Origin: a virus
Length of the DNA stretch: 38,032 nucleotides
Strand: one strand, 5' to 3'
IMG/VR virus record: IMGVR_UViG_3300037635_002107
Coordinates: 1-38,032 of that record
The notes below the pieces were generated by a model, which saw only the letters and a list, made by a program, of their open reading frames with translations, searched no databases and was not told the origin of the DNA. Numbering within the stretch: position 1 is the first letter of the stretch; every line of letters starts with the position of its first letter. The position numbers and the translations under genes were made by a program. This document shows, in pieces, positions 1 to 38,032 of the stretch.

Positions 1-11
1 CTTTGTAAATG

Positions 12-242
12 TTAGTCAGTAATTAATACTGATCTAACACTCACTGGAATACTACTTGATGAAGTATAACTTTTGTATTTTTCCCAACAATTCATTTTTT
101 CTAATTTCTCTTTCATACATTCATATGCACTATCATGATTATACTTTGCAACTTTACCATTCTTGAATGTTACTTCAATGATTTGATTTTTTCCAATTAA
201 ACTTTTTCTTACTACGAATCTTTTTGATTTTAAATTTTCCAT
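12..242 (-). CDS. Small hypothetical protein, leftward
   Basis: This 76-residue protein is not recognised. It has a Lys-rich N-terminal half with alternating hydrophobic residues (IIEVTFKNGKVAKY, likely a beta hairpin), then a charged helix-like stretch (ECMKEKLEKMNCWEKY) and a Ser-rich tail. It is the only convincing gene on the minus strand and is divergent from the fibre module, so it is probably the first gene of a leftward transcript continuing beyond the left edge. The ATG at 240-242 follows an A/T-only leader like those of the other genes here, and a TAnnTTTG-type box lies about 36 bases upstream. Composition and leader support a real gene. Function is unknown. Confidence 0.6.
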   Translation of the reverse strand: MENLKSKRFVVRKSLIGKNQIIEVTFKNGKVAKYNHDSAYECMKEKLEKMNCWEKYKSYTSSSSIPVSVRSVLITD

Positions 243-277
243 TGTTATTAAATTAAATTATTATTATTAAGTTGTTA

Positions 278-285
278 CAAATATA
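278..285 (-). promoter_or_regulatory. Candidate Bacteroidota-type -7 box
   Basis: Read on the minus strand, these bases are TATATTTG, an exact match to the TAnnTTTG -7 element of Bacteroidota housekeeping promoters. Transcription would start some 30 bases before the leftward gene at 242. No clear TTTG -33 element sits at the usual spacing, so this is only a candidate. Confidence 0.35.
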
Positions 286-414
286 TTATCTACAACACAT
301 CGTAATTTCTTTGTAAAAAAATAAAATAAATATAAAAAATACCTCAGAAAAAACATAAAACAATAGATCTAACCGATTGAAAACCAAGTATATATATAAA
401 AAAACGTAAAAAAA

Positions 415-491
415 ATAGGGGGACCCGGTGAAATGAAAACCGTTTGGTAAGTCGTTGAAAGTCAGGGAGATAGGGGGCAACCCCATACCCC
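415..491. repeat. GC-rich island with paired G and C runs
   Basis: ATAGGGGG occurs twice as a direct repeat (415-422 and 470-477), followed by two C4 runs (481-484 and 488-491). Either G run could pair with either C run, giving alternative folds. One is a tight GGGG-CAA-CCCC hairpin and another a long-range closure around about 60 bases. On the minus strand the island ends in a C5 run followed closely by T8, which is terminator-like. Function unknown. Confidence 0.35.
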
Positions 492-634
492 AATATATCT
501 AATACCTTTTAAAAACTGTGACATTAGCCTTATAAGGTATATAGTAACGGGCTATTGTCATACTATTGGTATTTATTATTGTTGTAAATCAGAGCGTATT
601 CGTGTAAGTATATATGATATATAAAAGAATAACG

Positions 635-907
635 ATGGGTAAACAGAAGTTATCGCCTACGGCAGCAAAAGCAAAGGCGGTTCGTGACTTAGCAGCAGCA
701 AATTCAGTTGATAGAAAAAGAAAAAGAGCTGATAGTCAGAAAAAGAGAAGAGCAGCGGTTAAAAAACACGGTGTAGCTTACTTAGTTGGTAAGGACTACG
801 ACCATAATACTGGTAGATTCACATCGTCATCTCATAATAGAGGTGGAACACAAGCGAAGCACAAAAAAGACGGTACAAAGGCCGAGAAAAAACAATCTAA
901 AAAATAA
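635..907 (+). CDS. Small highly basic hypothetical protein
   Basis: This is a 90-residue, strongly basic protein with an N-terminal Ala/Lys/Arg-rich helical stretch (SPTAAKAKAVRDLAAANS, then a KRKR/KKRR cluster) and a Gly/Ser/His segment (NTGRFTSSSHNRGGTQ) before a Lys-rich tail. The charge suggests nucleic-acid binding, but no family was recognised beyond similarity, from memory, to small basic proteins next to fibre genes in marine phages. I prefer ATG 635 because MGKQKLSPTA is a typical N-terminus. An in-frame ATG at 614 would add seven residues (MIYKRIT). It is the first rightward gene after the intergenic region and ends 3 bases before the next gene. Confidence 0.6.
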   Translation: MGKQKLSPTAAKAKAVRDLAAANSVDRKRKRADSQKKRRAAVKKHGVAYLVGKDYDHNTGRFTSSSHNRGGTQAKHKKDGTKAEKKQSKK

Positions 908-910
908 CAC

Positions 911-1297
911 ATGGCAGAAATATCAAGTTATCCGCTAAAAGCACCTAAACTAGGTGACTTATTAATCTTCACAGAGACTTACGATGCTAGTGAAGCTAAC
1001 CCAGTTGTTGGTAATCCAACTAAAAACACAACAATAAGTGATGTTTTAGACCTAGTGCCAGAAGTAGCTGACGGTACTATTGGTTATATACCTATGTTTT
1101 CTTCAAGTAACACGATTTCTAACTCTAGTATATTTGAAATAAATTCAGGAGCTATTGGAATCGGTACAACTTTTCCTACTTCTAAACTACAGGTTGTTGG
1201 TATAGTAGAATACGCAGACAATACAGCAGCATTTAATGCAGGTTTAACAGTGGGAGCGATATATAGAACAGGTGATTTACTAAAAATAGTACATTAA
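911..1297 (+). CDS. Short tail fibre-like protein with one GIGT motif
   Basis: This is a 128-residue fibre-related protein. Its N-terminus (SYPLKAPKLGDLLIFTETYD, then a TKNTTISDVLDL segment) matches the N-terminus of the next gene in pattern: SYP, then D..I.T, then TK..T...V...L. This is probably a shared virion-attachment domain. Near residues 81-95 is one beta-type unit, AIGIGTTFPTSKLQVVG, the same motif repeated in the large fibre downstream. The remaining C-terminus is short (AAFNAGLTVGAIYRTGDLLKIVH), a pattern common in small phage fibre proteins. It may be a minor fibre or adaptor. The ATG is 3 bases after the upstream stop and 7 bases separate it from the next gene. Confidence 0.65.
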   Translation: MAEISSYPLKAPKLGDLLIFTETYDASEANPVVGNPTKNTTISDVLDLVPEVADGTIGYIPMFSSSNTISNSSIFEINSGAIGIGTTFPTSKLQVVGIVEYADNTAAFNAGLTVGAIYRTGDLLKIVH

Positions 1298-1304
1298 TTA
1301 AGAT

Positions 1305-2027
1305 ATGCCAATAATTAACTCTTATCCAAATGACATTAACATTCAAGACAAAGATGCTTGGATAGGAACTGACTCGTATAACAGACAAACTAAGCAATAC
1401 ACTGCGGAGGCCGTTGCTAAATACCTTAATGTAAAAGGTAAGGTGTCTATTGCGGGTCAAATTAATTATAAGTTTGTAGATACACCGTTTGATGGTTCAG
1501 GAACAATGGCTTTCGCAGCTGGAAATGGGGATGGTACACCTTTTTCTAATATTACAGAGTTTAAAATATCTAAAAAAGATTTGTCTAATAAGCAAGTTGT
1601 AGCTTATGTGCAATTTCTTGTTGATCAAGAGATATTAATAATGAATCAAAACGATACTGAAAGTTTTGGGCACTACACTGTTAACACGTATGAAGTAGAC
1701 CCTGGTAATGATCAATATTATACGATTAACTTATCTTTTCTAGGAGGTAATGGTAGTATAAACATCGATAACTTCTACGATATAATTAACTTTACTTTTG
1801 GGGGTAACGCAGGGGATAAAACTTTTGTATATCAACAAACAATACCTGCAACAATTTGGGGCGATGGAAATCCTAAAGTGGTGAATCACGGGTTAAATAA
1901 ATTTCCGTCTATAACGGTTGTAGATACAGCAAAGTCTGTTGTAGTAGGTGATTACACATATGTAGACAACAATAATGTAATATTAGAATTTTCAGCCGCA
2001 TTTGCAGGCAAAGCATACTTTAACTAA
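1305..2027 (+). CDS. Tail fibre or appendage protein
   Basis: This 240-residue protein shares the SYP...D.WIGTDS...TK.YTAEAV..YLN N-terminal anchor with the preceding gene. The middle is beta-rich and Gly/Asn-rich. The C-terminal 60 residues (VVNHGLNKFPSITVVDTA through FSAAFAGKAYFN) form a compact beta module that I recognise from memory as a common C-terminal domain of phage fibre and appendage proteins (HNLNK.PSV.V.D, then AF.GK.Y.N). Its likely role is exposure on the virion surface as a secondary receptor-binding protein. The start follows an A/T-rich leader without Shine-Dalgarno. Confidence 0.7.
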   Translation: MPIINSYPNDINIQDKDAWIGTDSYNRQTKQYTAEAVAKYLNVKGKVSIAGQINYKFVDTPFDGSGTMAFAAGNGDGTPFSNITEFKISKKDLSNKQVVAYVQFLVDQEILIMNQNDTESFGHYTVNTYEVDPGNDQYYTINLSFLGGNGSINIDNFYDIINFTFGGNAGDKTFVYQQTIPATIWGDGNPKVVNHGLNKFPSITVVDTAKSVVVGDYTYVDNNNVILEFSAAFAGKAYFN

Positions 2028-2053
2028 AAAAAACAAGCTAAAAATAAAAGAAC

Positions 2054-3388
2054 ATGGCAATTAATTATTTAAACACGGTTAACCTTAACAAGAACTCTCT
2101 TGAAAGTGCTAGGATACATAATCTAGGAACAGAACCGACCCCTGATACTCCGGGTGAAATATATTTCAACACAACTTCACAAGCGTTAAAAGTAACGGTA
2201 CAAACAGGATTTGATGTAGGATCAGAAACATACGCGTGGGAAGAAGTAGGTTCCGACAGTGTGATAGCAGGTACAGGTATTGTTATAACTCCAGGTACAG
2301 GAGCTAATGCGGGCAACTCTATAATAACAAACTCAGGCCTTATAGGTTTAGGTGTTGTGGCTGGTTCTCAAAGTTGGAGTGTCACACAATCAACTAACAC
2401 GACAACTACTTTTGTTGGAACCGCAAACGAAATAGCAGTAGATTCACCTACTCCAGGAACAGTAAGAATTGGTTTACCAGATGACGTTACTATTGGTAAT
2501 GATCTTACAGTAACAAATAATTTAAGTGTTACTGGTGAAATTGTTCAAACCTCAGAAGGAAACGAAAATCAGTTTGCTTCTCCACTTAACATGGGTAGTA
2601 ATAAAGTTGTTGATCTTGCGGATCCAACCGATGATCAAGACGCTGCTACTAAAGCGTACGTTGATGCATCTACAGTTGGACTACTTGAGTATCAAGGTGG
2701 TTACGATGCTAATACTAACACTCCTATATTAGATGACCGTGGTACTCAAATAGCTGTTAAAAAAGGTTGGACTTATACAGTTACAGCAGATGGTACTTTT
2801 TATGGAGAAGCAGTAAGAGTAGGTGATGTTCTTATAGCTGAAGTTGATTTAGCTGCAGACGAGGGAGCATTGACAGATTGGACTACTGTGCAAAATAACA
2901 TTGACTTAGCTAGCGCTACTCAAATAGGTATTGGTAACGTAGCCGCTGCTACTGATACTTCCTTAACAGGTGTTGATGTTGATTATCCTACAGGATCTCC
3001 AGGTACTGCGGTTGTAGGATTTGATATAACTAGTTTAACTGCTTTAGCTAGTTCGATAGCTTCAGATACGACTATAATGCCTGTTCATGATACAGTTAGC
3101 GGAATAAATATAAAACTAACACTAGACCAATTAGGAGCGTTAGTTAATGAGTCAGTATCTTTTAGTAACACAGGCCCTGCAGAAGAAGGAACTTCTTATA
3201 CTATAGACGCAGCTACTCATGGGCTAGGTCTTGACTCAAGCATTATAATGGTTCAGTTGGTTGAAGTATCAAGCGGGGAAACTGTTTATACAGATGTAAC
3301 ACGTGGAGCATCTGGACTAATAACAATAACTTTTGCAGCTAGTCAAGCAGTTGATAGTTTTAGAGCTTTGCTTCAAAAAATAGGTTAA
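2054..3388 (+). CDS. Tail fibre protein with ATKAYVDA unit
   Basis: This 444-residue tail fibre begins MAINYLNTVNLNKNSLESAR, which resembles the start of the next gene (MAINFLNT). Around residues 25-45 is PGEIYFNTTSQALKV, a beta segment frequent in phage fibres. Near residues 163-206 is the classic fibre unit GEIVQTSEGNENQF..LNMGSNKVVDLADP..DQDAATKAYVDA, also present once in the large fibre downstream. The C-terminal part contains an ISSLTAL-like stretch and ends in a beta-rich module (GLDSSIIMVQLVE, then VYTDVTRGASGLITITF) typical of fibre tips. It very likely belongs to the receptor-binding apparatus. Which fibre contacts the host cannot be told from sequence alone. Confidence 0.8.
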   Translation: MAINYLNTVNLNKNSLESARIHNLGTEPTPDTPGEIYFNTTSQALKVTVQTGFDVGSETYAWEEVGSDSVIAGTGIVITPGTGANAGNSIITNSGLIGLGVVAGSQSWSVTQSTNTTTTFVGTANEIAVDSPTPGTVRIGLPDDVTIGNDLTVTNNLSVTGEIVQTSEGNENQFASPLNMGSNKVVDLADPTDDQDAATKAYVDASTVGLLEYQGGYDANTNTPILDDRGTQIAVKKGWTYTVTADGTFYGEAVRVGDVLIAEVDLAADEGALTDWTTVQNNIDLASATQIGIGNVAAATDTSLTGVDVDYPTGSPGTAVVGFDITSLTALASSIASDTTIMPVHDTVSGINIKLTLDQLGALVNESVSFSNTGPAEEGTSYTIDAATHGLGLDSSIIMVQLVEVSSGETVYTDVTRGASGLITITFAASQAVDSFRALLQKIG

Positions 3389-3404
3389 TCCTAAATCAAA
3401 TTAA

Positions 3405-4322
3405 ATGGCGATAAATTTTTTAAATACAATCGCGGTAGACGAGAACGTCCTATTCGTAGATACAACTAACGACCGAGTAGGTATAGGGACAGCTAGTCCT
3501 TCAGAAAAGCTTAGTATATCTGGAGCTAAAAATACCTCTATAATTCACTTAGGAAGTACAACTAATAATTCATCTTGGTCAATTGGCGATCAAATTGGAG
3601 CAATTGAATTTGGTTCAGCGGATAATTCAGGGGCAGGAGCAGGGGTTAAAGCATCTATATCATACGAAGTAGAAGCAGGGGCAACAGGTTCAACTAATTC
3701 AATGGTCTTTAGGTCAGCAGGTACAAGCGCGAGTACTAATAATACAGAAAGAATGCGTATTACCGCATCAGGTAACGTCGGTATTGGTACAACTAGTCCT
3801 GGAACAAAATTATACGTAGACGGAGGAGAGTCCACATTTAATAGAGGAAACTCTGATGGTGCTATTGCTAGGTTTAGGGGCAAGAATGCAGAAAAAGCCG
3901 TAATAGGCACTGTCGATTCTTGGTTTGCAAGTAATGTAGGGATTGGAACTACTAGTCCTGGGGAAAAGCTTGATGTTAATGGTAATATAAAAATTAAAGA
4001 CACTTTACTATCAAACCAAGAGAATACAGATATAGACTCCGCGGCAGCTGAAGTGGTTGCTCAGGTAGCACACGCTACGTATACAGCAGCTTTCTTTGAC
4101 TTTGTAGTTAAGAAAGGTACAAATGTAAGATCAGGTACAGTATATGCTTGTCATAACGGAGATTCTACTCCTTTGGTAGAGTTTACAGAAACATCGACTA
4201 ACGACTTAGGTGACACATCAGATGTTACGTTAAGTGTAGATATATCAGGAGCTAATATGAGGTTGGTGGCAACAGTGACTTCAGATGACTGGAGTGTTAA
4301 ATCATTAATAAGAGCAATATAA
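3405..4322 (+). CDS. Tail fibre protein with three GIGT repeats
   Basis: This 305-residue fibre starts MAINFLNTIAVDENVLFVD. It holds three copies of the beta-type repeat at 3477-3500 (VGIGTASP), 3771-3800 (GNVGIGTTSP) and 3930-3959 (SNVGIGTTSP), each followed by a KL.V.G strand. The middle copy is preceded by ERMRITASG, the longer unit also used in the 1493-residue fibre. The C-terminal 100 residues (AAAEVVAQVAHATYTAAFFDFVV...) form a different beta domain that resembles, from memory, C-terminal domains of marine phage tail proteins. It shares an N-terminal type with the preceding gene, so the two may attach to the same site. It ends 1 base before the LamG cluster. Confidence 0.78.
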   Translation: MAINFLNTIAVDENVLFVDTTNDRVGIGTASPSEKLSISGAKNTSIIHLGSTTNNSSWSIGDQIGAIEFGSADNSGAGAGVKASISYEVEAGATGSTNSMVFRSAGTSASTNNTERMRITASGNVGIGTTSPGTKLYVDGGESTFNRGNSDGAIARFRGKNAEKAVIGTVDSWFASNVGIGTTSPGEKLDVNGNIKIKDTLLSNQENTDIDSAAAEVVAQVAHATYTAAFFDFVVKKGTNVRSGTVYACHNGDSTPLVEFTETSTNDLGDTSDVTLSVDISGANMRLVATVTSDDWSVKSLIRAI

Positions 4323-4323
4323 T

Positions 4324-5007
4324 ATGGGATTTTATAGAGGGCCAAATATAGTAACAGACGGATTGATTTACGCTATCGACGCAGGCAGCGGAAGAAGCTA
4401 TCCAGGATCAGGTACTACTGTTAGCAATATAATAGATAGTTCTACTGGAACTTTAGTTAATGGTGTAGCGTTTAATAGTGCTAACGGCGGTTATTGGGAA
4501 TTTGATGGTACAGATGATTATATAAGTATAGCTAACGCAAATTCACCTCAGTTTACAGCAAACCAAGCTTTTACTATATCTTATGTAGTTTATCTTAATA
4601 GAGTAACGGGAACGTATATGTCCCCAGTAATGAAAGGATCTTTTGGCAGCTCTTATGGTCATTTAATTGGATCTGGTAATTTATTTTTAGTCTACACAGA
4701 CAACGATTCAAGCCCTGAGTTAACCATAAGTAATATGCTTAATAACGATGTTGATAAATGGGTTTTTATTACACAAACTTATGACGGTAGTAAAATTTAC
4801 GTATATAGAAACGGAGTTTTAGCTGGCCAGTCTGGAACAGGTATAAGTTTTACTGTAAATACCTCAAATTTATATTTTGGCTCTAACAACTCTACAGGTT
4901 ATTATTTAGATGGAGATATGTCTAATGTAAAAATGTACAATAAAGCTTTGTCAGCGGCAGAAGTACTACAAAATTTCAACGCACAAAAATCAAGATTTGG
5001 ATTATGA
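4324..5007 (+). CDS. LamG-like (concanavalin fold) fibre protein 1
   Basis: This 227-residue protein is the first of three paralogues. The N-terminal signature is GPNIVTDGLIYAIDAGSGRS followed by YPGSGTT and an N-G-V-x-F turn, then GGYWEFDGTDDYI. The C-terminus is YNKALSAAEVLQNFNAQKSRF. WEFDGTDDYI, the central YRNG strand and the MYNKALSAAEV end are hallmarks of LamG/jelly-roll domains, which commonly bind glycans. It is probably an adhesin on the tail. The middle of the domain differs strongly from its paralogues while the two ends are conserved. Its stop overlaps the next start as ATGA, implying coupled translation. Confidence 0.82.
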   Translation: MGFYRGPNIVTDGLIYAIDAGSGRSYPGSGTTVSNIIDSSTGTLVNGVAFNSANGGYWEFDGTDDYISIANANSPQFTANQAFTISYVVYLNRVTGTYMSPVMKGSFGSSYGHLIGSGNLFLVYTDNDSSPELTISNMLNNDVDKWVFITQTYDGSKIYVYRNGVLAGQSGTGISFTVNTSNLYFGSNNSTGYYLDGDMSNVKMYNKALSAAEVLQNFNAQKSRFGL

Positions 5008-5246
5008 TAACATACATTACAATAAACGCAGACGAATTATCTTTAGTTGATTTCAACGAAGTTATGGAAACATCAGAAGATACAGTTAGACTATCAGTTG
5101 ATGGTTTGCAAACAGTATTAAAATGGGAGGGTGATGAACCTGCGTTTGTATCAACATTAAGTTCATACGAAGGACCTTACACTCACGAAGAAATTTTAGC
5201 AATAATGGCTACTTCAGAATGGACTGACACTAACACACCAGAATAA
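5004..5246 (+). CDS. Small conserved protein between LamG genes
   Basis: This 80-residue acidic protein starts MITYITINADELSLVDFNEV. It includes ETSEDTVRLSVDG, a WEGDEPAFV segment and a C-terminal YTHEEILAIMATSEW. I recall similar short proteins in marine phage fibre modules but know no function. Its position, overlapping the LamG gene upstream by ATGA and lying 1 base before the LamG gene downstream, suggests a fibre accessory or assembly role. That is inference. It has no membrane segment or signal peptide. Confidence 0.65.
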   Translation: MITYITINADELSLVDFNEVMETSEDTVRLSVDGLQTVLKWEGDEPAFVSTLSSYEGPYTHEEILAIMATSEWTDTNTPE

Positions 5247-5247
5247 T

Positions 5248-5931
5248 ATGGGAGCATACGGAGGACCAGATATAATAACAGATGGCTTAGTTTTTGCTGT
5301 TGACGCAGGATCAGTAAGATCTTATCCTGGATCAGGAACTGTAGCTACTGATTTGGTAGGTTCTAGCAATGGGACTTTAACTAATGGCGTAGGGTTTAGC
5401 AGTAGTAATGGAGGTTACTGGGACTTTGATGGCACTGATGATTACATAGGAGTAGACAACCTAGGTCTTTCTAGTCATACTATAGAAGGTTGGATCAAAA
5501 GTGATAACTCATCTCAAGGAGGAGCTAGTTTTGGAACTATAAAGTCAGTGATTGGTAATTATGACGGAGGTAGTTCTAAGTACACGTATATTGGTTTCAT
5601 ACCAACACTTACTTGGAGAATTGATGACGGAAATATTTCTCACGCAGCGGTCGCTGGAGCGGGTACTATATCTGTAGATACCTGGTATCACGTTGCATTG
5701 ACTTACAATGCTTCTAATGGAGTTACTGTAGGGTATTTAAACGGTGTTCAGCAAGGTACTATAAATTTTACCTCAAATGTTACTTTTAATTCAATACCTT
5801 TTTATCTAGGTAAAAGTCAAGCTGGTGTTTATTTCGATGGATCTGTTGCATTATCTAGATGTTACAACAGAGCATTAACAGCAGCTGAAGTATTACAAAA
5901 TTATAAAGCACAAAAAAACAGATTTTTATAA
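5248..5931 (+). CDS. LamG-like (concanavalin fold) fibre protein 2
   Basis: This 227-residue paralogue has GPDIITDGLVFAVDAGSVRS, SYPGSGT, a GGYWDFDGTDDYI strand and a C-terminal YNRALTAAEVLQNYKAQKNRF. The central strand GVTVGYLNGVQQG and YLGKSQAG are typical of LamG sugar-binding domains. DNA near the start is almost identical to that of the third paralogue, pointing to recent duplication or exchange, while the middle is divergent. It is probably a receptor-binding adhesin. Its TAA overlaps the next ATG (TAATG), so translation of the two paralogues is likely coupled. Confidence 0.82.
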   Translation: MGAYGGPDIITDGLVFAVDAGSVRSYPGSGTVATDLVGSSNGTLTNGVGFSSSNGGYWDFDGTDDYIGVDNLGLSSHTIEGWIKSDNSSQGGASFGTIKSVIGNYDGGSSKYTYIGFIPTLTWRIDDGNISHAAVAGAGTISVDTWYHVALTYNASNGVTVGYLNGVQQGTINFTSNVTFNSIPFYLGKSQAGVYFDGSVALSRCYNRALTAAEVLQNYKAQKNRFL

Positions 5932-6608
5932 TGTACACAGGACCAGATATAATAACAGACGGATTAGTATTTGCGGTTGATGCGGGTAGCGAAAGAAGTT
6001 ACTCAGGCAGCGGCACAACAGGTACTGATTTAATAACCTCTGAATCTATAACATTAAATAATGGTGTTGGGTTTAGTACAGATAAAGGAGGTACTTGGAC
6101 TTTTGATGGATCAGATGATTACATACAAACAAGCTTTGGGCAGAATATAGTGTCTACAGGTTTTTCTGTAAATTTTTGGTTTAATGTTACAGGCAATGCT
6201 ACTTGTTTTTTTATGCAATTTTATGTCACTAATGATGCAGATACCGTGTTTAGAATAGAAAGAAATAGCGCAGGTAGTAACTCAATAGAGTTTGGTCACT
6301 CACCAAATGGTTCTGGTGGAATAAGTGAATTAGTAAGTACTAATTTTCCAAATGACGAATGGCAGTCTTGTACAATAGCTTACAATGGTTCAACTAAATA
6401 CATCTACAGAAACGGAGCATTAGATACATCTGTTAGCGCTTCAGATGTATATTTTTACACAGGAGCAATATTAAGAATAGCTGCTCGCCAGAACGGAACA
6501 CTATTACCTATAAATGGAAAAATGCCGTCAGTAAAAGTTTATAATAAAGCTTTAAGTGCTGCAGAAGTATTACAAAACTATAACGCACAAAAATCAAGAT
6601 TCTTATAA
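5931..6608 (+). CDS. LamG-like (concanavalin fold) fibre protein 3
   Basis: This 225-residue paralogue begins MYTGPDIITDGLVFAVDAG and ends YNKALSAAEVLQNYNAQKSR. It keeps WTFDGSDDYI near residue 59 and the YIYRNGALD strand, so the LamG fold call is secure. The centre (FSVNFWFNVTGNATCFFMQF) is unlike paralogues 1 and 2. The start is shifted by two residues relative to them (MYTG against MGxYxG). It is the last gene of the LamG group. A 36-base gap then leads to the large fibre. Confidence 0.82.
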   Translation: MYTGPDIITDGLVFAVDAGSERSYSGSGTTGTDLITSESITLNNGVGFSTDKGGTWTFDGSDDYIQTSFGQNIVSTGFSVNFWFNVTGNATCFFMQFYVTNDADTVFRIERNSAGSNSIEFGHSPNGSGGISELVSTNFPNDEWQSCTIAYNGSTKYIYRNGALDTSVSASDVYFYTGAILRIAARQNGTLLPINGKMPSVKVYNKALSAAEVLQNYNAQKSRFL

Positions 6609-6644
6609 CTAAAAAAATAACCTGGAAAATGAAGGGTAAAAAAT

Positions 6645-9600
6645 ATGGCAAACGAATTTAAAATAAAAAAAGGATTAATTGTAACAGGAGCTACAGGTGG
6701 AACTGCTTTAGATATTCAAGGTTCACAAGGGCAACTGTTTTCAGTAACCGACGACTTAAGCGGAAGTATATTCGCTGTTTCAGATATATCAGGTGTACCA
6801 ATACTTGACGTCAACTCAAGTGGGTTGGTGACTATAGATGGACCATTAACACAAACAGGAGGTGGTGATTCAAATTTCTCTGGAGATGTAAATATAAAAT
6901 CTGTTTTTGATTTTGATACTACCACTGATTTATTTAGCATAACAAACAATCAAAATACAGGAGGTATTAATCTTTCTGGAAACAATAGTAGAATATATTT
7001 TGGAGGCAACAGAGCCATAGAAGGAGCGCAAGGCGGTACTAATTTAACTTTTGCAGAAGGATATACTTCATCATACTTTCAGAGTAATGTTAATGTAACA
7101 GGTGATGTAGCTTTAACAGGTTCAAGTAAATATATTTACTTAAGAACTGGTACAAATTCTGGTCTATGGCAAGAAGATGATTTTTCATTAAGGTTTGGAA
7201 CTAACAACATTGAAGCACTAGAATTAGATAATTTACAAAATGCAACTTTTGCAGCTGATGTTACTGTTTCAGGTAACATAGATGTAGGTGGTGAAATTAT
7301 TCAAACCTCAACAGGAAACGAAAACTCTTTTTCTTCCGAGCTTAATATGGGTAGTAACAAAATTAACAGTCTTGCGAATCCAACAACTGCTCAAGATGCA
7401 GCTACTAAAGCTTATGTAGATGCCCACGGTGGCGGGCTTGGTCCTTTCTTACCACTAACAGCTGGCTCAGGTTATCCTTTGACGGACACTTTGTATGTTC
7501 AGGAAAATGGTAATAAAAATAATGGTACTATATCAATGGGCCTTGGTGGTAGCGGTACAAGTAAGTGGTCTTTTTTAACGGGTACTCATTACAACCAAGC
7601 AACAGGAAGTGGCAACGGTAGTGGATCAGCGGGTATGGCTATAATAGGTGGTTTGGCTACAGAAACATATAATAAAGTTTATATTGGTGGTGGACCATAT
7701 GAAATAAATGCCGCTACTCAGATAGATTTTTGGACGCACTCTGGCATATTGTCTACTCAAGGTGGAACTAGAAGAGGTTATGTAAATAGTGGGGGAGATT
7801 GGTTTTTAGCAGATACACTATGGGTTGACAATGCAGATAGTAAAGTCGGGATTGGGACGACTAGTCCTCAACAAAAATTACACGTAGCAGGAAAATTACT
7901 AGTTGACAATGGAGATTTAGGAAGCGTAGCGGGTGATGCTATTTACCACGCAGAAATAACTGGAGCAAGACATCATTTAGATTTTAAAGAAGTTCGCACT
8001 GCAGATGCTTCTGATTGGAAAAATACTACTTATAAGCTTCAGATGAGGGTTGATAGCACAAACCATCAGTCTATTGACTTCGTTAGCGATGCTTCATATA
8101 ATGAGCATATAGATATATACACGGGTAATCAAGTTTTTAACACTAGGTTTGCTCATGATGGTAACGTCGGTATCGGTACGACTAGTCCTAGTGCACCTTT
8201 ATCATTAGGAAATGGTGGCTCTGAAAGTTTAGAATTAAATCACAATATAAGCTCATCTTCAAGAATTCTTTCTTACAATAGAAGCAATAACTCATACAGG
8301 ACATTGCAATTTGATGGATTAAATCATATCTTTAAAACAAGCAGTAACGAAAGAATGCGTATCACTTCCGGCGGTAACGTCGGTATTGGAACGACTAGTC
8401 CTGATTACAAATTAGACGTTGAAGGAGATATATCCTTAGTTGGCGGAGGTGAAAACTACGCTATTATGTCTCCGATAAATCAAGGAATGCAGATCGCTGT
8501 TGGAGACCCTGCTGATGTTGCAACTCCTTTAGTTACTTTTAGTGGGGATCAAAAAGTAGGTATCGGGACGACTAGTCCAAGCGCTAATTTAGAAATTGAA
8601 TCAGCATCTGATCCTGAAATATCTATTGCGTCAACTGGAGGGGCAACAAGTAACTATTTAAACTTTAAAGCTACAAGTCATACGCAGCCAATACAAAGTC
8701 AAATAAAAACGGTAGATAATAACGATTTTACTGCAGATTTAGTGTTTTCATTTAAAGGAATAGGCACGGGGGGTGCTTTATCAGAAAAAATGCGTATTGA
8801 GGCAGGCGGCAACGTAGGTATTGGGACGACTAGTCCTGGTCAAAAATTAGATGTTGACGGTAGCATAAGAGGTAGTAATATATATGTAAATGATTCCACG
8901 GTACCTTCTATATATATGGAGCGAGGAGATGGGTTACCACAGCCAATTATACAGTTAGTAAGATCCAACGACAACTTAATTATAGGTAACACAGCTATAG
9001 ATGAGGTACTATTCTATGATGATGCCGGTGAAGCTATGAGATTGGATGGTTCTGGTAAACTAGGTATCGGGGTTACTAATCCTAGAGATATTTTAGAGAT
9101 TGAAGGAAATATGAGGTTTGTCAATGGTGAGGATCATTTACTTATAAAACCAAATAATGCCATTCATGGAGCTGACTTTATAGTTGGAGATGGAGTAGAT
9201 CCTGCGGATACGCCAATTATGTCTTTGGACGGGCTGAGTGGTGGTAAGGTAACTATAGAAACTGTAGTTGGTAGTACTGCAAACGCTGACAAAACAACTC
9301 TAGACATACAAGGATCTCAAGGTCAGTTATTCTCAGTTACAGATGATTTATCTGGTGATATTTTTTCAGTGGCAGATATATCTGGTGTACCTATAATGAA
9401 TGTTAATTCTGATGGTACTTCGTATTTTGATGGTAACGTCGGAATCGGGACTACTAGTCCTGCTCATCCGTTGACTGTTGTTCAGAAAATAGCATCAATA
9501 GGGGGTACTAATAATGCAAAGACAATAAGTATTAATGTAAATGATTCTTGGGGTTACCTTACTACTACTGCTGCTAATTTTTATATTAATAAAGGAATTA

Positions 9601-11126
9601 GAGTAGATACTGGTGAAATAGGATCTTACAACGAGGATTTACAACTTAAAACTGGAGGTAATACTAGAGTAGCAATATTAAATTCAAATGGTAACGTAGG
9701 AATAGGGACTACTAGTCCTGGGGCTAAGCTAGAAGTTAACGGAAATATAAAACTAAGTAGCACAGCTGGTCAAACAGCTACCCCAAGTAATATTTGGTTA
9801 GGTAATGATTACAGTAATGGAACAACTAGAGATAAATTAAAGATATACTTATATAATAGTGGAACAGAACAATATGGATTTACAGTAGGTAATCAAAGTG
9901 ATATACAATACCACTCAAATCAAGAACACGATTTCTATGTAGCTAATTCTCTGAAAGTAAGAATAAATCAATCAGGCAACGTGGGTATCGGGACGACTAG
10001 TCCAGGTGAAAAACTAGAAGTAGCAGGTAATATTCTTTTTAATAATAGCGGTGAAGCTTGGATTAAAGGTTACGATAATTATCATTCTATAAAGTTTAGA
10101 GCCGGGGGCACTAATAAAACTGAGTACTATGAATACGGAGGAACTTTAGCGGCAGGCTTAGGTCATAAGTTTTTTACAGGAGGTACTACAAATCAGACAT
10201 TAAAATTTCAAGTAGCTGATGATGGTGCGTATTTTAGCGGCAACGTCGGGATCGGGACGACTAGCCCAAGTGATACACTAGAAGTAGAAGGTGGTGTAAC
10301 TATTACAAGTGAAACACCTACTAAATTACTTTTAAATAATACTAAAAACGGAACTTGGACAGCTGGTGAAGCTTTAGGTTTAGTAGAGTTTTATGGTAAC
10401 GATGCTTCAGGAGGTGGTGCTAAAGTGCAATCTAGTATTGATGTAGTAGCACAGGATCAGTATGGCGCACACTTTAATATGGCGTTTAGTTTAAGTAACG
10501 GCTCAGGAGGAAACTCTGAAAAAATGAGAATTACTGGTGAAGGAAAATTAGGTATAGGAACCACTAGCCCTTTGGCAACACTTCATATAGACAACCCTCA
10601 AACTGCTAATGGTAACATAGGTATGATATCGGATGCATCTGCTGGAGGTACTGGTACTAGAAATATACATGTAAATCTTCCTAACTACGGAGAAGGAATT
10701 AGATTTCTTAGGTCAGGAACTTACAGTGGTGGAGCTATGAAGTTTTATAGTGGTAGCAGTAATGTCGGCTCTGTTCAAATTAATGCTTCATCTACTTCTT
10801 ACAATACTACATCTGACTACAGAGCTAAAGAAAATATAGCTCCAATGGAAAATAGTATAGATAGGTTAAAAGAATTAAAGCCTTGTAGGTTTAATTTTTT
10901 AATAGACCCTGAAAATACTGTAGACGGTTTTATAGCTCACGAAGCTCAAGAAGTAGTTCCTGAGGCAGTTACAGGTGAAAAAGATAAACTAGATTATGAA
11001 GGAAATCCAGATTATCAAGGTATAGATCAATCTAAATTAGTACCTTTACTAACAGCAGCACTGCAAGAGGCAATAAATAAAATAGAACAATTAGAAACAA
11101 GAATACAAACATTAGAAAACAATTAA
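6645..11126 (+). CDS. Large tail fibre with GIGTTSP repeats and S74 domain
   Basis: At 1493 residues this is the largest complete gene of the window and probably the main receptor-binding fibre. The N-terminus (MANEFKIKKGLIVTGATGG) is a common marine-phage fibre start. A unit starting LDIQGSQGQLFSVTDDLSG occurs at about residues 22-66 and again at 886-930. A GNVG/ATKAYVDA fibre unit lies near residues 218-260. Eleven VGIGTTSP-type repeats follow between about residues 400 and 1309. The C-terminus is an intramolecular chaperone of the peptidase S74 type: SDYRAKENI supplies Ser1390 and Lys1395, the same spacing as the catalytic pair in endosialidases. FIAHEAQEVVPEAV and a C-terminal coiled coil follow. 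Such domains trimerise the fibre and then cleave themselves off, here predicted just before Ser1390. Confidence 0.9.
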   Translation: MANEFKIKKGLIVTGATGGTALDIQGSQGQLFSVTDDLSGSIFAVSDISGVPILDVNSSGLVTIDGPLTQTGGGDSNFSGDVNIKSVFDFDTTTDLFSITNNQNTGGINLSGNNSRIYFGGNRAIEGAQGGTNLTFAEGYTSSYFQSNVNVTGDVALTGSSKYIYLRTGTNSGLWQEDDFSLRFGTNNIEALELDNLQNATFAADVTVSGNIDVGGEIIQTSTGNENSFSSELNMGSNKINSLANPTTAQDAATKAYVDAHGGGLGPFLPLTAGSGYPLTDTLYVQENGNKNNGTISMGLGGSGTSKWSFLTGTHYNQATGSGNGSGSAGMAIIGGLATETYNKVYIGGGPYEINAATQIDFWTHSGILSTQGGTRRGYVNSGGDWFLADTLWVDNADSKVGIGTTSPQQKLHVAGKLLVDNGDLGSVAGDAIYHAEITGARHHLDFKEVRTADASDWKNTTYKLQMRVDSTNHQSIDFVSDASYNEHIDIYTGNQVFNTRFAHDGNVGIGTTSPSAPLSLGNGGSESLELNHNISSSSRILSYNRSNNSYRTLQFDGLNHIFKTSSNERMRITSGGNVGIGTTSPDYKLDVEGDISLVGGGENYAIMSPINQGMQIAVGDPADVATPLVTFSGDQKVGIGTTSPSANLEIESASDPEISIASTGGATSNYLNFKATSHTQPIQSQIKTVDNNDFTADLVFSFKGIGTGGALSEKMRIEAGGNVGIGTTSPGQKLDVDGSIRGSNIYVNDSTVPSIYMERGDGLPQPIIQLVRSNDNLIIGNTAIDEVLFYDDAGEAMRLDGSGKLGIGVTNPRDILEIEGNMRFVNGEDHLLIKPNNAIHGADFIVGDGVDPADTPIMSLDGLSGGKVTIETVVGSTANADKTTLDIQGSQGQLFSVTDDLSGDIFSVADISGVPIMNVNSDGTSYFDGNVGIGTTSPAHPLTVVQKIASIGGTNNAKTISINVNDSWGYLTTTAANFYINKGIRVDTGEIGSYNEDLQLKTGGNTRVAILNSNGNVGIGTTSPGAKLEVNGNIKLSSTAGQTATPSNIWLGNDYSNGTTRDKLKIYLYNSGTEQYGFTVGNQSDIQYHSNQEHDFYVANSLKVRINQSGNVGIGTTSPGEKLEVAGNILFNNSGEAWIKGYDNYHSIKFRAGGTNKTEYYEYGGTLAAGLGHKFFTGGTTNQTLKFQVADDGAYFSGNVGIGTTSPSDTLEVEGGVTITSETPTKLLLNNTKNGTWTAGEALGLVEFYGNDASGGGAKVQSSIDVVAQDQYGAHFNMAFSLSNGSGGNSEKMRITGEGKLGIGTTSPLATLHIDNPQTANGNIGMISDASAGGTGTRNIHVNLPNYGEGIRFLRSGTYSGGAMKFYSGSSNVGSVQINASSTSYNTTSDYRAKENIAPMENSIDRLKELKPCRFNFLIDPENTVDGFIAHEAQEVVPEAVTGEKDKLDYEGNPDYQGIDQSKLVPLLTAALQEAINKIEQLETRIQTLENN
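7842..10571 (+). repeat. Eleven GNVGIGTTSP-encoding DNA repeats
   Basis: Copies end in Ser/Asn-Pro at 7842-7868, 8160-8189, 8373-8402, 8553-8579, 8808-8837, 9054-9083, 9432-9461, 9690-9719, 9975-10004, 10239-10268 and 10542-10571. Four more occur in upstream genes (1151-1177, 3477-3500, 3771-3800, 3930-3959). Spacing is irregular, about 200-370 bases. The DNA is conserved beyond the protein: eight of the eleven contain ACTAGTCC, and GTC, GGG and ACG codons recur although they are uncommon elsewhere in this AT-rich genome. Confidence 0.85.
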
Positions 11127-11129
11127 ACA

Positions 11130-11549
11130 ATGGCAATTACTTACAAATGGGACATTCCCGCAATGAACGCTCACATTCAAGCAGAAGGTGAAGAAAATGT
11201 AATTTACACAGTACATTACAGATACACTGGCTCTGAAGAGTCTAACGGACAAGTTTATTCATCAACTACCATCGGTACTCAAGGTTACAATTACGTAGCT
11301 GGAGATTCTTTTACGCCGTATGAAAATACAGAAGCTTTTGAAAACGTAGTTATTGGGTGGTTAGAAGATTCTTTAGACGTGGAGCAAATGCAAGCTGGTA
11401 TCGCTGAAAATATACAATCTCAAATTACACCTGTAAATGAAGACTTGTATTTTACTTGGCAAAACGTAACTCCAGAGCCTCCTGTTGAAGAGACTCCAGT
11501 AGTACAACCTTCAGATCCTGAAGAAGAAGTTGTAGAAGGAGAGGAATAA
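11130..11549 (+). CDS. Conserved small phage protein after the large fibre
   Basis: This 139-residue protein starts MAITYKWDIPAMNAHIQAEG and continues VIYTVHYRYTGSE, a beta-rich domain. A WLEDSLDVEQMQAGIAENI helix follows, then an acidic, Pro/Glu-rich disordered tail (PEPPVEETPVVQP and on). I recall similar proteins directly after fibre genes in many phages, where they are annotated as domains of unknown function. A fibre chaperone or accessory role fits the position but is not shown. It starts 3 bases after the fibre stop and ends the fibre module, before a gap of 115 bases with hairpins. Confidence 0.7.
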   Translation: MAITYKWDIPAMNAHIQAEGEENVIYTVHYRYTGSEESNGQVYSSTTIGTQGYNYVAGDSFTPYENTEAFENVVIGWLEDSLDVEQMQAGIAENIQSQITPVNEDLYFTWQNVTPEPPVEETPVVQPSDPEEEVVEGEE

Positions 11550-11558
11550 AAAGGTAAT

Positions 11559-11577
11559 TTACACTACAAATGTGTAA
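11559..11577 (+). terminator. Small hairpin after the fibre module
   Basis: TTACAC (11559-11564) and GTGTAA (11572-11577) form a perfect 6-bp stem with a 7-base loop, starting 10 bases after the stop of the preceding gene. No run of T follows, so it may be a weak terminator or a transcript end-stabilising structure. Confidence 0.35.
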
Positions 11578-11615
11578 TAATAAAAAACATACCGAAACAC
11601 GCAGTAGGTTAGCTT

Positions 11616-11632
11616 AAAGCTATATAAGCTTT
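11616..11632 (+). promoter_or_regulatory. Hairpin in the groEL leader
   Basis: AAAGCT (11616-11621) and AGCTTT (11627-11632) form a perfect 6-bp stem around ATATA, 32 bases before the groEL start. It could be an operator or a 5' leader structure. It differs from the CIRCE element that controls many bacterial groE operons, so no known regulator can be named. Confidence 0.35.
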
Positions 11633-11664
11633 TAAACAATTAATCAAATCAAATCTAATTAAAT

Positions 11665-13221
11665 ATGTCAGACAAAATTGTCAAGAACTTGAACTTTGGC
11701 GATGACGCTAAAGTAAAAGTATTCGAAGGAATAAATAAACTCACAAAAGCTGTTAGCTCTACATTAGGAGCTAGCGGCCAATGTGTAATACTAGAAGATG
11801 GCAACGGGAGACCTATCATTACAAAAGATGGTGTAACAGTTGCTGATTCAATAACATTACTAGACCCAGTAGAAAATATGGGTGCTACGCTTTTAAAGGA
11901 AGCTGCTAGAAAAACTGTGAAAGAAGCTGGAGACGGAACAACAACAGCTACAGTACTAGCGCACTCAATATTAAGTGAAGCTTATAATGCTTCTAAATCT
12001 GATAACATCAGAGTTATTAAAGATGGTATTGCTACTGGTGTAGATAAAGTAATAAAATACTTGCAAAGAAAAAGTATTGAAGTTAGTGGTGATATGTTAA
12101 AAGATATCGCTACAATTAGTTGTAATAATGAAAGATATTTAGGAGAAATCATAGGTGATGCCTTTGAAGCTGCTGGAGATAACGGAGTTGTTATGATGGA
12201 ACCTACAGACGTAGAAGAAACTAGCTTTGAATTAGTCGATGGTGTTCAATACGAAAAAGGTTTAACAAACTCTCATTTTGTAACAAGTCAAGAAAAAAGA
12301 GTTGCAGAACTTGAAAAACCAGTTGTGTTACTATTAGAATCACCGGTTGAGACTATTAGAAAGATACAATCAGTGTTAGAACATGTAATACAAAACAATA
12401 TACCTTTATTAATTATAGGTGACCTAGATCCACAAGTTGTATCTACGTTAGCTATGAATAAAGTTAAAGGTAATATAAAAGTAAACGTTATAAACGCGCC
12501 TACATACGGTATTAATAAAAAAGATGTATTATCTGATTTAGCAGTACTAACAGGTGCTACAGTTATAAACGAAGATCTTGGTGATGACTTAGATGTTATA
12601 AATCCAGATTTATTGGGTACATGTTACAGAAGTGTAACAGATGATTATGAAACTATACTACAGGTAGATAACGAAACAGAAGAAGTCAAAAATCTTATAG
12701 AAGAGGTTAAAAACCAAATCAAGGAAGCTAAAGCTCCTGGTGATGTAATTAGATTAGAAAAAAGACTTTCAAGGTTATCTGCTAAAGTAGCTATAGTAAA
12801 AGTAGGTGCTAATTCAGAAATTGAATTAAAAGAAAAGTCAGATAGAGTTGAAGACGCTATTTGCGCAACTAAAGCAGCTATTAAAGAAGGTATAGTTTCA
12901 GGTGGTGGAATTGCTTTATTAGACGCATCTACAAAAGTTAAACCCAAGAATATAGGTGAAGAGATACTGCTAGAAGCTATTAAGGCGCCATTTAAGAAGA
13001 TATTAAGTAATTCTGGTGTTGAGTTTAAGGTTTCAGGCAAAGAAGGCGTAGGAGTTGATGTAGTAACAGGGAAGATGGTTAATATGATTAAAAAAGGTAT
13101 TATCGATCCTTTACTAGTTACTAAAAGCGCACTTAAAAACGCGGCATCTGTAGCTACAACTATATTATCAACTGATTGTGTAATTAATAACTTAAGAGTT
13201 GGAGATGAAAGCAATAGGTAG
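11665..13221 (+). CDS. groL: Chaperonin GroEL (60 kDa chaperonin)
   Basis: This 518-residue phage-encoded chaperonin folds proteins in an ATP-driven double ring with GroES. The equatorial signature is present: KDGVTVADSI near residues 54-63, ENMGATLLKEAA, and the ATP-binding GDGTTTATV (Asp90, equivalent to catalytic Asp87 of E. coli). RVEDA with Asp397 (equivalent to Asp398) and GIVSGGG follow, and GIIDPLLVTKSALKNAASVA near the C-terminus. The usual TLGPKG nucleotide loop reads TLGASG (Pro to Ala at 36). The usual Gly-Gly-Met tail is absent; the protein ends VINNLRVGDESNR. It otherwise has full length and all domains, so it should be functional. It lies between the fibre and virion modules and probably assists folding of abundant virion proteins. 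groES overlaps its 3' end. Confidence 0.96.
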   Translation: MSDKIVKNLNFGDDAKVKVFEGINKLTKAVSSTLGASGQCVILEDGNGRPIITKDGVTVADSITLLDPVENMGATLLKEAARKTVKEAGDGTTTATVLAHSILSEAYNASKSDNIRVIKDGIATGVDKVIKYLQRKSIEVSGDMLKDIATISCNNERYLGEIIGDAFEAAGDNGVVMMEPTDVEETSFELVDGVQYEKGLTNSHFVTSQEKRVAELEKPVVLLLESPVETIRKIQSVLEHVIQNNIPLLIIGDLDPQVVSTLAMNKVKGNIKVNVINAPTYGINKKDVLSDLAVLTGATVINEDLGDDLDVINPDLLGTCYRSVTDDYETILQVDNETEEVKNLIEEVKNQIKEAKAPGDVIRLEKRLSRLSAKVAIVKVGANSEIELKEKSDRVEDAICATKAAIKEGIVSGGGIALLDASTKVKPKNIGEEILLEAIKAPFKKILSNSGVEFKVSGKEGVGVDVVTGKMVNMIKKGIIDPLLVTKSALKNAASVATTILSTDCVINNLRVGDESNR

Positions 13222-13468
13222 TAATATAATTATAGATAAAATAAAAGAAGCGCCTGTGTCCAAGACGGATGGAGGTTTGCTTCTTACAGAATCACAAAGA
13301 CAAGATGTTAGATATAAGAAAGCTAAAGTAGTAAATTGCGGTGATCTTGTTAATGGTATAAAAGAAGGTGATGTTATTTTTTATGATAAGCACGCTGGTC
13401 ATAGAGTTGAAATAGATAACGATGTTTACTATGTTATCAGACTGCAAGACGTTGTAATTGTTTTATGA
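13205..13468 (+). CDS. groES: Co-chaperonin GroES
   Basis: This 87-residue co-chaperonin caps the GroEL ring. Visible features are MKAIGSNIIIDKIKE, a mobile loop with GGLLLTESQRQ (the hydrophobic LLL being the usual GroEL-contact site), then a KKAKVVNCGD strand, IKEGDVIFYDKHAGHRVEID and the closing YYVIRLQDVVIVL. Length and order match bacterial GroES. I chose ATG 13205, inside the last codons of groEL. An upstream in-frame TTG at 13199 would add only two residues. Encoding order is groEL then groES, the reverse of most bacterial operons. The ATGA overlap with the next gene implies translational coupling. Confidence 0.93.
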   Translation: MKAIGSNIIIDKIKEAPVSKTDGGLLLTESQRQDVRYKKAKVVNCGDLVNGIKEGDVIFYDKHAGHRVEIDNDVYYVIRLQDVVIVL

Positions 13469-13908
13469 GAATAGAAGCTAGTGATATTAAAGATTTAAAC
13501 TTATTAAAGCATTATAGAATTATAAGAAAGTGGGCGTGCAGAAACAATGACTTAACTGATGCTGATTTAGAGCTTTTAATATACCTGGACTGTATTGATC
13601 TTTTTACAAAAAAAGATTTTATGGATGGTTCTTATTCTTATAGTTGGGATAAAAGAAGGTGGAACAAGTTATTAAAACAAGATTGGGTGCAAGTTTGGAG
13701 GCCTAGAAATAGAACTACTCAAAAGTACCATATATATAAAGTTTCTTTTAAAGGTAAACAACTTATACAAAGAATATATAGAATTATGATAGGTACAGAG
13801 GATATACCTACTAGTACTAAAAGAAATATCATAATGAAAGGTGGTACATACACTGATAAAGTTTTGATAACCTCTATAAACAACGTAAACAAAGATAAAA
13901 ACAGATAA
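13465..13908 (+). CDS. Winged-helix-like protein
   Basis: This 147-residue basic protein contains LLKHYRIIRKWACRNNDLTD, ADLELLIYLDCIDLFTKKDF, a KRRWNKLLKQDWVQVW segment, then RNRTTQKYHIYKVSFKGKQL and IQRIYRIMIG. The helix-turn-helix pattern followed by a beta hairpin and a basic C-terminal helix fits a winged-helix DNA-binding protein of the MarR/PadR kind. I recall close relatives in marine phages near the terminase. It could be a late regulator or a packaging-linked DNA-binding protein. The start overlaps the groES stop as ATGA. Confidence 0.65.
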   Translation: MRIEASDIKDLNLLKHYRIIRKWACRNNDLTDADLELLIYLDCIDLFTKKDFMDGSYSYSWDKRRWNKLLKQDWVQVWRPRNRTTQKYHIYKVSFKGKQLIQRIYRIMIGTEDIPTSTKRNIIMKGGTYTDKVLITSINNVNKDKNR

Positions 13909-13910
13909 CT

Positions 13911-14138
13911 ATGAATAACCAATTAACTAACGAGCAAATTGATCCAATGACTGGAGAAGTTGTTCAGTTCACTACTACACCGCCACCACCAGCTAATGAA
14001 TTAGGTTCAGCTAAACCATTATTTAGTGATAAATCTAGAAACTACGCTAAGTCTATATATGGTGATGTAACACAGAGACAAAATTCTTTAGGAACTAACG
14101 CGCCATTGTTTAAAAAAAGCTGTGGCTATAAAAAATAA
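13911..14138 (+). CDS. Small protein with Pro-rich core and PLFKKSC tail
   Basis: This is a 75-residue protein of unknown function. It starts MNNQLTNEQIDPMTGEVVQF, passes through a Pro-rich linker (TTTPPPPANELGSAKPLF) and ends APLFKKSCGYKK. The C-terminal PL.KKSC motif returns in the 44-residue protein at 14749-14883. The composition is polar and mostly disordered. A virion or DNA-associated peptide is possible. It begins 2 bases after the preceding stop. Confidence 0.6.
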   Translation: MNNQLTNEQIDPMTGEVVQFTTTPPPPANELGSAKPLFSDKSRNYAKSIYGDVTQRQNSLGTNAPLFKKSCGYKK

Positions 14139-14142
14139 AACT

Positions 14143-14310
14143 ATGAAAGGAAAAAACGGAATTGTTGGAGAAAATACTTTATGGGACGGGCCATTAAGTC
14201 AAGCAGGTAGACCACACAAGAAAGGATCTAGCTCAGGTATAAACGGTATGGAAATATCAAAATCACCTGTAGCATACAAAGCTGGACCAATTACCAAGAA
14301 AGCGAAATGA
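14143..14310 (+). CDS. Small Lys/Gly-rich hypothetical protein
   Basis: This 55-residue basic protein starts MKGKNGIVGENTLWDGPLSQ and ends KAGPITKKAK. No family was recognised. The ATG at 14143 is 4 bases after the preceding stop. A longer version using GTG 14122 would overlap the upstream gene and is less likely. The stop overlaps the next start as ATGA, which supports a genuine coupled gene. Confidence 0.55.
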   Translation: MKGKNGIVGENTLWDGPLSQAGRPHKKGSSSGINGMEISKSPVAYKAGPITKKAK

Positions 14311-14456
14311 GTGATTTGAAATTATACTTCGCAAATACATTGACTCTAGGAGTTACAACTCTTACAAACATAGAGATGAGTTTAAAGATTTTTTTATTAT
14401 TGCTTTCAATAGGTTACACTATAAGTAAATGGATTAATATTAAAAAAAATAAATAA
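14307..14456 (+). CDS. Small single-span membrane protein
   Basis: This gene of 49 codons overlaps its neighbours at both ends (ATGA upstream, TAATG downstream), strong support for a real gene. The protein begins MSDLKLYFANTLTLGVTTLT. One hydrophobic span follows at about residues 26-42 (SLKIFLLLLSIGYTISKWI), and a Lys-rich tail (KKNK) sets an inside-positive C-terminus. From memory it resembles short membrane proteins of marine phages. Candidate roles are a small holin, antiholin or pinholin-like protein, or an inner-membrane virion factor. Position near the holin-like gene at 15200 supports a lysis link but does not prove it. Confidence 0.65.
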   Translation: MSDLKLYFANTLTLGVTTLTNIEMSLKIFLLLLSIGYTISKWINIKKNK

Positions 14457-14737
14457 TGGCTTATAAACAGATGGATAGTTCACCTTTTTTAAGAGTTAGA
14501 AAAACAACTAAAGGAAAAGGTAGAAACTTTAGAACAACAGAGGAAGGCGCTGGAATGACAGCTGCTGGTGTAAAAAAATATAGAAAAGAAAACCCAGGTA
14601 GTAAACTTAAAACAGCTGTAACTGGTGATGTTAAACCTGGTAGTAAAGCTGCTAAAAGAAGAAAAGCTTTTTGCGCTAGATCTAAAGGTTGGACAGGCGA
14701 AAGAGGTAGGGCTGCTAGAAAAAGATGGAAATGTTAA
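14456..14737 (+). CDS. DUF6321-like basic protein
   Basis: This 93-residue, very basic protein contains EEGAGMTAAGVKKYRKENPG, then GSKLKTAVTGDVKPGSKAAK and RRKAFCARSKGWTG, ending AARKRWKC. From memory this fits the DUF6321 family, widespread in marine phages including cyanophages, with the order AG.T..GV..YR..NPGS.LKTAVT, KPGSKAA.RR..FCARS and a terminal RRWKC. Its function is unknown. The two conserved Cys and high Arg/Lys content suggest a nucleic-acid-binding or zinc-binding role. The start overlaps the upstream stop. Confidence 0.8.
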   Translation: MAYKQMDSSPFLRVRKTTKGKGRNFRTTEEGAGMTAAGVKKYRKENPGSKLKTAVTGDVKPGSKAAKRRKAFCARSKGWTGERGRAARKRWKC

Positions 14738-14748
14738 AAATAAAAACT

Positions 14749-14883
14749 ATGAAAAACAAAGAAAAAGTAGAAGTAAAAGGTAAATCAAAAAGTCCTCTAT
14801 ATGCTAAAGGTTCTTTTATGTCAAAGCACTGTAAATCAGGTATTGGATCTCCATTAAAGAAAAAAAGCTGTAGTAAGTATTAA
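14749..14883 (+). CDS. Tiny Lys/Cys-rich protein
   Basis: This 44-residue protein starts MKNKEKVEVKGKSKSPLYAK, has a central GSFMSKHCKSG and ends GSPLKKKSCSKY. It is too short for many gene finders. Its ATG lies 11 bases after the preceding stop with an ataaaaact leader identical in style to 14143, and it ends 1 base before the next ATG, so it fits the operon exactly. The C-terminal PL.KKSC echoes the 75-residue protein at 13911-14138. No function is known. Confidence 0.6.
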   Translation: MKNKEKVEVKGKSKSPLYAKGSFMSKHCKSGIGSPLKKKSCSKY

Positions 14884-14884
14884 T

Positions 14885-15196
14885 ATGGCTTTCAGTATGA
14901 AAATGGGTAAGCTATCCATGGACAATACTCCTATATATCAAGTTGACACTGAAAAAGGTGTTATGGGTCAGGCATTAAATAATGGCTCTATATTGATAGA
15001 TAAATACCTAAGAGGTAAAGACAAGGAAGAAGTTATAAAGCATGAAAAAGTACATTTAGATCAAATGAGTAGAGGAGATTTAGATTACGACGATAAAAAC
15101 GTGTATTGGAAAGGTAAAAAGTATTCTAGATCAGCAATGAACGAAGGCGCAAAAAACCTACCTTGGGAAAAAGAAGCTTACAATAAAACAAAGTAG
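14885..15196 (+). CDS. Putative HExxH zinc metallopeptidase
   Basis: This 103-residue protein has a zincin motif, EEVIKHEKVHLDQM, with His53, Glu54 and His57. A possible third ligand lies in LPWEKEAY (Glu95 or Glu97) near the C-terminus. Before the motif is DNGSILIDKYL-type beta sequence, after it DLDYDDKNVYWKGKKY. I recall the same HEK.H...I/Q...DYD...YW arrangement in Bacteroidota phage proteins. No secretion signal is visible, so it would act in the cytoplasm or virion. A processing protease for virion proteins or a lysis enzyme is possible, and the substrate is unknown. It lies 3 bases before the holin-like gene. Confidence 0.65.
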   Translation: MAFSMKMGKLSMDNTPIYQVDTEKGVMGQALNNGSILIDKYLRGKDKEEVIKHEKVHLDQMSRGDLDYDDKNVYWKGKKYSRSAMNEGAKNLPWEKEAYNKTK

Positions 15197-15199
15197 TAT

Positions 15200-15598
15200 A
15201 TGAAAAAAATATTTCAATGGCTATCTGGTAGCGTAATTAAAGATGTGGGTAATGTTATAGACAAGTTAACTACTACAGACGAAGAAAGACTAGCTGCAAA
15301 ACAAAAAATACAAGAACTTTTAGAGCAAGCTGATAAAGAAGCTCAGGCTCAAGTAACTGATCGTTGGAAAGCTGATATGGCTAGTGATAGTTTTTTATCT
15401 AAAAATATACGCCCATTAGTTCTAATATATTTAACTATTATTTTCACTATACTATCTTTTTTCGATGGTAATATCGGTGGATTTAAAGTTTCTGAGCAAT
15501 ACATACCTATATTCCAGTCTTTATTAATAACAGTATACGGTGCTTACTTTGTAGGAAGGACTTGGGAAAAGTCTAAACAATCAGGTAATAATAAATAG
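15200..15598 (+). CDS. 3TM-holin-like membrane protein
   Basis: This 132-residue protein has an amphipathic N-terminus (MKKIFQWLSGSVIKDVGNVI), a charged coiled-coil segment (EERLAAKQKIQELLEQADKE) and then DRWKADMASDSFLSKNIRPL. Two clear transmembrane spans follow, LVLIYLTIIFTILSFF and IFQSLLITVYGAYFVG. The DRW..DM.SDS.LSKN.RP motif is typical of the 'holin of 3TMs, for gene-transfer release' family (from memory PF11351). It probably forms the membrane lesion that releases endolysin or permits lysis. No endolysin was recognised in the window. Confidence 0.72.
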   Translation: MKKIFQWLSGSVIKDVGNVIDKLTTTDEERLAAKQKIQELLEQADKEAQAQVTDRWKADMASDSFLSKNIRPLVLIYLTIIFTILSFFDGNIGGFKVSEQYIPIFQSLLITVYGAYFVGRTWEKSKQSGNNK

Positions 15599-15609
15599 TA
15601 ATAAATAAA

Positions 15610-15882
15610 ATGTCTAAAACAATTAAATTAAATCAAATGGAAAACAAAATCACAGAAGAAGAGTTAAAAAACTTACAAGAGTCACAAGCAAAAATGAACC
15701 AAGCTTTATCGCAAGTTGGTTTAGTTGAAGTGCAAAAACATTCTTTATTGCATTCAATTGCTGACTTAAACAGAGAGTTAGAAGCTACTAAGAAAACTTT
15801 AGAGGAAAAATACGGAAGTGTTAATATAAATCTAGAGGATGGTAGTTACGAAGAAATTAAAGCTGAAGAAGTAGAAGCTTAA
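15610..15882 (+). CDS. Small coiled-coil protein
   Basis: This 90-residue acidic protein is dominated by a predicted coiled coil (ITEEELKNLQESQAKMNQAL, then ADLNRELEATKKTLEEKYG), ending in an acidic tail. From memory similar proteins are common upstream of the terminase in marine podoviruses. It may be a structural adaptor. An alternative start at Met10 (15637) would give 81 residues. The coiled coil lies downstream of both, so the start does not affect interpretation. Confidence 0.6.
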   Translation: MSKTIKLNQMENKITEEELKNLQESQAKMNQALSQVGLVEVQKHSLLHSIADLNRELEATKKTLEEKYGSVNINLEDGSYEEIKAEEVEA

Positions 15883-15884
15883 TT

Positions 15885-16112
15885 ATGTCATCTATTATAA
15901 GAAAAATTAGTATAGGTTCTGACTATAAAAACGATGCAATGCACTATGCGTTGGGTCAATCTGTATACGGTGGTCACGAAATATCACATATAATACACGA
16001 TGAATCTAACAATTCTTATAGTATACACATAAAAAAGGACAACGAGGTATTGCCATGGAAGAAGTTTAACTCTAACATGGCTATATCTGTTGAATATGAT
16101 TTAAAATACTAA
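15885..16112 (+). CDS. Conserved hypothetical phage protein
   Basis: This 75-residue protein reads MSSIIRKISIGSDYKNDAMH, then YALGQSVYGGHEISHIIHDE, YSIHIKKDNEVLPWKKFN and MAISVEYDLKY. I recall the SDYKNDAMHY..GQ.VYGGH pattern from many marine phages but no function. A compact beta fold is likely. Its TAA overlaps the start of the tandem GroES-like gene (TAATG), so the two are probably co-translated and may act together. Confidence 0.65.
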   Translation: MSSIIRKISIGSDYKNDAMHYALGQSVYGGHEISHIIHDESNNSYSIHIKKDNEVLPWKKFNSNMAISVEYDLKY

Positions 16113-16717
16113 TGAGAAGTGTTTTTGACTTTATAGTTAAACCTATAGAAGGACGATATAAAAACGATATAAACGTAGGAGATAAAAAGCTTATTCTTAA
16201 TTCAAGTATAGATAATTTTAAGTTTATAAGCAAGCAGGCAGAAGTAGTTTCTGTACCGCTATCTCTAAAGACGTTAATACAACCTGGTGATATTGTTATA
16301 ATTCACCACAACGTATTTAGAAGATATTACAATCAAAAAGGAAAAGCTGTAGACAGCAGTAAACTTTTTAAAGAAAATCTTTATTTTTGCCAACCAGATC
16401 AAATATATTTATACAAAAAAAATGGTAAATGGAAACCTGTAGGTAACAGATGTTTCTTAATGCCAATAGAGAATAACGATAGTTTCTCAATGGATAAAGA
16501 ACGTAGAGGTGTTGGTATACTAAAAATTGGTAATAGCTCGTTAGAAGCGCTAGAAATAGCCGAAGGTGACTTAGTTGGATTTAAAAGCAATAGAGAGTTT
16601 GAATTCATAGTTGACGATCAGCGACTTTACTGTATGGAATCTAATGATATTTTATTAAAGTATGAATACAAAGGAGACGAAAAAGAATATAATCCTAGCT
16701 GGGCAAAAAGCAGTTGA
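16112..16717 (+). CDS. Tandem GroES-like (Cpn20-like) protein, putative
   Basis: This 201-residue protein can be read as two GroES-like units. Unit 1 has DFIVKPIEG, a loop, KQAEVVSVP, LIQPGDIVIIHHNVFRRY and QPDQIYLY. These follow the order of GroES (IVKR, mobile loop, GEVLAVG, VKVGDIVIFNDGYG, SDILAIV). Unit 2 has CFLMPIENN, GILKIGNSS, IAEGDLVGFKSNREFEFIVD, DQRLYCMESNDILLKYE, again the order of the GroES C-terminal half. The canonical hydrophobic triplet of the mobile loop is not obvious in unit 2. From memory similar marine phage proteins exist. I infer a divergent double co-chaperonin. An unrelated beta-barrel protein is the main alternative. Confidence 0.6.
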   Translation: MRSVFDFIVKPIEGRYKNDINVGDKKLILNSSIDNFKFISKQAEVVSVPLSLKTLIQPGDIVIIHHNVFRRYYNQKGKAVDSSKLFKENLYFCQPDQIYLYKKNGKWKPVGNRCFLMPIENNDSFSMDKERRGVGILKIGNSSLEALEIAEGDLVGFKSNREFEFIVDDQRLYCMESNDILLKYEYKGDEKEYNPSWAKSS

Positions 16718-16937
16718 GGAATTGATTCAAGTAGCTAAAGAAAAAATAGTTGACTCAGATGATGATATATCTGCTGACAGATTAAAAAATGCTGCAGCTA
16801 CAAAAAAGCTAGCTATTTTTGATGCTTTTGAAATACTTAATAGAATAGAAGAAGAAGAAAGACTTTTGGAAGATAAACCAAAAGAAGTTAAACAAGAAAA
16901 ATCTTTTAAAGGTTTTGCTGAAGGTAGATCTAAATAA
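16662..16937 (+). CDS. Candidate small terminase-like protein
   Basis: This 91-residue helical, acidic protein contains NIILAGQKAVEELIQVAKEK, then DDDISADRLKNAAATKKLAI and FDAFEILNRIEEEERLL, ending in a Lys-rich tail. It directly precedes terL, with TAATG overlap, and the first 56 bases overlap the 201-residue gene. No other ATG exists in frame. From memory a similar protein often sits here in marine phages. The position and helical ADRLK/FDAFEIL content suggest the small terminase or a packaging factor, but no helix-turn-helix was demonstrated. Confidence 0.6.
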   Translation: MNTKETKKNIILAGQKAVEELIQVAKEKIVDSDDDISADRLKNAAATKKLAIFDAFEILNRIEEEERLLEDKPKEVKQEKSFKGFAEGRSK

Positions 16938-19162
16938 TGTACGAGCAAACATTAATACGTACTGTTAAAGATCATATAAAACCAACAGTACTAAAAAGAA
17001 ATAACAGATATAAAAAGTGGGAAAAAGGCTATAACCCTGAGTATGATATAGTTATAATAAGTGGTGATGGAACTATAGGTGAAATTGTAGAGATTCAAAA
17101 CTTAAAAATAGCTTTACCGCTTGTACCTAAAAGCGTTTATAAATGCGCTAAGGATGCTAAGGATCAAGTTTGGACTAGATTAGAATACCCAAAAGAATTA
17201 TCAAAAATTAAAAGCGTTTTTGATTGGGAAAAATATCCAACTGATTTCAAAGAAAAGTGGTATGAATATATAGACAAAGAGTTTGAAAAAAGAGAAAAAG
17301 GATTTTGGTTTTATAACAACGGTACTCCTACTTATATTACTGGTACTCACTACATGTACTTGCAGTGGTCCAAGATTGATGTTGGGGCAGCAGATTATAG
17401 GGAATCAAACAGAATATTCTTCCTATTCTGGGAAGCTTGCAAAGCAGACAACCGCTGTTATGGAATGTCGTATCTCAAGAACAGACGTTCAGGATTTTCA
17501 TTCATGGCGTCAGGGGAGACAGTTAATATGGCAACAATATCAACGGACTCACGGTTTGGGATATTGTCCAAATCTGGTGCCGATGCGAAAAAGATGTTCA
17601 CAGATAAGGTTGTACCAATTTCGAGTAACTATCCGTTCTTTTTCAAACCCATACAAGACGGTATGGACAGACCAAAAACGGAGCTCGCCTATAGGGTACC
17701 CGCGTCAAGGCTCACCAGACGTAAACTTAACGAAGGTGAAACGCAGGAGGAACTAGAAGGATTAGATACAACTATTGACTGGAAGAATACAGGAGATAAC
17801 TCTTATGATGGTGAAAAATTAAAACTATTAGTACACGATGAAAGTGGTAAATGGGAAAAGCCAGATAATATATTAAATAACTGGAGGGTTACAAAAACCT
17901 GTTTACGTTTAGGTAGCAAGATAGTTGGTAAGTGTATGATGGGATCAACATCCAATGCTTTAGAAAAAGGTGGTGGAAATTTTAAAAAACTTTATTATGC
18001 ATCAGATGTCACAAACAGAAACCGCAATGGGCAAACTAGCTCAGGACTATATTCTTTGTTCATACCTATGGAATGGAACTACGAAGGATTCATTGATTCT
18101 TTTGGATTACCTGTATTCGATAACCCAAAAAAAGAAACTAGAGACCCTAACGGCGATCTAATAACTCACGGAGTTATAGAGCATTGGGAAAATGAAGTAG
18201 AAGGTTTAAAAAACGATCAAGACGGATTAAACGAATATTATAGACAATTTCCAAGAACAGAGAAACACGCTTTTAGAGATGAAGCTAAATTATCTTTGTT
18301 TAATTTAACTAAAATATACGAGCAAATAGATCATAACGAGGAGTTTGCTAATACTAAAACAGTTACTAGAGGAAGTTTTCAATGGGAGAACGGTGTTAAA
18401 GATACTAGAGTTATATTTACACCAAACAAAGACGGTAGATTTTTAGTTAGCTGGGTTCCACCTACAAATCTTCAAAACCGTGTGATAGTAAAGAATGGGG
18501 TTAGGTTTGCAGGTAATGAACACATAGGAGCTTTTGGATGTGACAGTTATGATATTTCTGGCACTGTTGACAATAGAGGTTCTAAAGGAGCTTTGCACGG
18601 TTTAACTAAATTCAGTATGGAAGATGCTCCAGCTAATATGTTCTTTTTAGAGTATATAGCCAGACCACAGACTGCTGAAATGTTTTTTGAAGATGTGTTA
18701 ATGGCCTGTGTTTTTTATGGCATGCCAATACTAGCAGAAAACAATAAACCAAGGTTGTTATACTATTTTAAAAGAAGAGGTTATAGAGGTTTTTCTATAA
18801 ATAGACCAGATAAAGTATTTGCTAAATTATCAACTACTGAAAAAGAAATAGGTGGTATACCAAACTCTAGTGAAGATATCAAGCAAGCTCACGCAGCTGC
18901 AATTGAATCTTATATAAATGATTATGTTGGCGCAACAGAAAGAGGTTATGGAAATATGTTTTTTCAAAAAACTTTAGAAGAGTGGGCTAAGTTTGATATT
19001 AATAATAGAACAAAGTTCGATGCAACTATAAGTTCTGGATTAGCTATAATGGCTTGTAATAAAAATAAGTATACACCAGTATACAAGCAAAATAAAAAAC
19101 CTGTTAACGTTTCTTTTGGTAGATACGATAATAATGGATTTACTTCAAAAATAATACGATAA
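16937..19162 (+). CDS. terL: Terminase large subunit (packaging ATPase-nuclease)
   Basis: This 741-residue TerL drives ATP-dependent DNA packaging and cuts the concatemer. The N-terminal ATPase domain has a deviant Walker A loop, KNRRSGFS (residues 181-188), and a Walker B KLLVHDESGKW with Asp301-Glu302. The C-terminal nuclease domain starts near GAFGCDSYDISGTVD with Asp536 as a candidate metal ligand, followed by GSKGALHGL and the FLEYIARPQTAEMFFEDV segment typical of RNase H-like terminase nucleases. The adenine-contacting and coupling regions could not be assigned. Bases 17341-17760 have unusual composition (separate entry). The protein reads through without interruption. It lies immediately before the portal gene. 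Confidence 0.93.
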   Translation: MYEQTLIRTVKDHIKPTVLKRNNRYKKWEKGYNPEYDIVIISGDGTIGEIVEIQNLKIALPLVPKSVYKCAKDAKDQVWTRLEYPKELSKIKSVFDWEKYPTDFKEKWYEYIDKEFEKREKGFWFYNNGTPTYITGTHYMYLQWSKIDVGAADYRESNRIFFLFWEACKADNRCYGMSYLKNRRSGFSFMASGETVNMATISTDSRFGILSKSGADAKKMFTDKVVPISSNYPFFFKPIQDGMDRPKTELAYRVPASRLTRRKLNEGETQEELEGLDTTIDWKNTGDNSYDGEKLKLLVHDESGKWEKPDNILNNWRVTKTCLRLGSKIVGKCMMGSTSNALEKGGGNFKKLYYASDVTNRNRNGQTSSGLYSLFIPMEWNYEGFIDSFGLPVFDNPKKETRDPNGDLITHGVIEHWENEVEGLKNDQDGLNEYYRQFPRTEKHAFRDEAKLSLFNLTKIYEQIDHNEEFANTKTVTRGSFQWENGVKDTRVIFTPNKDGRFLVSWVPPTNLQNRVIVKNGVRFAGNEHIGAFGCDSYDISGTVDNRGSKGALHGLTKFSMEDAPANMFFLEYIARPQTAEMFFEDVLMACVFYGMPILAENNKPRLLYYFKRRGYRGFSINRPDKVFAKLSTTEKEIGGIPNSSEDIKQAHAAAIESYINDYVGATERGYGNMFFQKTLEEWAKFDINNRTKFDATISSGLAIMACNKNKYTPVYKQNKKPVNVSFGRYDNNGFTSKIIR
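17341..17760 (+). other. GC-shifted patch inside terL
   Basis: By hand count 188 of 420 bases (45%) are G or C, against 17/60 at 17281-17340, 18/60 at 17761-17820 and 17/60 at 17821-17880. Codons CTC, CCC, CGG, GGG, ACG, TCG, GCC and GCG appear here but hardly in the rest of terL. The patch covers about residues 135-275, including the Walker A loop. The encoded protein continues smoothly across both edges. Confidence 0.8.
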
Positions 19163-21580
19163 ATGATTTACAAAAACGTAAATAGTACATTCCCAAGTCA
19201 GGTTGTATCTGACGCAGAGAAACAAAGCTTGGACTACGGATATGAAGTTGGGAGAGCTATAGAGAACGAATGGTTCCGTGGAGACAGAGGTGTTGGTGCT
19301 GGTGGTAGATTTGGTAATAACTGGCAAAACTTTCATAGATTACGTCTTTACGCTAGAGGAGAACAGTCTGTTCAAAAATATAAAGATGAAATGTCTATTA
19401 ACGGTGATTTATCTTATTTAAACCTAGACTGGCAACCTGTTGCTGTTTTATCTAAGTTTGTTGATATTGTAGTTAATGGTATGACTGATAAAGGTTATAA
19501 AATAAAATCTTTCGCTACAGATCCATACGCTTTAAAACATAGAACTGATTATACTAAAGGCGTTATAAGAGATATGAATGCTAAGCCTTTATTAGAAGAT
19601 ATTAAAAATAAACTTGGTACTGATTTATTTTCAACTAATGATCCATCTAACCTACCTGAATCAAGAGAAGAGTTAGATCTTTTTATACAACTTAACTATA
19701 AGCAAGCTATAGAAATAGCTGAAGAAGAAGTAATAGATAATATATTAGAGTTTAATAGATACGAAGAGATTAAAAAGAGAGTTGCACAAGATTTAACTAT
19801 ACTAGGTATTGGTGCTACTAAAACAAACTTTAATTTATCTGAAGGTGTTACAGTTGACTATGTTGATCCAGCTAACTTAGTTTATTCTTATACTGAAGAT
19901 CCAAACTTTGATGACATATATTATGTTGGAGAAGTTAAAGGTATTTCGTTACAAGAATTAAAGAAAGAGTTTTCTGATTTAACAGATTCTGACTTAGAAG
20001 AAATACAAAAACAACCTGGAGACAATAATTATACTAGACAATACAATGGTCAAGATGATAATTATGATACTGTTCAGGTTTTATACTTTGAATATAAGAC
20101 TTACTCTAATCAAGTATTTAAAATAAAGAAAACAGATCAAGGCTTAGAAAAAGCACTTGAAAAACCAGATACGTTTAATCCGCCAGAAAGTGATAACTTT
20201 GAAAGAGTTTCAAGATCAATAGAAGTTTTATATAGTGGTGCTAAGATTTTAGGTAGTAACAAAATGCTTAAATGGGAACTAGCTGAAAATATGACTAGAC
20301 CATATAGCGATCAAACTAAAGTTGAAATGAATTACTCAATTTCAGCACCTAGAATGTATAAAGGTAAAATAGATAGTATTGTAAGTAAATGTATTGGCTT
20401 TGCTGATATGATTCAAATAACTCACTTAAAAATACAACAAGTACTTTCTAAAATGGTACCTGATGGTGTTTTTGTTGATGTTGATGGTTTGGCTGAAGTT
20501 GACTTAGGTAACGGTACTAATTACAATCCACAAGAAGCTTTGAATATGTACTTCCAGACTGGTAGTATTATAGGTAGATCTTTAACTCAAGATGGTGATC
20601 CAAACAGAGGTAAAGTACCTATTCAAGAATTAAACTCTTCTTCTGGTATAAACAAGATACAAGCGCTTACTCAAACTTATCAGTATTATTTACAAATGAT
20701 AAGAGACGTAACAGGTTTAAATGAAGCTAGAGATGGTAGTATGCCAGCTAAAGATTCTCTTGTAGGTTTACAAAAACTAGCAGCAGCTAATTCTAACGTG
20801 GCTACAAAACACGTATTACAGTCGTTAATGTATATAACAGTTAGAACATGTGAAAATATAAGCTTGAGAGTAGCGGATATGTTAAGTTTTCCGCTTACTA
20901 AAAATGCTTTGATGAATTCTATAAACTCTGTAAATGTAGCAACTCTTGAAGAAATAGATAAACTTAATATGCATGAGTTTGGTATATTCTTAGAGTTAGA
21001 ACCTGAAGAAGAAGAAAAAGCTAACTTAGAGAAAAATATCCAAATAGCTTTACAAACTCAAAGTATAAACTTAAGCGATGCTATTGATATTAGACAGATT
21101 AGAAATTTAAAACTAGCTAATCAGTTTTTAAAGAATAGACAAAAATTAAAAAGAGAGCAAGAGCAACAAGCACAACAAGCTAATATTCAAGCACAAGCGC
21201 AAGCAAATGCTGAGTCAGCTGAAAAAGCAGCTATGGCTGAAATGCAAAAACAACAAGCTTTAGCTCAAACTGAACTACAAATAGAACAAGGTAAGTCTCA
21301 GTTTAAAATACAGCAAATGCAGCAAGAGGCTGAAATTAAAAAGCAGTTAATGGCTGAAGAGTTTAATTACAAAATGCAATTAGCTCAAGTACATGCAAAT
21401 GCTGAATCGAAAAAAGAAAAAGAAATTGAAGACAGAAAAGACGAAAGAACTAGAATACAAGCTACTCAACAGTCTGAACTGATAAGTCAAAGACAAAACG
21501 ATTCATTACCAAAAGACTTTGAGTCCGCAGGTATGGATAACCTAGGAGGTTTCGGCTTAGAGCAGTTTGATCCTAGGTAA
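19163..21580 (+). CDS. Portal protein
   Basis: This 805-residue protein starts at the base after the terL stop, the expected place for the portal. It has a long N-terminal region with DRGVGAGGRFGNNWQNFHRL, LYARGEQSVQKY and YLNLDWQPVAVLSKFVDIVV. A core with DPANLVYSYTEDPNFDDIYY follows, then a wing/stem-type section (MIRDVTGLNEARDGSMPAKD, SLVGLQKLAAANSN). The last 150 residues (from about 650) form a Gln/Ala/Glu-rich coiled coil. Similar portals with LNEARDGS-type stems occur in marine and crAss-like podoviruses. It forms the dodecameric DNA gate of the capsid. The Q-rich tail is long and may reach into the capsid. Confidence 0.85.
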   Translation: MIYKNVNSTFPSQVVSDAEKQSLDYGYEVGRAIENEWFRGDRGVGAGGRFGNNWQNFHRLRLYARGEQSVQKYKDEMSINGDLSYLNLDWQPVAVLSKFVDIVVNGMTDKGYKIKSFATDPYALKHRTDYTKGVIRDMNAKPLLEDIKNKLGTDLFSTNDPSNLPESREELDLFIQLNYKQAIEIAEEEVIDNILEFNRYEEIKKRVAQDLTILGIGATKTNFNLSEGVTVDYVDPANLVYSYTEDPNFDDIYYVGEVKGISLQELKKEFSDLTDSDLEEIQKQPGDNNYTRQYNGQDDNYDTVQVLYFEYKTYSNQVFKIKKTDQGLEKALEKPDTFNPPESDNFERVSRSIEVLYSGAKILGSNKMLKWELAENMTRPYSDQTKVEMNYSISAPRMYKGKIDSIVSKCIGFADMIQITHLKIQQVLSKMVPDGVFVDVDGLAEVDLGNGTNYNPQEALNMYFQTGSIIGRSLTQDGDPNRGKVPIQELNSSSGINKIQALTQTYQYYLQMIRDVTGLNEARDGSMPAKDSLVGLQKLAAANSNVATKHVLQSLMYITVRTCENISLRVADMLSFPLTKNALMNSINSVNVATLEEIDKLNMHEFGIFLELEPEEEEKANLEKNIQIALQTQSINLSDAIDIRQIRNLKLANQFLKNRQKLKREQEQQAQQANIQAQAQANAESAEKAAMAEMQKQQALAQTELQIEQGKSQFKIQQMQQEAEIKKQLMAEEFNYKMQLAQVHANAESKKEKEIEDRKDERTRIQATQQSELISQRQNDSLPKDFESAGMDNLGGFGLEQFDPR

Positions 21581-21584
21581 AAGT

Positions 21585-21611
21585 TTATTAACTATTTAAT
21601 TATATTATATT
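21585..21611 (+). promoter_or_regulatory. A/T leader shared with the 24330 gene
   Basis: The leader before the ATG at 21612 (ttaactatttaattatatta and on) closely matches the one before the ATG at 24330 (AACTATT, then TATTATATT directly before the start). Both genes begin virion transcripts or follow hairpins. This may be a late-gene promoter or ribosome-loading element, but no known consensus was matched. Confidence 0.35.
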
Positions 21612-22775
21612 ATGTCAGAAGTAAAACAAGAGGGTGATTTCAAAATGAAATCAAAACCAAAACCAAAACGACCTAAAAATTTAGGTAAAAAAAATGAAGT
21701 AACAAAAGTAGATTTGTCTAAGCCTTTAGAAGAAAGTCAAGGCGAAGTTATACCAGATGTTACAAAAGTAGAGATCAAAGAACCAGTTGCTGAAGAGACT
21801 ACTAAAGAAGCTGTTGAAGAGGTTGTAGAAGAAGTTGAACAAAATGATTCTGTTATTGAAGAAATAACTGAAGAAGAAATAGTAGAGGTTACTAAAGCTG
21901 TAGAACAAGAAGTTGCTGAAGCTATTAGAGATGAAAAGGTTTTAGGTAAACAATTACCAGAGAACATCGAAAAATTAGTTTCATTCATGGAAGAAACAGG
22001 TGGTACAATTGACGATTATGTTAGATTAAACACTGATTATTCTACTGTTGATGAAAAAACATTACTAAGAGAGTATTATAAAAAATCAAAACCTTATTTA
22101 GATAAAGATGATTTAGACTTGATTATGGAAGATAATTTCAAGTATGATGAAGATTTAGATGAGGAAAAAGATATTCGCAGGAAAAAACTTGCGTATAAAG
22201 AAGAAGTTGCTAAAGCCAAAAGCTTTTTAGAAGAAACCAAGAGTAAATATTACGACGAAATCAAGTTGAGACCCGGCGTAACTCAGGAACAACAAAAAGC
22301 AAATGACTTTTTCAACAGATTCAAGGAGGATCAAAAGGCTGCAGAAAAAAAGCATAACGATTTCTTACAACGAACTAAAAATTTACTTAACAATGATTTC
22401 AAAGGTTTTGACTTCAAAGTTGGTGAGAAAAAATTTAGATACGGAGTAAAAAATGTTAACGAGGTTGCTGAAGCACAATCTGATATTTCAAACTTTATAG
22501 GGAAGTTCCTAGATAAAGAAGGTAATATATCAGACGCTAGAGGTTATCACAAAGCTCTGTACGCTGCTAGGAACGCTGATACTATAGCACAACATTTTTA
22601 TGAGCAAGGTAAAGCTGACGCTGTAAAAAACGTTGTAGCAAAATCTAAAAACATTAAAACAGACCCAAGACAAACGTCTAGTGGTAGTGTTTTTGTTAAT
22701 GGATTAAAAGTTAAGTCGATTAGTGGAGCAGATTCCTCAAAACTAAAAATTAAAAAAAGAACTTTTAACAATTAA
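21612..22775 (+). CDS. Putative scaffold or head maturation protein
   Basis: This 387-residue protein sits between portal and major capsid gene, where scaffolds normally lie. The first 30 residues are Lys/Pro-rich, residues 35-105 are strongly acidic (EEVVEEVEQ, EEITEEEIVEV), followed by VSFMEETGGTIDDYVRLNTD and a charged helical region (ARNADTIAQHFYEQGKADAV near the C-terminus). No protease motif was seen. The DYV.LN...D...LL.EYYK pattern is, from memory, typical of scaffold-like proteins of marine podoviruses. It probably guides capsid assembly. The basic C-terminus (LKIKKRTFNN) could be the capsid-binding end. Confidence 0.7.
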   Translation: MSEVKQEGDFKMKSKPKPKRPKNLGKKNEVTKVDLSKPLEESQGEVIPDVTKVEIKEPVAEETTKEAVEEVVEEVEQNDSVIEEITEEEIVEVTKAVEQEVAEAIRDEKVLGKQLPENIEKLVSFMEETGGTIDDYVRLNTDYSTVDEKTLLREYYKKSKPYLDKDDLDLIMEDNFKYDEDLDEEKDIRRKKLAYKEEVAKAKSFLEETKSKYYDEIKLRPGVTQEQQKANDFFNRFKEDQKAAEKKHNDFLQRTKNLLNNDFKGFDFKVGEKKFRYGVKNVNEVAEAQSDISNFIGKFLDKEGNISDARGYHKALYAARNADTIAQHFYEQGKADAVKNVVAKSKNIKTDPRQTSSGSVFVNGLKVKSISGADSSKLKIKKRTFNN

Positions 22776-22787
22776 AAATTTAAAATT

Positions 22788-24251
22788 ATGGCATTAAGTC
22801 CAACATTCGGTTCAATTAAACCGAGTCAAAAACAACAAATTTTAGAATCTAACTTCTTATCATTTAACGGTGGTGCAGGAGCTGGAGACTCAAACTCATT
22901 CGCACAACAGTATTTACCTGAGATCTACGAACAAGAAGTAGAGCGTTACGGAAACAGAACATTATCTGGATTCTTACGTATGGTAGGAGCAGAAATGCCA
23001 ATGACTTCTGATCAAGTAATTTGGTCTGAACAAAATAGATTACACGTAGCATACAATGACGTATCTAACGATGGAACAAACACTCTTACTTTCGCTGTAG
23101 GTGGAGCAGGAGATGCTTTCGTAGAAAACGTTATTTCTAAAAACCAAACTATTGTAATTTTAGATCCAGCTGGATTAGAATTAAAAGCTTTAGTTACTGA
23201 ATCTTCTCAAGCTGGAGCATTAGCGACTGTAGAAGTAGCACCTTATACTGCTGCTAATACTGGAGCTTTAGCTGCTACTGGATTAAAGATTTTTGTATAC
23301 GGTTCTGAGTATGGAAAAGGATCTTCTGTAGTAAACTCTACTGGAGCTGCAGATGTAAGCGGATATAAGTCTATTACTCCTTCTTTCACTCAATATTCTA
23401 ACTCACCAGTTATCATTAGAAACAAATACGTAGTATCTGGATCTGATATGGCTCAAATCGGATGGGTAGAAGTTGCTACTGAAGATGGAACTTCTGGATA
23501 TTTATGGTATTTAAAAGCTGAATCTGAAACTAGATTACGTTTTGAAGACTATTTAGAAATGTCTGTAGTAGAAGGAGAAAAAGCTGCTGCTGGATCTGGA
23601 GCTGAGACTGCTGGAGTAAAAGGTACTCAAGGTTTATTTGCTGCTATCAAAGATAGAGGTAACACTAACGTAGGATTTACTGCTGCTGGTGGATTAGACA
23701 CATTTGATGAGATCTTGAAAAACTTAGATACTCAAGGAGCTATTGAAGAAAACATGTTATTCTTAAACAGACAAACGTCTTTAGATTTTGATGATATGTT
23801 AGCTGGTGTAGGTGCTACTGCTGGTGGAACTTACCAAGGTGGTAGTTCTTATGGAGTATTTGAAAACTCTGAAGATATGGCATTAAACTTAGGTTTCTCT
23901 GGATTCAGAAGAGGTTCTTATGACTTCTACAAAACTGACTGGAAATACTTAAACGATGCTTCTACTCGTGGAGCTATTCAAGGAGCAGTAGCAAGTGTTG
24001 AAGGTGTTTTAATACCTGCAGGAACTTCTACAGTATATGATCAAATCTTAGGAACTAACATCAGACGTCCATTCTTACACGTACGTTATAGAGCTTCACA
24101 AGCTGACGACAGAAAGATGAAGACTTGGTTAACTGGTTCTGCAGGAGGAGCTGTAAGTTCTGACCTAGATGCAATGGAAGTAAACTTCTTATCAGAAAGA
24201 TGTTTATGTGTACAAGGAGCTAACAACTTTGTATTATTCCAAGGAGTATAA
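22788..24251 (+). CDS. Major capsid protein
   Basis: This 487-residue protein follows the scaffold. The N-terminus includes FGSIKPSQKQQILESNFLSF and AQQYLPEIYEQEVERYGNRT, then LSGFLRMVGAEMPMTSDQVI. A central domain contains SPVIIRNKYVVSGSDMAQIG and YLEMSVVEGEKAA; the C-terminus ends VNFLSERCLCVQGANNFVLF. From memory QQYLPE.YE.EVERYGNRT is characteristic of crAss-like and marine podovirus major capsid proteins (HK97 fold). Codon use is unusually uniform (GGA, GTA, TCT, TTA), as expected for a very highly expressed gene. A stem-loop pair lies just downstream. It is probably the main client of the phage chaperonins, by inference. Confidence 0.85.
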   Translation: MALSPTFGSIKPSQKQQILESNFLSFNGGAGAGDSNSFAQQYLPEIYEQEVERYGNRTLSGFLRMVGAEMPMTSDQVIWSEQNRLHVAYNDVSNDGTNTLTFAVGGAGDAFVENVISKNQTIVILDPAGLELKALVTESSQAGALATVEVAPYTAANTGALAATGLKIFVYGSEYGKGSSVVNSTGAADVSGYKSITPSFTQYSNSPVIIRNKYVVSGSDMAQIGWVEVATEDGTSGYLWYLKAESETRLRFEDYLEMSVVEGEKAAAGSGAETAGVKGTQGLFAAIKDRGNTNVGFTAAGGLDTFDEILKNLDTQGAIEENMLFLNRQTSLDFDDMLAGVGATAGGTYQGGSSYGVFENSEDMALNLGFSGFRRGSYDFYKTDWKYLNDASTRGAIQGAVASVEGVLIPAGTSTVYDQILGTNIRRPFLHVRYRASQADDRKMKTWLTGSAGGAVSSDLDAMEVNFLSERCLCVQGANNFVLFQGV

Positions 24252-24265
24252 TTATTATGTAATTC

Positions 24266-24301
24266 TTACCCTCGTTATATCAACGGGGGTAATTATTACC
24301 C
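24266..24301 (+). terminator. Competing hairpins after the capsid gene
   Basis: TTACCCTCGTT (24266-24276) pairs with AACGGGGGTAA (24282-24292) to give an 11-bp stem with one T-G wobble and a 5-base loop. The second arm can instead pair with TACCC (24297-24301) through GGGTA (24287-24291), making a mutually exclusive hairpin. A/T-rich sequence follows but no pure T tract, so it may be a partial terminator or 3'-end stabiliser. Confidence 0.6.
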
Positions 24302-24329
24302 TTATTGAACTATTAAATTTTATTATATT
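24302..24329 (+). promoter_or_regulatory. A/T leader shared with the 21612 gene
   Basis: The leader ttattgaactattaaatttt followed by attatatt directly precedes ATG 24330 and is nearly the same as the one before ATG 21612. It begins right after the hairpin following the capsid gene. A late promoter or translation-initiation element is possible. Confidence 0.35.
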
Positions 24330-25157
24330 ATGGCTAAACAAGCTACAGCTAAAAAAGTCGAGGTAGCACCTCAACCAAAAGTAGAAACTAAAAAAGTATC
24401 TACCCCAGTACAACCTGCTAAACCAAAGTGGGAAATAAAAGATAGAACGTATGTATTAACTGGAAATATTAGTCCACTAACGTTAACCATACCATCTAAA
24501 CATACTAAAAAACACTCTTTATTATTCTTCGATGAAGAAGCTGGAGAGCAAAAAGAAATAAGATACGCGACAAATCATTCGTCTGTATTTAAAAATGAAC
24601 AAGAAGGAGAGGCTACATTAGGTCACATTGTATTTAAAGATGGATCTTTAACCGTGCCTAAACAAAAGCAAAACTTACAAAAACTATTATCTTTGTATCA
24701 CCCTTTAAGAGGAAGAATATATACTGAGTTTAGTCCTGTGAAAGTAGCTGAAAATGAGTTAGATTTATTAAACTCTCAAATACAAGCAATGAATGCTGCT
24801 AAAGAAATGGATATTGACCATGCTGAAGCAATATTAAGAGTAGAACTTGGTTCTGCTGTATCTAAGATGAGTTCTAAAGAGCTTAAAAGAGATTTACTAT
24901 TGTTTGCTAGAAGTAATCCTGATATGTTCATAGAACTAGCTAATGACGATAATGTACAGTTAAGAAACTTTGCAATTAGAGCATCAGAAGCTGGAATTAT
25001 AAAACTATCTCAAGATCAAAGAACTTTTGCTTGGGGATCAAACGGAAGAAAGTTAATGAACGTTCCATTTGATGAAAACCCTTTTTCTGCATTTGCAGCC
25101 TTTCTTAAAACTGATGAAGGAGTAGAAATCTACAGATCTATAGAGAAAAATCTATAA
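24330..25157 (+). CDS. Conserved virion-associated protein after capsid gene
   Basis: This 275-residue protein has a Lys/Pro/Ala-rich disordered N-terminus (about residues 1-35), a beta domain (KWEIKDRTYVLTGNISPLTL, then LLFFDEEAGEQKEIRYATNH) and a helical C-terminal half (MDIDHAEAILRVELG, KELKRDLLLFARSNPDMFIE). From memory it is common directly after the capsid gene in marine phages, but its function is unknown. A minor head protein or capsid stabiliser fits. It is flanked by hairpins on both sides (24266-24301 and 25171-25211), suggesting its own mRNA segment and dosage. Confidence 0.65.
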   Translation: MAKQATAKKVEVAPQPKVETKKVSTPVQPAKPKWEIKDRTYVLTGNISPLTLTIPSKHTKKHSLLFFDEEAGEQKEIRYATNHSSVFKNEQEGEATLGHIVFKDGSLTVPKQKQNLQKLLSLYHPLRGRIYTEFSPVKVAENELDLLNSQIQAMNAAKEMDIDHAEAILRVELGSAVSKMSSKELKRDLLLFARSNPDMFIELANDDNVQLRNFAIRASEAGIIKLSQDQRTFAWGSNGRKLMNVPFDENPFSAFAAFLKTDEGVEIYRSIEKNL

Positions 25158-25170
25158 AAACAAGTAATAC

Positions 25171-25211
25171 TAATATAGTGGAGGCTACTAACCGTAGTCT
25201 CCATTGTATTA
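25171..25211 (+). terminator. Strong 18-bp hairpin terminator candidate
   Basis: Bases 25171-25188 pair fully with 25194-25211 around the loop TAACC: 18 consecutive pairs, three of them G-T wobbles, with the core GGAGGCTAC / GTAGTCTCC. The sequence then runs into TAATAAAAAAATAAA, so the T tract lies mainly on the opposite strand. It is a terminator, processing site or mRNA-stabilising structure between the 24330 and 25227 genes. Confidence 0.7.
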
Positions 25212-25226
25212 TAATAAAAAAATAAA

Positions 25227-26024
25227 ATGGCAATAAACGTAGATACAGTATATAAAACAGTTTTATTAATACTAAATAAAGAGCAGCGTGGATATATGAC
25301 GCCTGACGAATTTAATAAAACAGCTACACAAGTTCAACTCGATATATTTGAACAATATTTCGAAGACTTAAACCAACAACTACGAGTGCCACAATCTGAT
25401 TATGATTACTCTGACAGACAGATGAGTATTGATGAGAAGATTTCTCCATTTAAAACAGAAGGTATTTGTCACGCTGATGTAGCTTCTGGTTATAAGTTTC
25501 ATAACTTACCTACACAAGATTCAGATGGCAATCAAGTGATATACAACATTGACAACGAACCAACCTCTAGTCAAGTAGTTTTTTATAAACTAGGTACACC
25601 TATATTTTCACCTATAACAGGCTTTGACACGGAGTTACAGAGGTTGTCTAGAAATGAGTTTTACAATATTGAAAAATCACCTCTAACTGCTTCTACTAAA
25701 GACTTTCCTACTTATTTATATGAATCTAACAGATTAATAATTAGACCAACATCGGTTACTACAGATTCAACAGGTCCATACGCAAACGTTTCTACTAGTT
25801 TTATAAGAAAACCTAAAAATGTAAAATGGAACTTTTCACTAGGTACAGTTGGTCAATATATATATTCAAGCGCTGGGTCCCAGCAGTTTGAATTAAATGC
25901 TTCAGAGCAAGTTGAAGTTATAACTAGAATATTATTTTATTCTGGTGTAATAATTAGAGATCCTCAAGTGATACAGGTTGCAGCTCAAGAAATACAACAA
26001 AACGAAATAAATCAAAAAAGCTAA
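25227..26024 (+). CDS. Putative head-tail connector (ring) protein
   Basis: This 265-residue protein has NVDTVYKTVLLILNKEQRGY, then MTPDEFNKTATQVQLDIFEQ and YFEDLNQQLRVPQ. A beta-rich middle (FYKLGTPIFSPITGFDTELQ, SRNEFYNIEKSPLTASTKDF, PTYLYESNRLIIRPTSV) and a helical C-terminus (EQVEVITRILFYSGVIIRDP) follow. I recall this architecture from portal-adaptor or ring proteins of crAss-like phages. The helix-beta-helix order fits a connector that docks under the portal. Assignment rests on memory and position, after capsid genes and before tail proteins. Confidence 0.65.
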   Translation: MAINVDTVYKTVLLILNKEQRGYMTPDEFNKTATQVQLDIFEQYFEDLNQQLRVPQSDYDYSDRQMSIDEKISPFKTEGICHADVASGYKFHNLPTQDSDGNQVIYNIDNEPTSSQVVFYKLGTPIFSPITGFDTELQRLSRNEFYNIEKSPLTASTKDFPTYLYESNRLIIRPTSVTTDSTGPYANVSTSFIRKPKNVKWNFSLGTVGQYIYSSAGSQQFELNASEQVEVITRILFYSGVIIRDPQVIQVAAQEIQQNEINQKS

Positions 26025-26027
26025 TAA

Positions 26028-27224
26028 ATGTCATTAATAACAGAAAATAATCAACAGTACTATGCTGGTTCACAAAGCTTTTTATCTGCCGCAGGATCAG
26101 GGCAAACATTTACTACAACTTTTGACACTGATTTAATTTACGGTAGTTATGATCCTTTAAACGTAGATTACGCTTTAAATAACTTTAAATTATATAAATC
26201 GGAGCCTGGTCAACTTAATTATACTGAAATAACTACAGAGTGGGTAGCCACTGGTAACGATATATATATAACTGGTAATTTAGTAGAAAACACTAGTATT
26301 ATTGTTCAATTAAAAACTGAAACAGGTGGTAATTACGGAAACAAAGATGCCTTTGGAAACACTGTACAAGATAACTGGGGTTCATATGCTTACACTAAGC
26401 TTAACGACGTTATAAATAACTTTATAGTAGCTTATGTTGGAGCTGGTAAATTAATACCTAGCGTTAAAAGAACAGACGTTATATTCCACGCCAAAAGAGC
26501 TATGCAAGAGTTTAGCTACGATACATTAAAGAGTATAAACTCTCAAGAACTAAATATACCAAGTAGTCTTAGCGTAGCAATACCGCAAGACTATGTTAAC
26601 TACGTTAATATATACTGGGTTGACGATCAAGGCGTTAAACACATTATAATGCCTACTCAACTAACTAGTAATCCTTATTCTATTCCTATACAAGATCAAC
26701 AAGGAATACCAACTCAAGATAACTTTGGTAATAATACTGAAGGTACTTCTATAACAGAAGAAAGATGGGCTAATAATTCATTAAAAGATAGAAACGAAAT
26801 AGTAGACAATAGCTTATTTGGTTTTGGTTCTTTTTATGGTGAAGATGGTTATGGCGCTGGGCAACTTTATGGATTAGATCCACAGAACGCTAATATAAAT
26901 GGCTACTTTACCATCAACGAAAGAGAAGGTAAGTTTTCTTTTTCATCTGATTTAGTAGGTAAGTTAATTATACTAGAATATATATCTGATGGACTTTCTT
27001 CAAATCTTCATACTAGAGTCCCTAAAATGGCTGAAGAAGCAATGTATGCTTATATAAGTCATGCTATTATAGCTTCAAGATCTAATCAACCTGAGTACAT
27101 TGTAAATAGATTAAAGAAAGAAAAAAGTGCTAAGCTAAGAAATACTAAAATAAGATTATCTAATATAAAGCTAAACGAGATAGTTCAAGTTTTAAGAGGT
27201 CAATCTAAATGGATAAAACACTAA
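26028..27224 (+). CDS. Putative tail ring or tubular protein
   Basis: This 398-residue protein has an N-terminal beta domain (GQTFTTTFDTDLIYGSYDPL, then YALNNFKLYKSE, YITGNLVENTSIIVQLKTET). A second domain carries FIVAYVGAGKLIPSVKRTDV, IFHAKRAMQEFSYDTLKSIN and VAIPQDYVNYVNIYWVDDQG. The C-terminus is helical and basic (EEAMYAYISHAIIASRSNQ, KLRNTKIRLSNIKLNEIVQV). The PQDYVNYV..YWVD.QG segment is, from memory, common in marine podovirus tail ring proteins. The N-terminal domain resembles fibre attachment domains of the T7 gp17 kind in pattern only, so the protein may link ring and fibre. Starts 3 bases after the preceding stop. Confidence 0.6.
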   Translation: MSLITENNQQYYAGSQSFLSAAGSGQTFTTTFDTDLIYGSYDPLNVDYALNNFKLYKSEPGQLNYTEITTEWVATGNDIYITGNLVENTSIIVQLKTETGGNYGNKDAFGNTVQDNWGSYAYTKLNDVINNFIVAYVGAGKLIPSVKRTDVIFHAKRAMQEFSYDTLKSINSQELNIPSSLSVAIPQDYVNYVNIYWVDDQGVKHIIMPTQLTSNPYSIPIQDQQGIPTQDNFGNNTEGTSITEERWANNSLKDRNEIVDNSLFGFGSFYGEDGYGAGQLYGLDPQNANINGYFTINEREGKFSFSSDLVGKLIILEYISDGLSSNLHTRVPKMAEEAMYAYISHAIIASRSNQPEYIVNRLKKEKSAKLRNTKIRLSNIKLNEIVQVLRGQSKWIKH

Positions 27225-27230
27225 AATAAA

Positions 27231-30200
27231 ATGGCTGAAGTTAAAAATGCTTTTATAAAATCCAAAATGAATAAAGATCTTGATAGTAGACTTCTACCAT
27301 CAGGTGAATATAGAAATGCTTTAAACGCTCAAGTAAGTAAGTCAGAAGGATCAGACGTTGGTGCTTTAGAAAATATTTTAGGTAACAAGCAAGTAAGTGA
27401 TTTTGGATTAAATATAACAAACCTATCTTCTATAGGTTATTTTTCTGATGAGGCAAATAGTATTATATATGTTTTCTTAACAGACAATGATACTAATACC
27501 TATAACCGTTCAGGCACCACAGGCTCTAATCATTATATTGTTTCTTACAATGCTTCTACAGAGGTTTCATCTGTTTTAGTTACGGGTGCTTTTTTAAATT
27601 TTTCTAAGCTAAACCCAATATTTGGTGTAAACTTAATTGAAGACTTGTTGTTTTGGACAGATAACAGAAATCAACCTAGAAAAATTAATGTTACTAGTGC
27701 TACTCAAGACGGTTACTATTCAACAGAAGACAATATATCTGTAGCTAAATATAACCCTTATCAATCAATACAATTATATAGGGTTAGTGATTTCTTACCT
27801 GGTGACAATACGGTGCGACATGAAACAACTATGAAAGACGTTTCGAGTATAGCATATCCAGATGGAGGTACTTCTCAAGTTGATGGAACACAGAGCGGTA
27901 CAGCTATAAATATAACAAATACAAGTATACCTATTGGAGGAGTTCCTGTATCAGGTCAAACCGTTAAAAAAATTGACTTATTTGGCAACGTTGTAGATTT
28001 TAACCCTCAAGTAACTGTTGCTTCAAGCCCAGATAGCACTTCAACAACACTACATGTTAGCTCTAGTATAAGCGTTAGTGACGAAGAAGTGTTAGTGTTT
28101 AATGCAAATCCTTATTATATACCAAACTACAAAGGTGATCCTAAGTTTTTAGAAGACAAATTTGTAAGGTTTAGCTATAGGTTTAAATTTAACGATGGCG
28201 AGTATTCTATAATGGCGCCATTTACTCAACCTTGCTTTATACCTAAACAAGACGGTTATTTTTTAAACAACACGTCTACAGAAGGTGATGAAGAACAAGC
28301 TTTTTCTTCTACTATAGTTGACTTTATGGAAAATAAAGTTAATAAAATAGATTTAAAAATACCACTACCTTCAAGCTTAGCAAATTTAAACAGTGATTTG
28401 CATGTTGAAGAAATAGATATAATATATAAAGAATCAGATGGTTTAGCTGTTCAAGTAGTTGAAAGTATACCTTATGGAAATAACAATTTTGGAGCAAGTT
28501 CTGCTGATAGTTTGTTAGATGTTTTTACTTATGAGTATGAATCTCAAATACCATATAAAACTTTACCATCAGACGAGATAACAAGAGTGTATGACAAAGT
28601 GCCTGTAAAAGCTTTATCTCAAGAAATAATAAGTAATAGAGTAGTTTATGGTAACTATCAAGATAAACATACTCCTCCAGCTTCTCTAGACTACAGCGTA
28701 ACCTCTAGTGCTAAAGAAGATTTTAACCTAAACACAGGCCAAGCCGCCGCTACCACTAATGGTTCTTACCCTAAAGGATCTGCTATTGCTATAAATAACT
28801 TTTCAGGAACAATTATCGTAGGTAGTTTAGTTACATCTGCGTACCCAAACGATACTATACCAGAAGGTACTAAGGTTGTAACAACAGACGGTTCTACTAC
28901 CATGACTTTAAGTGAGGATGTTTCTTTAGTATCAAATGTTACTATTTCATTTAATGTACCTAGCGATGATTTAAATTACACGGGTATAGTAGAATATCCT
29001 TCAAGCAGTTTAAAAACTAATAGAAATTATCAAGTAGGATTTGTTCTTTCTGATAAATTCGGTAGACAATCTTCCGTTATACTTTCAAATAATGAGCAAA
29101 CTGCTTCTACATTTAGTGTTTCTACTGTTTTTGCTCCTTACATAGATAAAAACACAGATCCTTTTGATTGGATAGGTAATTCATTAAAAGTAACTGTTAA
29201 TTCACCAGTAGGTACTACTGTTCCGGATTCAAACACAGGTAACCCCGGTATATACAATGGTGATGTTAATAGCGACGACTACAACCCTCTCGGTTGGTAT
29301 TCTTATAAAATAGTTGTTAAACAAGTTGAGCAAGATTATTATAACGTTTACTCGGCTGGAGCAATGAAAGGTTTGCCTTATAACTATGATGCAAACGGTA
29401 TTTTGCCAGTTCTTAGTGAAAACACTTCTTTTATAACGTTACTAAATGATAATATAAATAAGATACCTAGAGATTTATCAGAAGTAGGGCCTCAGGATAA
29501 AACGTTTAGAAGCTCTGTTGAATTATATGGAAGAGTTGAAAACAACTCAACTACGAACGAACAATTTTACCCAGGTAGAAAATCATTTACAACTTCATCT
29601 ATAGAAGATTTATATGGTCTTTTTGACGTTCAAGACTTCAAAGGTAAATTCGATGAAGTAATACCTATAACAAATCCATTAAATGCTTTTCACGGGTTTT
29701 TCAAATCTGATTCGGATCCTTTTATAGCAGAGATAACTACTTCTCAAGATTCAAACTTTCAGTTTGGAGTTAATAATAGCTACACAAATGTAGCGGGTTC
29801 TGGTGATGCTAAAAACACAAATAGCAGCCCCTTAGCAGTGGTGTTAAACGGAACTACTGTAACAGGAAGTATACACGTCGGTAGCTTGTTAGTGTCTATA
29901 GGTGGAAATGCAGTTGCTGGTGTTTATGTAGTACAAGTAACAGAAGATATTGATCCTATAGTGACTTTTAATAAGGATGTGAGTTATAATAGTAATGATG
30001 AGTTTATTTTTTCTCAACAAGATTTTAACGATATAAATACTCTAGCTGTATTTGAAACAGCACCTGTAGAATCTAGGTTAGATATTTTCTGGGAAACATC
30101 ATCATCTGGTTTAATAACTGATTTAAACAATTTGGTTTTAAACTCCACGACAGCTGGAGCTGGTTTTAGCAGTTGGAACGATGAGCCGTTTGCTGAAAAC

Positions 30201-31241
30201 AGCGTGTTGAATAGCGATGTGTTGAACGTTGATTTTGCTTTAGTTGATAATTTTGGCAACGCTATAACTTTTGCGTCAGGAGACACTTTTGTTTTAAGCT
30301 CTGTTTTAGACAATAAGTCTCCTACACCTTCAGATGTAAGTCATTGGTTTGAACTTTACGAAGTGACACCTAATACAAACATATACAATATTAAAGTAAC
30401 TCAAGATTTTGTAGATGAAGCTTGGTATAGCTCTACTAACGGTGCTAATGACTTTAATTTTTCTTTTACATCTGTTATAGACGGCGTTACAACTAATTAC
30501 AATCAAACAGCAAGTTTAAGTAATGCTGATCCTATTATGAGTGGTCCAGGTAACGACGGTACAACACCTACGCCTTCTATTGATTATTCTGTAACTTCTT
30601 CTACTTCTCCTGGAATTATTGGAAAATTTACAGCAGTAAACGGAGCTAACGCTTCAGGTAATCAAGGACGAGATATAATATGGTCAGTTACTGCCGCTAA
30701 AAACGGTGTTGATTATAGCTCTTCTTTTGGGGTTAGTGCGGGTGGAACAAATACAATAACATCATGCGTACTAAGTAACGTTAACCCGTCTGGGTTACCT
30801 TCTGGCGTTTATACTTTAAAATTAAAATGTACTGACGCTGGTCAAGCTTTTCAAGAAATAACTATAACAGCGCAGCTGGGAGTAATACCTGTTAGCGTTG
30901 TTGAACACTCTTTTACATATTCTATAATTTCAGATAATGGTCCTAGAACGACTTCACTATTAACCACTATCGAAGTTAGCAATTCTCCCGATCCAGCTCT
31001 TCTTAACGGTTTTTACGGGGTTACAGGGTCTTGGTCTCAAATATCAAATGGAGTCGATACAATAACTTTAAAGAAAACTAATATTTGCACAGATGTTTGG
31101 TTTTTTAGTTCATCAAGTAGAGCTGATGTTGTTCAAAATTGGAAAAATTGTATTACAAATGATAATCCGCCTTACCAAAACACAAGTACACCTATAGATT
31201 CCTCAGTTTATTTAGCTAAGGACTTTGACGTTACAACGTAG
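27231..31241 (+). CDS. Large tail stabilization-type protein
   Basis: At 1336 residues this is the largest complete gene of the virion module. The N-terminus (NAFIKSKMNKDLDSRLLPSG, EYRNALNAQVSKSEGSDVGA, LENILGN) is, from memory, highly typical of the 'stabilization protein' of crAss-like and flavobacterial podoviruses. A long beta-rich body follows (YFSDEANSIIYVFLTDND, NLIEDLLFWTDNRNQPRKIN, FVRFSYRFKFNDGEYSIMAP). It carries Ig-like or beta-sandwich additions, at about residues 255-285 and 500-560 (TVTGSIHVG also near 880). The C-terminal part from about 1100 looks like another Ig-type module (IDYSVTSSTSPGIIGKFTAV). Its probable role is bracing the tail barrel and holding fibres. Confidence 0.75.
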   Translation: MAEVKNAFIKSKMNKDLDSRLLPSGEYRNALNAQVSKSEGSDVGALENILGNKQVSDFGLNITNLSSIGYFSDEANSIIYVFLTDNDTNTYNRSGTTGSNHYIVSYNASTEVSSVLVTGAFLNFSKLNPIFGVNLIEDLLFWTDNRNQPRKINVTSATQDGYYSTEDNISVAKYNPYQSIQLYRVSDFLPGDNTVRHETTMKDVSSIAYPDGGTSQVDGTQSGTAINITNTSIPIGGVPVSGQTVKKIDLFGNVVDFNPQVTVASSPDSTSTTLHVSSSISVSDEEVLVFNANPYYIPNYKGDPKFLEDKFVRFSYRFKFNDGEYSIMAPFTQPCFIPKQDGYFLNNTSTEGDEEQAFSSTIVDFMENKVNKIDLKIPLPSSLANLNSDLHVEEIDIIYKESDGLAVQVVESIPYGNNNFGASSADSLLDVFTYEYESQIPYKTLPSDEITRVYDKVPVKALSQEIISNRVVYGNYQDKHTPPASLDYSVTSSAKEDFNLNTGQAAATTNGSYPKGSAIAINNFSGTIIVGSLVTSAYPNDTIPEGTKVVTTDGSTTMTLSEDVSLVSNVTISFNVPSDDLNYTGIVEYPSSSLKTNRNYQVGFVLSDKFGRQSSVILSNNEQTASTFSVSTVFAPYIDKNTDPFDWIGNSLKVTVNSPVGTTVPDSNTGNPGIYNGDVNSDDYNPLGWYSYKIVVKQVEQDYYNVYSAGAMKGLPYNYDANGILPVLSENTSFITLLNDNINKIPRDLSEVGPQDKTFRSSVELYGRVENNSTTNEQFYPGRKSFTTSSIEDLYGLFDVQDFKGKFDEVIPITNPLNAFHGFFKSDSDPFIAEITTSQDSNFQFGVNNSYTNVAGSGDAKNTNSSPLAVVLNGTTVTGSIHVGSLLVSIGGNAVAGVYVVQVTEDIDPIVTFNKDVSYNSNDEFIFSQQDFNDINTLAVFETAPVESRLDIFWETSSSGLITDLNNLVLNSTTAGAGFSSWNDEPFAENSVLNSDVLNVDFALVDNFGNAITFASGDTFVLSSVLDNKSPTPSDVSHWFELYEVTPNTNIYNIKVTQDFVDEAWYSSTNGANDFNFSFTSVIDGVTTNYNQTASLSNADPIMSGPGNDGTTPTPSIDYSVTSSTSPGIIGKFTAVNGANASGNQGRDIIWSVTAAKNGVDYSSSFGVSAGGTNTITSCVLSNVNPSGLPSGVYTLKLKCTDAGQAFQEITITAQLGVIPVSVVEHSFTYSIISDNGPRTTSLLTTIEVSNSPDPALLNGFYGVTGSWSQISNGVDTITLKKTNICTDVWFFSSSSRADVVQNWKNCITNDNPPYQNTSTPIDSSVYLAKDFDVTT

Positions 31242-31274
31242 TAATAACATAATAAAACAAGTAATAATAAACAT

Positions 31275-32933
31275 ATGGCAGCAACTATAGAGGTAAAATA
31301 TTTTAATTCTTTTTTACTTAGAAAATCTTTAGCGGGAAATAACAGACCAGGCTGGAACGGTTCTACTGGTATACCGCCTGCTTTAGGTGGCTACCCTAGA
31401 ATTTCTACACAAGGTAGTGGACCAAGTTGGACTATTGAAGAAGCTAGAATTAGAGGTGGTTACAACAACACTAATGTTGACTACGGAGTAAAAGCTTATT
31501 TAGTAGAAGATGAGCCTAATGCTGTTAATAGAGGTAATTCGTTAATATATTCTGGTATATTTAATTCAAGAACAGGTATAAACAATACAAATGTATTTGC
31601 TGTTGGTTCTGAGATAACTAAAAGTGCTGATCCAGCTAATGGTTCAATACAAAAACTATATGCAGAAGATACTAACTTAATAGTATTTCAAGAGTCAAAA
31701 GTATCGAGAGCTTTAATAGATAAAGACGCTATATACTCAGCTGAAGGTGGAGGTAGCATTACTAATGTAAATACAACTATAGGTACTATGCAACCTTACG
31801 CAGGTAACTTTGGTATAAGTAGAGATCCAGGCAGCTTTGCTGTTTATGGTTATAGAAAGTACTTTACAGACAAAGATAGAAACGCTGTTTTAAGGTTATC
31901 TATGGATGGTTTAACTGAAATATCTACATATGGTATGTATGATTACTTTAGAGACGAGTTTGCGCGCATAGACACATTAACTAGCGAAGGTAGTATAGTA
32001 GGTGGTTGGGATATATACAATAAGCAGTATGTAGTATCTACTCACCCAGCAACTGGTAACACTTCTAGTGGTTATAATACATTAACGTTTGATGAAGGTG
32101 TTAAAGGTTGGACTAGTTTCTTTTCTTATAAACCAGATCAAGTATTAAGCTTAAGAAGTGATTTCTATAGTCTTTATGATGGTAAATTATGGAAACATTA
32201 TTCTGAAGATGTTGATAGAGGTAATTTCTACAATACGAACAATAGTACTTCTATACAGTTTGTATTTAATCCTAAGGTTAGCATGTCTAAAGTTTTTAAA
32301 ACTATAAACTACGAAGGTAGTAACGGTTGGCAAGTGACAAGCTTTAATTCTGATGAAACTGGACCAGATCTGTGGAGCGGTAATTGGTCAAGTCAGTTCG
32401 ACACCGCTAATACACAAGGCAAGCCTACAGTTTACAGTTATAATGAAGGAGCTTTTGATTCTAGCAATCCGCCTTTAACTGGAAACGCCGCGTTAACTAC
32501 CTCGGCGGTACGACCTGTGTTTAGAGCTGGATTTAATAGAAAAGAAAACAAATACCACGCTAATTTAGTTAATAACACTGCAGCTAGACAAGAAGAAGTT
32601 CTATTTGGTAACAGTATGACTGGTATTAAAGGTTATTTTTCTACAGTAACAGTATCTACAGACGGTTTTACCGCTACTACGTCTCAAGCTGTAATAAATA
32701 GTGTAACAATACCTTTAAGTAATATAAATGGAGTTTTAGATGTTAACAAAACTGTTTTAGGTCAAGGTATAACAACTGGTACTTATATAGTATCTATATC
32801 AGGTAATAGCATAGAGGTAAATACGCCACAGACTATTGCTAGTAATACAAGTTTAATAATAGGAGGTACTGATCCAGGTGGATTAAAAGAACTATTTGCT
32901 GTATCTTCAAACTATTCAGAATCATCTTATTAA
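31275..32933 (+). CDS. Tail protein, companion of stabilization protein
   Basis: This 552-residue beta-rich protein contains PSWTIEEARIRGGYNNTNVD, YGVKAYLVEDEPNAVNRGNS, LIYSGIFNSRTGINNTNVF, then LYAEDTNLIVFQESKVSRAL and a repeating W/Y-containing pattern (GWDIYNKQYVVSTHP, LTFDEGVKGWTSFFSYKPDQ, FYSLYDGKLWKHYSED). The latter fits a beta-propeller-like tail domain. From memory this sequence is the C-terminal half of stabilization proteins in related phages, so this gene and the preceding one may be a split version of a single protein. A 33-base A/T gap separates them. Residues 470-530 carry another Ig-like insert (TVTVSTDGFTATTSQAVINS). Confidence 0.68.
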   Translation: MAATIEVKYFNSFLLRKSLAGNNRPGWNGSTGIPPALGGYPRISTQGSGPSWTIEEARIRGGYNNTNVDYGVKAYLVEDEPNAVNRGNSLIYSGIFNSRTGINNTNVFAVGSEITKSADPANGSIQKLYAEDTNLIVFQESKVSRALIDKDAIYSAEGGGSITNVNTTIGTMQPYAGNFGISRDPGSFAVYGYRKYFTDKDRNAVLRLSMDGLTEISTYGMYDYFRDEFARIDTLTSEGSIVGGWDIYNKQYVVSTHPATGNTSSGYNTLTFDEGVKGWTSFFSYKPDQVLSLRSDFYSLYDGKLWKHYSEDVDRGNFYNTNNSTSIQFVFNPKVSMSKVFKTINYEGSNGWQVTSFNSDETGPDLWSGNWSSQFDTANTQGKPTVYSYNEGAFDSSNPPLTGNAALTTSAVRPVFRAGFNRKENKYHANLVNNTAARQEEVLFGNSMTGIKGYFSTVTVSTDGFTATTSQAVINSVTIPLSNINGVLDVNKTVLGQGITTGTYIVSISGNSIEVNTPQTIASNTSLIIGGTDPGGLKELFAVSSNYSESSY

Positions 32934-32952
32934 AATATAAAAACAAAAAAAT

Positions 32953-33771
32953 ATGCCAATACCAATAGTAGCAGCCGGATTAATATCAGGTGGCGCATCG
33001 ATAATAACAGGTATTTTTGGAGCTTCAGCAGCTAGCAAAAGAGCAGCAGCAGCAGCGGCTGATAAAAGAGCTAAAGAAGCAAAATTACTAAGCCTAGAAA
33101 ATAGTAGACAAGAAATAATTAACCCTTATGAAGGTGTTACAGACTTATCTTCAATGGTACAAAACCCATATGAAAATTTAGGTGTAGCAACTAAAGCAGC
33201 AGAAATGCAAGCTGAACAAGCTGATATATCATTAGCTAATACTTTAGATACATTAAGAGCTACTGGAGCAGCAGCTGGTGGCGCAACTGCTTTAGCGCAA
33301 GCTGCTTTACAAGCTAAAAAAGGTATATCGGCTAGTATAGAAGCTCAAGAAGCTCAAAACGAAAAACTAAGAGCTCAAGGAGAATTACAGCAGCAACAAA
33401 TGAAAATGGCTGAAGCGCAGAGATTACAACAAGCAGATGTATCTGGTAAACAGTTTGAATTTACAGCTAGAGAAGCTAGAGAAACAGCTCAACTAGATAG
33501 GCTATCTGCTCAAATATCAGGAGCAGAAGCTAGACAAGCACAAGCTCAAGCAGATAAAACAAGAGCTATAACTGGTGCTGTTGGAGGAGTAGTAAGTACT
33601 TTTGGTAGTATGGCGTCAGCAGGGGCGTTTAGTAATCCAAATAGCGCTGCAACACCACCACCACCAACGATATACACAACGTCATCAAACTTAAATGGAA
33701 ACACTACTAGCTTAAATAAAACTACTACTAGAGAAGAAATGGCAAGTTCAATGGGAGTTAGCGGTAAATAA
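32953..33771 (+). CDS. Ala-rich internal virion or ejection protein
   Basis: This 272-residue protein starts with a hydrophobic Gly/Ala/Ile segment (IPIVAAGLISGGASIITGIF, GASAAS), a likely membrane-active helix. A long Ala/Gln-rich coiled coil follows (KRAAAAAADKRAKEAKLL, AQAALQAKKGISASIEAQEA, RARETAQL-like heptads). A second hydrophobic stretch (ITGAVGGVVSTFGSMASAGA) and a Pro/Thr/Ser tail with PPPPTIYTTSS end it. This architecture is typical of podovirus internal core proteins ejected with DNA. The exact T7-type counterpart cannot be named. It begins the presumed ejection group of three genes. Confidence 0.68.
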   Translation: MPIPIVAAGLISGGASIITGIFGASAASKRAAAAAADKRAKEAKLLSLENSRQEIINPYEGVTDLSSMVQNPYENLGVATKAAEMQAEQADISLANTLDTLRATGAAAGGATALAQAALQAKKGISASIEAQEAQNEKLRAQGELQQQQMKMAEAQRLQQADVSGKQFEFTAREARETAQLDRLSAQISGAEARQAQAQADKTRAITGAVGGVVSTFGSMASAGAFSNPNSAATPPPPTIYTTSSNLNGNTTSLNKTTTREEMASSMGVSGK

Positions 33772-33785
33772 TAAATAAATAAGAA

Positions 33786-35216
33786 ATGAGTTATAGAAAC
33801 CCACAACAAGTAGTAGATACTCAAAGCGGTCAAGCTTTTGCTGATTTACAGAAAACAATATCAGGAACTTTTGCTGGTGTTGCTAGTGCTTATAAAAAAG
33901 AGCAAGATACAGAAGCTGCTAGATTAAAAAAGATAGCTGAAGAAAATAAAAAAGCAGCACAGTATTACCAAAGAAAAGAAGATCAAGTAACTGAAAGTTT
34001 AGCTAAACTAAGCGCGAAAAACCCTGCTCTTAACATAGGTGAAGAGTTTACAGGTATTATAGATACATACAGTGATATAATGAGTATGATACAAAACGGT
34101 ACTATAACTGACCCTAAAGAAATTGCTAAAAAAAGAGCTGAAGCAGCAAGTATATTAGCTATACCAGATCAAGTAAGAACTAGTATAGAGTCTTTTTCCG
34201 CTAGCTCAATTGATTTAGAAAAAGTGCTAAAACAAAAAGGTAAGATGGGTGGATATGATTTATACTCTAATCCTGAATTATTAAAAGATTTACAAGTATT
34301 CTTAGATCAAAGACCTGGAGAAAGAAAGATAAAGATAAACAGTGATAATGGTGTTTACTCAGCTTCGATTGAAATTACTAGCGAAGACGGTAAACCTAAT
34401 ACTTATTCTTTAGATGTTTTAGAAAGCTTTTTAAGCGGTGGAACAGATATGATTAATAGTATTCCTGATGAAACTACTCATTTAAACAACCTAAGTAATG
34501 CTTACGTGTATGATGTAGATGAAAGCACTGGAAAGAAAAGCCTTAGAAATACAGTTTTGATGGGTGAAGATACTGAACTTAATGAAAAAGGTGAAAAGGT
34601 TACTTTTAGAAAAGTAAACAAAGAAGCATTAAAAAATAGTATTAAAGCTGATGTTAAATCAAATATAGATGCTATGAAAACAACTAATGCTAAAGTTGCT
34701 TTCTTCAACAATATTTTAGCAGATAAAAACGTTAGAAATGAATTTACGGGAAAAATTGCTACAATAGAAAATGTAAATACTGATGAATTTCAAGATGAAT
34801 TTGTAAAAAAATACACTGATTATTTTTTAGCACGCCAACCAGATAGGTTAGTAGTACGTACTGAAAAAGTAAAAACTCCAACAACTAAAGAAGGTCCTAT
34901 ACAAACAGGTAAAGACTTTTACGATCAAGTAAGAAAAAATCCTATATCATATCTTAAAGAATACTCTGGTATAGATGCCAAATATGATAAATATAATAAT
35001 ACTATTACAATAAAAGCGGAGGATCGACAAGATGCCGATGTGGATTTAATTATTAATATGAATGATCCTGATAGTAGAATATCATTCTATACGAAACTTT
35101 TAGAACAATCTAAAATAGCTAAAGGAGACTCTAAAGAATCTAAATTAATAAGAAAGCAGTTTTCAGACGCTGTTAGAGCAGGCACTAAGAAGAAGCTAAA
35201 CCCATTAATGCAATAA
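33786..35216 (+). CDS. Putative internal virion protein
   Basis: This 476-residue protein has an N-terminal helical region (SGQAFADLQKTISGTFAGVA, SAYKKEQDTEAARLKKIAEE, NKKAAQYYQRKEDQVTESLA). Next is a mixed domain (GGYDLYSNPELLKDLQVFLD, IKINSDNGVYSASIEITSED) and a C-terminal basic helical part (LIRKQFSDAVRAGTKKKLNP). No enzyme motif was recognised. Its position between the Ala-rich ejection protein and the very large terminal gene, plus long helices, supports an internal or ejection role. It lies 14 bases after the preceding stop, with an aataaataagaa leader. Confidence 0.6.
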   Translation: MSYRNPQQVVDTQSGQAFADLQKTISGTFAGVASAYKKEQDTEAARLKKIAEENKKAAQYYQRKEDQVTESLAKLSAKNPALNIGEEFTGIIDTYSDIMSMIQNGTITDPKEIAKKRAEAASILAIPDQVRTSIESFSASSIDLEKVLKQKGKMGGYDLYSNPELLKDLQVFLDQRPGERKIKINSDNGVYSASIEITSEDGKPNTYSLDVLESFLSGGTDMINSIPDETTHLNNLSNAYVYDVDESTGKKSLRNTVLMGEDTELNEKGEKVTFRKVNKEALKNSIKADVKSNIDAMKTTNAKVAFFNNILADKNVRNEFTGKIATIENVNTDEFQDEFVKKYTDYFLARQPDRLVVRTEKVKTPTTKEGPIQTGKDFYDQVRKNPISYLKEYSGIDAKYDKYNNTITIKAEDRQDADVDLIINMNDPDSRISFYTKLLEQSKIAKGDSKESKLIRKQFSDAVRAGTKKKLNPLMQ

Positions 35217-35228
35217 AAATAATAAAAA

Positions 35229-38032
35229 ATGTCATATAAATATAAAGGAGAAGATATATCTGAAGAATTTGTAATAGAAGGTTTTGAAAACAGCAGCTTT
35301 ACTATATTAGATGATTATATTTCAAACACTGATGGATTAGAAGTTGTTGAAGAAAAAGTGGGAAAGACAAGCGATGTTGCGGCAAAGGGTGCGACTGTAA
35401 CATCAAGTCCGGGGCAAGCATCCGAGAATATGGAATTAAAGCAGGTAGATACTTCTTTGGTATCAGAAGATCCTAAGCCAAGATTTATAGAATTAGAAAG
35501 TGGCAATATAGTATATGAAGATACTTACTTAAAAACAAAGGCTGGTAAAAAAGGTTATCCAGAAACTTTTGAAGAATATGCAGAGGCTTTTGGAACTAGA
35601 CCAAAAGAGTTTGATTTAGAAGAAATAGTAATAAAAGCAAAATCTCCTTTTGAAAAACTTCCAGAGCTTAAAGACGCATGGAAATCTAGAACATATAATA
35701 AAGATAAAGGTATTTTTGAAGTTAATAATTTTAATAAAGAATTATTTAGTCAAGAAGAAGAAACAGCTGTAAATGTTTTTAGAAATTTATATAAAGGATC
35801 AGGTATTGAGTTTGAAGAAACTGATCAAATAACAGACTCTTCTGGTAAAGAAATTCCAATTGAGCGTAGATTTTTACCTCAACTAGGAACAGAAGCTGTA
35901 GTCATGAAAGTATTAGATCCTAGTACTGGAGAATACATTTATTCTAAACCTATAGAGTTACAAAATGAAAAAGTATCTGAAAGAAATAATAGTATAATAA
36001 ATGATTTTATAGAGTCTAATAAAGATAAAATTAACATACCAGGTTGGACCAAAGAGTCAAACAAATTAGACGTTAATTTTACTAAATGGAAAAAGGAGCA
36101 ATTTAATCCGCGGTTAGCTATAAAAGAAGATCAAGCATCTGAAGAATATTTGACTAATGAGGATTTATTTAACCCTTATAAAAAGTACGTATATACAAAA
36201 GGTATTAAACAAGAAGATGGAACTACAATAAGCGGGACTAGTAGAGTTTTAAAAACTATACAACCTTATGAAGATGAAATAAATAACGAAATTGTAAAAA
36301 TAAAAAGAAAAAACCCAAATAAAAGCAATGAAGATATTGTTGCTGAAGCTAAAATAGCTGTTAGAAACAACTTATATGAATCAGCTAGAAACGAGGCTAT
36401 ATATAGTTTAAATGAACAGTATATAAACGAATCAGAAGACAAGGATAAAGCCCAAGGGTTATTATATGCTTCTTTAATTAAAGAAAAAACAAAGCAAGCT
36501 GAAAACTATAACAGTAAATCTAAAAAGTTTCAAATAGCTAGTGAAAAAGTACAAGAATCAAGAGATGATTTAAAAAGAGTGTTAACTATATACTCTGAAG
36601 CTGGTGCTGGAGGTGTACAAACTGCAAAAGAATTAAACGATATTGTAAAAAAATACGGTGTAAATCCTGTAGCGGCATCTGAAGTTGTTAGTGATCCAGT
36701 TTTTAATTCTAGATTTAATTTAGATAAAAAAGCAAATGTATCTGCTAATTTATATAATTTATTTAATGCTATAGATTCTTCTTTTAATTCAAACATAGCA
36801 GTTACTAAAGAAGCTTCATCTAAAGTAAATAAATCTATAGGTGATATTAGTGATATAGCTACTTCAATGAATGCTGTTTCTAAAAACTATGAGCTTCATG
36901 AAAAATATTTATCTAACATAGGCTTAGGTTTATCCGATATTGTTATTGGTACTAGTTATCTAGGAGCAAGTATATTGACACTAGGTCAAAGTGAAGAATT
37001 AAAGAAATTAGGTACAAAATACGTTAAAGCAACTAACGATATAAGAGAGTCATACGTTAGAGATGTTTCTTTTGATGATGCTTTTTCTAGCGCTAGTAAC
37101 ACCGGTAAATTTATAGGTCAAGAAATTTCAAATCAAATACCTATACTAGCAGCAATGATTATATCTGGTGGAGCTGCTAGTGTTGTTGTTGGAGCTTCTA
37201 GCGCAGGTAGCAAAATGATGGACATGCAGAACGAAATTGCTACTGGATCTGCAGATTACTCAGACAGTGAAGTTTGGTTGAAAAGTTTAGGTTATGGTTT
37301 AGCTGAAGGTGTTTTTGCTCAGATTACTACTGTGCCAATACTTAAAAGAGCTAAGTTAAGTTGGTTAGATGATGGTGCTGAACAGATAGTTGATAACTCT
37401 ACTAAAAACTATTTTAAATCCAAAGCTTCTGGCCTTGTATACGAACCTTTATTAGAAGCTGCTGGTGAAATTGCTACTGTAGGAGCACAAAACTTAATCG
37501 ATGGAAAACCTTTTGTTCAAGGTATGGACCATGCTGGTGCATCAGGTTTTGGTTTTGGACTTATTTTTGCGGGTGTACCGTTTTTTAAGGGTATGTACAA
37601 TTCTCAGTTTTCAACTTACGAAAGCTTGTCAGAAGTTAGAAAATTAAAATCTGAAATAACTGATTTAGAAAAAAGATTTGTAACATCTCAATCTAGCGTA
37701 GATAGTGAGTCTTCTAAGCAAATAGCAAATTTAATTACAACAAAAACAGAGCGGTTAAACGACAAGATAAAAGAACAAGAAGTTATTATAAATAACAACC
37801 TAACACACAGAGGTGCTTCTTTTGTAACTAAAATAGTAGAGGAGCAAGTTAAACTTCAAAACGAAGCTAAATCAATACAAGAAAACAAAAACTTAGACGA
37901 TAACACTAAGTCTGAACTTATAGAAGACTTAAAGAATCAATTTAACAGTTTAGTACAAATAAAGCAAATAGCTGTTTCTGAAGATGCAATGCTAGCCAAC
38001 GAAACTGAATGGGAAGCATTTAAAGGTTTAGA
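35229..38032 (+). CDS. Very large internal virion-type protein, 5' part
   Basis: The frame is open from ATG 35229 to the window edge: 934 whole codons with no stop. It starts MSYKYKGEDISEEFVIEGFE. The first 600 residues are charged and mixed (EEYAEAFGTRPKEFDLEEIV, RNPLYESARN-like helices). A hydrophobic section near residues 560-660 includes GLGLSDIVIGTSYLGASILT and ISNQIPILAAMIISGGAASV. Gly-rich membrane-like stretches near 770-790 (ASGFGFGLIFAGVPFFKGMY) and coiled coil to the edge (LKSEITDLEKRFVTS) follow. From memory such NQIP.LAA...GGAA sections occur in giant ejected proteins of marine phages. It may continue into enzymatic domains such as a virion RNA polymerase or lytic enzyme beyond the window. 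Confidence 0.7.
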   Translation, partial: MSYKYKGEDISEEFVIEGFENSSFTILDDYISNTDGLEVVEEKVGKTSDVAAKGATVTSSPGQASENMELKQVDTSLVSEDPKPRFIELESGNIVYEDTYLKTKAGKKGYPETFEEYAEAFGTRPKEFDLEEIVIKAKSPFEKLPELKDAWKSRTYNKDKGIFEVNNFNKELFSQEEETAVNVFRNLYKGSGIEFEETDQITDSSGKEIPIERRFLPQLGTEAVVMKVLDPSTGEYIYSKPIELQNEKVSERNNSIINDFIESNKDKINIPGWTKESNKLDVNFTKWKKEQFNPRLAIKEDQASEEYLTNEDLFNPYKKYVYTKGIKQEDGTTISGTSRVLKTIQPYEDEINNEIVKIKRKNPNKSNEDIVAEAKIAVRNNLYESARNEAIYSLNEQYINESEDKDKAQGLLYASLIKEKTKQAENYNSKSKKFQIASEKVQESRDDLKRVLTIYSEAGAGGVQTAKELNDIVKKYGVNPVAASEVVSDPVFNSRFNLDKKANVSANLYNLFNAIDSSFNSNIAVTKEASSKVNKSIGDISDIATSMNAVSKNYELHEKYLSNIGLGLSDIVIGTSYLGASILTLGQSEELKKLGTKYVKATNDIRESYVRDVSFDDAFSSASNTGKFIGQEISNQIPILAAMIISGGAASVVVGASSAGSKMMDMQNEIATGSADYSDSEVWLKSLGYGLAEGVFAQITTVPILKRAKLSWLDDGAEQIVDNSTKNYFKSKASGLVYEPLLEAAGEIATVGAQNLIDGKPFVQGMDHAGASGFGFGLIFAGVPFFKGMYNSQFSTYESLSEVRKLKSEITDLEKRFVTSQSSVDSESSKQIANLITTKTERLNDKIKEQEVIINNNLTHRGASFVTKIVEEQVKLQNEAKSIQENKNLDDNTKSELIEDLKNQFNSLVQIKQIAVSEDAMLANETEWEAFKGL

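Follow-up and report, generated by a model that had tools for sequence, protein, structure and literature searches.

Introduction

The T-even adhesins gp37 and gp38 carry short conserved motifs between variable segments, and these motifs are recombination sites at which host-recognition segments are swapped. In the T5-like phages DT57C and DT571-2, an in-register deletion arose where direct repeats of ltfA and ltfB had recombined, and recombination also switched the host range (PMC4728585). The sections of PMC10684548 on tail fibres describe recent mosaicism across distant phages and shuffling of receptor-binding protein domains, and the passages of PMC10769870 on capping loops present these loops, borne on trimeric beta-helices, as a feature that the mosaic adhesive trimeric (MAT) family has in common with S74 proteins. 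Fibre mosaicism, exchange at conserved motifs, repeat recombination in S74 fibres and domain shuffling are already known.

Here we analyse the fibre genes of a viral DNA of 38,032 nucleotides (hereafter the window, meaning the whole stretch), in which a 30-bp sequence encoding such a loop recurs. Compared to gp37/gp38, the proteins are unrelated and the window fibre has many dispersed copies in one gene, so that, unlike in the T-even case, module number changes and copies homogenise. The lateral tail fibres of DT57C and DT571-2 are S74 fibres as here, but their repeats are long and lie between two genes, with no dispersed 30-bp repeat. MAT/S74 fibres are like the window protein, which has an S74 domain, in the beta-helix fibre and the capping loop. 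The MAT proteins of Bdellovibrio are characterised by a signal peptide and, after it, a conserved domain of about 130 aa; the window fibre is a virion protein of a phage. The passages of PMC10769870 on the loop treat it as a protein feature and report there neither DNA-level conservation nor a role at breakpoints. The shuffling set out in the tail-fibre sections of PMC10684548 is likewise at protein-domain level, and no common junction repeat is described in them. Full-text search for the peptide GIGTTSP returned no paper, and the literature searched, which took in few subscription journals, contained no case of capping-loop repeats dispersed through a fibre gene, concerted at synonymous sites and forming the usual module border.

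Results

Fibre genes and motif copies in the window

The window (GC 34%) derives from a marine tailed phage; its terminase, portal and head proteins belong to families already known from phages. Its terminase is 46% identical to those of Flavobacterium phages of the elemo group and 64% identical to that of an uncultured phage from Manatee Spring. Two fibre genes and a short fibre-like ORF carry the motif (Table 1). Residues 1390–1443 of the main fibre match PF13884 (Peptidase_S74) with E=6e-10, exceeding the gathering score, and the translation contains TTSDYRAKENI, which has, where the S74 domain begins, the SDxxxK catalytic motif as defined in the S74 passages of PMC10769870. From its sequence, the main fibre appears to be a tail fibre of the Peptidase_S74 (autocleaving chaperone) type, with self-cleavage and trimer formation as predicted properties. 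The 3' part of the second fibre gene (3981–4319) is 91% identical to the fibre genes of two relatives, L330 and L156. A segment of the main fibre's N-terminal part, beginning SQGQLFSVTDDLSG..., recurs further along the gene just before a motif copy, and is found in both places in the fibres of many relatives too.

Fifteen in-frame copies of (G)(N)VGIGTTSP were found, one at 1148 and 14 at 3471–10571; three are in the second fibre gene, 11 in the main fibre gene and one in the short ORF. This in-frame count bears out the original prediction that 14 of the 15 lie within 3477–10571, and ACTAGTCC, said to be present in ten copies, has exactly ten + strand occurrences across the entire window, all of them within motif copies. 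A degenerate form of the motif gave eight matches in the real sequence and none in shuffled sequence. All motif matches are on the + strand, without inverted partners in the fibre genes, and the reverse complement of ACTAGTCC is present only at 32110 and 36235, beyond them. Invertible fibre cassettes of the Cin/Min type were considered and rejected, as no inverted repeat copies flank a segment.

The description of these copies as near-identical blocks of 20–30 bp was overstated. Mean pairwise identity over 30 nt is 75%, and it is 85% for codons 3–10 of the 11 best copies; the longest exact run between two copies is most commonly 8 nt, at most 14 nt in most pairs, and at least 17 nt in only three of the 105 pairs. 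Outside the copies, flank identity falls to 32% upstream and 47% downstream.

At the protein level, the motif aligns by phmmer, across its length, to loops of the solved Bdellovibrio MAT fibres 8ond and 8oml, and VGIGTTSPxxKL fits the capping-loop consensus ending PxxxL.

Table 1. Coordinates of fibre-locus features in the window.
Feature	Position	Strand	Description
Short fibre-like ORF	911..1297	+	carries the outlying motif copy; PHROG
Motif copy	1148..1177	+	GAIGIGTTFP, in-frame translation
Second fibre gene	3405..4322	+	305 aa; 3 motif copies; ORF, PHROG
Motif copy	3471..3500	+	DRVGIGTASP, in-frame translation
Motif copy	3771..3800	+	GNVGIGTTSP, in-frame translation
Motif copy	3930..3959	+	SNVGIGTTSP, in-frame translation
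First paralogue	4324..5007		matches Laminin_G_3
Second paralogue	5248..5931
Third paralogue	5931..6608
Main tail-fibre gene	6645..11126	+	1493 aa; 11 motif copies; ORF; C-terminal Peptidase_S74; PHROG tail fibre
N-terminal conserved part, main fibre	6645..6823	+	common to many relatives, 85–91%
N-terminal segment	6708..6823		recurs at 9301..9409
Motif copy	7839..7868	+	SKVGIGTTSP, in-frame translation
Motif copy	8160..8189	+	GNVGIGTTSP, in-frame translation
Module matching L321	8348..8578	+	85%; right end at motif 8550, left end 25 nt before motif 8373
Motif copy	8373..8402	+	GNVGIGTTSP, in-frame translation
Motif copy	8550..8579	+	QKVGIGTTSP, in-frame translation
Module matching L327/L328	8784..9092	+	78–80%; spans motif copies 8808 and 9054
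Motif copy	8808..8837	+	GNVGIGTTSP, in-frame translation
Module common with L153	9054..9445	+	90%; both ends in motif copies, flanks unrelated
Motif copy	9054..9083	+	GKLGIGVTNP, in-frame translation
Recurring N-terminal segment	9301..9409		just before a motif copy
Motif copy	9432..9461	+	GNVGIGTTSP, in-frame translation
Motif copy	9690..9719	+	GNVGIGTTSP, in-frame translation
Module matching L246	9975..10263	+	75%; motif to motif
Motif copy	9975..10004	+	GNVGIGTTSP, in-frame translation
Motif copy	10239..10268	+	GNVGIGTTSP, in-frame translation
Motif copy	10542..10571	+	GKLGIGTTSP, in-frame translation
GroEL-like chaperonin gene	11665..13221		adjoins the fibre operon

The motif is homogenised at synonymous sites

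Several motif codons are rare in the rest of the window. GTC, GGG and ACG, which the original prediction had called rare elsewhere, make up 2.4%, 5.6% and 6.6% of the codons for their amino acid, and ATC and AGT make up 4.8% and 24%. Within the motif, by contrast, GTC is used in 6/12 (P=2e-7), GGG at the second Gly in 9/15 (P=2e-8), ACG in 7/14 (P=1e-5), ATC in 7/15 (P=3e-6), AGT in 11/13 (85%, P=6e-6) and ACT in 14/14 (P=6e-5); GTC, ATC, GGG and ACG thus occupy 47–60% of their motif columns versus a background of 2–7%. Because two motif versions coexist in the window, simple codon identity between pairs of window copies looks no better than chance in several columns, and codon-specific tests were therefore used. 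The preference for ACT, AGT or TCG, ACG, GGG and GTC is common across phages.

IMG/VR was sampled with a protein-degenerate pattern that is blind to synonymous letters. At multi-copy loci, the codons of matching residues agree between copies of one locus in a fraction of 0.72; local codon use predicts 0.37, and phages of similar GC compared with each other give 0.36. In 48 fibre genes that were not picked by DNA sequence, synonymous codon agreement is 0.70 versus 0.39 expected from codon bias (p=4e-14), and the excess is confined to the 30-bp motif. By position, the ten motif codons stand at 0.61 versus 0.39 and the ten codons on either side show no excess, in a profile that includes loci fetched by DNA consensus. 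Among the unbiased fibre genes, the KLxVxG repeat just downstream shows no synonymous excess (-0.02), nor do generic short peptides in fibre genes. The upstream ERMRI repeat has a small excess (+0.07 with p=0.06 for the unbiased genes, +0.13 when all genes are taken together), and the ATFAG peptide is also homogeneous at the DNA level, in few genes.

Motif versions differ among phages, that of L021 being built of common codons, and each is fairly uniform within its gene, which indicates concerted evolution and not one fixed signal. These results show that, gene by gene, motif DNA is more homogeneous than protein sequence and codon bias require.

Shared fibre modules end at the motif

Fibre genes of relatives were collected via a groEL anchor, the fibre itself and the consensus DNA, and 252 non-redundant genes were compared all-against-all. 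A breakpoint was defined as the point at which a shared block changes from related to unrelated, and was placed from columns outside the motif only. With blocks of at least 100 bp and at least 85% identity, 93 of 203 collapsed breakpoints (46%) fall within 3 nt of an in-register motif; with at least 200 bp and at least 90%, 54 of 91 do (59%). The expected share is about 1.8%. Under a stricter motif definition, the shares are 35% and 46%. A shared block that meets a motif stops there with a probability of 0.84, versus 0.06 per 30 bp elsewhere, and the concentration decays sharply, with just 14 more breakpoints at 3–12 nt beyond the 93 within 3 nt. In the widest set, about half of the breakpoints lie away from the motif, and some of these are at other short conserved peptides such as ATFAG, PYLPLxAG and ERMRI; as junction motifs, YLPL and ATFAG occur in few genes.

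Module order among relatives is not fixed, and breaks in shared blocks are over ten times as frequent at the motif as in other places. Module number also changes between strains, as the original prediction supposed: L082 and L235, whose backbones are 99.5% identical, carry seven and ten motif copies. Their 99.5% identity runs over 5.4 kb including the 3' end of the fibre gene, after which the modules differ, and identity at the junction is about 9 nt. Modules of the window's main fibre match different relatives from motif to motif (Table 1). One of these modules is found in L153, a phage whose GroEL protein is 71% identical to that of the window; a further module matches L296, and the edges of the matches other than that to L153 are at or near motifs. 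Modules are exchanged, gained and lost between phages, and the junctions are concentrated in the 30-bp capping-loop sequence.

Cultured phages

Because cyanophages are available in culture, comparisons between them avoid the risk of mis-joins in metagenomes. The cultured cyanophages S-TIM54 and S-TIM5 have one common module with a motif at either end, and a second common block whose start is at a motif. S-TIM5 and S-TIM61 differ by a replaced stretch with three versus one motif copies, the left edge of which lies about 10 nt before a motif and the right edge at no motif. In outline, these phages agree with the exchange picture.

The fibre genes of two cultured Synechococcus phages, S-CRES1 (L387) and S-CRES2 (L386), differ at 14 of 3954 sites. 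Seven of the 14 differences are in motif copies, which account for 9% of the length (p=1e-4), and four of them, clustered together, bring a diverged copy into agreement with another one, for which gene conversion is the simplest reading. The interior motifs of shared blocks give 17 pairs only, a small sample for conversion. Along the S-CRES1 and S-CRES2 fibre gene, the motif copies fall into two regional versions.

A proposed recombination mechanism and its alternatives

We consider it likely that modules are exchanged, and motif copies locally converted, at the capping-loop repeat, with relaxed homologous recombination as the probable process. The fibre would consist of beta-helix-like modules that follow one another and are interchangeable, with the capping-loop peptide VGIGTTSPxxKL at their borders. 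At the similar short motif DNA, single strands could anneal that come from another fibre gene or from a copy in the same gene; crossovers would swap modules or alter their number, and short conversion tracts would keep the motif copies alike. Because a junction would be at a structural cap and in frame, a hybrid fibre would tend to fold, and that the motif is a capping loop would explain why junctions are tolerated there. The likely agent is an annealing recombinase of the ERF/Rad52 type encoded by relatives.

In the most recent exchanges, identity ends inside the motif after a median of 17 nt, as expected if the crossover lies within the repeat; for older exchanges, the stretch of motif that is still identical measures only 4–5 nt. 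An ERF-family single-strand annealing protein is encoded by seven of the ten long relatives and by three exchange-bearing records. The ERF gene is absent from the 38-kb fragment that is the window, and RecT and Sak4-type recombinases were not found in the ten relatives. Rad52-like recombinases (Red-beta, Erf, Sak) carry out relaxed homologous recombination and work efficiently even on substrates that have diverged (PMC3945230); the ERF-family protein of relatives is a candidate enzyme for acting on the window motif. A diversity-generating retroelement was also considered and rejected, the reverse transcriptase PF00078 being absent from the window and the ten relatives, which are possibly fragments. 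The proposal that the motif is a site of homologous exchange holds in that junctions lie at the motif and modules vary; the step from there to similarity of motif DNA as the cause of the junctions is one that we infer.

The main rival is structure-level selection alone, in which joins arise at random or by microhomology and those in the capping loop survive as ends of folding units, DNA likeness being irrelevant. The match of the motif to the capping loop of solved beta-helix fibres, a loop that is a natural protein border, speaks for it, and a three-way parent test of 13 recombinants, which gave no signal of greater motif likeness between presumed parents than between random same-gene copy pairs (p=0.38), is compatible with it. 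Such selection leaves unexplained, however, the synonymous homogeneity limited to motif codons, the scarcity of junctions in the low-constraint variable residues just downstream (93 versus 14) and the conversion-like cluster in the S-CRES phages, and we regard it as unlikely to be the whole explanation. Because homogeneity is motif-confined and weak or absent in neighbouring repeats, and because the junctions are sharp, we argue that DNA exchange at the repeat also occurs, alongside structure-level selection. It is improbable that the motif letters are instead kept by some other DNA or RNA function, such as a hairpin, a rare-codon translation pause or a site-specific recombinase site. Rare codons do gather at fixed positions, several of them favoured across phages, and GGGAC-GACTA-GTCC is able to form a small stem, but phages use different versions, including the common-codon one of L021, each uniform within its gene, and copies share one orientation without inverted partners in the fibre genes. 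The hairpin itself was rejected: the Gly and Ser stem codons are not coupled in the unbiased set, a weak coupling in the larger set being set aside because loci fetched with the DNA consensus affect it, and one of nine copy folds has z < -2.

Tandem duplication of modules followed by divergence, the motif being the part that has not yet diverged, would account for repeats in a row in one gene, and the recurring N-terminal segment is one real internal duplication. Yet beyond the motif, even conserved residues show no more than background identity at synonymous sites, flank identity disfavours this origin, and the modules of the window match different phages and not one another, all of which makes it very improbable. 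Chimeric metagenome assemblies joined at the repeats are a still more remote explanation. Relatives are mostly metagenome contigs, and their ends within 5 kb of groEL are on the fibre side in 25/46 versus 8/46 on the other side, a bias expected for a hypervariable or repetitive region; but most junctions have too little identity for an assembler to be misled (L082/L235 have about 9 nt), blocks with motifs at their borders are also seen in cultured, clonal phages, and shared modules are typically 85–95% identical and therefore come from different molecules.

Exchange and conversion at the repeat, the reading that we prefer, is a likely route by which phages change host-recognition segments of their fibres. 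Mosaic fibre junctions are usually described at the level of protein domains; here they can be scored at a widespread 30-bp repeat that marks module borders, is homogenised at synonymous sites and holds about half of the detected breakpoints. This makes it possible to test in natural populations how often fibre modules change and which of the two, selection or recombination, maintains the likeness of the repeat DNA. As a practical use, the repeat parses unannotated fibres into modules.

Wider occurrence and gene neighbourhood

More tentatively, the capping-loop DNA might give S74/beta-helix fibres from a very wide pool a common handle for exchange, its letters kept alike by recombination. The sampled phage loci span GC 0.30–0.62, and the same 20-mer occurs in genomes of CPR, Bdellovibrio-like bacteria and Bacteroidota. 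If this possibility is true, fibre evolvability is written into synonymous sites.

The exact DNA GGNATYGGGACGACTAGTCC was found in 22 stretches (L360–L381), which are contigs of CPR, Bdellovibrio-like, Bacteroidota and other bacterial or archaeal genomes. Between the two fibre genes of the window are three paralogues with similar ends and diverged middles, the first of which matches a concanavalin-A-like lectin domain. The phage-encoded GroEL-like chaperonin beside the fibre operon is conserved across the group.
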